From Acholeplasmataceae bacterium (lineage in GTDB: Bacteria > Bacillota_I > Bacilli_A > Acholeplasmatales > Acholeplasmataceae), in the NCBI GenBank assembly GCA_021108415.1, contig JAIOQX010000002.1, forward strand, positions 1 through 64,000: a stretch of 64,000 nt of DNA, written 5' to 3'. A model generated the notes under the pieces. It searched no databases and was not told the DNA's origin. It worked only from the letters and a program-made list of their open reading frames with translations. Shown one piece after another: positions 1 through 64,000 of this stretch (positions within the stretch are counted from its first letter, which is position 1; the number at the start of each line of letters is the position of its first letter). The position numbers and the translations under genes are program-made.

Positions 1-20
1 AGGAGGTTTTTACTGTTTTA

Positions 21-75
21 TCTATTAAAGTCCTTGACTTTTAATAGTTAGTCACTTCCTTGTTCTTATTATACA
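21..75 (-). promoter_or_regulatory. Promoter-like element with downstream inverted repeat, for a gene beyond the left edge
   Basis: On the minus strand a TATAAT-like -10 (positions 70-75) is followed about 25 bases later by an imperfect inverted repeat (21-46, arms CTATTAAAAGTC and GACTTTAATAG). It would serve a minus-strand gene that lies to the left of the window. No clear -35 is seen and the repeat does not match a CIRCE or CtsR consensus. Operator or RNA hairpin are both possible. Confidence 0.3.
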
Positions 76-93
76 ATAATTTAGAGTATATTT

Positions 94-126
94 AAATAAA
101 AGTGATGAGAATATTTACTCATCACT
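94..126 (-). terminator. Intrinsic terminator of lepA, stop codon in the loop
   Basis: A perfect 9-bp inverted repeat, AGTGATGAG (101-109) and CTCATCACT (118-126), is followed on the minus strand by a T-rich tract. The lepA stop codon (115-117) lies between the arms, so the last codons of lepA form one arm of the hairpin. Confidence 0.8.
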
Positions 127-1938
127 GTTAGATAAAATAGCCATAAATGCTTCTTGAGGCACATCTACTCGACCGATTGCCTTCATTTTCTTTTTACCCT
201 CTTTTTGTTTATTTAAGAGTTTTTTCTTTCTTGTGATATCTCCGCCATAACATTTAGCTAAAACATCCTTACGCATCGCTTTGATTGTTGTTCTTGCAAT
301 GATTTTATTACCCAATGCAGCTTGAACTGGAATCTCAAACATTTGTCTTGGAATAAGTTTAATCATACGTTCACAAACGTTTCTACCTCTTTGATATGCA
401 AATTCTTTATGAACGATTGTTGATAGTGCATCAATAACTTCACCATTTAATAAAATGTCCATTTTTTGTAGTTTTGATTGCTTATAACCTGACATGACAT
501 AATCAAATGATGCATATCCTTTAGTCGTAGACTTTAATTTATCAAAAAAATCATAAACGATTTCAGATAAAGGCAGATCATAAGTTATCGTGACACGATT
601 TGCGTCCATATAAGTCATGTCTCCAAAGATGCCTCTCTTTTTTTGACAGATATCCATAACAGTTCCTACATATTCTTTAGGAGACATAATGGTTGCTTTC
701 ACATAAGGTTCTTCAATAAAGTCAACTAATTGAGGCTCTGGTAATTTTGATGGATTATCAATGATGATCATTTTTCCGTCAGTTAAATGAATATGATAAA
801 TAACAGATGGTGCTGTTGCAATCAATTCAATACCAAATTCTCTACTGATACGCTCTTGTACGATCTCCATATGAAGTAGTCCTAAAAAGCCAGTTCTAAA
901 TCCAAAACCTAATGCTTGAGAGGTTTCTGGTTCATAAATTAAAGATGCATCATTTAACTTTAATTTTTCTAAAGCATCTTTTAAATCATTATATTTATCA
1001 GAATCAATTGGATATAGTCCACAAAATACTACTGAATTCATTTTTCTATAACCAGCTAAGGGTTCAAGTGCTCTATGATGTGCATTTGTGATGGTATCAC
1101 CTACACCAACTGTATTAATATCTTTTATAGCAGCAGTTAAAAATCCTACATCTCCTGGACCTAAAACTTCTTTTATAATTGTTTTGGGTGTATGAACGCC
1201 AACATCAATGACTTCATATTTAGCTTTAGAATTCATGAATTCTATTGTGTCACCTTTTTTGACGGTACCATTAACGATTCTTATAGAAGGAATTACACCT
1301 TTATATGGATCATAAACAGAATCAAAAACTAAGGCTTGTAAAGGTTTGTTTGCATCACCTTGTGGAGCTGGAACGTGCGTAACGATCCGCTCTAGAATTT
1401 CTATTATTCCAATACCTTCTTTAGCACTAGCTAAAACTGCATCTTGTGCTGGTAAACCTATAACATCTTCTATTTCATCTTTTACTTTTTTAGGATCTGC
1501 ACTTGGCAAATCTATTTTATTAATAACGGGTATGATTTCTAAATCATTATCTATAGCTAAATATACATTTGCTAATGTTTGTGCTTCAATACCTTGAGCA
1601 GCATCTACGACTAAAACAGCACCTTCGCAAGCTGCTAAAGATCTGGAAACTTCATATGTAAAATCGACATGACCAGGTGTATCAATGAGATGGAATATAT
1701 AGTCTTTATTATCTTGTGCTGTATATAAAACCTCAACTGCATTAAGTTTAATCGTGATGCCGCGCTCTCTTTCTAAATCCATTGAGTCTAGAAGTTGAGC
1801 TTTCATCTCTCTATCACTTACAGTTTGTGTTTTTTGTAATATACGATCCGCTAGAGTTGACTTACCATGATCGATGTGTGCAATTATTGAGAAGTTTCGG
1901 ATAGATTTTTGTCTCTCGTTTAGTTTATTATTATCCAT
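115..1938 (-). CDS. lepA: Elongation factor 4 (LepA), ribosome back-translocating GTPase
   Basis: LepA/EF4 is a cytoplasmic translational GTPase that acts on stalled or mistranslocated ribosomes. At 607 residues it has the normal family length. The G1 loop AHIDHGKST is at residues 20-28, DTPGH (G3) near residue 90 and NKID (G4) near 140, followed by the EF-G-like domains and the LepA-specific C-terminal domain ending in a lysine-rich segment. The start has AAAGG about ten bases upstream. The stop codon sits inside the terminator hairpin. It is a single-gene unit here, divergent from the lipoprotein gene. Confidence 0.97.
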
Positions 1939-2139
1939 GTGTCACATACCTTTCCGCTTAATTATTGTATCATTTTATTATGATTAATAAAAGGGGATTA
2001 ACAAATATAGTTTAGATTTTTATATATTTGAAGTAGTAAAACGTTTTTACTATTTTTAATTACAATATATCTTGAATTAATTCTTAAAATTTGGTATATT
2101 TGAAGTGTAGAAAAACAAATCCATAGGAGGAATTGAATA

Positions 2140-2871
2140 ATGAAAAAAGTATTTACAGTTTGTGCTGTACTCTTACTGGGACTAGTTTTAGTCTCATGTG
2201 GACCAAAAGAGGCAACAGCAACAGGTTACGGAATCGCACATAAAATCTATGTAGGCGAAGTTGAAGTTACAATTGATAAAGATGGTGTTGTTACGGCAGC
2301 AAGTATTGAAGAGTATTACCTACCATACAACGCAGCAGTTATTGCTGAACCAGCTGAAGGCGCAACAGATGTTGTATTAGGAAATAGCCATGGTGTTAAA
2401 TCATTTGCTAAATATTTCAAAGTTGGCGATGAATTATTTACAGCTGTTGAAGGCGAACGTACTGAAGGCGAAGTAACTGGTATGCCAGTTTACACAAATG
2501 CTGCTGGTACTGATCTTCTTGACTGGGTTGCTATTGAAGCAAACGCTAAAGCTTATGTTGAAGGCACTCAAGATGGTACAGTATTTATTGCAAACGCTGA
2601 TGGAACTAAGCATGCTACATATGCTACACCAGAAGGTGACCAATGGACTAAATCAGCTACAGGTTACGGTGGAGATCGTTGGGACTGGGCAGGTCAAATG
2701 TTAGCTATTGAAAATGCATTAATTGGTACAAAAGTTAATGGCGCATATTCACAAAATGATGATAGTTTCTGGGTTGTTGGAGACGTTGTATCAGGCGCAA
2801 CTTTAGTAGACTTTGCACAATACTTTGCAGTAGCTGAAAGAGCTTATGCAAATGCAAAAGCTGCTCAATAA
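2140..2871 (+). CDS. Lipoprotein with a C-terminal flavinylation-like (ApbE target) motif
   Basis: The protein (243 aa) begins with a lipoprotein signal peptide, MKKVFTVCAVLLLGLVLVSC, whose lipobox LVSC gives a lipidated Cys20. The rest is a hydrophilic exported domain. Near the end is DVVSGAT (residues 215-221), which fits the Dxx(S/T)GAT pattern where ApbE links FMN to a threonine; this makes Thr221 a candidate attachment site. GYG segments recur near residues 29 and 176, hinting at a duplicated fold. An extracellular electron-carrier role is inference from the motif; the overall family is not recognised. The start is set by AGGAGG at 2125-2130, and a terminator follows directly. It appears monocistronic. 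Confidence 0.7.
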   Translation: MKKVFTVCAVLLLGLVLVSCGPKEATATGYGIAHKIYVGEVEVTIDKDGVVTAASIEEYYLPYNAAVIAEPAEGATDVVLGNSHGVKSFAKYFKVGDELFTAVEGERTEGEVTGMPVYTNAAGTDLLDWVAIEANAKAYVEGTQDGTVFIANADGTKHATYATPEGDQWTKSATGYGGDRWDWAGQMLAIENALIGTKVNGAYSQNDDSFWVVGDVVSGATLVDFAQYFAVAERAYANAKAAQ

Positions 2872-2884
2872 AAAACACAAAATG

Positions 2885-2912
2885 AAAAGCACATGAAAAT
2901 GTGCTTTTTTTC
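2885..2912 (+). terminator. Intrinsic terminator after the lipoprotein gene
   Basis: The 10-bp arms AAAAGCACAT and ATGTGCTTTT flank a GAAA tetraloop and are followed by a T run. It lies 14 bases after the stop codon. Confidence 0.85.
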
Positions 2913-2931
2913 ATGCCTATATACTTTATAC

Positions 2932-2966
2932 AAAAAAAGACTGATACGTTTAGTACCAGTCTTTTA
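2932..2966 (-). terminator. Intrinsic terminator after the DUF21/CBS gene pair
   Basis: The minus strand reads AAAGACTGGTAC, a short loop, then GTATCAGTC and seven T residues. It ends the operon of the two DUF21/CBS genes. Confidence 0.75.
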
Positions 2967-2973
2967 TGTTTAA

Positions 2974-4239
2974 CTATTCAATATCTTCTGATAATTCATC
3001 TTCTATATTTTGTATTTCAACTGTCGCTTCTAGTACTCTTTTGGTATCTGCACTAACAATAGTTACAAGTAAGTTCTTATATTGAAATGAATCACCAATA
3101 AATGGTATTTTACCCATCTCATCTAAGATCCACCCATTTACTGTTGAAAAGTCTAATTCTTCTTCAAAATTGATTCTTTCGAATAAATCATCAAGTTCAG
3201 TATTTCCTTTAACCTTATATACATTATCATTGACTTTAATAATTTGTTCAATGATCTCATCATGTTCATCCCAAATCTCACCAACTAGTTCTTCTAAAAC
3301 GTCTTCCATGGTTACAATACCTAATGTACCACCAAATTCATCTTTAACAACTGCCATATGCGACTTAGTTGCTTTAAATAAGCCTAATAGATTAGATACT
3401 CTCATATATTCTGTAACGAATACTGGAGGTTTAATAATAGAATCTAATGGTTCTTTTTCTAATAAAACTAAGTTATAAAAGTCTTTATGGTTAATAACCC
3501 CTGTGATGTGATCAATTCCTGTATCATATACAGGTAATCTAGAATATCCAGATTGTCTAAATGCTTTAATAATAACATCAGCTTCATCTGTTTCACTAAC
3601 TGCAATCACGTCAACACGTGGTGTAAAGATTTCTTCAACAATTAAATCATCAAAATCAATAACTGATCTGATCAGTTCTTCTTCGTTTTCGTTTATGCCA
3701 CCTTCTTGTTGCGCCTCAGAAACATATGTTAATAACTCTTCTTCAGTAATCGTCGGTTCTTCATTAAAGGTGAACATCTTATTTAACCCTTTTTGAATGC
3801 CACCAAAGATGAACCCTAGTGGTTTTAATATAAATAAAAACATTCTTAAAATTGGTGTTGTTGCAAGTGCATATTTTTCTGGTACTTTTTTGGCAAGACT
3901 CTTTGGTGCAATTTCACCAAATATTAAAACCAATGTAGTCATCACTGCTGTTGATAAGGTTACACCTATATCTCCCCAATGTCTAATGAAGAAGACTGTA
4001 GCAATTGATGCCGATAAGATATTTGCAATGTTATTTCCAATTAAAATAGTAATAATTAAATCTTCGAATCGGTCTGCTAGTTTTAAAGTTCTTTTTGCAC
4101 CTTTATGACCATTTTGTATCATATTTTTTAGTTTTATTTTATTTACTGATGAAAATGCTGTCTCAGTTGATGAGAAAAAAGCTGATAAAATAATTAATCC
4201 TAATAATATGCCTAACTGTATATAATCTTGTGATGTCAT
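2974..4239 (-). CDS. DUF21 and CBS-domain membrane protein (CorC/HlyC-like), copy A
   Basis: The order is an N-terminal DUF21 membrane domain (about residues 1-190, several hydrophobic helices, with a SSTETAFSS motif near residue 24), a CBS pair (about 205-330) and a C-terminal CorC_HlyC domain (about 345-415) with an acidic tail. Members of this family (CNNM/CorC, YhdP/YqhB) are linked to Mg2+ or Co2+ efflux and homeostasis; the substrate here is not shown. It starts within the last four bases of copy B (ATGA overlap), so the two are almost certainly co-translated. It is one of three paralogues in this window. Confidence 0.9.
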   Translation of the reverse strand: MTSQDYIQLGILLGLIILSAFFSSTETAFSSVNKIKLKNMIQNGHKGAKRTLKLADRFEDLIITILIGNNIANILSASIATVFFIRHWGDIGVTLSTAVMTTLVLIFGEIAPKSLAKKVPEKYALATTPILRMFLFILKPLGFIFGGIQKGLNKMFTFNEEPTITEEELLTYVSEAQQEGGINENEEELIRSVIDFDDLIVEEIFTPRVDVIAVSETDEADVIIKAFRQSGYSRLPVYDTGIDHITGVINHKDFYNLVLLEKEPLDSIIKPPVFVTEYMRVSNLLGLFKATKSHMAVVKDEFGGTLGIVTMEDVLEELVGEIWDEHDEIIEQIIKVNDNVYKVKGNTELDDLFERINFEEELDFSTVNGWILDEMGKIPFIGDSFQYKNLLVTIVSADTKRVLEATVEIQNIEDELSEDIE

Positions 4240-5546
4240 AGTTCTTCATCTTCCTCTTGATCTTCTAAGTGATCTGGTGTGTTTACTCTTATTTTTGTGA
4301 TCACATTATCGTTTGTTTCTAATACTTCAAATGTAAATGAATTATATTTAACAACTACTTTTTCATCGACATTTGGAAATCTTCCAAGTTGTCCTAGAAT
4401 GAATCCACCAATCGTATCATAATCATCTACAGGAAGGCCAGCATTGATTTCATCTTCAACATCATCAATATTAGTTAACCCATCTATTTCGTATGTTGAT
4501 GAATTGATTGTCTTAATTTCTTCTTCATCTTCATCGTATTCATCAAAGATATTACCAACTATTTCTTCAATTAAGTCTTCAATAGTTACGATTCCAGCAG
4601 TTCCACCATATTCATCAAGCACGATTGCGATATGATTTTTTTGTTCTTGCATTTCTTTAAACAACTCACTTGTCTTTTTACTATCAGGAACAAAGTAGGG
4701 TTCTCTTAATAAAGACTTTAACGAGAATTTCTCTTCATCATTATCTAAAAACTTTAATAAATCCTTCACATGAATTGTCCCAATGATATGATCGATATCC
4801 TTGTCATAGACAGGAAAACGTGTAAATCTTTCATTTTGAACGAAGCTAATAATTTGTTTTCTAGTTGATCTCATATTGATTGATGATATTTCAGTTCTAT
4901 GTGTCATGATTTCTTCAACAATTGTATCACTGAAATCAAATATATTTTGTATCATTTCTGATTCATCTTCATCGATATTACCTGATCTTGAACTAACCTC
5001 AACAATAGATCTAATCTCTTCTTCAGTCATTCTTCTTTCACCTTCATCAGGTTTAAGTCCTACAAATCTTCCGAAAAGTACTGAAGTTTTATTTAATAAA
5101 TATGTGATTGGTTTTAAAAACGAATGAATAACTGTAATTAAGCCAATCGTTTGATATGCAACTACATCAGTATATTTAATTGCTAAACGTCTTGGAATCA
5201 ATCTACCAAAGACGATATGTACGAATAACAATACAAACGTGATTAAAAACATAGCAATTGGTTTTAACCAGTCTAGATTGTTAAACAGTGCCATGACATC
5301 ATTATAAAATGCATCAAGTGCGACTGCACCATTCACTAGTGCTAGTAAAGTTACTATGACTTGAATAGATAATAAATATCTTTTTGATTGATCTGTAAAT
5401 TTTTGTATTTTTAGTGCTTTTTTATTTCTATTTAGCACATCTTCATTAACTTTTGCATCACTAACGACAACTAGTGCAACTTCTGATGCACTCATAATTG
5501 CTGTAAATGTGATGATCAATATAATGGCTATAACAGATATAATCAT
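4236..5546 (-). CDS. DUF21 and CBS-domain membrane protein (CorC/HlyC-like), copy B
   Basis: It has the same three-part layout as copy A over 436 residues: DUF21 membrane domain with the SASEVALV motif near residue 20, CBS pair (about 200-325) and CorC_HlyC domain, with a strongly acidic C-terminal tail. The start is supported by AGGTGA six bases upstream. It is the first gene of a two-gene operon and is preceded by a leader of about 140 bases that contains an intrinsic terminator (5570-5608). Expression is therefore probably controlled by transcription attenuation. The family context suggests divalent cation homeostasis. A CaxA exchanger is transcribed divergently. Confidence 0.9.
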   Translation of the reverse strand: MIISVIAIILIITFTAIMSASEVALVVVSDAKVNEDVLNRNKKALKIQKFTDQSKRYLLSIQVIVTLLALVNGAVALDAFYNDVMALFNNLDWLKPIAMFLITFVLLFVHIVFGRLIPRRLAIKYTDVVAYQTIGLITVIHSFLKPITYLLNKTSVLFGRFVGLKPDEGERRMTEEEIRSIVEVSSRSGNIDEDESEMIQNIFDFSDTIVEEIMTHRTEISSINMRSTRKQIISFVQNERFTRFPVYDKDIDHIIGTIHVKDLLKFLDNDEEKFSLKSLLREPYFVPDSKKTSELFKEMQEQKNHIAIVLDEYGGTAGIVTIEDLIEEIVGNIFDEYDEDEEEIKTINSSTYEIDGLTNIDDVEDEINAGLPVDDYDTIGGFILGQLGRFPNVDEKVVVKYNSFTFEVLETNDNVITKIRVNTPDHLEDQEEDEEL

Positions 5547-5569
5547 ATGTGGTCACCTACTATACAACA

Positions 5570-5690
5570 AAAAAAGACACCAAAAAAAGGATAGCCTTTT
5601 ATGTCTTTGTTACTCTGAGATATTGGATCGTCGATCCTATTACTGCTTTCTTCCATGTTCTAGTTTGATTCCTCCGTGAAATCTATATGA
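5570..5690 (-). promoter_or_regulatory. Structured 5' leader with terminator, candidate riboswitch of unknown class
   Basis: From the predicted transcription start (about 5688) the leader can form a hairpin GATTTCACGGAGGAATC, then GGATCGACGATCC (5625-5637), then a terminator with arms AAAGACA and TGTCTTT around an inner AAAAGG/CCTTTT stem (5570-5608) and a T run. A Shine-Dalgarno and the copy B start follow directly. The sequence does not match what I know of M-box, yybP-ykoY, NiCo, ydaO or other common consensus motifs. An ion-sensing leader is inferred from the gene controlled. Confidence 0.5.
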
Positions 5691-5694
5691 GAAT

Positions 5695-5723
5695 ATGATA
5701 CTATTTTTTATTCAAAAAGTCAA
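5695..5723 (-). promoter_or_regulatory. Promoter of the DUF21/CBS operon
   Basis: TTGACT (5718-5723) and TATCAT (5695-5700) are separated by 17 bases on the minus strand. The predicted start gives a leader of about 140 bases. Confidence 0.65.
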
Positions 5724-5765
5724 TATAACAAGCATAACATATGTTAAACTATCTTAAATTTTAAC

Positions 5766-5794
5766 TTGTTACTTAGTTAATATTATGCTAAAAT
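5766..5794 (+). promoter_or_regulatory. Promoter of the CaxA-type exchanger gene
   Basis: TTGTTA (5766-5771), a 17-base spacer, and an extended -10 TGCTAAAAT (TAAAAT at 5789-5794). It is divergent from the DUF21/CBS promoter 43 bases away. Confidence 0.55.
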
Positions 5795-5829
5795 AATTAA
5801 GTGAATAGGTATATTTTTAATATCTAAAT

Positions 5830-5870
5830 CAGATAACTTTCAAGAGTTTATCTTGTAAGTTTTTATTTTT
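5830..5870 (+). terminator. Terminator inside the caxA leader, with a competing hairpin
   Basis: AACTT-T-CAAGA (5835-5845) and TCTTG-T-AAGTT (5851-5861) flank the loop GTTTA and are followed by TTTATTTTT. An overlapping alternative stem AGATAA/TTATCT would exclude it. The element lies between the promoter and the caxA start, so it could attenuate transcription. Confidence 0.55.
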
Positions 5871-5922
5871 GGTTAAAAAATAGCATTTATCATACACATA
5901 TTAGAGGTAGAGGTAGTTAAAA

Positions 5923-6912
5923 ATGATTTTTTTAAACATTATATATTTAGTTGTTGGATTTGTTTTTTTAATCAAAGGTGCAGACTTTTTTATTGTCTCC
6001 TCAAGTTCAATCGCTAGAAAATTTAGAATCTCTCCATTAATTATAGGATTAACATTAGTTGCTTTTGGAACTTCTCTTCCTGAATTAGCAGTAAGTTTTA
6101 CATCTTCACTATCTGCAAGATCACAAGGATTAACAGCTGATATTGCGATGGGAAACATTATTGGATCTAATATGGCAAATCTAACTTTAATTTTAGGGAC
6201 AAGTGCACTTATAATGCCGGTTGTCGTTAAGAAATCTATCCGAAGAAGAGAATTCCCTTTTCTAATCGGAGTGACTGTGCTATTAACCTTACTAGCTTAT
6301 TTCTTTCAAGCAGACAGTGTAATTGTATGGTGGGAAGCATTGATCTTACTACTTGCTTTTGGGTACTATATGTATTTAATGATTACCTCAGAAAAAGATA
6401 TGAGTGAATCTGATATTCCCTTAATTGATAATAAAAAAGCAACTATACTCCTTGTAGTAGGAATCATTGGTGTCGCACTAGGTGGATTTTTAGTCACAGA
6501 GGGTGCAGAATATATCGCTATTGAAGCACTCACTAAATCATTTAATATGACTGTAACGAAAGCAACAACCCTTGTAGGGCTTTCTATTGTTGCACTTGGC
6601 ACTTCATTACCAGAACTTGTAACATCAGCTATAGCAGCTAAAAAAGGTGAGGCAGATATTGCATTAGGTAATGTCATTGGATCAAATATCTTTAATATCT
6701 TACTGATTGTTGGTCTTTCTGGTGTGATTGTTCCACTGGGTATTAATCAAGATGTTTTAGTTGATATGATTATTTTAATTGGAGTCACTTCGTTAACAGT
6801 AGCACTTGCATTATTAAAAGATAAATTATCTAAAATTGATGGCATCATTTTATTAGTATTGTATGTATTATATATTACTTTTATTATTTTAAGAGCATTA
6901 GGTCTATTCTAA
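5923..6912 (+). CDS. CaxA-family Na+/Ca2+-type cation exchanger (YrbG-like)
   Basis: This integral membrane antiporter (329 aa) has the two inverted alpha repeats of the NCX/CaCA superfamily: GTSLPEL at residues 49-55 followed by GNIIGSN, and GTSLPEL at 226-232 followed by GNVIGSN. About ten hydrophobic helices are visible. The family exchanges Ca2+ for Na+ or H+; the ion is not proven here. The start follows GAGGTAGAGGTAG with a slightly long spacing. It stands alone on the plus strand with its own promoter and a leader terminator, divergent from two putative divalent-cation membrane proteins. Confidence 0.92.
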   Translation: MIFLNIIYLVVGFVFLIKGADFFIVSSSSIARKFRISPLIIGLTLVAFGTSLPELAVSFTSSLSARSQGLTADIAMGNIIGSNMANLTLILGTSALIMPVVVKKSIRRREFPFLIGVTVLLTLLAYFFQADSVIVWWEALILLLAFGYYMYLMITSEKDMSESDIPLIDNKKATILLVVGIIGVALGGFLVTEGAEYIAIEALTKSFNMTVTKATTLVGLSIVALGTSLPELVTSAIAAKKGEADIALGNVIGSNIFNILLIVGLSGVIVPLGINQDVLVDMIILIGVTSLTVALALLKDKLSKIDGIILLVLYVLYITFIILRALGLF

Positions 6913-6940
6913 AATAGTTTTTTAAATACTATTTATGTAA

Positions 6941-6969
6941 TTGACAGAAAAAATAATCAGTGATATAAT
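6941..6969 (+). promoter_or_regulatory. Near-perfect sigma-70/SigA promoter
   Basis: TTGACA (6941-6946) and TATAAT (6964-6969) with exactly 17 bases between them. Transcription should start near 6976 and run towards the large hydrolase gene at 7120. Confidence 0.85.
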
Positions 6970-6983
6970 TAAACAAAAGTTAA

Positions 6984-6997
6984 TGAAAACGCTTTAA
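6984..6997 (+). promoter_or_regulatory. cre-like site (catabolite-responsive element)
   Basis: TGAAAACGCTTTAA matches the Gram-positive cre pattern TGWNANCGNTNWCA at all but one of the fixed positions. It lies just after the predicted start of transcription, where CcpA binding would act as a roadblock. Function is inferred. Confidence 0.4.
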
Positions 6998-7005
6998 GAG
7001 ACTTT

Positions 7006-7051
7006 GAGCAAAGCAAACACATCTATTTGTTTGTTTATGCTCTTTTTTATT
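7006..7051 (+). terminator. Early terminator between the consensus promoter and the hydrolase gene
   Basis: GAGCA (7006-7010) pairs with TGCTC (7038-7042), and inside it CAAACA (7014-7019) pairs with TGTTTG (7028-7033). A T run follows. It ends a transcript of about 70 bases from the promoter at 6941-6969, so it is either an attenuator for the hydrolase gene or the end of a small RNA. It is not simply the caxA terminator, because a promoter lies between. Confidence 0.65.
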
Positions 7052-7119
7052 TTTTAATTAACACTATGCTTATACATACATTAAGTTGTATAAAATAAAA
7101 GAAAGCGAAGGGAGATTAC

Positions 7120-9204
7120 ATGTTTAAAAAATTATCAAGACCAACAAAATGGTTAGTTTCACTGCTTTTAGTTGTATTATTAGCAAGTTTGGCTGCTTCA
7201 TTGGTTCAAAACTCATTTTTTTCAGTAAAAGTTGACACAATTAGTTTTGAAACAGAAAATGGAGAATTAGCGGGTTATTTATATACACCAAGAGGTGTAG
7301 ATGATGCAAATCCTGCTCCTGCTGTTATTTTGACCCATGGATATTTGAACAATGCTGAAATGCAAGAAATTGGTGCGATTGAGTTATCACGAAGAGGATA
7401 TGTTGTATTAGCCTTTTCAATGTATGATCATGGAGATTCTGAATGGGAAACTCCAGCAGCATTTAACTTCTTTGTTAGAAGTGTATATGATGCAGTACAG
7501 TACATGTATGATCAAGATTATGTATTAAAAGATTCATTAGGAAATGCTATGATTGGTGTCAGTGGACACTCAATGGGTGGATTTTCTTCTGAATATGCTG
7601 TGATATTTGATGAAATGGATGCTGTCACTAATGGATATCGTAAGATTGCAGCTTCATTATCAGTTGGTGCAGATTTTAGATACATCGGTGTTGCTGATCC
7701 TGCTAGTATGTTTGCTACAAGATCTAGTGGTGTAATCGCAGCTCATTATGATCAATTCTTCTTTGATAGTATAACTGCTGGAACTGATGGTTCAGTTAGA
7801 TACAAAGATTATACAAAAGATCCAGTTGGATTAGACTTTTTAGGTAGAACTGCTGAAGGTACAGCTGAAGCTGGTACATTCTATAGCAGAGATGGCGGCC
7901 AAAGAGTCATATATACACCAGATGAAACACATCCTCAAAATACTTGGTCATTAGAATCAGGTGCAGCAACTATTGATTTCTTTGAAACTGCTTTTGAATT
8001 CCAACTTGACTTATATGGTTTAGATGACTTAGAATCTTATGGTGTTCAAACAGGAATGACTGGACAAACTTGGTGGCTTAAAGAAGCATTTACACTTGTT
8101 GCTTTAGTTTCTTTAATCGCAATGTTAATTCCTGCATTTACTTTAGTTTCTTCATTACCAATATTTAAAAAAGTTTATGCAAATAATCTACCTTTAGAAA
8201 TTGAAGACTCTATCGTTCCAGTAAGTAAAGAAAAGAAATATCTCAAAGCATTAATCGTTATCATTAGTATTTTAATTAGTTTCTACTATATCGTAGGCTT
8301 AATGGATCGTTCAGGTGACCTAGTACCTTTATCTAATGCAATGCATTATATCATGGCTGGTGCTGTTGTCATTATCATTGCTATGTGGATCGCTACTGCT
8401 GTTTCAAGTACTACAGAAGCTAAACATGAAAAGATGATAAAAACAGCTCAAAAAGCTACTTTAGGTGCTGTGACAGTTATCCTTATAGCTTTAGCATTTA
8501 GATTCTTCTTAAACAATACACAACTATTTACGAACGTTTACTACTGGAGTGCTCCATCTGTAAATACAATCGTTTATTGGGCTATCGGTAGTGCTGGTTT
8601 AATTTTATTAGTTGTATTTGGTACAACTCCAATGTTTAATGCGGGTCAAGAAGTTGACAACCCTTATGGTCTTAAAGCTTCATACAAACAAGTAGGAGCA
8701 AGTTTATTAACTGCTTTAGTTCTTGCATTTGGTTTATTATTTGTTGTAGCACTTGTTGGTTGGATTTTCTTAACTGACTTTAGATTCTACACTTATGCTA
8801 TCCAAATCTTTAATTCTCAACAATTTGTTGCAGCATTAAGATATATTCCATTATTCTTTATTTATTACTTTGCTGCTGGTATTACTGTTTATGTAAATAC
8901 TAAAAACATTAAAGGTTGGTTAGGTGATGTATTTGCAGCATTCTTACTAGCTGGTCCAGTACTTATTTTCTTAGTTTATAACTACTTTGTATTATATAAT
9001 ACTGGTGTTGCTGCTTATCCAACATTCTCATTAAGTGCAATTTTAACTGTTGGATTAGTTCCTACATTATCATTTGCTGGTATTTTAATGAGAAGATTCT
9101 CACAAAAAACTGGTAACATTTGGACAGGTGTCATCTTTAGTTCTGTATTCTTTACATTGATTACATTAGCGAATACAATTGTATATCAACTTACAATAGG
9201 ATAA
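7120..9204 (+). CDS. Membrane-anchored alpha/beta hydrolase with a polytopic C-terminal domain
   Basis: The protein (694 aa) starts with an uncleaved signal anchor (about residues 12-30). An alpha/beta hydrolase domain (about 40-300) follows, with the oxyanion segment LTHGYLNNAE near residue 70, the nucleophile elbow GHSMGG with Ser151, and a likely catalytic His in DETHPQNTW. After residue 320 come about nine hydrophobic helices. The hydrolase part should face outside; an esterase, lipase or peptidase role cannot be told apart. AGGGAG precedes the start. Upstream lie a consensus promoter, a cre-like site and an early terminator, which suggests regulated expression. It appears monocistronic. 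Confidence 0.8.
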   Translation: MFKKLSRPTKWLVSLLLVVLLASLAASLVQNSFFSVKVDTISFETENGELAGYLYTPRGVDDANPAPAVILTHGYLNNAEMQEIGAIELSRRGYVVLAFSMYDHGDSEWETPAAFNFFVRSVYDAVQYMYDQDYVLKDSLGNAMIGVSGHSMGGFSSEYAVIFDEMDAVTNGYRKIAASLSVGADFRYIGVADPASMFATRSSGVIAAHYDQFFFDSITAGTDGSVRYKDYTKDPVGLDFLGRTAEGTAEAGTFYSRDGGQRVIYTPDETHPQNTWSLESGAATIDFFETAFEFQLDLYGLDDLESYGVQTGMTGQTWWLKEAFTLVALVSLIAMLIPAFTLVSSLPIFKKVYANNLPLEIEDSIVPVSKEKKYLKALIVIISILISFYYIVGLMDRSGDLVPLSNAMHYIMAGAVVIIIAMWIATAVSSTTEAKHEKMIKTAQKATLGAVTVILIALAFRFFLNNTQLFTNVYYWSAPSVNTIVYWAIGSAGLILLVVFGTTPMFNAGQEVDNPYGLKASYKQVGASLLTALVLAFGLLFVVALVGWIFLTDFRFYTYAIQIFNSQQFVAALRYIPLFFIYYFAAGITVYVNTKNIKGWLGDVFAAFLLAGPVLIFLVYNYFVLYNTGVAAYPTFSLSAILTVGLVPTLSFAGILMRRFSQKTGNIWTGVIFSSVFFTLITLANTIVYQLTIG

Positions 9205-9217
9205 CTAAACTAAAATT

Positions 9218-9254
9218 AAAGGCCTTTTAGCAATATATTTTGCTAAAGGCCTTT
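9218..9254. terminator. Bidirectional terminator between convergent hydrolase genes
   Basis: AAAGGCCTTTTAGCA and TGCTAAAGGCCTTT form a long stem with one bulged base, with A and T tracts on both sides. It serves the plus-strand hydrolase and the minus-strand hydrolase. Confidence 0.85.
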
Positions 9255-9259
9255 TTTAT

Positions 9260-9913
9260 TTATACGAATCTTTTTATAATTGATGTTAGATCATCTTTAT
9301 CAACAATATAATCATCATGCGTTTTATGTTCTAAAATGAGCAGCTCAGATTTTTTGATCATGTGATGTAATTTTTGAGTATGCCTAGACTTGATCACATC
9401 ATGTTGTCCTACTACTATTAATGTTTTTACATCAATTTTCTTTATAGTTTTTTTTGTTATTTTAGGTTCTTCTAACATAAGTTTCACTAATGGATTAAAT
9501 GTTTTCTTATAAGATTTTAAAATAGCTTTATAAGTCTTTTTATCTAAACCTTTGTAATGATAGTTTGTTCCACATAAAATCATTTTATCAACTAAATTAG
9601 GTGCCTTTATTGCAAGCTTTAAAGCGATAACTCCACCATCGCTAAATCCAAGTATGCTGGGTTTATTTATATGTAGTTTATTGATAAACTCATATAAATC
9701 TTCTGTCATCGCATCATATGATACATTAATGTGTTTACTGCTTTGTCCGTGATTTCTACTATCAATTGCATATATCTGATAAGTATCTTTTAAAGTTTTT
9801 ACTAGGCAGTCAAAAATATGAAGATCTTCTTGATTACCATGAATCAAAATTAAAGGTCTACCATTTCCAATGATTTCGTAATTTATTTTAACATTTGTTA
9901 ATTTTATATGCAT
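9260..9913 (-). CDS. Alpha/beta hydrolase
   Basis: A soluble single-domain alpha/beta hydrolase of 217 residues. It shows the oxyanion motif LILIHGN (residues 21-27), AIDSRNHGQS (49-58), nucleophile elbow GFSDGG with Ser91, an acidic residue in VVGQHD and a C-terminal His in HKTHDD. The start is placed at 9913 because AGGTGACC lies five bases upstream; an earlier in-frame start at 9952 has no such site and falls in the terminator region. Substrate is not predictable; the fold resembles esterase or haloperoxidase-type enzymes. Confidence 0.85.
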   Translation of the reverse strand: MHIKLTNVKINYEIIGNGRPLILIHGNQEDLHIFDCLVKTLKDTYQIYAIDSRNHGQSSKHINVSYDAMTEDLYEFINKLHINKPSILGFSDGGVIALKLAIKAPNLVDKMILCGTNYHYKGLDKKTYKAILKSYKKTFNPLVKLMLEEPKITKKTIKKIDVKTLIVVGQHDVIKSRHTQKLHHMIKKSELLILEHKTHDDYIVDKDDLTSIIKRFV

Positions 9914-9941
9914 AAGGTCACCTAAAGTTATTTTAACATAG

Positions 9942-9976
9942 AAAAAAAGCAATCATATGATAATGATTGCTTTTTC
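9942..9976. terminator. Terminator after the L25 gene, symmetric
   Basis: The arms AGCAATCAT (9948-9956) and ATGATTGCT (9963-9971) carry A and T tracts on both sides. On the minus strand it ends the L25 transcript just before the next gene. Confidence 0.8.
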
Positions 9977-9989
9977 TAATGTTTTTTGA

Positions 9990-10604
9990 TTAAACTTCTT
10001 CAGATTCTTCTTCTGATTCATCGTCACCAGTTTCGTATTCAATACCTTCTTCAGCTTCTTCAACTTCTTCAGGAGCTTCATGAGCTTCTTTAATCATGAA
10101 TACAACTTGTTCTAAATCTTCATTGATTGTTACACCTTCTGGTACATTGATGTCTTTAATGTGGATTGCATCATCCATTTTCATTTCAGCTACATCAAAT
10201 TCAAAACTTGCAACACCACTACCTGATAAATATTCACAATCAATCGTAGACAATACAACTTGAACATATAATCTTTGCTTATCAAGTTCGTCTTTACCAT
10301 GAATTACTACTGGAATACTTGCAGAAATTGTTTCATCTGCAGCAATTCTGTGGAATTCGAAATGAATGATATCGTTTGGTCTTAAAATATTTGTTACAAC
10401 ATTCTTAATATATACATTATGCATTTCGCCGTCTAATTCAGCTTGAAACGTCATTGATTTACCATATTGGGCAAGTGCATCTTTAAAGGTTTTATCAGCT
10501 ACTTCAATATTAGTCGAATCAATAGATTTACCATACATAACACCAGGGATCATTCTGTCTTTTCTGACTTCACGAAGTGATCTGGTTCTTAAATTTATTT
10601 TCAT
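9990..10604 (-). CDS. rplY: Ribosomal protein bL25 (Ctc/TL5 type)
   Basis: The 5S rRNA-binding protein of the large subunit in its long Ctc form (204 aa). The N-terminal L25 domain (about residues 1-90) begins MKINLRTRSLREVRKDRMIP and contains VMYGK; the C-terminal beta domain (about 95-175) carries the conserved IHIKDINVPEGV. A very acidic tail of about 30 residues, mostly Glu, closes the protein. AGGAGG lies a few bases upstream of the start. It has its own promoter, whose -35 overlaps an inverted repeat at 10655-10682. Confidence 0.95.
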   Translation of the reverse strand: MKINLRTRSLREVRKDRMIPGVMYGKSIDSTNIEVADKTFKDALAQYGKSMTFQAELDGEMHNVYIKNVVTNILRPNDIIHFEFHRIAADETISASIPVVIHGKDELDKQRLYVQVVLSTIDCEYLSGSGVASFEFDVAEMKMDDAIHIKDINVPEGVTINEDLEQVVFMIKEAHEAPEEVEEAEEGIEYETGDDESEEESEEV

Positions 10605-10636
10605 CTTTTTACTTCCTCCTAGTTTTTACTGTAAGT

Positions 10637-10682
10637 ATTTTACCATAATATCGTCTTAATGTCTATGTATAGACGTATTAAG
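10637..10682 (-). promoter_or_regulatory. rplY promoter with an overlapping inverted repeat
   Basis: An extended -10 TGGTAAAAT (TAAAAT at 10637-10642) lies 17 bases from TAGACA (10660-10665). The -35 falls within an inverted repeat with arms CTTAAT-GTCTA (10655-10665) and TAGAC-gt-ATTAAG (10670-10682). There is no T tract after it, so an operator is more likely than a terminator. Confidence 0.45.
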
Positions 10683-10688
10683 TTGTTC

Positions 10689-11993
10689 TTATTTTACGAT
10701 TTTTAGTATTATTTTTGATATATTTTCATTGATAAAACTATCAACGTCGAGTTTAACATTTTTATAATCAATTTCTATAGTTTTATTCTCTTTTGGTATA
10801 TGACCTAAAAGATAGATATATAGACCTCTTATGCTATGATATTTCTTTGGTTTTTCTTCTAAATTGAGGCCAAGATACATATTAATATCTCTAATTGAAG
10901 TGTTAGCTTCTATGAGATATGTATTTTGGTTTATCTTTTTGATTTGTTTTTCAATTAAATCATGTTCATCATAAATGTTTCCAACTATTTCTTCGATGAT
11001 ATCTTCAAGTGTAACAATACCCTCAAATCCACCATGCTGATCAATAAGAAGTGCTATATGATGATTTTCTATCTGCATATCTTTAAAGAGTTTACTTATC
11101 TTAATATCTTTAGGTACATAATAAGGTGGTCTTAACAATGTTTTTATGTTTAAAGTTTCTAAATCATTTCTCACAACATAATCCATGATGTCTTTAACAT
11201 GAATGATACCTAATATATGCTCAATATCATGATCATAAATTAAAACTCTTGAATATTTTGAATTTACAATGCTTAATAGGATATCTTTTTTATCACGATT
11301 AATGTCAACACCATAAGTTTTTGTTCGAGGTGTTTTAATCGAATTTGCATTGATATCATCAAATTTAAATATATTTTCTAACATTTCTTTTTCTTGTTTC
11401 TTATATAAACCTTGAACTTGCCCTAAGTTAATTAAACGTCTAATTTCATCTTCTGTAATCGATTCAGCTACTACATCTGGTTTAAATCTAAGTATTTTTA
11501 AAACAAATTTAGTAGATATAGACAATAACCAAACAAATGGTTTAGTAACAATCATCACTACATATACAGCTTTAATAGATATTAGTGCAAACTTATTTGG
11601 ATTTTCTAGAGCTAACTTTTTAGGAACTAATTCACCTAAAACTAATGTTAGAAAAGATAAGATCAATGTAATGATCACAACAGCAAGACTTGTAGAAATT
11701 GTGATGCCCATATTTGAAAACATATCGACTAGTGTTGATGAAAGTCTAGCACCTGCGAGTGCACTTGACATAAATCCAGCTAATGTGATTGCAACTTGGA
11801 TAGTTGATAAATACTTAGTCGAATCTTGGGTAACTTTTAATACAAGTTTTGCGTTTTTATTACCTTTTTGAGCAAGATTCTTCATTTTTTGTTTTTTCAT
11901 GGAAACTAATGCCATCTCGCTCGCTGCAAAAAAACCATTAATCCCAATTAATATCATAAGTAATATCGCTAATGCACCAATACTATCAAACAT
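10689..11993 (-). CDS. DUF21 and CBS-domain membrane protein (CorC/HlyC-like), copy C
   Basis: The third paralogue (434 aa) has a DUF21 membrane domain (about 1-195, motif FFAASEMALVS near residue 22), a CBS pair (about 210-330) with IIGIIHVKD-like ILGIIHVKD, and a CorC_HlyC domain. Unlike copies A and B it is monocistronic and has a short leader without a terminator. AGGTGAG precedes the start. Its N-terminus and CBS region look closer to copy B than to copy A by eye. Divalent cation homeostasis is the likely role. Confidence 0.88.
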   Translation of the reverse strand: MFDSIGALAILLMILIGINGFFAASEMALVSMKKQKMKNLAQKGNKNAKLVLKVTQDSTKYLSTIQVAITLAGFMSSALAGARLSSTLVDMFSNMGITISTSLAVVIITLILSFLTLVLGELVPKKLALENPNKFALISIKAVYVVMIVTKPFVWLLSISTKFVLKILRFKPDVVAESITEDEIRRLINLGQVQGLYKKQEKEMLENIFKFDDINANSIKTPRTKTYGVDINRDKKDILLSIVNSKYSRVLIYDHDIEHILGIIHVKDIMDYVVRNDLETLNIKTLLRPPYYVPKDIKISKLFKDMQIENHHIALLIDQHGGFEGIVTLEDIIEEIVGNIYDEHDLIEKQIKKINQNTYLIEANTSIRDINMYLGLNLEEKPKKYHSIRGLYIYLLGHIPKENKTIEIDYKNVKLDVDSFINENISKIILKIVK

Positions 11994-12040
11994 ATACTCA
12001 CCTCGTCTTACTTATATTTTAACATGATAAACATGAAATG

Positions 12041-12066
12041 AAAAGGTCCTCAAAAAATGAGGACCT
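12041..12066 (-). terminator. Terminator after RNase P RNA
   Basis: AAAGGTCCTCA and TGAGGACCTTT form an 11-bp stem on the minus strand, followed by an interrupted T tract (TTTTCATTT). It directly follows the P1 helix of rnpB. Confidence 0.7.
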
Positions 12067-12070
12067 TTAC

Positions 12071-12426
12071 AAAGTCAATGTGCATAAGCCATGTTCTGTA
12101 GCCCTAAAAGGGTGTGACCATTTATCTCTACATAAGTAGCGTAATTTAGCTTTGTTTCGCTATCCTACGTTCCCCTACCAAATTTGGGTTTCTAGCTTGA
12201 GGGGTTTACCTCGTTTCATTTACTTATTTCTAAGTAACTCGTTTCTGTGGCACGTTTTGCCATAGATCATCGCTATAAGCATTAGATCATCTGACGCCGT
12301 TACATCTGATGATGTACCCTAAGTTATTGTTTCCTTAGGCACAAACACTACATTCATTTCAGAATGTGCTAGCATGGACTTTCCTAACCTATGAAACCAT
12401 AGGCTTGGTCACCTTCCATTGACTTT
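12071..12426 (-). ncRNA. rnpB: RNase P RNA, bacterial type B
   Basis: The catalytic RNA of RNase P, about 356 bases. The ends pair as a perfect 10-bp P1 (12071-12080 with 12417-12426). The minus strand contains the conserved GGAAAGTCCATGCTAGC near the 5' end and ACAGAACATGGCTTA near the 3' end, which pair as P4 and its surroundings in all bacterial RNase P RNAs. The insert pattern fits the type B form of low-GC Gram-positives. An extended -10 TGATAAAAT (12432-12437) places the transcription start at about 12426, in agreement with the P1 boundary. Confidence 0.95.
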
Positions 12427-12431
12427 AATTC

Positions 12432-12440
12432 ATTTTATCA
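12432..12440 (-). promoter_or_regulatory. Extended -10 promoter of rnpB
   Basis: TGATAAAAT on the minus strand (TAAAAT at 12432-12437) lies 7 bases before the 5' end of P1. The whole promoter fits between the pnp stop codon and rnpB or overlaps the pnp end. Confidence 0.5.
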
Positions 12441-12458
12441 TAGTTTTAATTCTATTGA

Positions 12459-14585
12459 TTATTTAAGTGCTGCTTTTCTTGATAAATCGATACGACCTTT
12501 ATCATCAACACCAATACATTTAACTAAAATTTGGTCTCCTATTGAAACGACATCTTCAGTCTTTTCTACTCTTTCTTTTGCAAGTTTAGAGATGTGAACT
12601 AAGCCTTCAGTACCTGGCCAAATTTCAACGAAACATCCGAATTTTTCAACTCTTGTTACTTTACCTTCATATACTTTTCCAACTTCAGCTTCTTTAACTA
12701 AGTTTTCGATATATGCTTTTGCAAGTTTAATATATTTAGAATCTTGATGCATTAAGAAGACACGACCATCTTGTTCAATATCAATCTTAATTTGATTAAA
12801 GTCTTCAATCATCTTAGTGATAATCTTACCACCAGCTCCAATAACGTCTCTAATCTTATCAGGATTAATTCTAAACATTGCAACTTTCGGTGCATAATCT
12901 GATAATTCTTCTCTGTTTGTTGCAATAATTTCATTCATATGTTTTAAGATATGTAATCTTGAATGTCTAGCTTGTTCTAATGCTTCTTTTAAGATTTCTT
13001 TAGTTATACCTAAAATCTTAATGTCCATTTGAAGCGCTGTAATACCTTTTTCAGTTCCAGCAACTTTAAAGTCCATATCGCCTTCATGATCTTCCATACC
13101 TTGAATATCAGATAAAATTGTGTAGTTATCTCCATCTTTGATTAATCCCATTGCAATACCTGCAACTGGAGCTTCAAGAGGTACACCTGCAGCCATTAAA
13201 GCCATAGATCCTGCACAAATTGTAGCTTGTGAAGATGAACCATTTGATTCTAAGATTTCTGATACAACTCTAATTGTATATGGGAATGTTTCTTCATCAG
13301 GTAAGACTTGAAGAAGCGCACGTTCACCTAAGGCACCATGTCCAACTTCTCTTCTTCCAACAAATCCGTAACGTCCAGTTTCACCAACACTAAATGGTGG
13401 GAAATTGTAATGTAGCATAAAACGTTTTCTATCTAACATACCTAATCCATCAATAAATTGACTTTCCCCTAAAGCTCCTAATGTTACAACACCTAATGCT
13501 TGAGTTTGACCTCTTGTAAATAGTGCTGAACCGTGTGCTCTTTTTAAAATATCAATTCTTGAATCTAATGGTCTAATTTCATCAACTTTACGTCCATCAG
13601 GGCGAACTTTATCTTCAGTAATTAATCTTCTTACTTCTTTTGTTACAATTTGATCAACAACAGTTTTAACTTGTTGAATATAATTTTTGTGTGCTTTTTC
13701 ATCAAAAACTTTTACACCATTCATTTCATTAAAGAAACCTTTAGTTTTAAAGTTTTCAACTGCGCTTTCTTTGATTTCATCAATTTTGCGATATCTTTCT
13801 AATTTATCAAATAAAGATACTGCAGCAATTAAATCATCAAAACAAAACTCATGAACAGCTTTTCTTACAACATCTTCAATTTCAAATACTTGATAATCCA
13901 TTTTTTCTGGTTTGATTTCAGCAATAATTTTTTCTTGGAATGCGACTAATGCTTTAATTGCATCATGACCAAATAAAATCGCGTCTAACATTGTATCTTC
14001 ATCTACTTGTTTTGCACCAGCTTCAACCATGTTAATTGCATCTTTAGTCCCAGCAACGATTAAGTCAATTTTGCTTTGTTCTAATTGTTCAGGTGTTGGA
14101 TTTACAATAAATTGATCATCAATCATCCCAACAGTTACACCAGCAACTGGGCCATTAAAAGGTATATTTGAAATACCTAACACGAGTGATGATCCAAATA
14201 ATGCTGCCATTTCAGATGTTGCTTCTGGGTCACTACTTAAGACTGTATTAATGATTTGAACATCATTTTTAAATCCTTCAGGAAACATAGGTCTTAATGG
14301 TCTATCGATTAGTCTTGATGTTAAAGTTTCATGTTCTGATGGTCTACCTTCTCTTCTTAAAAATCCCCCAGGTATTTTACCACCTGCATATAATTTTTCT
14401 TGATAAATGACCATCAATGGGAAAAAATCCATAGGTGATGGTTCTGTTTTTGCAGTGACTACAGATAATACTGTAGAATCACCATAATTAATGAATGCTG
14501 AACCATTTGCTTGTTTAGCGACTTCACCAATTTCAACACTAAATGGTCTACCACCAAGTGTTGTTTCGAATACTTTTTTACTCAT
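12459..14585 (-). CDS. pnp: Polyribonucleotide nucleotidyltransferase (PNPase)
   Basis: A phosphorolytic 3'-to-5' exoribonuclease of 708 residues, normal length. It has two RNase PH-like cores separated by the helical domain, then a KH domain with [10 protein letters not shown] (near residue 565) and a C-terminal S1 domain (about 625-700) containing [19 protein letters not shown]. The segment [14 protein letters not shown] and [16 protein letters not shown] are typical PNPase signatures. It lies between rpsO and rnpB, and the rpsO-pnp order is widely conserved, though here each gene seems to have its own signals (rpsO terminator at 14697-14723). Confidence 0.97.
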
Positions 14586-14696
14586 AATATAAAATCTCCT
14601 TCATTTTATATGTTTTCTCATATAATTTTTTATTATTTAACCTTATATATAATACCATATTTTTATAGTATTTCCTACTAAATTGAGGATAAATCG

Positions 14697-14723
14697 AAAA
14701 AAAAAGACTGCTTTCGCAATCTT
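14697..14723 (-). terminator. Terminator of rpsO
   Basis: The minus strand reads AAGATTGC-GAAA-GCAGTCTT followed by nine T residues. The stem begins at the rpsO stop codon. Confidence 0.85.
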
Positions 14724-14993
14724 TTATCGACGTAATCCTAATTTTTGAATTAGTGCTTGATAACGTTCTACATCTTCATGACGTAAATACTTTAACAAAC
14801 GACGTCTCTTACCAATCATCATGTATAAACCACGACGAGAGTGGAAATCATGAATGTGTTTTTGTAAATGTTCGTTTAGAGAAGCGATTTCTGCAGATAG
14901 TACAGCAATTTGTACTTCTGGAGATCCTGTATCTCCTTCTTTGATTGCATTACCTTTGATGATTTCTTGTTTTTGTTCTTTTGTTAGTGCCAT
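14724..14993 (-). CDS. rpsO: Ribosomal protein uS15
   Basis: A primary 16S rRNA-binding protein of the small subunit platform (89 aa, normal size). It shows the S15 signature: [17 protein letters not shown] near residue 20, then [25 protein letters not shown] lies upstream of the ATG. The leader of about 60 bases can fold (see the rpsO leader entry), which fits autoregulation by S15 seen in other bacteria. Confidence 0.97.
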
Positions 14994-15053
14994 TTTCTTT
15001 CCTCCTTCGAATAACTAAAGTATGGGTCGGCTGTCCCGAAACCTTGTTACCGC
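14994..15053 (-). promoter_or_regulatory. Foldable rpsO leader, possible S15 autoregulatory site
   Basis: The leader can form an outer GTAAC/GTTAT helix around an inner hairpin with CGG-GACAG-CCG closed by GG/CC, just before the Shine-Dalgarno GGAGG. Ribosomal protein S15 represses its own mRNA through unrelated leader folds in several phyla. Whether this one binds S15 is inference. Confidence 0.35.
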
Positions 15054-15059
15054 CTTTTT

Positions 15060-15087
15060 ATTGTAACATTTTTTTGTAAAAATGCAA
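15060..15087 (-). promoter_or_regulatory. rpsO promoter
   Basis: TTGCAT (15082-15087), a 16-base spacer and an extended -10 TGTTACAAT (TACAAT at 15060-15065). Confidence 0.5.
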
Positions 15088-15095
15088 CATTTTAA

Positions 15096-15419
15096 CTAAA
15101 TTTTAATAAACTGATCAACATTTAAGACAAATACAGTTGCTCCACCTACTTCAACTTCTATTGGAAGTGAAGAAAATGAACCAAATTCATTAACAATCGT
15201 ATTTGGAACTAGACGTGATCTCTTTTTACTATGGGCCTCTATAACTTCTAGTGCTTGTGGCACTTTTTCATCATTTACACCAATCATAAAAGTGACATTA
15301 CCAGCTCTTAAAAAGCCTCCGGTTGAAGATAATCTTGTTGAAAAGAATTTTTCTTTAACTAATGCTTTTTGGACTTTATTTGCGTCATCATTAGACACAA
15401 TCGCAATAATCATTTTCAT
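15096..15419 (-). CDS. darA: Cyclic di-AMP receptor DarA (PstA/YaaQ), PII-like
   Basis: A small cytoplasmic PII-like trimeric protein (107 aa) that binds c-di-AMP in Firmicutes. Recognised by MKMIIAIVSNDDANKVQKAL, then FFSTRLSSTGGFLRAGNVTFMIG, which includes the nucleotide-binding STGGFLR loop (near residues 31-37), and the C-terminal strand EVGGATVFVLNVDQF. The start follows GGGGTG. It implies c-di-AMP signalling in this organism; the cyclase and the other targets are not in the window. Confidence 0.93.
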   Translation of the reverse strand: MKMIIAIVSNDDANKVQKALVKEKFFSTRLSSTGGFLRAGNVTFMIGVNDEKVPQALEVIEAHSKKRSRLVPNTIVNEFGSFSSLPIEVEVGGATVFVLNVDQFIKI

Positions 15420-15458
15420 ATGAACACCCCTATTCTATATCTATATTATAGCATATTT

Positions 15459-16352
15459 TTAAAGTTTTGTTAGTGATCTTACCATTTGTTCATCTTTTTT
15501 CAATTGAACAATTAATGCATCTTTTGATGGGAATCTATATTCTGGTCTTAAATAGTGAAGAAAAGTTATTGCAACTCTTTTATCGTATATATCTTGATCA
15601 AAATCAAGAATAAATATTTCTAAGCGTCTAGCTTCACTAAAATTGATGGTTGGATTGTTTCCGATGTTAGCCATTGCATGATATGTTTTGTTATTAACTA
15701 AAATTTTAACGTAATATACACCCATCCGAGGTAGATAATAATTTCCAAAATCAATGTTTGCAGTCGGATATCCTATCCCTCTACCTATTTTATGGCCATG
15801 CATGACCGTACCATAAATTTGATAATGTCTATTTAAAAGCTTTCTTGCTGATCCAAGATCACCTTGGATTAAAAAATCTTTTACATAAGTAGTTGATACT
15901 CTAGTATGATTATAGACTAGATCATCTAAGACATCTACAACAAAGTATTTCTTTAATTCGTTAATATCTCCAATACCACGATAGGCAAATCTAGCATCTC
16001 TACCAATGACTAAGCGTTTTACGGATATGCTTTTAAGGAAATTTATAAATTCCATAACATTTAATTTTGAAAATGCTTCATCAAATTTAACAATAATCGC
16101 ATAATCCAATGGGTATTGTGAAAATAACTCAATTTTATCTCTTTTTTGAGTCAGTGTTCTAAAAGGTTTCTTTCTAAGTATTTCAGATGGATGAGGATCA
16201 AATGTTAAAATTGCATGTTTAGTATCTTTATATCTTAAAACACGATTAATAAGCTGTTGATGACCTAAATGCAAGCCATCAAAATTACCCATTGTAATCG
16301 TTAAGTCTTCAGTATTTTCAATTTTATCATACGTGTTGTAAAAAATAATCAT
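15459..16352 (-). CDS. ribF: Bifunctional riboflavin kinase/FMN adenylyltransferase
   Basis: This enzyme makes FMN from riboflavin and FAD from FMN. The N-terminal nucleotidyltransferase domain has TMGNFDGLHLGHQQLI with the HxGH-type HLGH near residue 27, and the C-terminal flavokinase domain has GRGIGYPTANIDFGN near residue 190. Length (297 aa) is normal. It follows truB by nine bases on the minus strand, a pairing common in Firmicutes. FMN from this enzyme would also be the precursor for any flavinylated protein. Confidence 0.95.
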   Translation of the reverse strand: MIIFYNTYDKIENTEDLTITMGNFDGLHLGHQQLINRVLRYKDTKHAILTFDPHPSEILRKKPFRTLTQKRDKIELFSQYPLDYAIIVKFDEAFSKLNVMEFINFLKSISVKRLVIGRDARFAYRGIGDINELKKYFVVDVLDDLVYNHTRVSTTYVKDFLIQGDLGSARKLLNRHYQIYGTVMHGHKIGRGIGYPTANIDFGNYYLPRMGVYYVKILVNNKTYHAMANIGNNPTINFSEARRLEIFILDFDQDIYDKRVAITFLHYLRPEYRFPSKDALIVQLKKDEQMVRSLTKL

Positions 16353-16361
16353 AACAATCTC

Positions 16362-17210
16362 CTAAAGTATAAGTGCTGGTTTATATGTGTTTGGCTTAAC
16401 TCTTTGATAAAATGCAACCATGGTATTTTTTTGATCATAAACGACAAAATCACAATCCATAGTTGTTTGTCTTTCATCCAAAAAGATACCATTTTTAACT
16501 AACTTTATCAAATACTCATTTAACACAAGTTTTGGATAATCAGAAAAGTAGGTCTCTAGTGATATTAAATCATGAATCTCTACTTTTTCTAAATCATGTG
16601 CTTGTTTTAAGTCATATTGGCCAATGGATGTTCTAACTAACCTAGAAAGCGCACCAAATGTATCAAGCTTATCAGCTAGATCGACTGCCACACTTCTAAT
16701 ATAGGTTCCCTTAGAGACTTTAATAAAGAAATCAAATGCATTATCCTTTAAAGATGATAACTTCTTAAAATCATAAATTGTAACGGCTCTTGCATCTCTT
16801 TTTATGGTTATGCCTTGTCTTGCAAGTTCATATAGTTTTTTGCCATTAACCTTAATTGCTGCATACATTGGGGGTATTTGATTATATGATTTTATCATCA
16901 AACTAACTTCTTCTTCTAAAGCTTTTTCATCAATGATCATCTCTTTAGACTCTATAACAGTACCTGTATAATCATATGTGTCATAATGTTTGTTAAACAC
17001 AATTGTGCCTTCATAGGTTTTATCCTGGTTTTGAAACAAATCTGCTAATTTAGTAGCCTTGCCTATACATAAAATAAGCAGACCACTTGCGAAAGGATCT
17101 AGCGTACCTGTGTGACCTATTTTCTTGACATTGAGTTTACGTTTGATTATAGATACAACATCATGTGATGTCATCCCTATAGGTTTATTTACAAGTAAAA
17201 ATCCATTCAT
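16362..17210 (-). CDS. truB: tRNA pseudouridine-55 synthase
   Basis: It isomerises U55 in the T-loop of tRNAs. The catalytic motif GHTGTLDPFASGLL puts the nucleophile Asp at residue 38. The N-terminal GFLLVNKPIGMTSHDVV and GTYIRSVAVDLA later in the protein are typical of TruB. At 282 aa it is slightly short, lacking a full PUA domain. GGTGATG precedes the start. It leads the truB-ribF pair. Confidence 0.95.
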   Translation of the reverse strand: MNGFLLVNKPIGMTSHDVVSIIKRKLNVKKIGHTGTLDPFASGLLILCIGKATKLADLFQNQDKTYEGTIVFNKHYDTYDYTGTVIESKEMIIDEKALEEEVSLMIKSYNQIPPMYAAIKVNGKKLYELARQGITIKRDARAVTIYDFKKLSSLKDNAFDFFIKVSKGTYIRSVAVDLADKLDTFGALSRLVRTSIGQYDLKQAHDLEKVEIHDLISLETYFSDYPKLVLNEYLIKLVKNGIFLDERQTTMDCDFVVYDQKNTMVAFYQRVKPNTYKPALIL

Positions 17211-17249
17211 ATCATCACCATATTTATTATACTAAATTTTTAGCAATAA

Positions 17250-17270
17250 AAAAAGCACATAAGTGCTTTA
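17250..17270 (-). terminator. Terminator of trxA
   Basis: AAAGCAC and GTGCTTT flank a four-base loop; the minus strand continues with seven T residues. The stem ends two bases from the trxA stop codon. Confidence 0.8.
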
Positions 17271-17271
17271 A

Positions 17272-17580
17272 TTATTTGCTTTGGTTTAACCAAGCTTGAA
17301 CACGTTCTTTAGGTTGGTATCCACTTTGACGGTCAACTTCTTCACCATCTTTGTAAACAACAACTGTTGGTACGCTTCTAATGCTTGCATCAATAGCTTG
17401 AGTTCTAAATTGATCAATGTCCACTCTGTAGAATTTAGCATCTGTCATTTCAGTGCTGATTGCTTCTAATACTGGTTTTAACATTTTACATGGTCCACAC
17501 CATGTTGCATAGTATTGTACAACTACTAATCCTTGTTGCCCAATAACTTCTTGATATGCTTGTCCTTGATATTCAATCAT
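17272..17580 (-). CDS. trxA: Thioredoxin
   Basis: A cytoplasmic disulfide reductant of 102 residues with the redox motif WCGPC (Cys28 and Cys31) and the cis-proline strand IRSVPTVVVYKDG. GAGGA precedes the start. It has its own promoter (17621-17648) and terminator. Thioredoxin is also the electron donor for MsrA, encoded at 24.1 kb. Confidence 0.95.
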   Translation of the reverse strand: MIEYQGQAYQEVIGQQGLVVVQYYATWCGPCKMLKPVLEAISTEMTDAKFYRVDIDQFRTQAIDASIRSVPTVVVYKDGEEVDRQSGYQPKERVQAWLNQSK

Positions 17581-17620
17581 TAAATTTTCCTCATTTCTTA
17601 ATTAATTTTCTTATATTTAT

Positions 17621-17648
17621 ATTATATATGATTTTGAAAATATTTCAA
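17621..17648 (-). promoter_or_regulatory. trxA promoter
   Basis: TTGAAA (17643-17648), 16-base spacer, TATAAT (17621-17626). Confidence 0.6.
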
Positions 17649-17658
17649 GATAAAAGCA

Positions 17659-19983
17659 TTATTTTAATGTGATAATTGTCACACCATTTAATCCTTCACC
17701 TTCACCACCAAATCTGTGGTCTTTTATATAGGGTGAGCTGTTAATATATTGATGAACTGCTTTCTTAACTGCTCCAGTACCAAATCCATGGATAACTCTT
17801 AAGGTCATTAGTCCTGACATTAATGCCCCATCAATCGCATCATCTAAGGCAGGTTTTACTTCTTCAAATCTAAATCCTCTTAAGTCAACTTCTAATTTAC
17901 CTTCTTTTTTAGGTACAAATTCTTCTGATTGCTTGACTCTTGCTTGTTCTTTTTTCTTTTTAGGCTTATCATTGTTTTCTTTTTTAATATCTTTAGCTTT
18001 AAATGATAAATTGAATTGTCCAAACTTTACTTGATATAAATCATCTTTAATATCAACAATATGCCCGTATTGTTGATAACTAGTAATAAAGACTTCATCA
18101 CCTATATTTAGAGTTTCCTCGAAATATAGAGCCTTATCATTTGTAACATTTTGATTTAATCTAAATTTCAATTCAGCAATTTCTGGTTTTGTTAAAGTAG
18201 ATTTTTCTTTTAAAAGTTCAATTAATTCAATTGCTTCTTCTCTTAATTTTAACCATTTATGCTCTTCTTTTTGTCTGACTTTGTCCATCATTTGATCTTG
18301 TTTTTGTAAAAGATCATTTTTTAATAACTGATAGTCTTTTTTTTCTGTTTTAACTAAAATGAGTTCCTTGTTTAGGCTTTCTTTTTCTTTTTGGATATCA
18401 ACCATCTCATCGTTAAGTTTTTCCATCATCTTAGCTAAATCTGTTTGTCTACCTTCATATAGTTTTAGTGCATGCTCTACAATCTCATCTTTTAATCCCA
18501 ATCTTTTAGCAATCAAGAAGGCATGAGAAGATCCTGTTGTACCCATTTGAAGATAATACAATGGTTTTAAAGTTTGTTTATCAAATGCAACGCTTGCCGT
18601 TGTCATATGTGGTTGCTCGAATGCATAGCTTTTAAGTTCAGAGTAATGAGTGGTTACCATCATTCTAGCATCATATGTTTTAAAAGCCTCTAATATTGAA
18701 ATAGCTAGTGCTACACCTTCATTGGGATCAGTTCCACTGCCTAATTCATCAAGTAACACTAATGTATTATCTTTCATATCAGCAATCATATTAATAATTT
18801 TTGTTAAATGAGAAGAAAACGTTGATAATGATTGAGAAATAGATTGTTCATCACCTATATCTGCAAACACCTGATCAAATATTGCGATATTGCTAGCTTC
18901 ATTTAAAGGTGTTAAAACACCTATTTGAGTCATTAAGGTAAGTAATCCTAAAGTCTTTAAAGCTACCGTCTTACCCCCTGTATTAGGGCCTGTAATTAAG
19001 AGCGTCTTTAAGTTTTTGTCTATTGTTAAATCTATAGGAACTGCCTCTTTTTGATTGAGTAGAGGATGTTTTGCTTTGATCAGTTGAATAAATCCATCTT
19101 TATTAATATTAGGTTTATGTCCATTTATTTCTAGTGCATAAATCGCTTTCGCATGAATCAAATCAAGTTCTACAAAAATATCAATGTTTTGTTTTAATGA
19201 TTCATGAGCTTGTTGAACCTCTTTGCTGATTTCTGCAATGATGATATCAATTTCTCTTTGTTCACTAACTTTTAAACTCTCTATTTGAGCTGTAATTGAT
19301 CTTGTTTGTTCTGGCTCGATATATATGGTTTGTTTAGATGCACTCATATCATGGATAACACCCTTGATTTTGTGCTTAAATGCTTCTTTTACTCCTATAC
19401 AAAATCTTTCGTTTCTCATCACAATCACTGCATCGTTTAAATAACTTTGATAATCAGTTAACATTTTTTGCAATTTATCTTGAAGTTGTTTATCAAAGCG
19501 AGACAAATCTTTTCTAATTGATAATAGTTTTGGAGTTGCATTATCTAAAATCACACCGTCTTCATCGATTTTTAAACTCATAAAGTCTAATAAATAACGA
19601 TGATTAGATATTTGACTAAACAATGGCGTTAATATCTGACTTTCAATTTTTACAGTTTGTTTTTGTTTTAAATAAGCTAAAATATCTCTTTCCATCACTA
19701 AAAAAAGTCTAATATATAGTAAGTCTTGTATAGAATAAGTTCTATCGATTGATGCATAACGTATTAATGGATAGATATCAAAATTATCTAAAAATGGCAT
19801 TGTAGATAATTTTGCGATTAACTCAACCATATCAACAACTTCATCAAGTTTATGAGAAATCATATCTTTATCTGTATATGGGTTTAGTTGGATTAAATTG
19901 TTCGAAGCTGAATCAGATTTAATATTTTTCAAAATTCTTTCAATAATTACATCTAATTCAAGTGTTTTTGTCATAAATCTCAT
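17659..19983 (-). CDS. mutS2: MutS2-family endonuclease/ATPase
   Basis: MutS2 suppresses recombination and, in Bacillus, helps rescue collided ribosomes. The MutS core and lever helices are followed by the ATPase with Walker A GPNTGGKT (about residue 333) and Walker B LVLLDELGSGTDPNEG, a long charged coiled coil, and a C-terminal Smr domain (last 75 residues) with VDLRGFRFEE and VIHGFGTGAVK. The start is placed at 19983 (774 aa, AAGGG seven bases upstream). The open frame extends to 20052 but that would run into the divergent rnhC promoter and has no ribosome site. Confidence 0.94.
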   Translation of the reverse strand: MRFMTKTLELDVIIERILKNIKSDSASNNLIQLNPYTDKDMISHKLDEVVDMVELIAKLSTMPFLDNFDIYPLIRYASIDRTYSIQDLLYIRLFLVMERDILAYLKQKQTVKIESQILTPLFSQISNHRYLLDFMSLKIDEDGVILDNATPKLLSIRKDLSRFDKQLQDKLQKMLTDYQSYLNDAVIVMRNERFCIGVKEAFKHKIKGVIHDMSASKQTIYIEPEQTRSITAQIESLKVSEQREIDIIIAEISKEVQQAHESLKQNIDIFVELDLIHAKAIYALEINGHKPNINKDGFIQLIKAKHPLLNQKEAVPIDLTIDKNLKTLLITGPNTGGKTVALKTLGLLTLMTQIGVLTPLNEASNIAIFDQVFADIGDEQSISQSLSTFSSHLTKIINMIADMKDNTLVLLDELGSGTDPNEGVALAISILEAFKTYDARMMVTTHYSELKSYAFEQPHMTTASVAFDKQTLKPLYYLQMGTTGSSHAFLIAKRLGLKDEIVEHALKLYEGRQTDLAKMMEKLNDEMVDIQKEKESLNKELILVKTEKKDYQLLKNDLLQKQDQMMDKVRQKEEHKWLKLREEAIELIELLKEKSTLTKPEIAELKFRLNQNVTNDKALYFEETLNIGDEVFITSYQQYGHIVDIKDDLYQVKFGQFNLSFKAKDIKKENNDKPKKKKEQARVKQSEEFVPKKEGKLEVDLRGFRFEEVKPALDDAIDGALMSGLMTLRVIHGFGTGAVKKAVHQYINSSPYIKDHRFGGEGEGLNGVTIITLK

Positions 19984-20009
19984 AAAAGCACCCTTTTTCT
20001 TTAAAAATA

Positions 20010-20018
20010 TGGTATAAT
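20010..20018 (+). promoter_or_regulatory. Extended -10 promoter of rnhC
   Basis: TGGTATAAT (TATAAT at 20013-20018) lies 26 bases before the rnhC start. No good -35 is seen, which is usual for extended -10 promoters. Confidence 0.5.
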
Positions 20019-20043
20019 TACTCTTGATAATAAGAGGTGAAAC

Positions 20044-20901
20044 ATGAAACATTACACAATGTCCGTAACAGATCTAGAATTAGAAAAACTTAATAAAGTT
20101 TATCAATATCATCAAATAGAGGCGAAAAATCCCTATTTGCTTTTTCATGCTAAACATAATGATATTGATATCCTAGCTTACAAAACTGGTAAGGTTTTAT
20201 TGCAAGGTGATGAAGTTACACATGAATTGGTATCTATTAAGACACATTTGAATAAAGAAGATTATGCAGCGATCGGTTCAGACGAAGTTGGAACCGGTGA
20301 TGTCTTTGGACCTGTAGTTGTTTGTTCAGCGTTTGTCAATAAGTCTGAAATCCCTTATTTAGAAGAACTTAATGTAAGAGATTCTAAAAACATGAGTGAT
20401 CAACAGATTATTGATTTAGCACCTAAATTAGCTAAAAAGCTTGTACATTCTCTACTCATTCTTCCTCCGACTAAGTATAATAAATTAGTTGGTGAAGGAT
20501 ATAACTTGAATAAAATGAAAGCTTTGCTTCATAATCAAGCAATCATTAAGACTTCTACTAAGTTAAAGGAAACTGTTCCAGTGATCTTAGATCAATTTTG
20601 TACACCACAACTGTATTATAACTATTTAAAAGATGAAACTTTAGTTTATCGTGATATTGATTTTCACACAAAAGCTGAACAAGTTCATTTAAGTGTTGCA
20701 GCTGCATCTATTATAGCACGCTATGCATTTTTAGTTAAGATGCAACAATACAGCCAAAAGCTAGGCATCAAACTTTTAAAAGGTGCTAGTAAAGAAGTAG
20801 ACGAAATGGTTAAATCAATATTTGATAAAAAAGGTCAAAAACAATTATCACTTGTTACAAAAATGAATTTTAAAAATGTAACAAAACAAGATTTATTCTA
20901 A
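20044..20901 (+). CDS. rnhC: Ribonuclease HIII
   Basis: It cleaves RNA in RNA/DNA hybrids. The N-terminal TBP-like substrate-binding domain (about residues 1-70) is followed by the type 2 RNase H core, with the metal-binding DE pair in IGSDEVGTGDVFGP (Asp80, Glu81), RDSKNMSD, and LSVAAASIIARYAF. The GTG form of the motif and the N-terminal extension distinguish RNase HIII from HII. AAGAGGTGA precedes the start. The end overlaps the convergent rluD by nine bases. Confidence 0.95.
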   Translation: MKHYTMSVTDLELEKLNKVYQYHQIEAKNPYLLFHAKHNDIDILAYKTGKVLLQGDEVTHELVSIKTHLNKEDYAAIGSDEVGTGDVFGPVVVCSAFVNKSEIPYLEELNVRDSKNMSDQQIIDLAPKLAKKLVHSLLILPPTKYNKLVGEGYNLNKMKALLHNQAIIKTSTKLKETVPVILDQFCTPQLYYNYLKDETLVYRDIDFHTKAEQVHLSVAAASIIARYAFLVKMQQYSQKLGIKLLKGASKEVDEMVKSIFDKKGQKQLSLVTKMNFKNVTKQDLF

Positions 20902-21795
20902 TTGGTCAAGAAAGTTTTTAAAATATAAGGGTATATCGGCGTGAAACGTCATATGCTCTTTTTTTATTGGATGTATGAAAGATAGATCAGTTGCATGTAA
21001 AAATTGACCATGCTTTGAAATAACTTTCTTTGGCCCATATATAGGATCTCCAACAACTGGATGATTAATGTAGGCCATATGCACTCTAATTTGATGTGTT
21101 CTACCTGTTTCTAGCTCACAAGATAGTAAAGTATATTGATCATATCTTTTTAGGACTTTAAAATGTGTCACAGAAAATCTACCATTTTCTAGAACTGTCA
21201 TTTTTAATCTATTTTTAGGATGTCTGCCTATTGGAGCTTTTATCGTTCCTTCATCTTCATCAAAACTATGATAGACAAGTGCTGTATAGTTTCTGATGAT
21301 CTCATGATTTTTTAATTGTTCACTTAATAATTGATGTGCTTGATCTGTTTTAGCAACCACTAATAATCCACTTGTATCTTTATCAATGCGATGAACGATA
21401 CCTGGTCTAATCACACCATTTATAGAACTTAAATGATCAACTTGATGCATCAATCCATGCACAAGTGTAGGTTGATGATAAGTAGATGCAGGATGCACGA
21501 CTAAACCTTGTGGTTTGTTGATGACTAAAAGATCATCATCTTCATAGACGATATCTAGTTTTAAATCAACTGGCTTGATATCAAGTGTCTTTAATTCAAC
21601 ATCAAGTAAAGTAATTAAATCCCCTTGTTTAAGTATGTATCCGGTTTTAACTTTTTGATCATTGACTAAAATTTTTTCATCTTTGATTAAAGTTTGTATA
21701 TAACTTCTACTTTTATCAGCTAAATCATGTTCTGATAAATAAGTATCAAGTCTTTGTTTATCTAATATTTGGTCAATTTTAATTGTCTGTGACAT
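20893..21795 (-). CDS. rluD: RluD-family 23S rRNA pseudouridine synthase
   Basis: An N-terminal S4 domain (about residues 10-75) precedes the RluA/RluD catalytic domain with the active-site Asp in HRIDKDTSGLLVVAK (near residue 140). Related enzymes make pseudouridines in helix 69 of 23S rRNA; the exact sites here are inferred. The start is placed at 21795 (300 aa): AAAGG lies nine bases upstream of this ATG but directly abuts the alternative ATG at 21804. It overlaps the end of lspA by 17 bases, the usual lspA-rluD pair. Confidence 0.93.
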   Translation of the reverse strand: MSQTIKIDQILDKQRLDTYLSEHDLADKSRSYIQTLIKDEKILVNDQKVKTGYILKQGDLITLLDVELKTLDIKPVDLKLDIVYEDDDLLVINKPQGLVVHPASTYHQPTLVHGLMHQVDHLSSINGVIRPGIVHRIDKDTSGLLVVAKTDQAHQLLSEQLKNHEIIRNYTALVYHSFDEDEGTIKAPIGRHPKNRLKMTVLENGRFSVTHFKVLKRYDQYTLLSCELETGRTHQIRVHMAYINHPVVGDPIYGPKKVISKHGQFLHATDLSFIHPIKKEHMTFHADIPLYFKNFLDQLE

Positions 21796-22315
21796 TATTT
21801 TCATCCTTTTGTTGTTTTAGTCTTTTTGATTCAAAGAAAAATAAATCTATAGCAAACAATACAATGGCTGCAGATAAGAAATTATCTGCCATATTGTTGA
21901 CAAAATTACTAATTCCTGGAACAAAACTTAGAAAATCTAAAAACGGATAATGCATAAAATCAATAACAAAGCCAAACAAAGCACGATCGATTGCATTTCC
22001 TAAGGTTCCACTAATAAATAGAGCAACAGATATTGAATAGATTTTCTTGTGTTTAAAATCACTGCTCTTAAATAAGTATCCAAAAACGATTAACGCTAAA
22101 ACAGTAATTACAAAAAATAAAAGATTTTTATAGGCAAAATCGCCCAGCCACCCAAAAGATGCACCCGTATTTTCATAATAACTAAGTTCAAATATACCCT
22201 TTAAGACAACGGTATTTGTACCTGTAAATGTGGGTGCAATCAAATGATATGCAAGCTGTTTTGTTAGTTGATCGATAAATAATGTTGCAATAATAATAAT
22301 TAATCCTATAAGCAT
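21779..22315 (-). CDS. lspA: Lipoprotein signal peptidase (SPase II)
   Basis: A membrane aspartyl peptidase that removes signal peptides from prolipoproteins such as the one at 2140. Four hydrophobic helices; the catalytic aspartates lie in GNAIDR (near residue 114) and NMADNFLSAA (near residue 148). Length (178 aa) is slightly longer than usual because of a charged C-terminal tail. AAAAGGAGC precedes the start. It forms a run with rluD. Confidence 0.95.
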   Translation of the reverse strand: MLIGLIIIIATLFIDQLTKQLAYHLIAPTFTGTNTVVLKGIFELSYYENTGASFGWLGDFAYKNLLFFVITVLALIVFGYLFKSSDFKHKKIYSISVALFISGTLGNAIDRALFGFVIDFMHYPFLDFLSFVPGISNFVNNMADNFLSAAIVLFAIDLFFFESKRLKQQKDENNVTDN

Positions 22316-22327
22316 AATAAGCTCCTT

Positions 22328-22714
22328 TTAAAACACAACAGATAAAACTACAATACCTAAAGTAAGCATGATGAAGCCAACAAAAGAAAATTCGACTAGC
22401 TTTGGAATGGTTGTGTTAATCTCTTTAATTTTTTCATGGTAATTCTTAATTAATACATAATAGAACTGATAGTATAAAAACACCCATAAAATTATGATAA
22501 TTACTAAAAAAACTGATAATAAAAATGTAAGTTTAGTAAATATAAACATATTGATAATTAACAACGTTGGTAAAAGCACACACAAAAAGGAAATTAGGAG
22601 TGCTCCAAAAACTGATTTTAACGTTGTTGACATCGTTGTTTGTCTATCGATTAGTCTTACTAAGTTTCGATAGGTATGATAAAACTTATAAACCTTATCC
22701 ATTATACGTTTCAT
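22328..22714 (-). CDS. Small membrane protein of unknown function
   Basis: A protein of 128 residues with a basic N-terminus and three strongly hydrophobic segments (about 34-57, 62-85 and 105-128). I do not recognise a family. It starts inside the last 20 bases of the Lon-like protease gene and is followed 12 bases later by lspA, so it is probably co-transcribed with both. The ribosome site is weak, which suggests translational coupling. Confidence 0.65.
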   Translation of the reverse strand: MKRIMDKVYKFYHTYRNLVRLIDRQTTMSTTLKSVFGALLISFLCVLLPTLLIINMFIFTKLTFLLSVFLVIIIILWVFLYYQFYYVLIKNYHEKIKEINTTIPKLVEFSFVGFIMLTLGIVVLSVVF

Positions 22715-23684
22715 ATAACCAATTAGCCGCCTCTTCTATGGTTTCTACTGGTACAATAATAAATGAATAATCAATACCATCAATCTCATCTAAATGTGAT
22801 TCTGGTATGAAAAATACATCAACTTTATTGAATTCTGCAGTGTATATTTTTTGTCTAATACCACCAATTCTACCAATGGTTCCATCACTATTTATGGTCC
22901 CTGTACCAGAAATTTTGATATCAGGAATGTTTAGCGTGAGTAAACTTACATAAATACTAAGCGTTTGAAGCATGCCACCACTAGGTCCACCTACAGTGGA
23001 ATTAAGCCCTGGAAGTTCATAACTGGGGAATGCTTGATATATTTCATACTTTGGATAAAACCAAAATGAAACATCTCCGCTTTCTTGTACATATTCAACT
23101 TCATATGTGCTTCCATCTTCTCTTTCAATTAGATACGTTGCCATTTGATGATCAATTAGATCAAAGAATGCTTGAGGGTCATAGTTATCATATGATTCTC
23201 CGTTTATCTCTTTGATGATATCCCCGATAGAGATTTGGTCTAATCTATTTGGAAAATCATAAATATATAGTCCTTCAAATCCATAATCCATCACAATACT
23301 ATCATCTACTGCTTTAGCCATTGTATAAGCTTTGATAAGTGATATTTGATAGGATACACTTTTTGATAATTGTCCTTGACGATACTCATCAACAATCGTG
23401 TTTTCCTGTTCTCTAATTGTCGGTTTTCTTAATATAAATTGATCATTATTTTGTAAAACCATATACTGAAAAGCAGTTATTGGATCAAATGAATACACAT
23501 ATATACTATAAAACTGATCTGGCATTTCATGCTCATCAATAATAAAACTACTTTCAATTTGTGTGAGTCCACCTGGAGCAGTTACATTATAGTTTGTTGG
23601 AGCTACCGCTACAAATAAAACATAAAGGTAGGCAAACATACCTACAATAATTATTGTTTTATGATCTTTAAGAAACTTTATCAT
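22695..23684 (-). CDS. Lon-like membrane protease with PDZ domain (YlbL family)
   Basis: One N-terminal membrane segment (about residues 10-30) is followed by an extracytoplasmic region with a PDZ-like domain (about 130-200, IYDFPNRLDQISIGDIIKEI) and a Lon-type serine/lysine peptidase domain. The catalytic Ser lies in GGPSGGM and the Lys in GGIRQKIY, with SGTGTINSDGTIG between them. The start is placed at 23684 (329 aa) because GGTGA lies eight bases upstream; the further upstream TTG at 23699 lacks a site. It overlaps comEB by 17 bases. Bacillus YlbL has a similar layout. Confidence 0.9.
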   Translation of the reverse strand: MIKFLKDHKTIIIVGMFAYLYVLFVAVAPTNYNVTAPGGLTQIESSFIIDEHEMPDQFYSIYVYSFDPITAFQYMVLQNNDQFILRKPTIREQENTIVDEYRQGQLSKSVSYQISLIKAYTMAKAVDDSIVMDYGFEGLYIYDFPNRLDQISIGDIIKEINGESYDNYDPQAFFDLIDHQMATYLIEREDGSTYEVEYVQESGDVSFWFYPKYEIYQAFPSYELPGLNSTVGGPSGGMLQTLSIYVSLLTLNIPDIKISGTGTINSDGTIGRIGGIRQKIYTAEFNKVDVFFIPESHLDEIDGIDYSFIIVPVETIEEAANWLYETYNG

Positions 23685-24141
23685 AAGATAATTCACCAAC
23701 TTTTATTTTTCTTGTATGCACTTTAGCAGCTTCTAACATCTTAATTGCTGCTTTATGTTCATTGGTGTGTTGATATTTATCACTTTCATATACAATTTCT
23801 GTGATTCCACTTTGAATAATTAACTTCGTACACTCATTACATGGAAATAAACTCACATAGATCTTAGATCCCTTTAGTGATTGGGTCGCATTTAATATAG
23901 CATTTGCTTCTGCATGGACAACATAAGGATACTTCGTATCTAAAAAGTCACCTTCACTTGCCCATGGAAACTCTTTATCCTCTGCACCTTTTGGCATCCC
24001 ATTGTATCCAATACCAACGATTCTTAAATCTTTGTTAACGATGCATGCACCTACTTGAGTATTTGGATCTTTACTTCGAAGTGCTGATAATTTTGCAACA
24101 CCCATGAAATAATCATCCCATGAAATATATGATTTTCTCAT
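23668..24141 (-). CDS. comEB: dCMP deaminase (ComEB family)
   Basis: It deaminates dCMP to dUMP, feeding thymidylate synthase (thyA at 55.3 kb). Zinc-binding motifs of the cytidine deaminase fold are present: HAEANAIL with the catalytic Glu (near residue 75) and PCNEC (near residue 100). 157 aa, normal length. It starts one base inside the msrA stop codon region and overlaps the Lon-like gene. Confidence 0.92.
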   Translation of the reverse strand: MRKSYISWDDYFMGVAKLSALRSKDPNTQVGACIVNKDLRIVGIGYNGMPKGAEDKEFPWASEGDFLDTKYPYVVHAEANAILNATQSLKGSKIYVSLFPCNECTKLIIQSGITEIVYESDKYQHTNEHKAAIKMLEAAKVHTRKIKVGELSYDKVS

Positions 24142-24638
24142 TATTTACGCTCATCTTCTTTCGCTAATCCTAAATTGATATGACAATATCCAAATGGATT
24201 TTTCTTTAAATATTTTTGATGATTATCTTCTGCAAGCTCATAATCAAGATTTTCTTTAACCTTAACAACTACCTTATCATAGTTTTTACCAAAATATGAT
24301 TTCATATAGGCTTCCACGCTTGTTTTTTGATTCATATCATCTAGATAAATGCCACTTCTATATTGATTTCCGACATCATTTCCTTGTTTATTCACACTAA
24401 ATGGATTCATAATTCTAAAGAAATGTTCTAAAACTTGTTCTAATGAAATCACTTGTTCATCATAGTTAACTTTACATGCTTCAGCATGAGAAGCTATGCC
24501 ATTACAAACTTGATGATATGTTGGGTTTTTAGAATTTCCATCAACATAGCCAACTGATGTCTCAACAACACCTTTTAATTGTCCAAAATAGGCTTCTACG
24601 CCCCAAAAACAACCACCTGCTAATACAATTGATTTCAT
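24141..24638 (-). CDS. msrA: Peptide methionine-S-sulfoxide reductase A
   Basis: It repairs oxidised methionine. The catalytic motif GGCFWGVEAYF carries Cys10, and the family block GNQYRSGIY is present. Start placed at 24638 (165 aa) because GGAGA lies seven bases upstream of this ATG; a TTG at 24650 has none. It begins one base after the aspS stop codon, so it belongs to the GNAT-hisS-aspS transcript. Confidence 0.93.
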   Translation of the reverse strand: MKSIVLAGGCFWGVEAYFGQLKGVVETSVGYVDGNSKNPTYHQVCNGIASHAEACKVNYDEQVISLEQVLEHFFRIMNPFSVNKQGNDVGNQYRSGIYLDDMNQKTSVEAYMKSYFGKNYDKVVVKVKENLDYELAEDNHQKYLKKNPFGYCHINLGLAKEDERK

Positions 24639-24639
24639 C

Positions 24640-26355
24640 TTATTCTCCAATCTTTAAATGTAGCTCATCTAGTTGAACTTGATCCACGTCACTTGGTGCT
24701 TGCATCATTTGATCTTTAGCACTTTGTGTCTTTGGAAATGCAATAACGTCTTTAATATTGCTCGTATGTGTCATTAACATAACAATACGGTCAAGTCCTA
24801 ATGCTAGTCCTCCATGTGGAGGTGTTCCATATTTTAATGCATCAACAAAGAATCCGAAACGATGCTTAACTTCTTCATCTGATAGCCCTAATGTTTCAAA
24901 CATCAATTTTTGTACATCTTGATTATGGATACGAATAGATCCTCCACCAATTTCATAACCATTTAGAACGATATCATAAGCTTTAGCCATCGCATCTTTT
25001 GGATTTGTTTTTAATTGATTGACATCACTTGGTGCTGTAAATGGATGATGTTTTGCATAAAATCGTTTTTCTTCTTCATCATATTCTAATAACGGCCACT
25101 CTGTAACCCATAAGAACTTATAAATATTTTCATCAATTAAATTAAATTGATGTGCTAATTCAACTCTTAATGCACCAAGTGCATTTAATGCTTGATCATT
25201 ATTGCCTGGAACTAAAAATAAAATATCTTGATCTTTTAGATTAAGCGTTTGATAATCCGCTTCATTCATAAATTTATGAATACTACCTGAATATACACCT
25301 TCAACATTTTTAACATAAACAAGTGCATCTCCATGATTCTTTTTCACTAAATCTGATAGTTTATCAATTTGTTTTCTTGTTAAAGATGCGCCCTGATTTA
25401 AAACAATACCTTTAAGATATGATTTATCATTGAATAAAGGTATATCAATTTTGCTAAATAAAGCTTTATAATCGTTGATTAAAAGCTCATATCTCATATC
25501 TGGTTTATCAGTTCCATATTTTTCCATCGCATCTTGATAACTCATTTTTAAAAATGGTGTTTGGACTTCAACATCTAAGACTTGTTTGAACGTATGCTTC
25601 ATCACACGTTCAATTAACCCTTGAATATCTTCTTGGTCAATGAAAGATGCTTCAATGTCAACTTGCGTAAACTCAGGTTGACGATCTGCTCTTAAATCTT
25701 CGTCTCTAAAGCATTTAGCCATTTGGAAATACTTTTCAAATCCTGCAACCATAAATAATTGTTTATAAATTTGAGGTGATTGTGGTAATGCGTAGAAATG
25801 ACCAGCATAAAGTCTAGAAGGCACGAGATAGTCACGTGCTCCCTCAGGTGTTGATTTACCTAATATAGGTGTATCTAGTTCATAAAAGCCCTCAGACACT
25901 AAAACACTACGTATAGATTGCGTAATTTTATGTCTTTGGATTAAAAAGTTTTGCATATGAGGTCTTCTTAAGTCTAAATAACGATATTTCAATCGAGTTT
26001 CTTCTAGTGCATCTGTATCATCTGAGACAGACATTGGAGGTGTTTCAGCTGCACTTAATATGGTGAGCTCTTTCACATCAATTTCAATTTCACCGGTTTG
26101 CATATTTAAATTTTTAGATTCTCTTTCAGAAACGATGCCTTTAACTTCAATGACATACTCACTTCTAATTTTTTCAGCTACACCATAAAATTGGTTATCT
26201 GGTTTAACCATAAGTTGTGTGATTCCAAATCGATCGCGAAGATCAATAAAGATTAATCCACCTAAATTTCTAGATTTTTGAACCCATCCTTTTAAATAAA
26301 CTTCTTGCCCTAAATTTGACATATTCAGTTCGTAATTATTATGTGTATATTTCAT
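24640..26355 (-). CDS. aspS: Aspartyl-tRNA synthetase
   Basis: A class IIb synthetase (571 aa) with an N-terminal OB anticodon-binding domain (about 1-110, GWVQKSRNLGGLIFIDLRDR), motif 2 FRDEDLRADRQPEFTQVD (near residue 215), a bacterial insertion (GAD) domain and motif 3 GLALGLDRIVML (near residue 530). It follows hisS by one base in an operon led by a T-box. The bacterial-type insertion and operon are typical of Firmicutes. Whether it is discriminating or non-discriminating cannot be told. Confidence 0.97.
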   Translation of the reverse strand: MKYTHNNYELNMSNLGQEVYLKGWVQKSRNLGGLIFIDLRDRFGITQLMVKPDNQFYGVAEKIRSEYVIEVKGIVSERESKNLNMQTGEIEIDVKELTILSAAETPPMSVSDDTDALEETRLKYRYLDLRRPHMQNFLIQRHKITQSIRSVLVSEGFYELDTPILGKSTPEGARDYLVPSRLYAGHFYALPQSPQIYKQLFMVAGFEKYFQMAKCFRDEDLRADRQPEFTQVDIEASFIDQEDIQGLIERVMKHTFKQVLDVEVQTPFLKMSYQDAMEKYGTDKPDMRYELLINDYKALFSKIDIPLFNDKSYLKGIVLNQGASLTRKQIDKLSDLVKKNHGDALVYVKNVEGVYSGSIHKFMNEADYQTLNLKDQDILFLVPGNNDQALNALGALRVELAHQFNLIDENIYKFLWVTEWPLLEYDEEEKRFYAKHHPFTAPSDVNQLKTNPKDAMAKAYDIVLNGYEIGGGSIRIHNQDVQKLMFETLGLSDEEVKHRFGFFVDALKYGTPPHGGLALGLDRIVMLMTHTSNIKDVIAFPKTQSAKDQMMQAPSDVDQVQLDELHLKIGE

Positions 26356-26356
26356 A

Positions 26357-27625
26357 TTATTTCTCCATCTTTTCCTTTAAATATGCAGTGATATTTTCAA
26401 TTTTTACTTCTTCTTGAATCTCAGTTTTGGTATCTTTAATACCGACAACACCTTTTTTATATTCGTCATCTCCTAGAATAATTAAGTAAGATGCATGATA
26501 TCTTAAGGCTTGTTTTAATTGTCCTTTAAATGATTTATCTGTATAGTTCATATCTGATACAATATTTTCGTTTCTTAAATCATATAAAATCTTAGTGCCA
26601 ATTTTCTTTAATGCTTTATTAAACGTAATGACATAACAATCAAGATCTAAGTCATTAGATAATTCTATTTCGTTTGCCTCTAGTGCCATTAAGAGTCTTT
26701 CCATCCCAAATGCAAAGCCTATACCACCTAAATCAGGTCCACCAAGCTCTGAAACTAATTTTTGATATCTACCTCCACCACCTAATACATTAGCTGCTCC
26801 AAAGCCTTTAATATCGGCTTCTATTTCAAATACAGTGTGGCTATAGTAATCAAGTCCTCTAACAAGTTTAGGTGCAAGCTCATAATTGATACCACATGAC
26901 TCTAAATTTTCTTTAACTTCATTAAAATATGCGATTGATTCTTCATTTAATAAATCTATTGGTGTCGGTGCATTAATCACTGACTTGTGTTTATCATCAA
27001 TTTTACAATCTAGAATTCTTAAAGGGTTTTTATGAATGCGATTTTTACAATCATCACATAATTCATCAATATGTGGCGTAAAATGCTTAACCAATGCTTC
27101 TTGATATTTATCTCTAGATTCTTGATCACCTAAAGTATTAACTCTAACTTTAACACCTTTTAATCCCAAACGCTTAATGAAATCATATGCAAGGATAATA
27201 ATCTCTGCATCAAGTGCTGGATCAACTGTACCAATTGCTTCTACACCAAATTGAGAGAATTGACGATATCTACCTTTTTGTGGTCTTTCATATCTAAAAT
27301 TAGGTCCAATATAATAAACTTTCTCTAATTCTTGAGTTGCGTATAGTTTATTTTCAACATAACTTCTAATCACACCTGCAGTCCCTTCAGGTCTTAGAGT
27401 TAATGCGCGATTAGAACGATCTACAAAGTCATAAGTTTCTTTTGTGACCATGTCAGATCCTTCAGAGTCTCTATGAAATACATTTGAGTATTCCATCATT
27501 GGTGTTCTCATTTCTTTTATATTATATAAGCTCAATACTTCTCTAATTTTAGCTTCTAATGAAATCCATTTGTAAGATTCATTTGGAAGTACATCATAAG
27601 TCCCTTTTACTTTATTTGCGCTCAT
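26357..27625 (-). CDS. hisS: Histidyl-tRNA synthetase
   Basis: A class IIa synthetase (422 aa). Motif 2 is seen at FRYERPQKGRYRQFSQFGVEAIG and the histidine-specific motifs LVRGLDYYSHTVFE (near residue 255) and GGGGRYQKLVSELGG (near 280) are clear, followed by a C-terminal anticodon-binding domain. GGAGG precedes the start. It overlaps the upstream GNAT gene by 14 bases and is followed one base later by aspS. Control is by the T-box leader at 28208-28361. Confidence 0.97.
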   Translation of the reverse strand: MSANKVKGTYDVLPNESYKWISLEAKIREVLSLYNIKEMRTPMMEYSNVFHRDSEGSDMVTKETYDFVDRSNRALTLRPEGTAGVIRSYVENKLYATQELEKVYYIGPNFRYERPQKGRYRQFSQFGVEAIGTVDPALDAEIIILAYDFIKRLGLKGVKVRVNTLGDQESRDKYQEALVKHFTPHIDELCDDCKNRIHKNPLRILDCKIDDKHKSVINAPTPIDLLNEESIAYFNEVKENLESCGINYELAPKLVRGLDYYSHTVFEIEADIKGFGAANVLGGGGRYQKLVSELGGPDLGGIGFAFGMERLLMALEANEIELSNDLDLDCYVITFNKALKKIGTKILYDLRNENIVSDMNYTDKSFKGQLKQALRYHASYLIILGDDEYKKGVVGIKDTKTEIQEEVKIENITAYLKEKMEK

Positions 27626-28187
27626 TGTAGTCCTCCTTGGTTATTTCATAGCTTAACATATCGTCAGATATAACTAAATTACTTTTCTTTAAAATATAAT
27701 GTTCTTTTTTAATAAATTTAAATCCTGATTTTTCAATAACTTTTTGACTTCCTATATTTTTACTTAAATGTTTGATGATTATTTTGTCGTAATCTAAATA
27801 AGTAAATCCTAATTTTATTAATGCCTTAACTGCTTGAGTCATAATGCCTTGTGACCAATAATCTTTGTGAATGACATATCCAATTTCTGCAATTTTTGCG
27901 TCTTTTACTTTCGAATGAAAATCTACAGTCCCGATCATCTTATTTCGATTTAAATCAATGATTGCATAACCTCTTGGTAATCCGATTTTTGTTCTAGGAT
28001 AAAATATCTCTTTAATTGATCGTCTAGCTTCAACAGGCAAGACCATAGGACCCCAGTTTAAAAACTTTGTGACTGTAGGATCTTTCCCGTATTCAAACAA
28101 ATCAAGATAATCACTTGTTTTTATTGTTCTTAACATATAATGATCAAATATAATTTTTGGCATATGTTTATATGGTTTTCTTATCAT
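27612..28187 (-). CDS. GNAT-family N-acetyltransferase (RimJ/RimL-like)
   Basis: A 191-residue GNAT protein with the acetyl-CoA-binding segment YWSQGIMTQAVKALIKLGF (near residue 110, in place of the usual R/QxxGxG/A) and IGYVIHKD before it. The layout resembles RimJ/RimL-type acetyltransferases that modify protein N-termini or small molecules. It is the first gene of the T-box operon with hisS and aspS, so its expression would follow aminoacyl-tRNA levels; the reason is not known. GAGGA precedes the start. Confidence 0.82.
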   Translation of the reverse strand: MIRKPYKHMPKIIFDHYMLRTIKTSDYLDLFEYGKDPTVTKFLNWGPMVLPVEARRSIKEIFYPRTKIGLPRGYAIIDLNRNKMIGTVDFHSKVKDAKIAEIGYVIHKDYWSQGIMTQAVKALIKLGFTYLDYDKIIIKHLSKNIGSQKVIEKSGFKFIKKEHYILKKSNLVISDDMLSYEITKEDYNERK

Positions 28188-28207
28188 TATTTTTCCTCTT
28201 ATCTATT

Positions 28208-28361
28208 TAAAAAAAATCGTCCTTAAAAAATCTAAGGACGAATAATCGCGGTACCACCTTAGTTCTAGAATAACTTCTAGCCCTCAATTTCATATCAAAT
28301 GCCTCCAAAGGTGTCACTATTTATGTATATAAATACACTTTTTCATAGGCTATTCATTTAT
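28208..28361 (-). promoter_or_regulatory. T-box riboswitch leader of the GNAT-hisS-aspS operon
   Basis: The minus strand carries the T-box consensus AAGGTGGTACCGCGA (28246-28260). Upstream lies a short stem I (about 28300-28350) whose 3' side reads GACACCTTTGGAGGC, giving an Asp codon GAC overlapping a His codon CAC as candidate specifiers. A stem III hairpin CTAGAA-GTTA-TTCTAG (28265-28280) follows. The terminator has arms CGTCCTTA and TAAGGACG plus a T run (28208-28240); its 5' arm alternatively pairs with the T-box strand as the antiterminator. Stem I is only about 50 bases, much shorter than the canonical form. Confidence 0.93.
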
Positions 28362-28367
28362 ACTCTT

Positions 28368-28397
28368 ATTTTATCTTTTTTATACGCTTAAAGTCAA
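28368..28397 (-). promoter_or_regulatory. Promoter of the T-box operon
   Basis: TTGACT (28392-28397), 18-base spacer, TAAAAT (28368-28373). The -35 hexamer contains the dtd stop codon TGA (28394-28396). Confidence 0.65.
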
Positions 28398-28831
28398 TCA
28401 ATTTCAATGATTATTGTGACTGGCCCATCATTTACGCTTAAAATATCCATATCTTCTTGAAAAATACCAGATTTAACATCAAAATCTTGATTTAAATGCT
28501 TGATAAAACTTTCATAAAGTGGTTTTGCAATCTCTGGTCTAGCTGCTTTTATGAATGAAGGTCTGTTATTACCTTTTGTATCTCCATAAAGCGTAAACTG
28601 TGAAACTGCTAATATGGATCCATTTACTTGTTTTAGATTTAAATTGAGTTTCTGATTTTCATCTTCAAAGATTCGTAAATTCTTAACTTTAGTTGCTGTT
28701 TTTTGGACTATTTTTTCATCATCTGTATCTGTGATTCCAATATATAATAAGAAACCTTTAGCAATTGATGCTATTTCTTTTTGATTCACTTTAACAGATG
28801 CTGATTTTACTCTTTGAACAACTACTCTCAT
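28394..28831 (-). CDS. dtd: D-aminoacyl-tRNA deacylase
   Basis: It hydrolyses D-aminoacyl-tRNAs. The family motifs SQFTLYGD (near residue 78) and NDGPVTI (near 136) are intact; 145 aa is the normal length. It overlaps rel by four bases and ends the apt-rel-dtd operon. D-amino acids are produced by the ornithine pathway encoded 6 kb away, which could make this activity useful, although the rel-dtd pairing is common in Firmicutes in general. Confidence 0.95.
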   Translation of the reverse strand: MRVVVQRVKSASVKVNQKEIASIAKGFLLYIGITDTDDEKIVQKTATKVKNLRIFEDENQKLNLNLKQVNGSILAVSQFTLYGDTKGNNRPSFIKAARPEIAKPLYESFIKHLNQDFDVKSGIFQEDMDILSVNDGPVTIIIEID

Positions 28832-31005
28832 TTAAAATCACGCTCCACTTGAAATATATCGCTGATTTTACGCAAGTTTACCATTAAAGATTGTAATACA
28901 CTTTGATCTGTAACTAATACTTTAATTTTAATAACCATTTCCATATTAGAACTGCTTGTTGCATTCACCTCAGCAATCGATATGGCTTGAGCATTGACTG
29001 CAGTTACAACTTCTGTTAACAGTGTTGGTTTAGATGTCCCTATAATTTTTATTCTTGTTGGATATTTTCGAGTGATTTCAGTTGACCAAAAAGCTTCAAT
29101 TAAACGATTCTCATCAAATTGATTACAATTTGGACAGAAAGTAGAATGAATTACAATACCACTGGTTTTACTAACAAAACCTATGATTTGATCACCAGGA
29201 ATAGGTAGACAACAGTTAGCAAGTTTAATTTGTGGACTTGATAAGCCTTCAATGACAACACCAGTTTCACTATGTGTTGTTAATTGTCTGGCTGCTTTTT
29301 CCATTTGTCTTTGTAAAAATTCTTCTTTATCGACTTCTTTACCCAATAGTTTTGAAACAACAGTTTTAGCACTAATGATACCTTTACCTATTTCTAGGTG
29401 AAGCGATTCTACATCAGATATCATGTTTTTTTCAAAAAACTTCTTAACAAAATTATCATCCACATTATTTTGTGTTTTTTGAGCATGCATTTCTCTATCT
29501 AGTTGTTCTTTTCCTAATTGAATTAAATTATCTCTATTTAGTTTATTTAAAAATCCTTTAATTTTATGTTTTGCATGTGAAGATTTAGCGATTTTTAACC
29601 AATCTTCACTAGGACCATAGGAATTCTTATTTGTTCTAACACTTACAATATCTCCAGTATTTAGTTCATAATCAAGTGTTACAATTCGATTGTTTACGAT
29701 TGCTCCAACCATCTTATTACCAATGTCAGTATGTATACGATAAGCAAAATCTATAGGTGTAGCACCTTTAGGAAGTTCGATAACTTCACCTTTTGGTGTA
29801 AACACATAAACATTTGCATCTAGAATATCACCTTTAACAGTACCTACAAACTCTTCAGCACTACCATCAGTTTCATCAGTGTCTTCTGTCATCTTCATTA
29901 ACTCGCCATACCATTTAAGCTTTTGAGCAATTTCAAATTGCTCGCGTTCTCTAGAATATGTCTTATTTTCTTTATATGCCCAGTGTGCTGCAACACCAAA
30001 TTCTGCAACATGATCCATCTCTAATGTTCTAATTTGCACTTCAAATAAGGTTCCATCTTCTGATAGAACAGTTGTATGAAGTGATTGATACATGTTTGGC
30101 TTAGGTACTGCAATATAGTCTTTAAAACGTCTAGGAATAGGTGTAAAATTAGCGTGGATAATGCCTAATGCTTGATAACAAGTTTCAACTTTATCAACAA
30201 TAATTCTTACAGCTAAAAGATCATATATATCTTCAAATGCTCGATTATCTCTAACCATCTTTTTGTAGATAGAAAAGATATTTTTAATACGACCTTTGAT
30301 TTCATAATCTTTTAATTTAGAAGATCCAAACAAATCTCTAATATGCTCAATAACTTGATCAATTGATGCTTCTCGCTCTGTTTTTTTAGCTTGTATCATG
30401 TTAGATACTCTATAATACATCGGTGGATCTGTATATCTTAGTGATCTGTCTTCTAGTTCTGCTTTAATTCTAAAGATCCCTAAACGATGTGCAAGAGGTG
30501 CGTAAATGTCTAAGGTTTCACTAGCAATTTTATATTGCTTTTCAGGAGACATTGAATTAAGGGTTCTAACATTATGTAGTCGATCAGCTATTTTAATTAA
30601 AATAACTCTAATATCTTTAGCCATTGCAAGTAACATTTTTTGATGATTTTCAGCTTGAGATGCAACTGTATTAAACGATAGTTTACCTATTTTTGTTACA
30701 CCATCAACCAATGCTGCTATTTCAGGACCATAATCATTTTCAACATCTTTTAATGTAAGTGATGTATCTTCAACTGTATCATGTAAAAGTGCTGCAATAA
30801 TCGTTGCTGGGCCTGCTGTTAATTCAGATAATATTTTAGCAACTGCAACAGGATGTGTAATATATGGATCCCCACTTTTACGCATTTGTCCTTCATGTCT
30901 ATCTTTCGCCAAAAAATAAGCTTTTTTTACAAGCTCTATATCTTTTGGGTTATGAATATATGATTGAAAAGACTCCACTAAGGACTCAAATAGAGGATCT
31001 GTCAT
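28828..31005 (-). CDS. rel: Bifunctional (p)ppGpp synthetase/hydrolase, long Rel
   Basis: Controls the stringent response alarmone. Domain order over 725 residues: HD hydrolase with HDTVEDT (near residue 75), synthetase with RFKDYIAVPKPNMYQSLHTT (near 300), TGS (about 395-455, VYVFTPKGEVIELPKGATPI), zinc-finger/helical region with NCCLPIPGD, and C-terminal ACT. Both catalytic halves look intact. AAGGAG precedes the start. It lies between apt and dtd, an order conserved in Firmicutes. Confidence 0.96.
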   Translation of the reverse strand: MTDPLFESLVESFQSYIHNPKDIELVKKAYFLAKDRHEGQMRKSGDPYITHPVAVAKILSELTAGPATIIAALLHDTVEDTSLTLKDVENDYGPEIAALVDGVTKIGKLSFNTVASQAENHQKMLLAMAKDIRVILIKIADRLHNVRTLNSMSPEKQYKIASETLDIYAPLAHRLGIFRIKAELEDRSLRYTDPPMYYRVSNMIQAKKTEREASIDQVIEHIRDLFGSSKLKDYEIKGRIKNIFSIYKKMVRDNRAFEDIYDLLAVRIIVDKVETCYQALGIIHANFTPIPRRFKDYIAVPKPNMYQSLHTTVLSEDGTLFEVQIRTLEMDHVAEFGVAAHWAYKENKTYSREREQFEIAQKLKWYGELMKMTEDTDETDGSAEEFVGTVKGDILDANVYVFTPKGEVIELPKGATPIDFAYRIHTDIGNKMVGAIVNNRIVTLDYELNTGDIVSVRTNKNSYGPSEDWLKIAKSSHAKHKIKGFLNKLNRDNLIQLGKEQLDREMHAQKTQNNVDDNFVKKFFEKNMISDVESLHLEIGKGIISAKTVVSKLLGKEVDKEEFLQRQMEKAARQLTTHSETGVVIEGLSSPQIKLANCCLPIPGDQIIGFVSKTSGIVIHSTFCPNCNQFDENRLIEAFWSTEITRKYPTRIKIIGTSKPTLLTEVVTAVNAQAISIAEVNATSSSNMEMVIKIKVLVTDQSVLQSLMVNLRKISDIFQVERDFK

Positions 31006-31022
31006 AAAACAACTCCTTAATC

Positions 31023-31535
31023 TTAATAATTTATTAGAGTAAGTATATCATGGTTTGCAAGTTTATCTCTACCATTTAAATCATTAAGTTCAATTAAGAA
31101 CGCTAAACCAACAACAATGCCACCTAGTTTTTCAACTAATTCGATTGTTGCAGCCATTGTTCCACCTGTTGCAAGTAAGTCATCAATGATCATTACTCTA
31201 TCACCAGGTTTAATTGCATCTTGATGCATGCATAATTCATTTGAAGCGTATTCTAAATCATATGCGACAGTTAAAGTCTTTCTTGGTAGTTTCCCTGGTT
31301 TTCTTACAGGAATAAATCCAATACCTAAATTAGTTGCAACTGGACATCCAAAAATAAAACCTCTAGCTTCAGGTCCAACAATAACTGTAGCTTGTTTTTC
31401 TTTAGCAAATTTTGTAAATTCATCTGATGCAAATTTATAAGCTTTCCCATCTGACATTAATGGTGTAATATCTCTAAATAAAATGCCTTTTTTAGGAAAA
31501 TCAGGTACTTCTGCAATATAATCTTTCAAGTTCAT
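31023..31535 (-). CDS. apt: Adenine phosphoribosyltransferase
   Basis: Salvages adenine to AMP with PRPP. The PRPP-binding motif [20 protein letters not shown] is near residue 120, and [14 protein letters not shown] near 60. The start is placed at 31535 (170 aa), six bases after GGAGG; the ATG three bases earlier is too close to it. First gene of apt-rel-dtd. Confidence 0.95.
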
Positions 31536-31580
31536 CATATACCTCCATAGGGTTTTGAAATAATTTTTGTGTACTTAAAT

Positions 31581-31609
31581 ATTTTAACCTATTCTAATAG
31601 ATTTTACAA
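31581..31609 (-). promoter_or_regulatory. Promoter of apt-rel-dtd
   Basis: TTGTAA (31604-31609), 17-base spacer, TAAAAT (31581-31586) on the minus strand. Confidence 0.5.
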
Positions 31610-31612
31610 GTA

Positions 31613-31621
31613 TGATATAAT
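31613..31621 (+). promoter_or_regulatory. Extended -10 promoter of rarA
   Basis: TGATATAAT with TATAAT at 31616-31621, 16 bases before the rarA start codon; the mRNA leader would be very short. Confidence 0.45.
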
Positions 31622-31637
31622 GTTGATAGGTGATTAA

Positions 31638-32870
31638 ATGAAGCCATTAGCATATAGAATTAGACCAACTGAATTTAAAGATGTATATGGGCAAGACCAT
31701 CTTGTTTCACAAGATGGTGTTTTATCTATGATGTTAGAAAAACAAAAAATATTATCTTTTATACTTTATGGTCCACCAGGCACTGGAAAGACGACGATCG
31801 CAAGCATTTTTGCGACTAAATCTAATCTTGAGACCTATTTTTTTAATGCGTCTACAGATTCTAAACAAAAGCTTAAAGATATCGTTGACACAACTGTATA
31901 TAAAGATATCTTAATTGTAATCGATGAAATTCATCGAATGAAAAAAGATACTCAAGATTATCTTTTACCTTTTATGGAAAATGGTAAAGCAACTGTCATC
32001 GGTTTAACAACTTTAAATCCTTATCAAAGTGTGAATCCTGCGATTCGTTCTAGATGTCATTTATATGAAGTGAAAAAACTTAATGATGAAGATTTAAAAA
32101 AAGCGATTCTCAATGGCATACATGAACTAGAAGTCGACATATCTATTGATCAAAAAGCACTTGATGAAATCATAAGATATTCAAATCACGAAATAAGAAC
32201 TGCACTTAATCTTTTAGAAAGTGCTTCTTTAATTCTTGACGATAACGATATATTAACAGCACAACACGTCAGACGTGTAAGCGGGAAAAAACATTTAGAT
32301 CTAGATGATCACGAAGATCATTTTTATGATTTATTAAGTGCTCTACAAAAATCAATTAGAGGATCAGATGTAGATGCATCAATTCATTATCTAGCTAGAT
32401 TAATTACCTTAGGTGACCTCTTATCTATTATAAGAAGATTATTAGTCATTGCATATGAAGACATTGGCATTGCAAATCCTTTAATGGGTCAAAAAGTATT
32501 AGCTGCAGCTGAAGCTGCGCTGAAAGTAGGATTACCTGAAGCTAGAATTATGTTGAGCGTGATTGTAGTAGACATGGCAATATCACCAAAGAGTAATACA
32601 GCTTATCTTGCGCTTGATGAGGCTTTAAAAGATATAGAAACCAATGATTGTGGCGTGATTCCAGATCATGCAAGTAACCGAAAAATAATGCTTAATCCTG
32701 AGATTTATCATTATCCACATAACGATAAAAACTCACTTAATGACCAATCATATCTTCCTGATTTAATCAAAGATAAAGTCTATTATCATCCAAAAGATGA
32801 AAGTTCATATGAAAAAGCATTATCAGATCGATTAAATGCAATTGATAAAATTAAACATAAAAAAAGATAA
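31638..32870 (+). CDS. rarA: Replication-associated recombination AAA+ ATPase RarA (MgsA)
   Basis: A clamp-loader-like ATPase that acts at stalled forks. Walker A GPPGTGKTT at residues 45-53, Walker B IVIDEIHRM near 95, arginine finger region NPAIRSRCHLYE, followed by the RarA-specific tetramerisation domain with YEDIGIANPLMG and a C-terminal domain with MLNPEIYHYP. Length (410 aa) is normal. AGGTGA precedes the start. It stands alone, divergent from apt. Confidence 0.95.
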   Translation: MKPLAYRIRPTEFKDVYGQDHLVSQDGVLSMMLEKQKILSFILYGPPGTGKTTIASIFATKSNLETYFFNASTDSKQKLKDIVDTTVYKDILIVIDEIHRMKKDTQDYLLPFMENGKATVIGLTTLNPYQSVNPAIRSRCHLYEVKKLNDEDLKKAILNGIHELEVDISIDQKALDEIIRYSNHEIRTALNLLESASLILDDNDILTAQHVRRVSGKKHLDLDDHEDHFYDLLSALQKSIRGSDVDASIHYLARLITLGDLLSIIRRLLVIAYEDIGIANPLMGQKVLAAAEAALKVGLPEARIMLSVIVVDMAISPKSNTAYLALDEALKDIETNDCGVIPDHASNRKIMLNPEIYHYPHNDKNSLNDQSYLPDLIKDKVYYHPKDESSYEKALSDRLNAIDKIKHKKR

Positions 32871-32893
32871 AAAAAAGCCAAATGGCTTTTTTT
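32871..32893. terminator. Short bidirectional terminator between rarA and the ABC-F gene
   Basis: AGCC-AAAT-GGCT with A and T tracts at both sides. The stop codon of the ABC-F gene lies in the flanking T tract. Confidence 0.7.
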
Positions 32894-34508
32894 ATTTATA
32901 TATTTGTTTTCTTTGATCTTTTAATTGATCATGAGATAAATATGAATCAAATGTACCTTCATAACTATAAGATCCAATATCTCCAATTTCTACGACTTTA
33001 TTTGTTACAGATTGTAACAATCTATGGTCATGAGATACTAAAATCATTGCACCTTTAAAATTTGATAATCCATTGTCAACAGACTGAATCGTTTCTAAGT
33101 CAAGATGATTGGTTGGTGAATCAATAATCAGTGTATTGGCTTGAGATAACATCATCTTTGAAAACATGCAACGCATCTTTTCTCCACCTGATAAGAATTT
33201 GACTTCTTTTAAAGCTTGTTCACCACTAAATAGCATGCGACCTAAAAATCCTCTGATATATGTTTCCGCTGGTTCTTTAGAATATTGTCTTAACCATTCA
33301 ACTAGATTTAAGTCATTATTTTCAAAATACTTATGGTTTTCACCAGGAAAATAAGATTTACTAACAGTTTGACCCCATTTAAGTGTACCTGTTGTAGGTT
33401 TTAATTCACCAGCTAATACTCTTAGTAAAGCTGTTTTTGCTAAATCATTTTTCCCAACTAAAGCAATTTTATCTTCACGATTAATAATAAATGAGACATT
33501 CTCAAATAAAACATTTCCATCAACAGTTAATCCAAGATTATTAACTTCAAGTACATCTTTACCTAATACTTTTTCAATATCAAATCCAATAAAGGGATAT
33601 TTTCTTGATGATGGAACAATTTCATCTAATTCTATTTTTTCTAAAGATTTTTTTCTTGAAGTTGCTTGACTAGATTTTGATAAGTTTGCACTAAATCTTG
33701 CGATAAAGTTTTTTAATTCTAAGATGCGTTCTTCTTTTTTCTTATTTTTATCAGCCATTAATTTTTGAACAAGTGCTGAAGATTCTAACCAAAAATCATA
33801 GTTTCCTGGATATAATTTTGCTTGAAAATAATCAATATCAACCATATGTGTACACACATTATTTAAAAAGTGTCTATCATGTGATACAGTAATGACTGTA
33901 TTTTCATAGTTTATAAGATATTCTTCTAACCAATTGATTGCTTCAAAATCCAAGTGATTGGTAGGCTCATCAAGTAATAAGATATCAGGGTTTCCAAATA
34001 ATGCTTGAGCAAGTAAAACTTTAACTTTATTTTTAGGTAAAATGTCACTCATTTTTTTGTTAAAATCTTCCATTGGTACATTTAAACCATTTAAGAGTTT
34101 TTCTGCATCTACTTCAGCATTCCATCCATCAAGTTCTGCAAATAATATCTCTAAATCAGCTAATTGATATCCCTCTGCCTCTGTTAAATCCATTTTTTCG
34201 TAAAAGACTTCTTTATCTTTCATGATTTGGAATAACTCTTTGTATCCCATAATGACTGTTTCTAATACAGTGTATTGGTCAAAAGCATTTTGATTTTGAT
34301 TAAGTGTAGCTAGTCTTTTATCTTTTTCAATAATAATATCTCCAGAAGTTGCTTTCTTTTCTCCTGAGAGTAACTTTAAAAATGTTGTTTTTCCAGCTCC
34401 ATTTGCACCAATAATGCCATAGCAATTTCCTGGCACGAATTTTAGATTTACATCAGTAAATATCTTTTTATCTGGAAATATTAAACTTAAATTTGATACT
34501 GCGATCAT
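32892..34508 (-). CDS. ABC-F family ATPase (YbiT/YkpA-like)
   Basis: A soluble protein of 538 residues with two ABC domains and a linker, the layout of ribosome-acting ABC-F factors. ABC1 has GANGAGKTTFLKLL (residues 34-47) and LLLDEPTNHLD; its signature is replaced by MSDILPKNKVKVLLAQAL, as in YbiT-type proteins. ABC2 has a degenerate Walker A GKNDLAKT and a normal signature LSGGEKMR, with LIIDSPTNHLD in place of DEP. The linker is rich in Lys and Glu. A housekeeping translation role is more likely than antibiotic resistance. It has its own promoter. Confidence 0.9.
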   Translation of the reverse strand: MIAVSNLSLIFPDKKIFTDVNLKFVPGNCYGIIGANGAGKTTFLKLLSGEKKATSGDIIIEKDKRLATLNQNQNAFDQYTVLETVIMGYKELFQIMKDKEVFYEKMDLTEAEGYQLADLEILFAELDGWNAEVDAEKLLNGLNVPMEDFNKKMSDILPKNKVKVLLAQALFGNPDILLLDEPTNHLDFEAINWLEEYLINYENTVITVSHDRHFLNNVCTHMVDIDYFQAKLYPGNYDFWLESSALVQKLMADKNKKKEERILELKNFIARFSANLSKSSQATSRKKSLEKIELDEIVPSSRKYPFIGFDIEKVLGKDVLEVNNLGLTVDGNVLFENVSFIINREDKIALVGKNDLAKTALLRVLAGELKPTTGTLKWGQTVSKSYFPGENHKYFENNDLNLVEWLRQYSKEPAETYIRGFLGRMLFSGEQALKEVKFLSGGEKMRCMFSKMMLSQANTLIIDSPTNHLDLETIQSVDNGLSNFKGAMILVSHDHRLLQSVTNKVVEIGDIGSYSYEGTFDSYLSHDQLKDQRKQIYK

Positions 34509-34509
34509 G

Positions 34510-34604
34510 TTTTTACCTCTACTTCATAAAAAAGTGCTAAAAGTCACGTATTTATACGCTCTTATAGCCCGATTTAGTTTACACGATTGTTCAGTCTTTG
34601 TCAA
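34510..34604 (-). promoter_or_regulatory. Promoter and foldable leader of the ABC-F gene
   Basis: TTGACA (34599-34604), 17-base spacer, TAAACT (34576-34581). The leader of about 60 bases has a hairpin CGTAT-AA-ATACG and then GTG-ACTTTTAG-CAC followed by six T residues, which resembles a weak terminator 30 bases before the start codon. Attenuation is possible but uncertain. Confidence 0.5.
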
Positions 34605-34624
34605 GAATAAACGCTATCAAAGAC

Positions 34625-34661
34625 TATAAAAAAGAAAACTGAATAATCATCAGTTTTCTTT
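34625..34661 (-). terminator. Terminator at the end of the ornithine operon
   Basis: AAAGAAAACTGA (34631-34642) and TCAGTTTTCTTT (34650-34661) form a perfect 12-bp stem; the minus strand continues with T residues. It lies 25 bases after the argF stop codon. Confidence 0.85.
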
Positions 34662-34685
34662 ATCTATAAATTATCTAACTTTTAA

Positions 34686-35702
34686 TTAAAAATCATTACT
34701 TAGAGATGCTAAAATCACAGCTTTAATCGTATGCATTCTATTACCTGCTTCTTCAAAAACAACACTTTGTTTTGATTCAATCACTTCATCAGTTACTTCA
34801 AGCTCGCCATTTGCTACACAAGGATATGTTTTTCCAAATTCAAGAGCTGTAGATTTACCAACTTCTGTATCAAGACTATGAAATGCTGGTAAACAATGCA
34901 TGAAGATTGCGTTTTTGCTAGCTTGATCCATAATTTTTTTAGTAACTTGATACTGATGAAGCTCTTTAATTCTCTTCATCCATACGTCTTTAGGTTCTCC
35001 CATTGAAACCCAAACATCTGTGTAAATAACATCACTATCTATTGCACCTTTAATAGGATCTTCTTCAAAAGAGAGTGTTGCCCCAGTTGTTTTAGCAATC
35101 TCTAAACAGATGTCAACTAATTCTTTTGCTGGCCATAATGCTTTAGGTGCTACCGCTTTAAAATGCATACCCATTTTTGCACACCCTATCATTAATGAAT
35201 TACCCATATTATTTCTTGCGTCTCCATAATAAGTAAACTTAATGTCTTTCAAGTATCCAAAGTTTTCTTGAATGGTTAAAAAATCAGCTAAGATTTGTGT
35301 TGGATGAAAATCATCTGTTAGTCCATTATAAACTGGAACACCTGAATAATCTGCTAACGCTTGAACATCAGATTGTAGATAGCCCCTAAATTCAATTCCA
35401 TCATACATTTTTCCTAAGACTCGTGCAGTATCTTTAACACTTTCTTTTTTACCCATCTGTGATCCTGTAGGTCCAAGATATGTTGTCTGACATCCAAGAT
35501 CAGTTGAGCCTACTTCAAATGCACATCTTGTTCTTGTAGAATCTTTTTGAAAAAGTAAAACAATATTTTTACCTTCTAAATGACGATGTTGTATACCTTG
35601 GATTTTCTCTTCTTTAAGCCTTTTAGCTAAATTGATCAAATATTGAATTTCCTCTGGTTTGTAATCAAGTAACGTCAGTAAACTTCTTCCTTTTAAATTC
35701 AT
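34686..35702 (-). CDS. argF: Ornithine carbamoyltransferase, probably catabolic
   Basis: It interconverts ornithine plus carbamoyl phosphate with citrulline. The carbamoyl-phosphate site [10 protein letters not shown] (near residue 55), the ornithine loop DVWVSMGEP (near 230) and FMHCLPAFH (near 270) are intact, and the sequence follows the E. coli ArgF/ArcB type throughout. Start placed at 35702 (338 aa): AAGGAG lies seven bases upstream and its ATG overlaps the alr stop (ATGA). The open frame upstream is inside alr. As last gene of the ornithine operon it most likely runs towards ornithine from citrulline (arginine deiminase pathway, arcB-like); arcA and arcC are not in the window. Confidence 0.93.
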
Positions 35703-36787
35703 AATTTTTCTCCTTTTATATATATTCTTGGTACTCTTTTTGAGATATTTGTACATACTTCATAAACATGTGTTTCTTGATTTTTTGCAACCTCATCGAT
35801 AGAAATCAAATGCCCAAATAACGTCACTTCATCCCCAACTTCACAATCATTGTCGATAGAGACAAACATCGCATCCATACAAATTAGACCAATTGTCTTA
35901 TATCTCTTATTGTTAATTTCTACATCATTACTTCTATTTTTTCTAATCCAACCATCTGCATATCCAATGGGTATGATTGCGATACGTTCTTTTGTCACAG
36001 CAGTATATGTAGCACCATATCCTAGGCTTTCTCCTGCTTTAAGATTTTTAATTTGAACAATTCTACTCTTTAAGGTCAACGCTGGCGTTAATCCTTTTTT
36101 TGATCGATCCAATGTTAATCCATACAAGGAGATACCTAATCTAATATGAGTTGTAAAATCATATCTATTTTCATATTTAATCGCAGATGAAGAGTTTGAT
36201 ATATGTATCATTTTAGGTTTAACTTTTATGTCATCAAGAATTTCTATAAATCTTTTAACTTGTTGATTATATATTTTTATATCATCATTTGCGGTTGCAA
36301 AATGAGTATATATACCTAAAAGATTTATCGTTTTATGCATTTGAATTTCTTCAATAAGTTTTATGATTTCATCTTTATCTTTTAATCCGTATCGATTCAT
36401 ACCTGTATCTATTTTCAAATGAACATCTAATTTTAAGTTTGTTTCTAATAAGGCTTTAATGATATGCTGATCATATAAGGTAATGTCTATTCTATATTGT
36501 TGTGCTATAGCTAATTGTTCCTTTAATATAGGTCCTAACATTAAAATCTTGATCTGATCATTTTCTTTTCTTAATTCGATTGCTTCTTCAAGTAAGGAGA
36601 CTGCAAACATCTGATATCCCAAATCATATAAATAATGCATAATTGGAATGGCTCCATGTCCATAACCATCAGCTTTAATGACAGGAATAATCGTTTTATT
36701 TAAATTGATTTCTTTAACATATTCAAGATTACTTTTAATTGCCAAAAGATCTATTTCTAGCCATGTTGGTCTATAGATTTCAGACAT
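35699..36787 (-). CDS. alr: Alanine racemase (fold-type III PLP enzyme)
   Basis: A full-length alanine racemase (362 aa) with the PLP lysine in [11 protein letters not shown] (near residue 38), the [11 protein letters not shown] block (near 205) and the C-terminal catalytic Tyr in GYGATYTA (near 260) with DAMFVSID. The ATG at 36787 starts within the last eight bases of orr; an upstream TTG-type extension is unneeded. In a wall-less cell it is not needed for peptidoglycan. OrtA/OrtB release D-alanine in the family's known reaction, so conversion to L-alanine is the likely job here. Confidence 0.92.
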
Positions 36788-37829
36788 AGTCTTTTTCCAC
36801 ATAATTTGATTGCATCAAACTTAACACTGCACCATATTTTAGTTTAAATGTTAAGACATCTCCAATTTTATATGTACCTTCTTTTATCTCTATAAGTAGG
36901 TGATCACTACTTGCTCCAATAAACTCTATTCCCTTTAATGGATATAGGTCATGATAATCAACTGCTTGTCTTCCAATCGCAAGAATTGCTCTTTTCATCA
37001 TGCCTTTATCACGATATTCAATCTTATGACCAAATGCATCATATCCTAAATCGCCTTCTGGATATGATGGTTTATCTTTAATTTCTACAATTTCAACTTT
37101 TAGGGTAATCACATCATCATATAAATGATCTATTTTTTCTTGATAAGCTGTTTCCCTACCTAGAATCAAAGCCTCTCCTAAGCGAAGGTTGTTGATGAAA
37201 GGAGGAAGGCTTTGACTCAAAAGCATAGGTATTGATGATGAATTACCACCAGAAATAATGTCTAACTTGTAATTAAGTTGTGTTTCTATTAGATCTTTAA
37301 TTTGTTTCAATTTAAGATATGTTTCTTGAGTAGGTCTGACTGAACCATAACATGTTAAATTAGTTCCAATACCTTTTAAGTGTATATGAGATAGATTTAG
37401 AACATGCTTGATATCGTCAAGGTTAAAATCTTTATAATAAATGCCTTCTCTTAAATCACCTAGATCAAACATTAATATGACTTCATGTCTTTTATTCATT
37501 TGTTTAGCAATTTCATTTAATTTATCAATGACTTTAATCTCAGAATTTAAAGACATATCTACATATTTAACTACTAAGCTTAACTCAGATAATGCAGGTA
37601 TTCTAAGATATACTTTTTTCTTATGTGTTTTCATATGCATTAAGTTTTCTAATTTAGAATCCGCAATATATTCAACATTTGATTGATTCAAAACTTGCAT
37701 CAATTGTTCATCATTAGAAAAGACTTTAGATACTGCCATTAGAGAAACTTGATGCTTATGACATAAATTGGTCAAATAATCAACATTAAATGCATATTTT
37801 TTTGGATCAATGATCACTTTAGGATACAT
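36780..37829 (-). CDS. orr: Ornithine racemase (Orr type, alanine-racemase N-domain family)
   Basis: A PLP-dependent racemase (349 aa) of the Orr/YhfX type, which turns L-ornithine into D-ornithine, the substrate of ornithine aminomutase. The PLP lysine lies in LMAVSKVFSND (near residue 34), and GGNSSSIPML and NLRLGEALILGRET are conserved blocks. AAAGGAGC precedes the start, which follows the mutL stop directly. Family assignment rests on sequence and operon position; substrate specificity is inferred from the neighbours. Confidence 0.88.
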   Translation of the reverse strand: MYPKVIIDPKKYAFNVDYLTNLCHKHQVSLMAVSKVFSNDEQLMQVLNQSNVEYIADSKLENLMHMKTHKKKVYLRIPALSELSLVVKYVDMSLNSEIKVIDKLNEIAKQMNKRHEVILMFDLGDLREGIYYKDFNLDDIKHVLNLSHIHLKGIGTNLTCYGSVRPTQETYLKLKQIKDLIETQLNYKLDIISGGNSSSIPMLLSQSLPPFINNLRLGEALILGRETAYQEKIDHLYDDVITLKVEIVEIKDKPSYPEGDLGYDAFGHKIEYRDKGMMKRAILAIGRQAVDYHDLYPLKGIEFIGASSDHLLIEIKEGTYKIGDVLTFKLKYGAVLSLMQSNYVEKDYV

Positions 37830-39176
37830 TTAATCAGCTCCTTTGATATAAGTGTTTTTTAAGTACAACTTCACTTTCTCTTTATATGTTAAAGATAGGA
37901 CACCAAGAGATGCAAATATATAATTTATATCTTTATAAATGTTTACATGCATGCTTGGAATAAGTTTATTGACTTGAGTATCTAAATACATCTTAATATG
38001 TTTATCAATGGTTAAATGATTTAGACATGCTCCACCGGTAAGATAGATATTTTTAACTTCACTTAAATCTTTTCCATCTGGAATGACTTTCATACCATTG
38101 GTTGTATAAACTCTTCTTAAATCGCCTACATGGCGGTCTAGTGCGCGATATACACATGTTTGCGTCAACATATCAATTAATTGTTTCCCTTTTTCTGTTT
38201 GAGGGATAAATGGTTCTTTTTGGATTAAATCAAGGACTTGTTTTTCGTCTAAACCAAGTGTTTGATAAATCTCTTTCTTATTAGATTGATTTAGAACTAA
38301 TAATCGATTGATGTATACACCTAAATCACCTTCTACTGTTCTTTTAAAGATAGGTTCACCATCATGATATTTCTGATAAATTTCTTTTGGTTCGCATACT
38401 GAATGTATATCAGTGGTTGCGCCACCAACATCAATGGTTAGAACACCTGGATTTAACTCATTCAAAATCAATGTCGTTTCCATGACAGCACCTGGTGTTG
38501 GAATGATATGCGAATTGATCATTTGATAAATTTTATCCATACCTTTAGCTTTAATGATATGCTTTTCAAAGGTTTGATAGATTGACGCTCTAAGTGGAAG
38601 TATATTAAAATCATCAACTCTTGGATATACATTTTCAACGATTGTTAAATCTTTTATTTTTAAATCTTTAATACGATCATGATTTGCAATATTTCCGCTA
38701 TAAATCATTGGAATATCAAGATCTTTAACTTTTAAAAGATTTTGATAACTGACTTCTTTTTCACCATAATCTGTACCACCTGCGATAATGATAATATTCG
38801 GTTTTATTTTTTTAATCTGAGCAATATGATAATCATCGATTAAATTGGCAGTTATTAAATGAATATTTGCGCCTGCATTTAGTGCAGCTTCTTTTGCTGC
38901 TTTAGCAGTCATGTCATAGACAAGTCCATGAACTGTTATTTTTAAGCCACCAGCAGCACTTGAAGTCGCATGCATTTCTTTATATTCAAGACTTTCTATA
39001 TTTAAATTTTTCTTTAAATCAGAAATTGCTGATTCAAGTCCTATAGTTACATCCGATTCAACTGTTGTTCTTGCAAATCCTCTTCCGATAAATCTTAAAG
39101 GTTCATCAAATAAGTTAAATGCATTAACAATCGTAGTCGTTGATCCTATTTCGGCGACTAATACATCAATTTTCAT
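37830..39176 (-). CDS. GlmL/MutL-family actin-fold ATPase, putative aminomutase reactivase
   Basis: A protein of 448 residues with the ASKHA phosphate-binding loops AEIGSTTTIVNAF (near residue 8) and TIDVGGATTDIHSV (near 240), and a third conserved patch LTGGACLNHL. The GlmL/MutL family is found next to B12-dependent carbon-skeleton and amino mutases and is thought to act as a chaperone or reactivase for them. The start at 39176 overlaps the oraE end by 11 bases. Its place between oraE and orr supports a role on the ornithine aminomutase. Confidence 0.85.
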   Translation of the reverse strand: MKIDVLVAEIGSTTTIVNAFNLFDEPLRFIGRGFARTTVESDVTIGLESAISDLKKNLNIESLEYKEMHATSSAAGGLKITVHGLVYDMTAKAAKEAALNAGANIHLITANLIDDYHIAQIKKIKPNIIIIAGGTDYGEKEVSYQNLLKVKDLDIPMIYSGNIANHDRIKDLKIKDLTIVENVYPRVDDFNILPLRASIYQTFEKHIIKAKGMDKIYQMINSHIIPTPGAVMETTLILNELNPGVLTIDVGGATTDIHSVCEPKEIYQKYHDGEPIFKRTVEGDLGVYINRLLVLNQSNKKEIYQTLGLDEKQVLDLIQKEPFIPQTEKGKQLIDMLTQTCVYRALDRHVGDLRRVYTTNGMKVIPDGKDLSEVKNIYLTGGACLNHLTIDKHIKMYLDTQVNKLIPSMHVNIYKDINYIFASLGVLSLTYKEKVKLYLKNTYIKGAD

Positions 39177-41367
39177 AGATTTTTTTATGTTTCTTAACGA
39201 TAAATGAGGCAACGTCTATCCCATGAGTTCCTCGACTAAATCCTTGATCCATACCGTTGGCTTTAGCAATCTCTGGAGTGACTTGTGTTCCACCAGCTAT
39301 GATAATTAACTTATCTCTAACACCTTTTTCAATAGCATAATCGTTTAATTTTTGCATATTCTTATAATGAATATCATCATGTGAAATAATGAGTGAAATC
39401 ATGACGACACATGCATCTTCTTCAATAGCTGCATCAATAAATTTTTCAATTGGTACAGATGTTCCTAAATACGTATAATTAAGACCATATTTTTCAATTC
39501 CGCCATGTTTTATATCCAAGATTTCTCTCATTCCTACTGAATGTTCATCACTTCCGCCAGTCCCTGCAATAACTTTTAGATTGTGTTTTTTTACATAAGC
39601 TAAGATATCATCTGCTGGAAGATTTTCTTCCTTTTTAATGATTTTTAATTTTGTCATATCAATATCAAAATCTACAACACCTTTAATTTGTATTCTAGTT
39701 CCTTCACTTGGATGCATGACTTCTGAGTGAATGACTTCAACAGAAGATAAATTCATCTTTTTGCCTAGTTCTAAAGCAGCTGCTTCTGCAATTGTTTTTT
39801 CAGTTGGAAAAAATAAATCAACTGTTACAATGCCATCAGCTAACCATTGAACTTCTGGTTTTAATAAATTTTTATTTCGATATATTTCATTTACGTCTAA
39901 TCTTTGATTTACATTATCTTCCATATCTAGTTCATCTATGTATTGGATTTTATCAGGATTTTCAAATGTTGAACCGTTAATTAACGCTTCTGGATGATCA
40001 ATTAATTTTTCATCATATTGAGCAACATTATTATATCCATAGTGAGCTGATACAGGAGCTAGATAATCTTTAGCACGTTTATATGTCGTATCAGTGCCAA
40101 TACCACCATCTATTTTTCTGCTAATTCCATCATCCATACGCTCTGGATACAATCCACTATCTACAAACATACCTTGTTCGACAGCATTGAAATAGCCACC
40201 CATTTCAATCATTTCTTCCATCATCAAAATAGAGCGTATTTGTAACTCACGTTTTGTTTCAAACAATTTAGAATCCTTTTTAAACTCAAGCATACTCATT
40301 AAATCATCCATACCAACCATCGCTTGTTTAGCTGTATCAAGTGCTTCAATATTAAACATATGCCAAGGTACATTACGTCCTTCATCAGGTGTGATGGTTG
40401 ATTGTATATCAGCTGAAGTTAATTTAGAGATCAAAAGATTTAAAACATGTGTGACAGTTGCTTCTCTGGTAGATGAGTCCATATACTTTGTATTCATTTG
40501 TGCACGCATCTTATATGCACTGAAAAACTCACGCAATGCTAATGCATAAGGTAGGTTTAGTTTGATATCTGGACTAGGTGCAGCAGCTGGAGGTACTGTT
40601 GATAGACAAATTAAATCTGGTGCAATACCAACTCTTTCACTAAATCTAGAATTTATACCATGCTGAACTAAAAGCTCTGGCATAACTTTCCATGCTTCTC
40701 TTGCTGTTGCATTTGCATTATGTGCGCCATCAATTTGAGCAAGACCACCAAAAGCCATGATACGTTTAGATTCAGCAGCATCTACAAAACTTCTAATCAT
40801 ATTTATATTTCTATATAAAACGTTATATTGTGGATCTTGATGAGCGCCATTAACGCCTTCTTCAGTAAACATTACTGCAATTTCAGGACCTGCAACACCT
40901 GAGACATATGAATGATAGTTAATTGGTCTTCCAACTTCTTCTTCGATGATGTCAAGTGCTTTTCTTTGTGCTCTAACTTGTTTTCTTGTAATTGGAACGC
41001 CACCCACACCTTGGGGTGTACCCTCTAAGAGTCCATCCATATGAGACTGTCCTGCTGTTCTAATCACCATAATATGATCTGCACCATGATAGGCTGCCAT
41101 GCGCATTCTTCTGATATCATCTTCAAAACGACCTGATGCGATTTCTGTTGTAATCGTCGCATCTGGTTGAGGATCAATATGATTTAAGTATCTTGCGCTT
41201 GGAAGTGATACATAATTCTTAAGTGAATCAGAGATATCAACATAATGAAATTCTCCAATGTCTTGAGGATTTTTTGTTCGCCAAATCCAACCTTTTCGCT
41301 TTGGTCTATAATTTTCTAAATTTTCTAAAATATGTCTAATATCTAGTTTTTCATTAGGTTTTATCAT
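39166..41367 (-). CDS. oraE: D-ornithine 4,5-aminomutase, large subunit (OraE)
   Basis: With OraS it moves the terminal amino group of D-ornithine to give 2,4-diaminopentanoate, using adenosylcobalamin and PLP. The 733-residue protein has a TIM-barrel part with GQSHMDGLLEGTPQGVGG (near residue 105) and a C-terminal B12-binding Rossmann domain with the lower-ligand motif DEHSVG (about residues 606-611, DxHxxG). AAGGAGG precedes the start, which overlaps the oraS stop by four bases. Length and motifs agree with the clostridial enzyme. Confidence 0.95.
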   Translation of the reverse strand: MIKPNEKLDIRHILENLENYRPKRKGWIWRTKNPQDIGEFHYVDISDSLKNYVSLPSARYLNHIDPQPDATITTEIASGRFEDDIRRMRMAAYHGADHIMVIRTAGQSHMDGLLEGTPQGVGGVPITRKQVRAQRKALDIIEEEVGRPINYHSYVSGVAGPEIAVMFTEEGVNGAHQDPQYNVLYRNINMIRSFVDAAESKRIMAFGGLAQIDGAHNANATAREAWKVMPELLVQHGINSRFSERVGIAPDLICLSTVPPAAAPSPDIKLNLPYALALREFFSAYKMRAQMNTKYMDSSTREATVTHVLNLLISKLTSADIQSTITPDEGRNVPWHMFNIEALDTAKQAMVGMDDLMSMLEFKKDSKLFETKRELQIRSILMMEEMIEMGGYFNAVEQGMFVDSGLYPERMDDGISRKIDGGIGTDTTYKRAKDYLAPVSAHYGYNNVAQYDEKLIDHPEALINGSTFENPDKIQYIDELDMEDNVNQRLDVNEIYRNKNLLKPEVQWLADGIVTVDLFFPTEKTIAEAAALELGKKMNLSSVEVIHSEVMHPSEGTRIQIKGVVDFDIDMTKLKIIKKEENLPADDILAYVKKHNLKVIAGTGGSDEHSVGMREILDIKHGGIEKYGLNYTYLGTSVPIEKFIDAAIEEDACVVMISLIISHDDIHYKNMQKLNDYAIEKGVRDKLIIIAGGTQVTPEIAKANGMDQGFSRGTHGIDVASFIVKKHKKIYEN

Positions 41368-41720
41368 TTGAATGCCTCCTTAATCGCTTTAAAATCACTA
41401 GATTCTAAAAGTTTAAGACCTGCATCTCTAATATCTAAATGATTGAGTTTTGCATACTTATAAATGACGTGACCTGCACCATGTGTAATTAGATTTTGCT
41501 CTAGTATAAGATCTACGATTGATTTTGCCTCTATTGACGAAAAACCCATTCTAAGCAAAACAGATCTTTCAATGGAAGGTGAGGTATATGTGTATGCTAA
41601 ATCTATGATTGGATCAAGCATTTTATCTAAGAGTTCATAGAAATATATTTTTAACTCTTGATCTGTCTTGTTTTGTAAATGTTTACTTCTTTCTAAATAA
41701 TCATCTTTTCTAGTTTTCAT
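41364..41720 (-). CDS. oraS: D-ornithine 4,5-aminomutase, small subunit (OraS)
   Basis: A small partner (118 aa) of OraE, required for the heterodimeric aminomutase. It begins MKTRKDDYLERSKHL and contains PSIERSVLLRMGFSS and the conserved C-terminal HGAGHVIYKYAKLN. It overlaps ortB by 11 bases and oraE by four, so all three are translationally coupled. GGAGGA precedes the start. Confidence 0.92.
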   Translation of the reverse strand: MKTRKDDYLERSKHLQNKTDQELKIYFYELLDKMLDPIIDLAYTYTSPSIERSVLLRMGFSSIEAKSIVDLILEQNLITHGAGHVIYKYAKLNHLDIRDAGLKLLESSDFKAIKEAFK

Positions 41721-43104
41721 TTATGTCCTCCATCATCTCTTTTATCTTTTTAATATCTGTATTTAATTCATCTTTTAAAAACTCATATTCTATGTTTGTG
41801 AATACCTTATCTTTATGATGTTTTAAATATGATCTTTTCAAATCATCTAATTGGATTTCTTGGTATGTAACATCTTTTCCTGATAAAGGAAATACTAAGT
41901 TATAACCTGGTATTTCTTTTTCATCTGTTTTAAACTCTAATCGAATACCTTGATCTTTAGCAAACGAGATTTGACTGTTAAAATGTTTTCCAGCACCTGT
42001 GTATTCACTTTCTTGAACGACTATAATTTCATCTTCTTTCATTTCTTGAGCAAGTGAAAATGCTGCAGCCAAACTAATATTTCCTGCAGGACCTCTTTCC
42101 ATACCTTCAAGTAAAGCTAATGCCTCTGTGATGAAAAAAACTGATCCTTGAGTCATTAAAACGTATCTATCCATATATCTTAACGGTCTTGCTGCTGATC
42201 TAGGAACATCAGATCTATCAGGAAATGTAGAAAATGGAATGCCAAATCCAGTGTGTCCTGTTGTAAAAGATTTTAGATTAAAATCATGATCACTTGCCAT
42301 ATGAAGACCAGATAGGTCTACACTTGCTGCAATAATCTTAGTTTTTTTTGCGCCATGATATTTTAATCCTCTTGCAGTACCTGTAAGATTGCCTCCACCA
42401 GCATTTGTTATCACAACTGCATCTGGATATTGATTATGTTTTTTTAACATCTCATCAGCAATTTCATATCCAAGTGTCTCAATACCTTTAATCCCGTATG
42501 GTGAATATAAAGATGCATTAAAATATTTTGTTTCATCTAGTATATTTAAAAATTCATAAAATAATTCTGGTCCAACAGATAATTGAATAACCTCAGCACC
42601 ATAAGCTTCACAACGTCTTGCTTTTTCAATAATTTCTGGTTGACTAATATCTTTTGAATCAAAAACTTCTTGTACGATGATACATTTTAAATTAAGTCTT
42701 GCTGCCATTGCTGCTACTGCAGCACCATAATTACCACTTGTTGCTGCAACGACTCCTTTATAGCCCATTTTTTTGGCATGATAAACACTAATCACTGCTC
42801 GTCTTGCTTTAAATGAACCACTCAAATTAAGTGCTTCATCTTTTAAAAATATGCGAGCTCCATACCCTTTTTTCGCAAACTTTCTTGCATATTTAGTGAT
42901 TTGTTTCAATTCTACAAGTGGTGTATGTCCGACTTGATTATCTTCTTGTATAGCTTTTACAGTTTCGAAATCATATCCAGCATCATTCATCATTTTTTCA
43001 TAATCAAATGCGATACCTTCTGTTTCAAATTGATCATAATCGAGTTTTAAAGAGGCTTTCATAATCTCCTGTTTTTTTGACATAATTTTTTCATACTTAG
43101 TCAT
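41710..43104 (-). CDS. ortB: 2-amino-4-ketopentanoate thiolase, beta subunit (OrtB)
   Basis: A fold-type II PLP enzyme (464 aa), related to threonine synthase and diaminopropionate lyases, that with OrtA cleaves 2-amino-4-ketopentanoate with CoA to acetyl-CoA and D-alanine. The PLP lysine lies in LSGSFKARRAVISV (near residue 105), with ATSGNYGAAVAAMA and GGGNLTGTARGL binding phosphate. The start follows GGAGGA inside the end of ortA (8-base overlap). Length and position next to ortA and oraS match the clostridial ornithine cluster. Confidence 0.93.
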   Translation of the reverse strand: MTKYEKIMSKKQEIMKASLKLDYDQFETEGIAFDYEKMMNDAGYDFETVKAIQEDNQVGHTPLVELKQITKYARKFAKKGYGARIFLKDEALNLSGSFKARRAVISVYHAKKMGYKGVVAATSGNYGAAVAAMAARLNLKCIIVQEVFDSKDISQPEIIEKARRCEAYGAEVIQLSVGPELFYEFLNILDETKYFNASLYSPYGIKGIETLGYEIADEMLKKHNQYPDAVVITNAGGGNLTGTARGLKYHGAKKTKIIAASVDLSGLHMASDHDFNLKSFTTGHTGFGIPFSTFPDRSDVPRSAARPLRYMDRYVLMTQGSVFFITEALALLEGMERGPAGNISLAAAFSLAQEMKEDEIIVVQESEYTGAGKHFNSQISFAKDQGIRLEFKTDEKEIPGYNLVFPLSGKDVTYQEIQLDDLKRSYLKHHKDKVFTNIEYEFLKDELNTDIKKIKEMMEDINEN

Positions 43105-43399
43105 TTAGAGTCTCCTCCATTTCACTTAATATGATATCTTTCATCTTTTTTGTTTCATCTAGATGATTCCCAAATGAATGCGTATATGTTGGATTAACAT
43201 CAATTAAGATACCCTTAACAATTCTTTTTGTTTCAGTCAAGATTTCTACAGTATCTTTAAGTTGTGCATCAGATAACAAATATCCTTTAATCTTCATCAC
43301 AAAATCTTTATCTTTTGTATCTTTTGGAATATGTGATGATCTTTCAGATGCTTTTAATACTATTTTTTGAATTTCTACATAAGTTTTCTTGCTTACCAT
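43097..43399 (-). CDS. ortA: 2-amino-4-ketopentanoate thiolase, alpha subunit (OrtA)
   Basis: The small subunit (100 aa) of the AKP thiolase. The sequence contains MKIKGYLL and KGILIDVNPTYTHSFG, typical of OrtA. The ATG at 43399 is chosen because GAAGGG lies six bases upstream; a TTG one codon earlier is possible. It lies between ord and ortB, as in Clostridium sticklandii and related species. Confidence 0.9.
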   Translation of the reverse strand: MVSKKTYVEIQKIVLKASERSSHIPKDTKDKDFVMKIKGYLLSDAQLKDTVEILTETKRIVKGILIDVNPTYTHSFGNHLDETKKMKDIILSEMEETLND

Positions 43400-43423
43400 C
43401 AAAATCCCTTCTTTCTTTATGAA

Positions 43424-44473
43424 TTATTGATCAAATGTATCAATCATTTCTCTCATATCACCAAGAATAGCTCTTGGAATAGGCAGATCAATCATTGTTT
43501 TTAACCCTGGTTTAGCATTTATGACATGTGGAATCATATTGACACAAATGGCAATCGTTCCAATACCACCATCGATTTCTGGTTTGATTGACATATGAAT
43601 CTCTGGTGATCCATAAATATCAATATAATCTCCGGTATGAATACCTTCTAACTGTGGTTCTATTTGTTGAGGATGATCCATCTTAAGAAACAAATCATCA
43701 CCAAGATAACCTTGTGAAGTCATATTAATACCAGCAAGCGTTCCTTTAGGTGCACTTGCATATTTACTTTTTCGGTCTACATTTGTTAATATAGGTTCCA
43801 TTTGTTGTTCAAATTTGGTTGCTTTTAAGCCTAATCCTTTAAATATCATATGAACACTTTGATTAAAGCCTACATGTCCTGCTAATTCATTTTTTTCAAT
43901 ACGTTCATGATATCTCTTTAGTGTATATCCAACACCTTGTTCATCCATGACAGCTGGACCAAAAGGACTTAAGCTATTGACTCGCTTTACATCAATGTGA
44001 GAAACACTACTCATCGCTCCTGTTAATTGAAGCACAAGTAAATCCATCACAAATCCTGGATTAATACCACTTCCTAAAATAGTTACGCCATTTGCTTTAG
44101 CTAAATCATTCATTTTCTTAGATAACTCTGGATGACTTTCAAATGGATAAGTCATCTCTTCAGCTGTTGTAATCACATTGATTTTATGTTCGACTATTTT
44201 TTTTATCTTGGGATAAGCCCCTTCGACAAAACTATCTGTGCAAAGTAAGACTACATCTGGCTTGGTAGATTCTAAAATACGATCCATATCATCTAATATG
44301 AATACATCATGATTTATCTCTTGATTCATCACTACCGATAGTTTTTTATCTACGATGTTTTTGTTGATATCACAAACACCAACAATCTCTACACCTTTTT
44401 TACTTAAAAGCATATCAGCCATCCCTTGACCCATCGCACCAAATCCCCATATAACCACTTTAATATTTTCCAT
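43424..44473 (-). CDS. ord: 2,4-diaminopentanoate dehydrogenase
   Basis: An NAD(P)-dependent oxidoreductase (349 aa) that deaminates 2,4-diaminopentanoate to 2-amino-4-ketopentanoate. The N-terminal Rossmann motif is VIWGFGAMGQGMA (residues 7-19), followed by a DapB-like fold with GSGINPGFVMDLLV (near 130) and GHVGFNQSVHM (near 210). Start at 44473, six bases after GAAGGT; the frame is open a few codons further. First gene of the ornithine operon, directly behind a promoter with a cre-like site. Confidence 0.94.
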   Translation of the reverse strand: MENIKVVIWGFGAMGQGMADMLLSKKGVEIVGVCDINKNIVDKKLSVVMNQEINHDVFILDDMDRILESTKPDVVLLCTDSFVEGAYPKIKKIVEHKINVITTAEEMTYPFESHPELSKKMNDLAKANGVTILGSGINPGFVMDLLVLQLTGAMSSVSHIDVKRVNSLSPFGPAVMDEQGVGYTLKRYHERIEKNELAGHVGFNQSVHMIFKGLGLKATKFEQQMEPILTNVDRKSKYASAPKGTLAGINMTSQGYLGDDLFLKMDHPQQIEPQLEGIHTGDYIDIYGSPEIHMSIKPEIDGGIGTIAICVNMIPHVINAKPGLKTMIDLPIPRAILGDMREMIDTFDQ

Positions 44474-44498
44474 ATAATTACCTTCTTTCATCACACCT

Positions 44499-44528
44499 AT
44501 GATAACACGAAACCGCTTACATTGTAAA
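44499..44528 (-). promoter_or_regulatory. Promoter of the ornithine operon
   Basis: TTTACA (44523-44528), 18-base spacer, TATCAT (44499-44504) on the minus strand, 26 bases before the ord start. A cre-like site fills the spacer. Confidence 0.55.
44508..44521 (-). promoter_or_regulatory. cre-like CcpA operator in the ornithine promoter
   Basis: TGTAAGCGGTTTCG on the minus strand matches TGWNANCGNTNWCA at every fixed position except the last. It lies between the -35 and -10, where CcpA binding would block polymerase. CcpA itself is not in the window. Confidence 0.6.
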
Positions 44529-44561
44529 ACAAAAAAATAAGATAAGTATACTTATCTTATT
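44529..44561 (-). terminator. Terminator after the cobalamin adenosyltransferase gene
   Basis: A perfect 13-bp inverted repeat with arm AATAAGATAAGTA (44536-44548) runs to 44561 and is followed by seven T residues on the minus strand. The stop codon of the upstream gene (44557-44559) is in the stem. Confidence 0.85.
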
Positions 44562-45054
44562 CATTATTATATTTTCTACCTAAAGTGAAAAAATAATCTG
44601 ATAATCTATTGATAAACTTTAAGCTTTGTTCATTTAAACTTTTATGTTCGTTTAATTCAATTAAAACACGTTCAGCAGTTCTTGTTTTAACTCTAGCCAT
44701 ATTTAGCCAACTTGAAGCTAAAGTCTGGTCTAGCTTAATAAATTTAGTTAGTTTTTCTAACTTTAGATCCATTAAATCAATATTTTGTTCTAACCACGAT
44801 ACATTTTCAGCGAAAACCTTATAGTTATCTTTTTCATCTAAAGCTATTTCAAAAGCCATTTGAAAAATGATTTCATGAATCTTATCAAGATCGTTTAAAA
44901 CATCTTGATCTTTAATTTGCTGTTTAGCAACTAAAATAGTAGCCATTACTTCATCTAGTTGTCCATTTACCTCAATCGATAAATCATTTTTACTGACTCT
45001 TTTTGAAAGCAGATCTGTTTGGCCAAAATCTCCACGTTTCGTATAGATTTTCAT
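44557..45054 (-). CDS. ATP:cob(I)alamin adenosyltransferase, PduO type
   Basis: It makes adenosylcobalamin, the cofactor of OraS/OraE. The PduO-type motifs are the N-terminal IYTKRGDFGQTDLLSKRVSK, VNGQLDEVMA, and the C-terminal RVKTRTAERVLIEL with FINRLSDYFFTLGRK. The start at 45054 (165 aa) is five bases after AGGAGG; the ATG three bases earlier is too close. It follows rnj by nine bases and so may be transcribed with it, and is cut off from the ornithine operon by a terminator. Confidence 0.9.
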   Translation of the reverse strand: MKIYTKRGDFGQTDLLSKRVSKNDLSIEVNGQLDEVMATILVAKQQIKDQDVLNDLDKIHEIIFQMAFEIALDEKDNYKVFAENVSWLEQNIDLMDLKLEKLTKFIKLDQTLASSWLNMARVKTRTAERVLIELNEHKSLNEQSLKFINRLSDYFFTLGRKYNNE

Positions 45055-45063
45055 CATATCCTC

Positions 45064-46737
45064 CTAAACTTCAGTTGATATAATCACTGGAATTGTAATG
45101 GGTCTTCTTTTTATTTCTTGATAGATATATCTATTAATTTCATTTCGTACATCACGTTTATATTCATTCCAATTAATATATTTACCCTTTAAGTGTTTTT
45201 CACTAGCTTTATAAAAGAGTACTTTGATTTGATTTAGTATTTCTTCAGATTCTTGAACATATACAAATCCTTTTGTAACAACTTCTACTTCACCTAATAT
45301 TTTCTTATATTTTGGAGAAACATGTGCAACAATTAACAACGCTCCATCTTCTGCAAGCAATTCTCTATCTTTCATTACATAATCGTTTACATCACCAACA
45401 GCTGTTCCATCAATTAATATTTCACCAACACTGATTTCATTTCTTGAGACAAAAACATCTTTATCTTTGATGTTTAAGACATCACCATTATCTAAGATAA
45501 ATACATGCTCTGAATCATATCCGATTTCTTCAGCTAATTTTTTTAAACCATATTGATGTCTATATTCGCCAATTGTTGGAACAATGTATTTTGGTTTTAA
45601 TAAATTAATCATCATCTTCAACTCTTCACCAGTTGCGTGAGCAGATGTCAACAATCGTTTATCAATATTTTCTACAATCGCATCACTTCTATACAAGACA
45701 TCAAGTGTTCTTGCAGCCATTTTTTCAGTTCCTGGTACAGGTGGTGTCATAAGAATAACTGTATCTTGATCTGTTATATGTATCAATCGATCAGTTTTTT
45801 TACACATTCTTTGAAGCATAAAGAATGGTTCATGTCTGTTTCCGGTAACTAATGCTACAATATTTGGATCATCATTTTTATTTTTATCATCAATAAATTT
45901 AAAACTAATTAAACTTGATTTTGGAATATCTAAATAGCCATCAGCAATCGCAATATCAACAATTCTTTGTGCTCTTCTACCAATAATCGCAATCTTTTTA
46001 TGATGTTGCAAACTCATGTCAATAACACGTTGAATTTTTCTTAAATCAGATGAAAATAAGGAAACAATAATTCTACCTTCAGCATTTGCGTAAATGCTAT
46101 TTAATTTATGATCAAGATTTTGATTAACTCCACCGTTTAAAACGAGTGTAGAACCTAAAGATTCGCTTAATAAAAGCAATACTTTCTTTTCAGCAAGTTC
46201 ATTAATCTTTCTAAAATCAGTCTGATATTTTAAATGACCACTTTGATCAAATGTAAAATCTGATGTATAGACGACTATACCATCTAAAGTATGAATTGCA
46301 ATGCCTACTGATTCAGGAATTGAATGTGTCGTGTTAAAAAAAGTCACTCTAACATTTCCAAACTTTATAATACTATTTTGACTAATTGTATTTAATGTAT
46401 AATCATCAAGATTGAAATCTTCATCTTTAAGTAAATCTTTTACAATTTGCATTGTAAAATTTGTCGCATAAACTGGAACATTTAAATCTTTTAGTAAATG
46501 TGGTAATGCACTGATATGATCTTCATGTGCATGCGACAAAAACACACCTTTGATTCTATTTTTAGCGCGTAATAAAACTTTATAATCTGGGATGATTTCA
46601 TCAACCCCATATAATTCTGAACTTGGATATTTTATACCTGCATCAAGGATGTATAAATCACGGTCTACATCGATAACATACATGTTTTTACCGTTTTCCC
46701 CTAGTCCACCCAATGCGAAAAATCTTATTTGACTCAA
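45064..46737 (-). CDS. rnj: Ribonuclease J
   Basis: A metallo-beta-lactamase/beta-CASP ribonuclease (557 aa) with 5'-to-3' exo- and endonuclease activity. The metal motif SHAHEDHISALPHLL (near residue 67), GSTLVLNGG, and the beta-CASP histidine in TSAHATGEEL (near 375) are present, with a C-terminal extra domain. The start is a TTG at 46737, seven bases after AAAGGAAG, beginning LSQIRFFALGGLGENG, which is where RNase J1 proteins start; the upstream ATG would add 13 unrelated residues. Confidence 0.93.
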   Translation of the reverse strand: MSQIRFFALGGLGENGKNMYVIDVDRDLYILDAGIKYPSSELYGVDEIIPDYKVLLRAKNRIKGVFLSHAHEDHISALPHLLKDLNVPVYATNFTMQIVKDLLKDEDFNLDDYTLNTISQNSIIKFGNVRVTFFNTTHSIPESVGIAIHTLDGIVVYTSDFTFDQSGHLKYQTDFRKINELAEKKVLLLLSESLGSTLVLNGGVNQNLDHKLNSIYANAEGRIIVSLFSSDLRKIQRVIDMSLQHHKKIAIIGRRAQRIVDIAIADGYLDIPKSSLISFKFIDDKNKNDDPNIVALVTGNRHEPFFMLQRMCKKTDRLIHITDQDTVILMTPPVPGTEKMAARTLDVLYRSDAIVENIDKRLLTSAHATGEELKMMINLLKPKYIVPTIGEYRHQYGLKKLAEEIGYDSEHVFILDNGDVLNIKDKDVFVSRNEISVGEILIDGTAVGDVNDYVMKDRELLAEDGALLIVAHVSPKYKKILGEVEVVTKGFVYVQESEEILNQIKVLFYKASEKHLKGKYINWNEYKRDVRNEINRYIYQEIKRRPITIPVIISTEV

Positions 46738-46866
46738 ACTAACACTTCCTTTATTAAAACATATAGCAAATCGCAACGTTTTTTATTATTTTAATTATAC
46801 CATTTTTTTCACATATAACAACGATTTTTACTTCTTATGTGATAAGATTAAGATAGGTGAAAACAT

Positions 46867-47442
46867 ATGATCAATTATCCAATAAAAAGAAAAACACAAA
46901 ATAAAACAAATAATCGTGCAAATTTAGGGATGACATTAGAAAGTGATATCGAAGCGACTAACCAATATTATTTAGTAAATGATATCGCAGTCATTCATAA
47001 AAAGCCGACACCTATCCAAGTTGTAGGTGTAAGTTATCCTGCAAGAAATAAAGCAAAAATAGTTGAAGCTTATTATAAAACACCATCAACTACTGACTTT
47101 AATGGGATCTATAAATCAAGATATATAGACTTTGATGCTAAGGAAACAAACTCTAAGACATCAATGCCTTTAAAAAATATTCATACACATCAAATTGATC
47201 ATTTAAGACAAGTTGCATCTCATGGGGGTATTGCTTTTTTAATTGTTCATTTTAAACAATTTAATGAATACTTTTTATTGCCATCAGAAATCTTATTTAA
47301 ATATTGGGATACACAACATGATGAAAAAAAGGGACGAAAATCCATCCCTTATCAAACATTTGTTGATGAAGCATATCCTATAGCTTTTGGCTATATACCT
47401 AGATTAGATTACTTAAAAGTTATCGAAAAATATTATTTTTAA
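46867..47442 (+). CDS. recU: Holliday junction resolvase RecU
   Basis: A Firmicutes-type resolvase (191 aa) of the PD-(D/E)xK fold. Diagnostic segments: NRANLGMTLESDIEATN (residues 17-33) and the catalytic TDFNGIYKSRYIDFDAKET with Asp, Glu and Lys (near 78-97), then LPLKNIHTHQIDHL-like MPLKNIHTHQIDHL. AGGTGA precedes the start. In Bacillus it is paired with a penicillin-binding protein gene; here it stands alone, and its last four bases overlap the convergent thiT. Confidence 0.95.
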   Translation: MINYPIKRKTQNKTNNRANLGMTLESDIEATNQYYLVNDIAVIHKKPTPIQVVGVSYPARNKAKIVEAYYKTPSTTDFNGIYKSRYIDFDAKETNSKTSMPLKNIHTHQIDHLRQVASHGGIAFLIVHFKQFNEYFLLPSEILFKYWDTQHDEKKGRKSIPYQTFVDEAYPIAFGYIPRLDYLKVIEKYYF

Positions 47443-48128
47443 GCAATTCTATAATCCTTAGTAATATCTTGTAATCTGTTATATGACAACAAACCTATTA
47501 ATAATGTGATCGCTAAGGTTGATGCGATATAGACAAAATTATATCCAAAACTGTATAACCATATTCTATTACCCATCAATGAAAATATACGGGTTGCAAT
47601 ATCTTGACTGGCTTCTCCAGATTCAACTTGACTGACTGCATATTCAATAGAGCTTGACCATAAAATAACACCACTGATGGTTGAAGATATGAGTCTGACT
47701 ACGCTAACTGCAATAAAGGCATAAATAAATGTGAGTCTCTTATTAAATCCACCTTTAAACAAACCAGATAATCCAAAAGCCATAAAAGGAATAATATAAT
47801 CAAATAAAATAAGTAAAAATATTTTAAATGCACCCCATGATTCTCCTGTCCAACCTTCTAATGTTGATTTAAGAGCTTCAATATAGATGATATAATCAAT
47901 ACCAAAATTATACATCGCATAAATAAATCCTGATATAAGTCCATATTTAAGACCAAACATGAGACCTATCATCACAATAGGCAACATTGAAATCCCAAAA
48001 AACTTACCTCCAAATGGCATACTTAGGTTTAACCCAGGTATAGCATTTACCAAAACATCCAAAATGATTGCGATAGCCAGTAAATTTACAGTGACAATCA
48101 TTCTTCTTGTATCTAATTTTTGATTCAT
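47439..48128 (-). CDS. thiT: Thiamine ECF transporter substrate-binding protein ThiT
   Basis: The membrane-embedded S component (229 aa) for thiamine uptake, working with a shared EcfAA'T module not in the window. Six hydrophobic helices are visible. The helix with LSMPFGGKFFGISMLPIVMIGLMFG, the YAMYNFGIDY segment and ESWGAFKIFLLILFDYIIPF fit ThiT. AAGGAGG precedes the start. The upstream TPP riboswitch strongly supports the thiamine assignment. Confidence 0.93.
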   Translation of the reverse strand: MNQKLDTRRMIVTVNLLAIAIILDVLVNAIPGLNLSMPFGGKFFGISMLPIVMIGLMFGLKYGLISGFIYAMYNFGIDYIIYIEALKSTLEGWTGESWGAFKIFLLILFDYIIPFMAFGLSGLFKGGFNKRLTFIYAFIAVSVVRLISSTISGVILWSSSIEYAVSQVESGEASQDIATRIFSLMGNRIWLYSFGYNFVYIASTLAITLLIGLLSYNRLQDITKDYRIA

Positions 48129-48149
48129 TTCTTTTCCTCCTTAGAAAAT

Positions 48150-48293
48150 AAAAAAATTTCTATGGATTATCCAAAGAAAATGATAGTTCGATTGATTCAT
48201 ATTACGACTATCCCTCCGCTGGCATGATCCAGATCAGGTTATTCGGGTCGACGATTAATTCGTCCTCTCAGCATTTATGCTCCCCGTAGTGAC
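48150..48293 (-). promoter_or_regulatory. TPP riboswitch with terminator, upstream of thiT
   Basis: The minus strand carries the THI-box aptamer (about 48203-48293): ACTACGGGGAGC, CTGAGAGG, GACCC, ACCTGATCTGGATCATGCC and GCGGAGGGATAGT. It is followed by a terminator with arms TTTCT-TGGA and TCCA-AGAAA (48157-48179) and seven T residues. High TPP should therefore end transcription before thiT. Confidence 0.96.
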
Positions 48294-48360
48294 CATTTAA
48301 ATATTAACACATTTTAGAAAAAAAAACAATCATAAAACATTTTGAAAAGGAAGTGCACTT

Positions 48361-48810
48361 ATGCCTGATGTAGCTACAATTATTCTTTTGTTTTCCGGAC
48401 TTACGATTTTACTTATGTTACCTAATATAAAAATCATCAGAGAAAATCAAGTTATGGTCATTGAACGCCTCGGCAGATTTCATAAAATGCTTGATACACC
48501 CGGTATTCATTTTTTAGTACCACTTATTGATCGAAACATTCAAACAGTAAGTCTTTTAAGTCAACATGTCAAAAAGAAATATATCATTGAAGTATCCGAA
48601 CAAATTAAAAAAACAATTGAAATCACATACGATATGACTGTCTTAGACGTTAAAACATATGTCTATGCATCATTTGACTCAAACGATACAATCCACACAT
48701 ATATAAAGGAAGCTATTCTTGCAGATATGGATAAAGATGAAATTGTTGCAGAAACAATCGACTATGCAAAGACATATGGATTTTTAATCGAAAGACTTAA
48801 TATAAAATAA
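48361..48810 (+). CDS. Short SPFH (stomatin-like) protein lacking the coiled-coil tail
   Basis: A protein of 149 residues with one N-terminal membrane helix (about 4-22) and one SPFH domain (about 25-149). It aligns by eye with the larger SPFH protein at 49.7 kb: VMVIERLGRFHKMLDTPGIH here against YVIERLGGYYTTWGVGIH there. It stops where the family continues into the Glu/Ala-rich coiled coil (about 318 aa in full). Either a truncated paralogue or a real mini-SPFH protein; the frame shows no obvious decay. AAAAGGAAGTG precedes the start. Confidence 0.75.
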   Translation: MPDVATIILLFSGLTILLMLPNIKIIRENQVMVIERLGRFHKMLDTPGIHFLVPLIDRNIQTVSLLSQHVKKKYIIEVSEQIKKTIEITYDMTVLDVKTYVYASFDSNDTIHTYIKEAILADMDKDEIVAETIDYAKTYGFLIERLNIK

Positions 48811-48825
48811 TTTTTAATAATTTTA

Positions 48826-48854
48826 TTGTATTTTATGTAATTATGTAGTATAAT
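48826..48854 (+). promoter_or_regulatory. Promoter of the hypothetical-NfeD-SPFH operon
   Basis: TTGTAT (48826-48831), 17-base spacer, TATAAT (48849-48854), 24 bases before the start codon at 48879. Confidence 0.65.
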
Positions 48855-48878
48855 GAATACATAAAGGAGTGATATCTT

Positions 48879-49253
48879 ATGGAAATTACTTGGTTTAATG
48901 AAAAACCGAAAGACTGTATTGTTACACTTGCTAAGGGAAATTTGACACTAAATAAACCTGCAACTACATTCTTTGAAAATGCATATAGTGTCATGCTTGG
49001 ATACAATAAAGATAAACAAACAGTTTTCATAAAACCTTTGAATAAGGAACATGCTTTAAGACATGATATACCTGGTAGTAGCAAATACCGAATTACAGTA
49101 AAATCATCTTATAGCCGTGTTACCAACAAGGCCTTTATGGAAGAAATTGTTTCAATTGCCAATATAGATTTAGAAAATGAAACAAAAAAATATAAGGCAA
49201 ATTGGAACGAGAAAGAACAAATCCTAGTTATGGATTTAAAAGAGGAGGTCTAA
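48879..49253 (+). CDS. Conserved-looking hypothetical protein
   Basis: A soluble 124-residue protein with no signal or membrane segment, starting MEITWFNEKPKDCIVTLAKG. The middle part (GYNKDKQTVFIKPLNKEHA) looks beta-rich. I do not recognise its family. AAAGGAG precedes the start, it has a good promoter, and its stop lies one base before the nfeD start, so it is the first gene of an operon with nfeD and a full SPFH gene. A role with that membrane complex or as a regulator is possible but not shown. Confidence 0.7.
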   Translation: MEITWFNEKPKDCIVTLAKGNLTLNKPATTFFENAYSVMLGYNKDKQTVFIKPLNKEHALRHDIPGSSKYRITVKSSYSRVTNKAFMEEIVSIANIDLENETKKYKANWNEKEQILVMDLKEEV

Positions 49254-49254
49254 T

Positions 49255-49677
49255 ATGGAATGGTTTATTTGGCTTTGGTTAGGTATTTTCGTATTTGCAT
49301 TAGCGTTTGAATTTGCAACTGCAGACTTGGTTAGCGTCTGGTTTTCACTTGGTGCAATTCCTAGTTTTATATTATCATTGTTTTATGTGCACGCTGCAAT
49401 TCAAATTGGAGCATTCATCGTTGTGACGACTGCACTACTCTTATTTACAAGACCTGTTGTCTTGAAATACTTTAAAGTGAACGAGATCAAAACTAATGTT
49501 GATTCTGTAATTGGACAAGAAGGTATTGTTACGACTCCAATTATAGCTAATGGTGTTGGACGTATTAAACTTCGTACACAAGAATGGTCCGCAGTATCTG
49601 ATGAAGATGTAGAAAACGGACAAAAAGTAAGAGTTCTTGATGTTGAAGGCAATAAGTTAATTGTTAAGAAAATATAA
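49255..49677 (+). CDS. NfeD-like membrane protein, short form
   Basis: A 140-residue protein with three hydrophobic segments (about 3-65), including FEFATADLVSVWFSLGAIPS, and a C-terminal OB-fold-like domain (about 75-140) with GQEGIVTTPI, GRIKLRTQEWSAVS and GQKVRVLDVEGNKLIVKK. This is the NfeD1b architecture without the ClpP-like protease domain. Such proteins pair with stomatin/SPFH partners, as seen here with the next gene 21 bases downstream. Confidence 0.92.
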   Translation: MEWFIWLWLGIFVFALAFEFATADLVSVWFSLGAIPSFILSLFYVHAAIQIGAFIVVTTALLLFTRPVVLKYFKVNEIKTNVDSVIGQEGIVTTPIIANGVGRIKLRTQEWSAVSDEDVENGQKVRVLDVEGNKLIVKKI

Positions 49678-49698
49678 AATAAGAAAGAGGTAAATTTT

Positions 49699-50655
49699 AT
49701 GGAATTTATGGATTTATTAATTACACCTGTAATGTTAGGGCCAGTTGCTTTAACATTGCTCATTGTTGGCGGCTTATTATTAATTATCGCTGCAGCTAGT
49801 TTTAGATTAGTTACACAAACTAAAAAGTATGTTATCGAAAGACTTGGGGGATATTATACAACTTGGGGCGTTGGTATTCACTTCCTTGTTCCAATACTTG
49901 ATCGTGTTGTAAACACAGTTTCATTAAAGGAACAAGTTAAGGACTTTGATCCACAACCTGTTATTACAAAAGATAATGTAACGATGCAAATTGATACAGT
50001 TGTATTCTTCTCAATTACAGATCCTAAAGCATACACATATGGTACTGAAAATCCTATGTTAGCAATTGAAAAAATATCTGCAACTACACTACGTAACATC
50101 ATTGGTGATCTTGACTTAGATGAAACATTAACATCAAGAGATTTAATTAACACTAAGATGCGTATGATTTTAGATGAAGCAACAGATCCATGGGGCATTA
50201 AAGTTAATCGTGTAGAAGTTAAAAACATTCTTCCACCAAAAGACATTAGAGACTCAATGGAAAAACAAATGCGTGCAGAACGTGAAAAACGTCAAAATAT
50301 CTTAATTGCAGAAGGTCAAAAACGCTCAGAGATTCTTAAAGCTGAAGGTGAAGCTGAAGCTGCAATCCTAAGAGCAACTGCGGTTAAACGTCAAAAGATT
50401 TTAGAGGCTGAAGGTGAAGCTGAAGCTATATTTAAATTAAAAGAAGCTGAAGCATTAGGTATCAAATTAATTAAAGATACAAAACCTGATCAAGCAGTAT
50501 TAACAATTAAGGCTTATGAAGCTTTAGCTAAAGTAGCAAATGGTCAATCAACTAAGATTGTTGTTCCTACAAATATTACAGACCTTGCATCATCAGTTAT
50601 GATGGCTGCAGAGTTTGCTAAAGATGATAAAGCTAAAAAAACTGTTACAAAATAA
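49699..50655 (+). CDS. SPFH/band 7 membrane scaffold protein (paraslipin/QmcA-like)
   Basis: A full-length stomatin-like protein (318 aa): N-terminal membrane helix (about 10-35), SPFH domain (about 40-195) with YVIERLGGYYTTWGVGIHFL and the conserved DPWGIKVNRVEVKNI, a coiled coil rich in EAE repeats (about 200-260), and an oligomerisation tail. It organises membrane microdomains in other bacteria. AGAGGT precedes the start. It is the last gene of the hypothetical-nfeD-SPFH operon and is followed by a terminator. Confidence 0.94.
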   Translation: MEFMDLLITPVMLGPVALTLLIVGGLLLIIAAASFRLVTQTKKYVIERLGGYYTTWGVGIHFLVPILDRVVNTVSLKEQVKDFDPQPVITKDNVTMQIDTVVFFSITDPKAYTYGTENPMLAIEKISATTLRNIIGDLDLDETLTSRDLINTKMRMILDEATDPWGIKVNRVEVKNILPPKDIRDSMEKQMRAEREKRQNILIAEGQKRSEILKAEGEAEAAILRATAVKRQKILEAEGEAEAIFKLKEAEALGIKLIKDTKPDQAVLTIKAYEALAKVANGQSTKIVVPTNITDLASSVMMAAEFAKDDKAKKTVTK

Positions 50656-50674
50656 ATAAAAGAGTATATATTAA

Positions 50675-50715
50675 AAAGAACCTCCTCAATATCTAAAGGG
50701 GGTTCTATTTTTTTT
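50675..50715. terminator. Bidirectional terminator between SPFH and phosphoesterase genes
   Basis: AGAACCTCC and GGGGGTTCT with flanking A and T tracts. The stop codon of the minus-strand gene begins in the T tract. Confidence 0.8.
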
Positions 50716-51820
50716 ACTTCTTATAAAGAATTAACGGCACTTCCATTTCACCTTTTAACAAACCAGCATGATGTGCTTTAAACTCAACGCCTTCTTTAAA
50801 CATGAAAAATTTATTTGAAATTGCAATTGCGATATAATCACCTAAAAATGAATCAAGTAGCGGATGCATCTTTTTTTGGCCTATAAGCCCACTTGCCAAA
50901 AATTCATTTTTTGTCATCAATTTATAGTGTTTATTATAAGTCTTGTTAAATTCTGTTTCAAAAGCTTGTTTATATTCATCTTTTACAAAGAAATTGGTTG
51001 CTCTAGGTTCCATAGAAGGTTTTCTAAGTAGATAGGACATTAAGATTTCATCTTTGTATAGATCAATGGGTTCAACGTTCACTAATCCATGATCTGCAAT
51101 CACTATCAAAAGTGTGTCCTTATTCATCTGATTAGAAAAAGTTAAAAGTTCTTGATCTAGATTTTCTAACTTCTCTTTAACTGATAGACCATCAATACCT
51201 ACTTCATGTTCTAATTGATCTGGTTGTGTCCAATATACATATGAGAAATTTTCTTCTTTTTTATGCGTGATTTCTAAAAGACGTTTCATTTGCAAATGAA
51301 ATTTAGCATATCCATTGGGTCTAAAATCTGGGAAAAGTTCGTATGTTTTAACTTCAGGTCTTGATTTTTTAATATAATCATAAAGAAGATCTTGTTTCAA
51401 ATACATCTTGATAAAGTTATTTTGAAAATGTCTTGAATCATCATAGAAGTCTTTATTTAAAAACACAACTAAGTTCGTATCTTCTTTTTTAAAATATTGC
51501 ACCCAGCCTAAATAACCACTTTGATATGGTAAATTTGCTGTTAGGACAGCATTTGTTGCAGCTACTGTAGTTGGTGGAAATATAGAAGTTATTTTTTTAG
51601 CTAAGTTTTTTCTAATAAATGATTCCTCATCTAAATGTTTTTCTATAATATTTATACCCATTCCATCAAGTAAAACTAGGCACACATGTTTAACCGATTT
51701 GTCTAGTTTTTCTTTTAATACTTTAATACTTGGATATTTTGGTTTGACATGATAAAAATCAAGTATCGTATGTGATACGTTAAGTATTGAGTTTTTATAA
51801 TCCGGATACATGATATCCAT
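50714..51820 (-). CDS. Alkaline phosphatase superfamily phosphodiesterase/nucleotide pyrophosphatase
   Basis: A metal-dependent hydrolase (368 aa) of the type I phosphodiesterase/nucleotide pyrophosphatase group. The metal and nucleophile sites are visible as LLDGMGINIIEKH (near residue 46), TIFPPTTVAATNAVL with the likely Thr nucleophile (near 80), WTQPDQLEHEVG (near 195) and IADHGLVNV (near 235). No signal peptide, so it is probably cytoplasmic. It starts one base after the pdp stop with a weak ribosome site, which suggests coupling to pdp. Substrate unknown. Confidence 0.85.
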   Translation of the reverse strand: MDIMYPDYKNSILNVSHTILDFYHVKPKYPSIKVLKEKLDKSVKHVCLVLLDGMGINIIEKHLDEESFIRKNLAKKITSIFPPTTVAATNAVLTANLPYQSGYLGWVQYFKKEDTNLVVFLNKDFYDDSRHFQNNFIKMYLKQDLLYDYIKKSRPEVKTYELFPDFRPNGYAKFHLQMKRLLEITHKKEENFSYVYWTQPDQLEHEVGIDGLSVKEKLENLDQELLTFSNQMNKDTLLIVIADHGLVNVEPIDLYKDEILMSYLLRKPSMEPRATNFFVKDEYKQAFETEFNKTYNKHYKLMTKNEFLASGLIGQKKMHPLLDSFLGDYIAIAISNKFFMFKEGVEFKAHHAGLLKGEMEVPLILYKK

Positions 51821-51821
51821 A

Positions 51822-53117
51822 TTATGATATTTTACGTTTAATTAATGTAATTGATTTCTTTTGGTTGCCAATAGTAATCGCATCTAAAAGTAATGTTTTA
51901 GCTTCTTCAATACCTTTATCTTGTACATAGAAAGTTGCTAATACATCGCCTTTTTTCACAAAATCACCAATTTTTTTATGTAAATCAATACCTACATCAA
52001 GCAATATTTTATCTTCTTTAGTTTCTCTACCAGCACCTAAACGCATAGCAGCTTTACCAATATCAAGTGCATTCATTTCTGTAATATAGCCTTCTTCTTG
52101 TGATAATACTTCAACTTTATTATCTGATAAAAGTTTTTCCTTATGTTTAATAACTTCAATATCTCCGCCTTGAGCAGCTACTAATTCAATAAACTTATCA
52201 TAAGCACTTCCATCATTTAATGCTTTGTTCATCATTTCTCTAGCTTCTTTATCTGACTTAGCAAGATTTGCGTCCATTAATAGTTGAGATCCAATTGCTA
52301 ATGTTACTTCAACTAAATCATCTGGACCTTGTCCTTGAAGAGTTTCTATTGCTTCATAAACTTCAAGTGCATTACCTATTTTATGACCTAATGGTTCATC
52401 CATACCTGTTAGAATTGCTGTAACTTTTTTACCTGCAAGTTGTCCTATAGAAACCATAAGCTCTGCAAGTTGAACAGCTTCTTCTTCAGTTTTCATAAAT
52501 GCACCATGTCCAACTTTTACATCAAGGCAGATCGCATCTGCACCACTTGCTAATTTTTTTGACATAATAGATGATGCAATAAGTGGTATACAATCAACTG
52601 TAGCCGTAACATCTCTTAATGCATAAAACTTTTTATCGGCTGGAGCAACATCTCCACTTTGTCCTACAACTGCAATACCTATATCTTGGACTTGTTTGAT
52701 AAAATCTTGAACTGATAATTCTACTTGATATCCTGGAATAGATTCTAATTTATCAATAGTACCACCAGTATGACCTAAACCTCTACCACTCATTTTAGCA
52801 ACTTTAGCGCCTAATGCAGCTAATAGAGGACCTAGCACAAGTGTGACTTTGTCACCAACACCACCTGTTGAATGTTTATCTACTTTAATACCTTTAATTG
52901 CTGATAAATCAATAGAATCTCCTGAATCTCTCATTGCAAGTGCTAAATGAGTAGCTTCTTGTTCTGTCATTTGATTGAAATATGTAGCCATTAAAAAAGC
53001 ACTGATTTGATAATCAGGTATATTACCTTTTGTGTAAGATTGTATTAAATACTCAATTTCTTCTTTGCTTAATTCATAGCCATCTCTTTTTTTAGTTATG
53101 ATATCTATAATATGCAT
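51822..53117 (-). CDS. pdp: Pyrimidine-nucleoside phosphorylase
   Basis: It splits uridine, thymidine and deoxyuridine with phosphate. Signature KHSTGGVGDKVTLVLGPL (near residue 80), SGRGLGHTGGTIDKLE (near 112) and C-terminal domain with AMRLGAGRETKED. Normal length (431 aa). The ATG at 53117 follows AAGGAG at a longish distance; a GTG nine bases upstream is too close to it. With deoD and deoC in the window, it provides deoxyribose-1-phosphate for catabolism. Confidence 0.94.
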   Translation of the reverse strand: MHIIDIITKKRDGYELSKEEIEYLIQSYTKGNIPDYQISAFLMATYFNQMTEQEATHLALAMRDSGDSIDLSAIKGIKVDKHSTGGVGDKVTLVLGPLLAALGAKVAKMSGRGLGHTGGTIDKLESIPGYQVELSVQDFIKQVQDIGIAVVGQSGDVAPADKKFYALRDVTATVDCIPLIASSIMSKKLASGADAICLDVKVGHGAFMKTEEEAVQLAELMVSIGQLAGKKVTAILTGMDEPLGHKIGNALEVYEAIETLQGQGPDDLVEVTLAIGSQLLMDANLAKSDKEAREMMNKALNDGSAYDKFIELVAAQGGDIEVIKHKEKLLSDNKVEVLSQEEGYITEMNALDIGKAAMRLGAGRETKEDKILLDVGIDLHKKIGDFVKKGDVLATFYVQDKGIEEAKTLLLDAITIGNQKKSITLIKRKIS

Positions 53118-53165
53118 ATTGATCACATCTCCTTATATCTATTTTATCACAAAATAAGCCAAATA

Positions 53166-53174
53166 TGGTATAAT
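53166..53174 (+). promoter_or_regulatory. Extended -10 promoter of the 55-residue membrane protein gene
   Basis: TGGTATAAT with TATAAT at 53169-53174, 60 bases before the small ORF at 53234. Confidence 0.5.
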
Positions 53175-53233
53175 AACTGTAAAGAAAGATTGTGTTGAAA
53201 CTTGAAATAATTTGAGTTTTTGGGAGGATTAAA

Positions 53234-53401
53234 ATGAGAGATATTAATGGTAGACAACGTGAATTTTGGAATGAAAAAGCTAGAAATAAAGAAAACGGTA
53301 CTGAAAGAAGTGATTATGATCATTCATTTTCTTTAGTTTCAGTTATTCTTTTTGTTATTGTTTTAGCTGCGATAATTGCATCAATTATCTTTTTGATGTA
53401 A
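53234..53401 (+). CDS. Small single-span membrane protein (55 aa)
   Basis: An ORF of 55 codons with a strong ribosome site, GGGAGG, seven bases upstream of the ATG and an extended -10 promoter before it. The product is a charged N-terminal half (MRDINGRQREFWNEKARNKE and onward) and a C-terminal hydrophobic helix of about 23 residues (SLVSVILFVIVLAAIIASII). No known family is recognised. It lies just upstream of a histidine phosphatase gene and may share its transcript. Confidence 0.65.
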   Translation: MRDINGRQREFWNEKARNKENGTERSDYDHSFSLVSVILFVIVLAAIIASIIFLM

Positions 53402-53444
53402 CATCTGTTTTATCTACATTAAATACACTTAAAAGAGGATATAT

Positions 53445-54020
53445 ATGATTTTAGCAATGGTCAGACACGGACAAACAAATTCAAATATCAACCAAATCAT
53501 TCAGGGAAGAACTGATAATCCGCTTAATGAAGCTGGGAGATTAGAAGCACAACAATTAGCAGATGTCTTAAAAGCTGAACATAAAAGCTTTGATGCATTT
53601 ATATCATCTCCTTTATCTAGAGCATTAGAAACTTCCCTTATCGTATCTAGGGAGTTAAACTACAATAAACCTATTCATGTTGTACAACAACTTGTAGAAA
53701 GAAATTTTCATCATTTGGAAGGTAGGCCAGTTGAAATAGGCATGCCGTTAGTAAGACAACAAGGATATAAGTATCCTGGATATGAAGACGATGAAAAAAT
53801 AATTAAAAGAGTTGTAACTACAACTCTAAATTTAGAAAAGACATATAAAAATAAGGAAGTTTTATGTGTTGCGCATTCTCATGTCATAAAGTCACTATTA
53901 GTTTATATTGATCCAATAAAATATCAATTTTCAAATTATTTAATTAATAATTGTGATATTCTCTACTTTGAACTTAAAGATAAAAAACTATCACTTATAA
54001 AACATCAAAAAAACGACTAA
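53445..54020 (+). CDS. Histidine phosphatase superfamily protein (phosphoglycerate mutase-like)
   Basis: A 191-residue phosphatase with the phosphohistidine motif MVRHGQTNSN (residues 5-14), the SPLSRALETS block (near 55), a Glu in VERNFHHLEG and the second His in CVAHSHVIKSLL (near 145). The size and QGRTDNPLNEAGR fit the broad-specificity PhoE/CobC-like group more than glycolytic mutases. AGAGGA precedes the start. The stop codon lies in a bidirectional terminator. Confidence 0.88.
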   Translation: MILAMVRHGQTNSNINQIIQGRTDNPLNEAGRLEAQQLADVLKAEHKSFDAFISSPLSRALETSLIVSRELNYNKPIHVVQQLVERNFHHLEGRPVEIGMPLVRQQGYKYPGYEDDEKIIKRVVTTTLNLEKTYKNKEVLCVAHSHVIKSLLVYIDPIKYQFSNYLINNCDILYFELKDKKLSLIKHQKND

Positions 54021-54036
54021 ATTTAGTCGTTTTTTG
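54007..54036. terminator. Bidirectional terminator holding both convergent stop codons
   Basis: The palindrome with arm AAAAACGACTAAA and its complement spans 54007-54036. The plus-strand stop TAA (54018-54020) and the minus-strand stop TAA (54023-54025) are both in the hairpin. Confidence 0.9.
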
Positions 54037-54820
54037 TTAGTGAATCATTAATGATATGAAAAACTTTATCTGCTAGATCTGAAGTTTTTAATCCTTTAAC
54101 ATCTTCATATTTAATTAATTCATGTATTGTAACTTTTATCTTTGTTCGCTTAAAAGGTAGATTATGCTTAATCATTGTCGTTCCATCTATACTAATTGGT
54201 AACATATCAGCTTCAGCTTTAACACCTAGGCGATAAGCACCTGCTCTCATAGCAACCATCTTTATATCATTTCGATCTTTAATCCCACCTTCAGGAAAAA
54301 TAACCATTGCCATACCCTGTTTAACAACTTTAATCGCTTCTACCATCGCTCTAGCTGTATTTCTATCACTAGATCGATCTATTGGAAAAGCTCCAATAGA
54401 GCGCAGCATTCCATGCATAAATGGATATTTATAAACACCACTTTTTGGTGTATAACTTGTTGGTCTGGTTACGGCTTCCATAATAACTACTGGATCTGCA
54501 TATGATTTATGATTTGCATAAACTGTTAGTCTTCCAGTCTTTGGAATATTTTCTCTACCAACAATTTCTAATCTTAATCTGAAAATATATCTATTTAGAA
54601 AATAGGCTACACTTCTATATAAATAAATTTTATATCGATTAAACAATTTAGTTCTAGTTAATAGTGGAATTTGGACCAAAATAAACAAGACTGTAAAAAT
54701 CAGACCTAAAATGACACCTGGAATAATCCATAGCAAAATATAATAATAGGATAGATTAATGATCAGATGTAATCCATATGTAAATGCTATTGATAAAATG
54801 ATAAATATTGCAGAGATCAT
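54023..54820 (-). CDS. plsC: 1-acyl-sn-glycerol-3-phosphate acyltransferase (PlsC)
   Basis: It adds the second acyl chain in phosphatidic acid synthesis at the membrane. Two N-terminal hydrophobic segments (about 1-55) are followed by the acyltransferase motifs NHKSYADP (HxxxxD, near residue 107), GAFPIDRSSDRN and FPEGG (near 175). 265 aa, normal length. It follows folA by two bases in the thyA-folA-plsC run. Confidence 0.92.
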   Translation of the reverse strand: MISAIFIILSIAFTYGLHLIINLSYYYILLWIIPGVILGLIFTVLFILVQIPLLTRTKLFNRYKIYLYRSVAYFLNRYIFRLRLEIVGRENIPKTGRLTVYANHKSYADPVVIMEAVTRPTSYTPKSGVYKYPFMHGMLRSIGAFPIDRSSDRNTARAMVEAIKVVKQGMAMVIFPEGGIKDRNDIKMVAMRAGAYRLGVKAEADMLPISIDGTTMIKHNLPFKRTKIKVTIHELIKYEDVKGLKTSDLADKVFHIINDSLTKND

Positions 54821-54822
54821 AA

Positions 54823-55290
54823 CTAAATCCTTTCGTATGTTGAAAATATGAGTTGATCTTCCATTTTTTTATGAGTTAATCTAAATTTAGATAAATCAAA
54901 TGTAGGAAAATATACATTGCCTTCATGAGCTTTTAATACATAAGTAATATAAAGTCTGTCTGAAAAAGGTAACATCAATTTATAAATAGTTCTACCACCT
55001 ATTACAAAAATATCTTCTTTTAAATCTTTAACGAACTCAAAGATATCCTTAACATGAATTGCGTCATCATAGTGAACATCTAATATATTTGCGACATACA
55101 CTTTTTTAAAAGGTAGTGGTTTTGTTTTATAATATGTTTTTAAAGATTGATAAGTAAGATCACCCATTAAGACCGATTGATCTTTTGTTTTATTTTTAAA
55201 GTATTTTAAATCATTTGGATAATGCCAAGGTAGAAGATTATCTTTACCAATTAGCCAATTTTCATCCATAGCCCATATCATTGAAATCAT
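54823..55290 (-). CDS. folA: Dihydrofolate reductase
   Basis: It reduces dihydrofolate made by ThyA. The N-terminal [28 protein letters not shown] contains the Trp and Asp/Pro residues of the active site (shown here in part), and [14 protein letters not shown] binds NADPH (near residue 95). 155 aa. It overlaps the thyA stop by four bases, the classical thyA-folA pair. Confidence 0.95.
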
Positions 55291-56153
55291 ACAGCTACCT
55301 TGCCTTTAATTCTTGGATGAGGATCATATCCTTTTAGTTTAAAATCTTCATATTTAAAATCGAATAAAGATTTAACATCTTTATTAATTTCCATAACTGG
55401 GAGTTTTTTTGTATCTCTTGATAATTGAAGATTAATTTGCTCAAAATGATTTTGATATATATGTGCATCACCTAATGTGTGCACAAATTCTCCAACTTCT
55501 AAATTAGTGACTTGTGCCATCATCATTAATAATAATGCATAAGATGCAATATTAAATGGAACGCCTAAGAATATATCTGCACTTCGTTGATACAATTGAA
55601 GTGATAATTTTCCATCTGCAACATAGAACTGAATCAATGTATGACATGGTGGTAAAGCCATATCCTTAATTTCACTTGGGTTCCAAGCGCTTAAAATCAT
55701 ACGTCTAGAATTTGGATTGTCTTTGATCAAATCTAGAATATATTGGAGTTGATCCACACCATTAAAATTTCTCCATTGTGCGCCATATACAGGACCTAAA
55801 TCACCATATTTAGCTGAAAAATCATCATCATTTTTTATTTTATCAACATATTCATCCATGGTTTCACCAGCATAATCAGCACTTATTTTAAATGTTTCAT
55901 AAGGCCATGCATTCCAAATTTTGACACTGTTTTCTACTAAATATCTAATATTTGTATCACCAGAAATAAACCATAACAATTCATGTATGATTGATTTTAA
56001 ATGTACTTTTTTAGTTGTAAGTAATGGAAAACCTTCGCTTAAATCAAAACGCATTTGATATCCAAAAACACTTTTTGTACCTGTTTGTGTACGGTCCATC
56101 TTGAATGTTCCATTGTCCATCACATGCTTGCATAAATCAAGATATGCTTTCAT
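55287..56153 (-). CDS. thyA: Thymidylate synthase
   Basis: It methylates dUMP to dTMP. The catalytic Cys lies in [13 protein letters not shown] (near residue 170), with the dUMP-binding [20 protein letters not shown] and the folate-binding C-terminal end. The N-terminal block [20 protein letters not shown] is typical. 288 aa. AAGGAGG precedes the start. Upstream dUMP may come from ComEB at 23.7 kb. Confidence 0.97.
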
Positions 56154-56166
56154 TTAAAAAGCCTCC

Positions 56167-57543
56167 TTACTTAGCTAATTCGTATAGTGCTTCTGTATAA
56201 ATCATGATTGCCATAAAGAAATCATCTAAATCAATAAATTCATTTTTTTGATGAATATATGTTGGTTTTTCTAAAAAATGCGGTCCAAACGCAACGCTAT
56301 TTGGTAGTGCTCTTGCAAATGTACCTCCACCAATCGTAATAGGATCAGAAAAATCATTCGTGTGTTTTCTATAAACCTTAAGAAGTTTTTGTACAAGTTC
56401 TGATTTTGGATCAATATATAATAATTCTTGATGATTATCTACTGTAACAGTCGATCCATAAGATTTAACACTTTCTTTAAGAGTTGATACAACTTCATCA
56501 AATTTCACACCATTTGGATATCTTAGATTTAAATTAAAACGGTATTTACCATCAATTGTAGACATAGCGCCTAAATTAATAGTCAAATGACCCATTTCTT
56601 CATCTTTATAAGCAACACCTAATTTTTGTCCGTGAATATCATGAATTAATCTATCACACGCTAGTTTAACGATTGGATGATTAACTTTTGCATCATTTAA
56701 AAATTCAAATAAACGATCAATAGCATTTTCTCCAAATTGTGGTGTTGAGCCATGTGCACTCTTTCCAAATACTTTAACACATGAAAGACCATCTTTTTCT
56801 TCAAAAGTACCTTGATATGTATTAGCTTTTAAAAATGCATTAAATAATTTTTGATAATCTTTATTTGGTTTCAATTTTGCTTCTGCATAATCAGGAACCA
56901 TGTTATCTCTAAATCCACCTTTGACATCTACAAGATCACTGCCTTTAAGATCTCCTTCAACAAATATTCTTGAAATACCTTTTTCAGCATATATCAATGG
57001 GAAATCAGCATCAGGAATAAATCCAGAAACTGGAATTTCAGGATATACACTAAAATAATGTCTAACCCCTCTCCAAGCTGTTTCTTCATCTGTACCTAGT
57101 ATTAACTTAATTCTCTTTGATAATTTAACATCTAATTCTTTTAATATCTTAAGCGCATAATAAATGGCAATCGTTGGGCCTTTGTCATCTTCAGTCCCAC
57201 GACCATACATTTTATTGTCATCTATAACAGCACCATATGCTGGAAAAGTCCAATCATTTCCTGCAGGAACAACATCTAAATGTCCAATTGTACCTACATA
57301 TTCTTTTTGATTACCATATGATATATGACCTGCATACCCATCAAGATTTACACAATCAAAACCATCTTTTTCACCTAATTGAATCATATAATCAAGTGCA
57401 TCTTTAATACCTTCGCCAAATGGTGCACCTTTACGATTAGGGTCATATGTTGTCATCTCTGAGTTAATTTTGATTAACCCAGTTAAATCTTTTAAAATTT
57501 CTTCTTTTCTTTTTAATACTTCTACTTTAAAATTGATATTCAT
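56167..57543 (-). CDS. pepV: M20-family dipeptidase PepV
   Basis: A cytoplasmic zinc peptidase (458 aa) that cleaves Xaa-Xaa dipeptides. Metal-binding residues in GHLDVVPAG (near residue 85), GRGTEDDKGPTIAIYY (near 115), GTDEETAWRG (near 150) and the C-terminal HQKNEFI (near 440). The lid domain fits PepV. AAAGGAG precedes the start. Confidence 0.93.
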   Translation of the reverse strand: MNINFKVEVLKRKEEILKDLTGLIKINSEMTTYDPNRKGAPFGEGIKDALDYMIQLGEKDGFDCVNLDGYAGHISYGNQKEYVGTIGHLDVVPAGNDWTFPAYGAVIDDNKMYGRGTEDDKGPTIAIYYALKILKELDVKLSKRIKLILGTDEETAWRGVRHYFSVYPEIPVSGFIPDADFPLIYAEKGISRIFVEGDLKGSDLVDVKGGFRDNMVPDYAEAKLKPNKDYQKLFNAFLKANTYQGTFEEKDGLSCVKVFGKSAHGSTPQFGENAIDRLFEFLNDAKVNHPIVKLACDRLIHDIHGQKLGVAYKDEEMGHLTINLGAMSTIDGKYRFNLNLRYPNGVKFDEVVSTLKESVKSYGSTVTVDNHQELLYIDPKSELVQKLLKVYRKHTNDFSDPITIGGGTFARALPNSVAFGPHFLEKPTYIHQKNEFIDLDDFFMAIMIYTEALYELAK

Positions 57544-57600
57544 ATATATTCAACTCCTTTAATATATTGTAGCATAAATATGATTATATATTAAGTTAAA

Positions 57601-57633
57601 TAAACAAAAACAGATGCTTTTTAGCATCCGTTT
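57601..57633 (-). terminator. Terminator of ssb
   Basis: The minus strand reads AACGGATGC, a TAAAAA-type loop, GCATCTGTT and a T-rich tail. Confidence 0.75.
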
Positions 57634-57676
57634 ATTGTTTTTCTAAACATCTTCACTTATCTAAAGATATTAGCTT

Positions 57677-58039
57677 TTATGATTGCTTAGATTCTTTCTC
57701 TAAACTAGCGTCTTGTTTATGACTTGAAGATAAGAATGTTATTCTTTCTGCAATCACTTCAAGCATGTTTAACTTCTTTTCTTCATCAAGTTCATATTTG
57801 TAAGTTTGTAATCTAGCTTTAACCGCAATCATCGTTCCTTTAAAGCAATAGGACTCAATTGCTGTCGCAAGACCTTCCCATACAGAGATTTTAATAAAAT
57901 CTGTATCGTAATTACCTTCCATATTTTTAAAACCTCTTTGTACTGCTAAAATAACATCACTTACTTTTCTACCATCTGCTAATATTTTTGTTTCTGGATC
58001 TTTTGTCAAACGTCCAACAAGTATCAATTGATTAACCAT
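57677..58039 (-). CDS. ssb: Single-stranded DNA-binding protein without the acidic tip
   Basis: An OB-fold protein of 120 residues starting MVNQLILVGRLTKDPE, with FIKISVWEGLATAIESYCFKG in the core. It ends in SSHKQDASLEKESKQS and lacks the acidic DDDIPF-type tip that recruits partners in most SSBs. The start at 58039 follows AAAAGGAG; the longer frame to 58087 has no site. Monocistronic with its own terminator, not in the usual rpsF-ssb-rpsR context, so it may be a secondary SSB. Confidence 0.85.
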   Translation of the reverse strand: MVNQLILVGRLTKDPETKILADGRKVSDVILAVQRGFKNMEGNYDTDFIKISVWEGLATAIESYCFKGTMIAVKARLQTYKYELDEEKKLNMLEVIAERITFLSSSHKQDASLEKESKQS

Positions 58040-58183
58040 AATATCTCCTTTTATTTTTAAGTATATGTTAATCTTTGATATATCCATAATGACTAATTAA
58101 TAGCTTCAAGTATTAAATTTATAATTTTTTTTCATAAAGTATAAATATTTATTTCATTTGATCTATAGTATTTGTTTTTATTA

Positions 58184-58214
58184 TAAAAAAAAGACTATCA
58201 TTTAGTCTTTTTTA
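58184..58214 (-). terminator. Terminator after the M16 peptidase genes, stop codon in the loop
   Basis: AAAAGACTA and TAGTCTTTT flank a loop that contains the stop codon (58198-58200) of the upstream gene; the minus strand continues with T residues. Confidence 0.85.
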
Positions 58215-59472
58215 AAATAAGTGTCGTAACTGATCTTTTATAAATTCTTTTTAACGCATCCAGCATATCATCATAAGATACATCATTCATCATATCTACA
58301 ACTTCAAAAAGTGATGTTTTTTGATGAAAGTATTTGTTATATAAATAGGTTTTAGTCTCAATCGAGTTTAATGCAAAAATAAATTGACCCAAATAAACCT
58401 TTTTATATCGATCAAAATCAATTTCATTTAGATCTTCAAATGCATCTTTAGTTAAATAGTTGATTAGAATATTTTTTAGTTTTGTTATATGTTTCGTTTC
58501 CGCATAAATCATAATGAATTCAGCTTTTTTCTCAAATGTTGTATTGACATAAAAACTCTGATTAATCATTTGACTATTTAATAAATTTTCATACATTTTA
58601 GATGATGAACCTAACAGCATATTCAAACACATCGTCATAGCCATCTCTCTTTTGATTAATGCTTGATCAGATCTACCTTTTGGGTCTAATTTAAATCCTA
58701 ACATCAGTTTGTCAACTTGAATGTCTTCTGTTAAAACTTCGACTTTTTTTACTAATGTCTTTGATTCATTAGGAAAATTAATCATTGGTTTAATATGTGT
58801 GTTTTCTACTTGATCATAATTCTTAAAGAATGCTTTCATTTCCTTTATATTGATTTTTCCTGAGATCGTAAGTAATCGCATGTTTGGATGATAAAAATGC
58901 TTGTAAACCGATTCTAACAACTCAGGTGTTATGTCTTGTATCGATTCAACAGTCCCACCTATATCATGTTTCATATAATGGTGATGATACATATTTTCCA
59001 TTAAATTGTTTTGCATCTTTGATACGTGATCATCTAAATACATTTTTAATTCTTGTGCGATAATTTCTTTTTCTTGATCGACATTATCTTTTGTAAAATA
59101 TGGCGTATCTAACATGTCTAATAAATGAGTTAAGGCTTCTAAAACATGATCAGTTGCGGTAAACATATAAGATGTTTGATGATATGAAGTCATCGCATTT
59201 GCATCTACACCAATATTTGAAAACTTCGCAAATGCATCCCCGTCTGGATTTGCAAATATTTTATGTTCCATAAAATGTGCAGTCCCTGGAGGTGTTACAT
59301 AATTTTTATGATCATATGTATATGATAAATCAAGTGAACCATAAGGTATAGATAGTTCTACATACGTAGAATAGACAGGTTCTTCTTTAGGTAACAGATG
59401 AACTTGCATACCATTTTTTAATTTGATAATATAAACATTTTCATTAAATCTTTGATGATATTTATGGATCAT
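58198..59472 (-). CDS. M16 zinc peptidase, catalytic type (YmfH-like)
   Basis: A 424-residue insulinase-family peptidase with the inverted zinc motif HFMEH (near residue 67) and the distal Glu in QEKEIIAQEL about 75 residues later. It starts within the last four bases of the partner gene, so the two are coupled and probably form a heterodimer, as YmfF/YmfH in Bacillus. Substrate not known. Confidence 0.9.
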   Translation of the reverse strand: MIHKYHQRFNENVYIIKLKNGMQVHLLPKEEPVYSTYVELSIPYGSLDLSYTYDHKNYVTPPGTAHFMEHKIFANPDGDAFAKFSNIGVDANAMTSYHQTSYMFTATDHVLEALTHLLDMLDTPYFTKDNVDQEKEIIAQELKMYLDDHVSKMQNNLMENMYHHHYMKHDIGGTVESIQDITPELLESVYKHFYHPNMRLLTISGKINIKEMKAFFKNYDQVENTHIKPMINFPNESKTLVKKVEVLTEDIQVDKLMLGFKLDPKGRSDQALIKREMAMTMCLNMLLGSSSKMYENLLNSQMINQSFYVNTTFEKKAEFIMIYAETKHITKLKNILINYLTKDAFEDLNEIDFDRYKKVYLGQFIFALNSIETKTYLYNKYFHQKTSLFEVVDMMNDVSYDDMLDALKRIYKRSVTTLILKKTK

Positions 59473-60674
59473 TTTTGACCTCCATAAAGCGCATATGAAG
59501 TATCTAAGATGATTGATTTAGAAATTTTAATCACATCTTCTAATTTAACATCTTCTAATCTTTTAATGCGTTGTTCTGTGGTAACATTTTCTTTTAAAAT
59601 ACTTTTTAAAAATGTAGATTTAGTTAGATAAGACTGATGATCCATGCTACTTTGAATTTGATGTTTTATATAATTTTTAGCATGCGTTAATTCATCTTCA
59701 GTAATTTCATTTTCTTTAAAATCTTCAACTAATTTTTTTATTTCATTTAATGCATAATCTTTCTTATCTTTTGCGACTCCACTGGTAATTACAATAATTC
59801 CTTTATAGTAATCATATCCTGATGAGACGTCATAACAAAGCCCTTGAGCTTCTCTAATTTCTTTAAATAATCTTGATTCAGGATAGCCTCCTAAAATAAG
59901 ATCAAAGCATAATAGCGTTTCATAGAGATCATCAAATCTATAGATACTTGTATGATATGCAAGTTTTAATATCGCTTGATTCATGGTTGTCATCTCTTCT
60001 TTAAAAGTGTGTTTTCTAGCAGGTCTAAAAGAGAGATCAATATTAAAATCTTTTTCGTTTTCTTTAATTAAGATTTGATTTTTAATTTGTTCAGTGTAAT
60101 CTTTTATACTTCCATTGACATATAATTTAATATCTTGATCTAAAAATGACTTTTGATAATAATCAATAACATCTTTTAATGTGACTTTTTTAATATCTTC
60201 GATTCTTCCTGGAAGTGGATATCCATAAAGATCTTGATCAAAAAGTAATTTTGTAAATTCATAGTTTGCATATACTCTTTTATTATCTTTTAAACTATCA
60301 AATTGTTCAATCAGTAATCTTTTTTCTTCCAAAAAGATATCTTCATTAAAATAACTACGATTGACAAACATCTCATTAATTAAAGTAATGACTTCTAAAA
60401 GTAATTCATCATCTTTAACCATCAATGGATTCACACAAGTAAAAACAACACCCAATATGTTTAAATTTGCATGTCTTTCTACTCTAGCATATAGGCTTGC
60501 GCCATAGAGTTCTTCTAATTTTTTATGCATTAAAGCTTTAGTTTGATATTTTTTTGTATGCGATACAATGAGTTTAGATAATAAAAAACGATACACGCGT
60601 GTATCTATGTCGTCGTTATCTGTAAAATATAGCGCGAATTGTATCGTTTTAAATTCATTATTAATGTATATCAT
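59469..60674 (-). CDS. M16 peptidase family, non-catalytic partner (YmfF-like)
   Basis: A 401-residue M16 protein in which the HxxEH motif is absent: the corresponding region reads LLSKLIVSHTKKYQTKALM. The C-terminal half has GGYPESRLFKEIREAQGLCY, the substrate-binding R/Y pair of M16 enzymes. This split of catalytic and R/Y functions is common in two-subunit M16 systems. Its start overlaps the deoD stop by one base. Confidence 0.88.
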   Translation of the reverse strand: MIYINNEFKTIQFALYFTDNDDIDTRVYRFLLSKLIVSHTKKYQTKALMHKKLEELYGASLYARVERHANLNILGVVFTCVNPLMVKDDELLLEVITLINEMFVNRSYFNEDIFLEEKRLLIEQFDSLKDNKRVYANYEFTKLLFDQDLYGYPLPGRIEDIKKVTLKDVIDYYQKSFLDQDIKLYVNGSIKDYTEQIKNQILIKENEKDFNIDLSFRPARKHTFKEEMTTMNQAILKLAYHTSIYRFDDLYETLLCFDLILGGYPESRLFKEIREAQGLCYDVSSGYDYYKGIIVITSGVAKDKKDYALNEIKKLVEDFKENEITEDELTHAKNYIKHQIQSSMDHQSYLTKSTFLKSILKENVTTEQRIKRLEDVKLEDVIKISKSIILDTSYALYGGQK

Positions 60675-61384
60675 TAGATAGAGTTTAACGCAACTTCCAT
60701 CATTTTAGTAAATGCTTCTTGACGTTCTTGAGCTGTTGTTTTCTCACTTGTTACTAGTGAGTCAGATACAGTTAAAAGACATGCAGCTTTTTTCTTCAAT
60801 GCTTTTGCATTTGCAAATAAAGCAAATGATTCCATTTCTACAGCTTCTGCTCCATAGTTTTTATATATTTCTTTAAATTCTTCGTGATTTAATCTATAAA
60901 AAACATCTGATGAATGAACTAATATTGGTTTAATTTCGATATTTAGTTTATCAGCTGCTTTTTGCAATCTGTTATTTAAAGCTTTTGATGAAGGTAGAAT
61001 CTTACGATTAGATACACCCATCGTTTTTGCATATGATGATTCTGAATATGCTTTTTCAACTAATAAGACATCATATAGTTTTAACTCTGGAGAATATGCT
61101 CCAGCTGAACCAATACGAATAATTTTTTCTACATCATAAAAACTAAATAATTCATAGCTATAGATACCAATACTTGGCATACCCATACCTGAACCCATAA
61201 CTGTAACTTTTTTCTTTCCATAATAGCCGGTATATCCAAACATATTTCTAACTGTATTGATTTGTTCAACCTTAGTTAAAAATGTATCTGCAATAAATTT
61301 AGCTCTCAATGGATCTCCTGGCATTAAAACCGTTTTTGCAATTAAATCCTTATTTTCTAACTCAATATGTGGTGTTGGTATCAT
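60674..61384 (-). CDS. deoD: Purine-nucleoside phosphorylase (DeoD type)
   Basis: A hexameric-type phosphorylase (236 aa) that splits purine (deoxy)nucleosides. MPGDPLRAKFIADTFL (near residue 21), GSGMGMPSIGIYSYEL (near 65), RIGSAGAY (near 90) and VEMESFALFANA (near 180) with the catalytic Asp in TVSDSLVT. AAGGAG precedes the start, which overlaps the deoC end by 23 bases. It forms a deoxynucleoside catabolic unit with deoC. Confidence 0.95.
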   Translation of the reverse strand: MIPTPHIELENKDLIAKTVLMPGDPLRAKFIADTFLTKVEQINTVRNMFGYTGYYGKKKVTVMGSGMGMPSIGIYSYELFSFYDVEKIIRIGSAGAYSPELKLYDVLLVEKAYSESSYAKTMGVSNRKILPSSKALNNRLQKAADKLNIEIKPILVHSSDVFYRLNHEEFKEIYKNYGAEAVEMESFALFANAKALKKKAACLLTVSDSLVTSEKTTAQERQEAFTKMMEVALNSI

Positions 61385-62036
61385 TTTCTTTACTCCTTCT
61401 ACTCACTATATCTACGCCATTTGACGTACCAATTCTTGATGCACCAGCTAAAATCATCTTGGTTGCATCTTCAAATGTTCTAACGCCGCCACTAGCTTTA
61501 ACAAGGGCGTTATCTTTAACTGTTTTCTTCATAAGCTTAACATGTTCAACTGTAGCTCCACCTGTACCAAACCCTGTTGAAGTTTTAACAAATGTTGCTT
61601 TAGCTTCAACTGCAAGTTCACAAGCTTTAACAATTTCATCTTCAGTTAAATAACATGTTTCAATAATAACTTTCACGCATCTACCATCAGCATTTTCGAC
61701 AACACCTTTGATTTCTTGCAATGTAGTATGATAATCTTTTGATTTTAAAGCTTGAACATTGATAACCATATCAATTTCATCAGCTCCATCATTTACTGCC
61801 TCTAATGTTTCATAAGCTTTGACTAAATGATGATGTGTTCCATGAGGAAAACCAATCACTGTACAAACTAAAACATCAGTCTTTTTTAATTTGTGTGCTG
61901 CATATTTAACCCAAACTGGATTAATACATACGCTTTTAAACTCATATGTCTTGGCTTCTTCAATTAATTGATCAATTTGTGCTTTAGATACATTTGCACC
62001 TAATTTTGTATGATCAATGTATTTATTCATTTCCAT
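61362..62036 (-). CDS. deoC: Deoxyribose-phosphate aldolase from an internal start
   Basis: DeoC cleaves 2-deoxyribose-5-phosphate to acetaldehyde and glyceraldehyde-3-phosphate. Starting at MEMNKYIDHTKLGANVSKAQ, the 224-residue product has the usual DeoC length, with the Schiff-base Lys in FVKTSTGFGTGGATVEHV and ALVKASGGVRTFEDA later. AGGAGAG (62044-62050) lies seven bases upstream of this ATG, a much better ribosome site than needed for an internal codon. The same frame is open upstream into a membrane protein with no stop, so DeoC may be made alone, as the tail of a fusion, or both. Confidence 0.85.
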   Translation of the reverse strand: MEMNKYIDHTKLGANVSKAQIDQLIEEAKTYEFKSVCINPVWVKYAAHKLKKTDVLVCTVIGFPHGTHHHLVKAYETLEAVNDGADEIDMVINVQALKSKDYHTTLQEIKGVVENADGRCVKVIIETCYLTEDEIVKACELAVEAKATFVKTSTGFGTGGATVEHVKLMKKTVKDNALVKASGGVRTFEDATKMILAGASRIGTSNGVDIVSRRSKENDTNTTY

Positions 62037-62681
62037 TTTTAATCTCTCCTTTAATAATTTTCTTTTAATAATGTATATATAAACTGAAATTAATGGTCCA
62101 ATAGAAAATGTCATAATGACAGTGAACACATTAACTTGCTCAAATAAACTTGATGATAAAACTCCTAGAAGAATGGCGAGTAAAAAGAAACTGCCTTCAA
62201 CCATTATTTTTGATAATGCTAAACTTTTTATTTTTGTGTGAACGACCAACATCATTCTCTCATAAGGAGATGCAGGAAGCCCAGTAAGAATGGTTATCGA
62301 TACACCAAATGCACACAACAGCATCCCAGAAGTTGCTAATACAATTCTAAAGACTAAGTTAGATACAACACTATCTGGTATATATCCTAAAACAAATAAC
62401 CAGAAATCAACAAATACACCTACAACAAATAAAAATACTGCACTAATAATCATATTCTTATCTTTATTAAATATATAAGCTAATAGTGTAACAACTAGAC
62501 CAGTGAATATAATGACGGTTCCAATAGTTAATGCTGGTAAAATCTTTGACACAATTTTATGTAAAAAATAATTAAACGCATCGATTGGAGATGCTCCTAA
62601 TTGTGAAGTTAAAATACTAGATATGCCTAGAGCGATAATGATAAATCCCAATGCATGTAACATTTTTTTCTTTTTATTCAT
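61362..62681 (-). CDS. YczE-like membrane protein fused in frame to DeoC
   Basis: The open frame (439 aa) joins an N-terminal membrane part (about residues 1-210, five or six helices, LGISSILTSQLGASPIDAFN and TGLPASPYERMMLVV, as in YczE/YitT-like proteins) to a complete aldolase domain from residue 216. AGGTAG-type GAGGT precedes the ATG at 62681. There is no stop codon at the junction, which reads KLLKERLKMEMNKYIDHT. Ending of the membrane protein at the junction would need a stop that is not there, so the fusion is read as such; a sequencing error removing a stop cannot be excluded. Confidence 0.7.
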   Translation of the reverse strand: MNKKKKMLHALGFIIIALGISSILTSQLGASPIDAFNYFLHKIVSKILPALTIGTVIIFTGLVVTLLAYIFNKDKNMIISAVFLFVVGVFVDFWLFVLGYIPDSVVSNLVFRIVLATSGMLLCAFGVSITILTGLPASPYERMMLVVHTKIKSLALSKIMVEGSFFLLAILLGVLSSSLFEQVNVFTVIMTFSIGPLISVYIYIIKRKLLKERLKMEMNKYIDHTKLGANVSKAQIDQLIEEAKTYEFKSVCINPVWVKYAAHKLKKTDVLVCTVIGFPHGTHHHLVKAYETLEAVNDGADEIDMVINVQALKSKDYHTTLQEIKGVVENADGRCVKVIIETCYLTEDEIVKACELAVEAKATFVKTSTGFGTGGATVEHVKLMKKTVKDNALVKASGGVRTFEDATKMILAGASRIGTSNGVDIVSRRSKENDTNTTY

Positions 62682-62691
62682 GACTACCTCG

Positions 62692-63549
62692 TTAAATGTC
62701 TAATAAATGTTTTAAGACTTCTTTTTCAAATGTGTGTGAAACTAAATCAAACTTTGTCTTCTTCATTAGTTTGTGAACTTTTTTCAAGTTCTTCTTTGGA
62801 ATCACTTTTGTTCCTTTAATAAATCCAGGTACATCTTGTACATATGCATCTATAGTTTCTAAAACTTGTGATGCTTGATAAACCTTAATATCATCCTTGC
62901 TGCGATAAAATACATAATCTATTTCAGGAGGGAACACGGATAAAGTATGTTCTTTAAACTCTATACCTAAAACTAGTTTTTTACTTTCAGTCTTTAAAAA
63001 ATGATATGAAGGGACATATGTTTCCATCTCTTGATAGTATTTTTGTAGTTCATACATTTCATCTAAATATCTATAAATTGCATTTAGTTTTTCATTTTTT
63101 AAGATAAAGTAATTACTTAAGATTACAGGATTTTTATCAATATATGCTTGTTTAAGCATATGATAGACCTTTTGAACAACTTCTGCTTTATATGGAAGCA
63201 CGTCTTCAAACATTTCATTATATATATGAAAGTTAAAACGATCACATATCTGTTTTACTAAATCAAATAATATATTAGCTATATAATTTGGCGACAACAA
63301 ATCCATCTCTAGATGAAAGTTCAAATCTAGAAATTTAGGTGATAGTCTATATATATCTGGTACTTGTGATTTTGGTGTAATGACAAATCTAGCTTTTTGA
63401 CCTAATCTTGGATGTGTATATAAAAATCGTACACTGTCATTATCCATTTCTACAATAAACCCTTTGATATCTTCAAAGAATGAGATCAATACTTCTAAAT
63501 CTATTTTTCTACTTTTTTCTTTAAAAAAATGTATGTGAAACTCTGCCAT
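62692..63549 (-). CDS. Protein of unknown function
   Basis: A 285-residue soluble protein beginning MAEFHIHFFKEKSRKIDLEV. It has no signal peptide or membrane helix. It is rich in aromatic residues and in Lys, with a basic C-terminal stretch (VIPKKNLKKVHKLMKKTK). No family is recognised. A good ribosome site (GGTAGGTG) supports the start. It lies between surE and the YczE-DeoC gene, ten bases upstream of the latter, so co-transcription is likely. Confidence 0.75.
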   Translation of the reverse strand: MAEFHIHFFKEKSRKIDLEVLISFFEDIKGFIVEMDNDSVRFLYTHPRLGQKARFVITPKSQVPDIYRLSPKFLDLNFHLEMDLLSPNYIANILFDLVKQICDRFNFHIYNEMFEDVLPYKAEVVQKVYHMLKQAYIDKNPVILSNYFILKNEKLNAIYRYLDEMYELQKYYQEMETYVPSYHFLKTESKKLVLGIEFKEHTLSVFPPEIDYVFYRSKDDIKVYQASQVLETIDAYVQDVPGFIKGTKVIPKKNLKKVHKLMKKTKFDLVSHTFEKEVLKHLLDI

Positions 63550-63602
63550 ATCTACACCTACCTTTTCGGTTTTAGTTTATCACAAAGATAACTATTTAAC
63601 AA

Positions 63603-64000
63603 TCAATTGTCTTGGTTCATTATTTCTTTAATACGTTTGTAATCTGTACGATCAACTTTTAGTGGTGTTATAGATATAAATCCATCATCAAAAGCAGTCA
63701 CATCACTTTCAGGATGTTCTTGATAATTAATGATACTTCCTTTAATATGAAAAACATCAGCTTTTTCTGATTTGACATACTCAGCATGTTGTAATCTCAA
63801 TCCTTGAGAAGTGATTTTAACACCTTTAGGACGCAAATATGTCTCTTTAGGGAAATTAATATTTAATATACCATCACTTTTATATATTTCAGTTTCTATA
63901 AGTTCATCAAAGAGCTTAATCGTTTCATCATATAAATATTCTAAACGTGGATTTGGAGCAGAGATTGCGATTGCATCAATACCTAATATTTTAGCTTCTA
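63603..64000 (-). CDS. surE: 5'-nucleotidase SurE, C-terminal part (runs off the right edge)
   Basis: The minus-strand frame stays open from the stop at 63603 to the window edge, so only the last 132 or so residues are present. The visible part starts EAKILGIDAIAISAPNPRL and continues with NINFPKETYLRPKGVKITSQ, the arrangement of SurE (AIAxS, then NxNxP and the dimerisation region with KGSIINYQEHPESDVTAFDDGFISITPL). SurE removes 5' phosphates from nucleoside monophosphates. The catalytic DD motif would be upstream, outside the window. Confidence 0.88.
   Translation of the reverse strand, partial: EAKILGIDAIAISAPNPRLEYLYDETIKLFDELIETEIYKSDGILNINFPKETYLRPKGVKITSQGLRLQHAEYVKSEKADVFHIKGSIINYQEHPESDVTAFDDGFISITPLKVDRTDYKRIKEIMNQDN

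Follow-up and report, generated by a model that had tools for sequence, protein, structure and literature searches.

The window analysed here, a stretch of 64,000 nucleotides from an Acholeplasmataceae bacterium, carries on its minus strand (to which all coordinates given below for this locus refer) a T-box leader, located at 28361-28208 ahead of a GNAT-hisS-aspS gene cluster. It is flanked by dtd, whose stop codon is at 28394, and by the GNAT gene, which starts at 28187. The first gene after it encodes a GNAT acetyltransferase (Acetyltransf_3; 27612-28187) and is followed by hisS, for histidine--tRNA ligase (26357-27625; TIGR00442, 455.5 bits), and by aspS, for a bacterial aspartate--tRNA ligase (24640-26355; NF001750, 796.9 bits). 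Two further genes are probably co-transcribed: msrA (24141-24650; TIGR00401), which overlaps the end of aspS, and a gene for a ComEB-like (dCMP-type) deaminase (23668-24141; TIGR02571, below its cut-off). The operon is thus larger than the first-pass annotation had it, where it was said to encode exactly AspRS and HisRS. The GNAT gene ahead of hisS is conserved across most of the family, and this genome has a second such arrangement, with a GNAT gene between a T-box and an aminoacyl-tRNA synthetase gene, ahead of a ValRS-like gene (L001). In genus g5 (L180, L182, L183) both T-box and GNAT gene are absent, and hisS is the next gene after dtd. A gene after hisS in L281/L282, 30% identical to AspRS, resembles asnS at first sight but scores as a nondiscriminating AspRS. 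Other structured RNAs in the window are a class B RNase P RNA (12080-12420) and a TPP riboswitch (48194-48296), both on the minus strand.

Anatomy of the hisS leader

The Rfam T-box model (RF00230) aligns end to end with nucleotides 28355-28231 (49.9 bits, E 2.6e-10), which bears out the earlier identification of a T-box. The leader shares with the model the T-box sequence, the antiterminator, stem III and the GA motif, and differs from it in that stem II is absent and stem I largely so; because of these missing parts its score is about half of the gathering score of 93, a threshold that is not a biological criterion, and a default Rfam scan does not report the leader for that reason. Twelve T-box matches were obtained in the genome; that of the hisS leader is 125 nt long, and the other 11 span 179-255 nt. 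An overlapping match of this RNA to the L10 leader (23.6 bits, E 0.05) was discarded as being below its cut-off. A leader-peptide ORF (an SD-like GGAGG followed by an ATG, MKLRARSYSRTKVVPRLFVLRFFKDDFF) was likewise rejected, its ATG not being conserved among relatives.

A -35 box, TTGACT (28392-28397), overlaps the dtd stop codon (28394-28396) and reads TTGACA at the equivalent site in relatives; 18 nt separate it from a predicted -10 box that matches the consensus, TAAAAT (28368-28373). Taking into account this promoter-like sequence over the dtd stop, similar in relatives, little or no RNA is expected further upstream.

Stem I spans 50 nt, from GCC to GGC (28350-28301), in keeping with the approximately 50 bases first proposed. 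The 5′ strand of its base helix, GCC (28348-28350), pairs with 28301-28303; most relatives have U-A as the middle pair and eight have C-G, a change of both bases. The 5′ side of the K-turn/GA motif, TATGA (28343-28347), was located through the Rfam alignment and includes a TGA that is invariant in 29 short leaders (see below). It is followed by the lower helix, formed by AAAG (28338-28341) and CTTT (28307-28310), both strands of which show compensatory changes in relatives, and by the upper helix, TATTTAT-ATAC-ATAAATA (28318-28335). GACAC, placed in stem I by the first-pass annotation, is indeed in the specifier loop (28315-28311), and CTTTGGAGG comes next. The 3′ side of stem I closes with GGA of the K-turn and GGC of the base helix (28301-28306), assigned by Rfam alignment, conservation and covariation.

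At the position of stem II there is a 20-nt linker (28281-28300) with a purine run, GAGGG, at its end; neither a stem II nor a IIA/B pseudoknot motif was found in it. Stem III, CTAGAA-GTTA-TTCTAG (28265-28280), shows two-sided changes among relatives in all six pairs. The T-box sequence AAGGTGGTACCGCG (28247-28260) is near-invariant and holds a UGGU bulge at 28256-28253. The intrinsic terminator (28209-28240) consists of CGTCCTTAGATTTTTTAAGGACG, a hairpin of -13.3 kcal/mol, and eight U; its 5′ arm also serves as the 3′ strand of the antiterminator, CGUCCUUA being common to both structures, which are mutually exclusive. The leader therefore has what is expected of a T-box in the broad sense: a T-box sequence with a UGGN bulge and an antiterminator, a stem I specifier (GAC) in register with a codon of a regulated gene, and a competing terminator. 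Simple minimum free energy folding of the leader does not return the T-box fold.

Short hisS leaders among relatives

The double T-loop that binds the tRNA elbow (IDTM) is missing from this leader, its expected place at the tip of stem I being taken by a hairpin of 7 bp and an AUAC loop. The earlier claim that there is no room for distal loop contacts holds, both as to the missing module and as to the promoter that overlaps the dtd stop codon just upstream. The window leader is one of about 30 hisS leaders of Acholeplasmataceae, from eight or nine genera of this one family, that lack both double T-loop and stem II and keep a strong terminator. Short leaders are those of L017 and L022, for example, and they also occur in culturable bacteria such as Peloplasma aerotolerans and strain MO-XQ.

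T-box function is severely impaired when the double T-loop is inactivated by mutation (PMC7583486), and some relatives (L180, L182, L183) have wholly lost the T-box. It could thus be argued that the short leaders are decaying T-boxes which, upon having lost stem II and the double T-loop, terminate transcription at a fixed rate and hardly respond to tRNA. We consider this unlikely. In 29 aligned short leaders there is hardly any variation in GTGAC, the GA motif, the T-box sequence and the terminator arm, when loss of the specifier would be expected of a decaying switch, and the form is spread over several genera. The base, lower and stem III helices covary in the short leaders: 94.9% of cells are paired and ten pairs have changed on both sides, with a covariation score of 0.194 against a shuffled mean of 0.093 (none of 500 shuffles as high) and far lower values for structures slid along the alignment. 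The upper hairpin forms in 28 of the 29, with unrelated sequences. The covarying base pairs suggest that the short leaders are functional RNAs. The leader could also be a weakly tRNA-dependent attenuator. A weaker terminator as compensation for the lost module was considered and discarded: terminator energies are -13.4 kcal/mol in short and -13.3 kcal/mol in long leaders (p 0.55), and antiterminator energies likewise do not differ.

The same hisS leader retains the double T-loop module (AGCGA...GTGAAAG) in close relatives (L015, L016, L023, L026, L044, Acholeplasma and Paracholeplasma species), so that the long and short leaders of close relatives constitute a natural deletion series. When the long or short state was placed on the HisS tree, four changes were required; with more rows added there were six, of which well-supported branches force at least four. 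De novo origin of a double T-loop being improbable, repeated loss is likelier than gain, although leaders may have been exchanged instead. The short form appears confined to hisS. With a covariance model of it run on 296 genomes of the class, only hisS leaders scored above 92 bits, and the short architecture was not found before other genes in these genomes, the lower-scoring matches inspected all having the double T-loop. Among the approximately 150 T-box matches listed for 15 relatives, leaders this short precede only hisS, apart from one 140-nt tandem partner in G148 (G148:C1:1056576-1056926, the second of two T-boxes in tandem).

Other reduced leaders were also observed. In the hisS leaders L181 and L232, GAC lies in the apical loop of a hairpin and there is no stem II, this being the smallest stem I seen here. 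Two hisS leaders of other Mollicutes (L050:3824-3953 and L054:3847-3956) carry the specifier in a bare hairpin loop (GTAAG-AAAGGTGACAG-CTTAC in L050), keep a stem II-like stretch and have a terminator, that is, a class III-like stem I within an apparently transcriptional T-box.

Aspartate and histidine codons in the specifier loop

The specifier loop was compared in 99 different hisS leaders from the order Acholeplasmatales and near relatives, in which counts do not represent independent events. The specifier (28313-28315 in the window) is GAC in 96 leaders and GGC in three, and the base that follows is A in 97 and G in two; the purine that the first-pass annotation had noted after GAC (A at 28312) is therefore present in all 99. 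T-boxes of the same genome have a common register, in which the codon is followed by one base, usually A or G, and the lower helix begins after it: AAC-A-C before asnS, AUC-A-C before ileS, UAC-A-C before tyrS, ACU-A-C before thrS, UCU-A-C before serS and UUC-A-U before pheS. By this register, the window leader reads GAC-A-C.

It had been proposed that the overlapping CAC (28311-28313) is a second specifier, tRNA-Asp reading GAC and tRNA-His reading CAC, so that the operon would answer to either amino acid. There is a precedent in Clostridium acetobutylicum, where an Asn/Glu T-box has been shown to work with both tRNAs (Saad et al., 2013, as described in PMC4052509); as there, two possible codons overlap in one specifier loop and the genes are tied to two tRNAs. 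Furthermore, HisRS and AspRS are both encoded by the operon in nearly all relatives, every one of the 99 leaders has at least one of GAC and CAC, the T-box before hisS-aspS in MRSA has been termed a histidine T-box (PMC7927825), and in a few leaders, that of the window among them, CAC is kept with its last C unpaired, outside the helix. Unlike in Clostridium, however, CAC is out of register here and the overlap recurs in unrelated T-boxes. Within the same family it is found in 28 of 29 asnS (AAC-A-C) and 24 of 26 ileS leaders (AUC-A-C); in tyrS T-boxes the overlap is looser (7/26, versus 80/99 for hisS), a comparison that by itself would not have decided against a second specifier. The CAC frame is lost in 19 of the 99 hisS leaders, in several lineages, and all the retained CAC triplets lack a following A, the base found after nearly every specifier here. 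Pairing of the lower helix begins with the last C of CAC in most short leaders, as a G-C pair in 22 of the 27 distinct ones that have a base at this site. As the overlap is kept equally in asnS and ileS leaders, which have no link with histidine, CAC can be explained as a by-product of the codon-A-C layout, and a two-codon reading is not needed. Conservation of GACAC in related leaders had itself been suggested as the way to check the proposal, with conservation of only one codon as the outcome against it; GAC or the wobble-compatible GGC is present in all 99 leaders and CAC is not, which largely disposes of a dual specifier. We regard it as improbable, even more so than decay.

The bulge reads UGGU in 48 and UGGC in 51 of the 99 leaders, both able to pair with G73, and UGGG in none of them, which is weak evidence as regards histidine. 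Among the tRNA genes found in the genome there is one each for tRNA-Asp, with G73, and tRNA-His, with C73 and an encoded G-1. The first-pass annotation had argued from the UGGU bulge that G73 of tRNA-Asp is tolerated and C73 of tRNA-His is not. The bulge and both discriminator bases are as described, but the case against histidine is weaker than stated, because TBDB waives the discriminator match for His T-boxes on the ground that C73 may be base-paired inside the tRNA itself (PMC7778990). The discriminator base therefore favours tRNA-Asp and speaks only weakly against tRNA-His. With GAC in register and a G73-compatible bulge throughout, tRNA-Asp is the likely ligand, as had been suspected, and histidine may make a weak contribution to the response.

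The three leaders with GGC-A-C precede hisS-aspS operons (L044, L215, L222). GGC is a perfect match to tRNA-Gly(GCC), and we infer that it could pair with the tRNA-Asp anticodon GUC through a central G·U. hisS is still present in the operon of L215 and L222, together with a gene for a nondiscriminating AspRS.

That the middle frame, ACA, specifies threonine is very improbable: it lies two to four bases from the loop end if the C at 28311 is unpaired, a frame that TBDB prioritises, and A73 of tRNA-Thr(UGU) would pair perfectly with UGGU, but A73 does not pair with the UGGC bulge present in half of the leaders, GACG is found among them, the operon contains no threonine gene and a separate thrS T-box in the genome reads ACU.

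A T-box with neither tRNA-bracing module

In published accounts, T-boxes owe part of their tRNA binding to the double T-loop, which stacks on the tRNA elbow, to the S-turn of stem II, which braces the codon-anticodon pairs, or to both, and each of the four classes described has at least one of the two modules (PMC10482949). In transcriptional T-boxes the double T-loop has been termed essential (PMC7583486). Class I combines the module at the tip of stem I with a stem II domain, and the window leader has neither. It resembles in layout class II (Bacillus subtilis glyQS; transcriptional, with a long stem I that carries the double T-loop and no stem II; PMC10482949), with which it shares transcriptional control, a specifier in an internal loop, a K-turn and a flexible linker (28281-28300) where stem II would be. 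Relatives with a long hisS leader conform to the class II layout. The window leader and its approximately 30 relatives, however, lack the double T-loop, and their codon is Asp, class II having been described as glycine-specific. Leaders with a double T-loop, apparently no stem II and non-glycine codons are also found before tyrS and ileS of this genome (L009, L010) and in relatives.

Absence of the double T-loop is shared with classes III and IV (PMC10482949), both of which have a stem II. Class IV (Actinomyces ileS; stem I of intermediate size, specifier in a side bulge) resembles the window leader in that the specifier lies between a lower and an upper helix, but is mostly translational, whereas the window leader has a clear intrinsic terminator. 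Class III (Nocardia ileS) has a short stem I, and in L181 and L232 the specifier is even in the apical loop; nevertheless, class III requires stem II and is mostly translational, neither of which applies to the window leader.

Our preferred reading, for which we estimate a probability of roughly 0.78 from comparative sequence evidence, is that the leader is a transcription-attenuating T-box that senses uncharged tRNA-Asp alone, with no double T-loop or stem II. Transcription would start just past dtd, and the nascent RNA would comprise a stem I stub (base helix, K-turn, lower helix, specifier loop and short upper hairpin), the bare linker, stem III and the segment that folds into antiterminator or terminator. 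GAC at 28315-28313 would be read by the anticodon GUC of tRNA-Asp, and the UGGU bulge would pair with the 3′ end of the uncharged tRNA, G73-CCA, through a U·G wobble at position 73. Once bound, uncharged tRNA would allow the antiterminator to form, with read-through into GNAT-hisS-aspS; with charged tRNA, the terminator would form instead. The histidine codon would have no role. As neither the double T-loop nor the stem II S-turn is available, recognition would have to rest on the codon and the 3′ end, or on contacts not yet described.

Somewhat better than even, in our view, are the chances that these leaders represent a further T-box class: transcriptional, Asp-specific and devoid of double T-loop and stem II, which would switch on tRNA-Asp through codon and 3′-end pairing alone or through a new contact, and would have arisen several times in the leader of one gene with the modules retained in the remaining T-boxes of those genomes. 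If true, a conserved T-box that acts on transcription and has neither module would show the least that suffices for a tRNA sensor, and the long and short hisS leaders provide a ready set of deletions for establishing what the contact with the tRNA elbow is worth.
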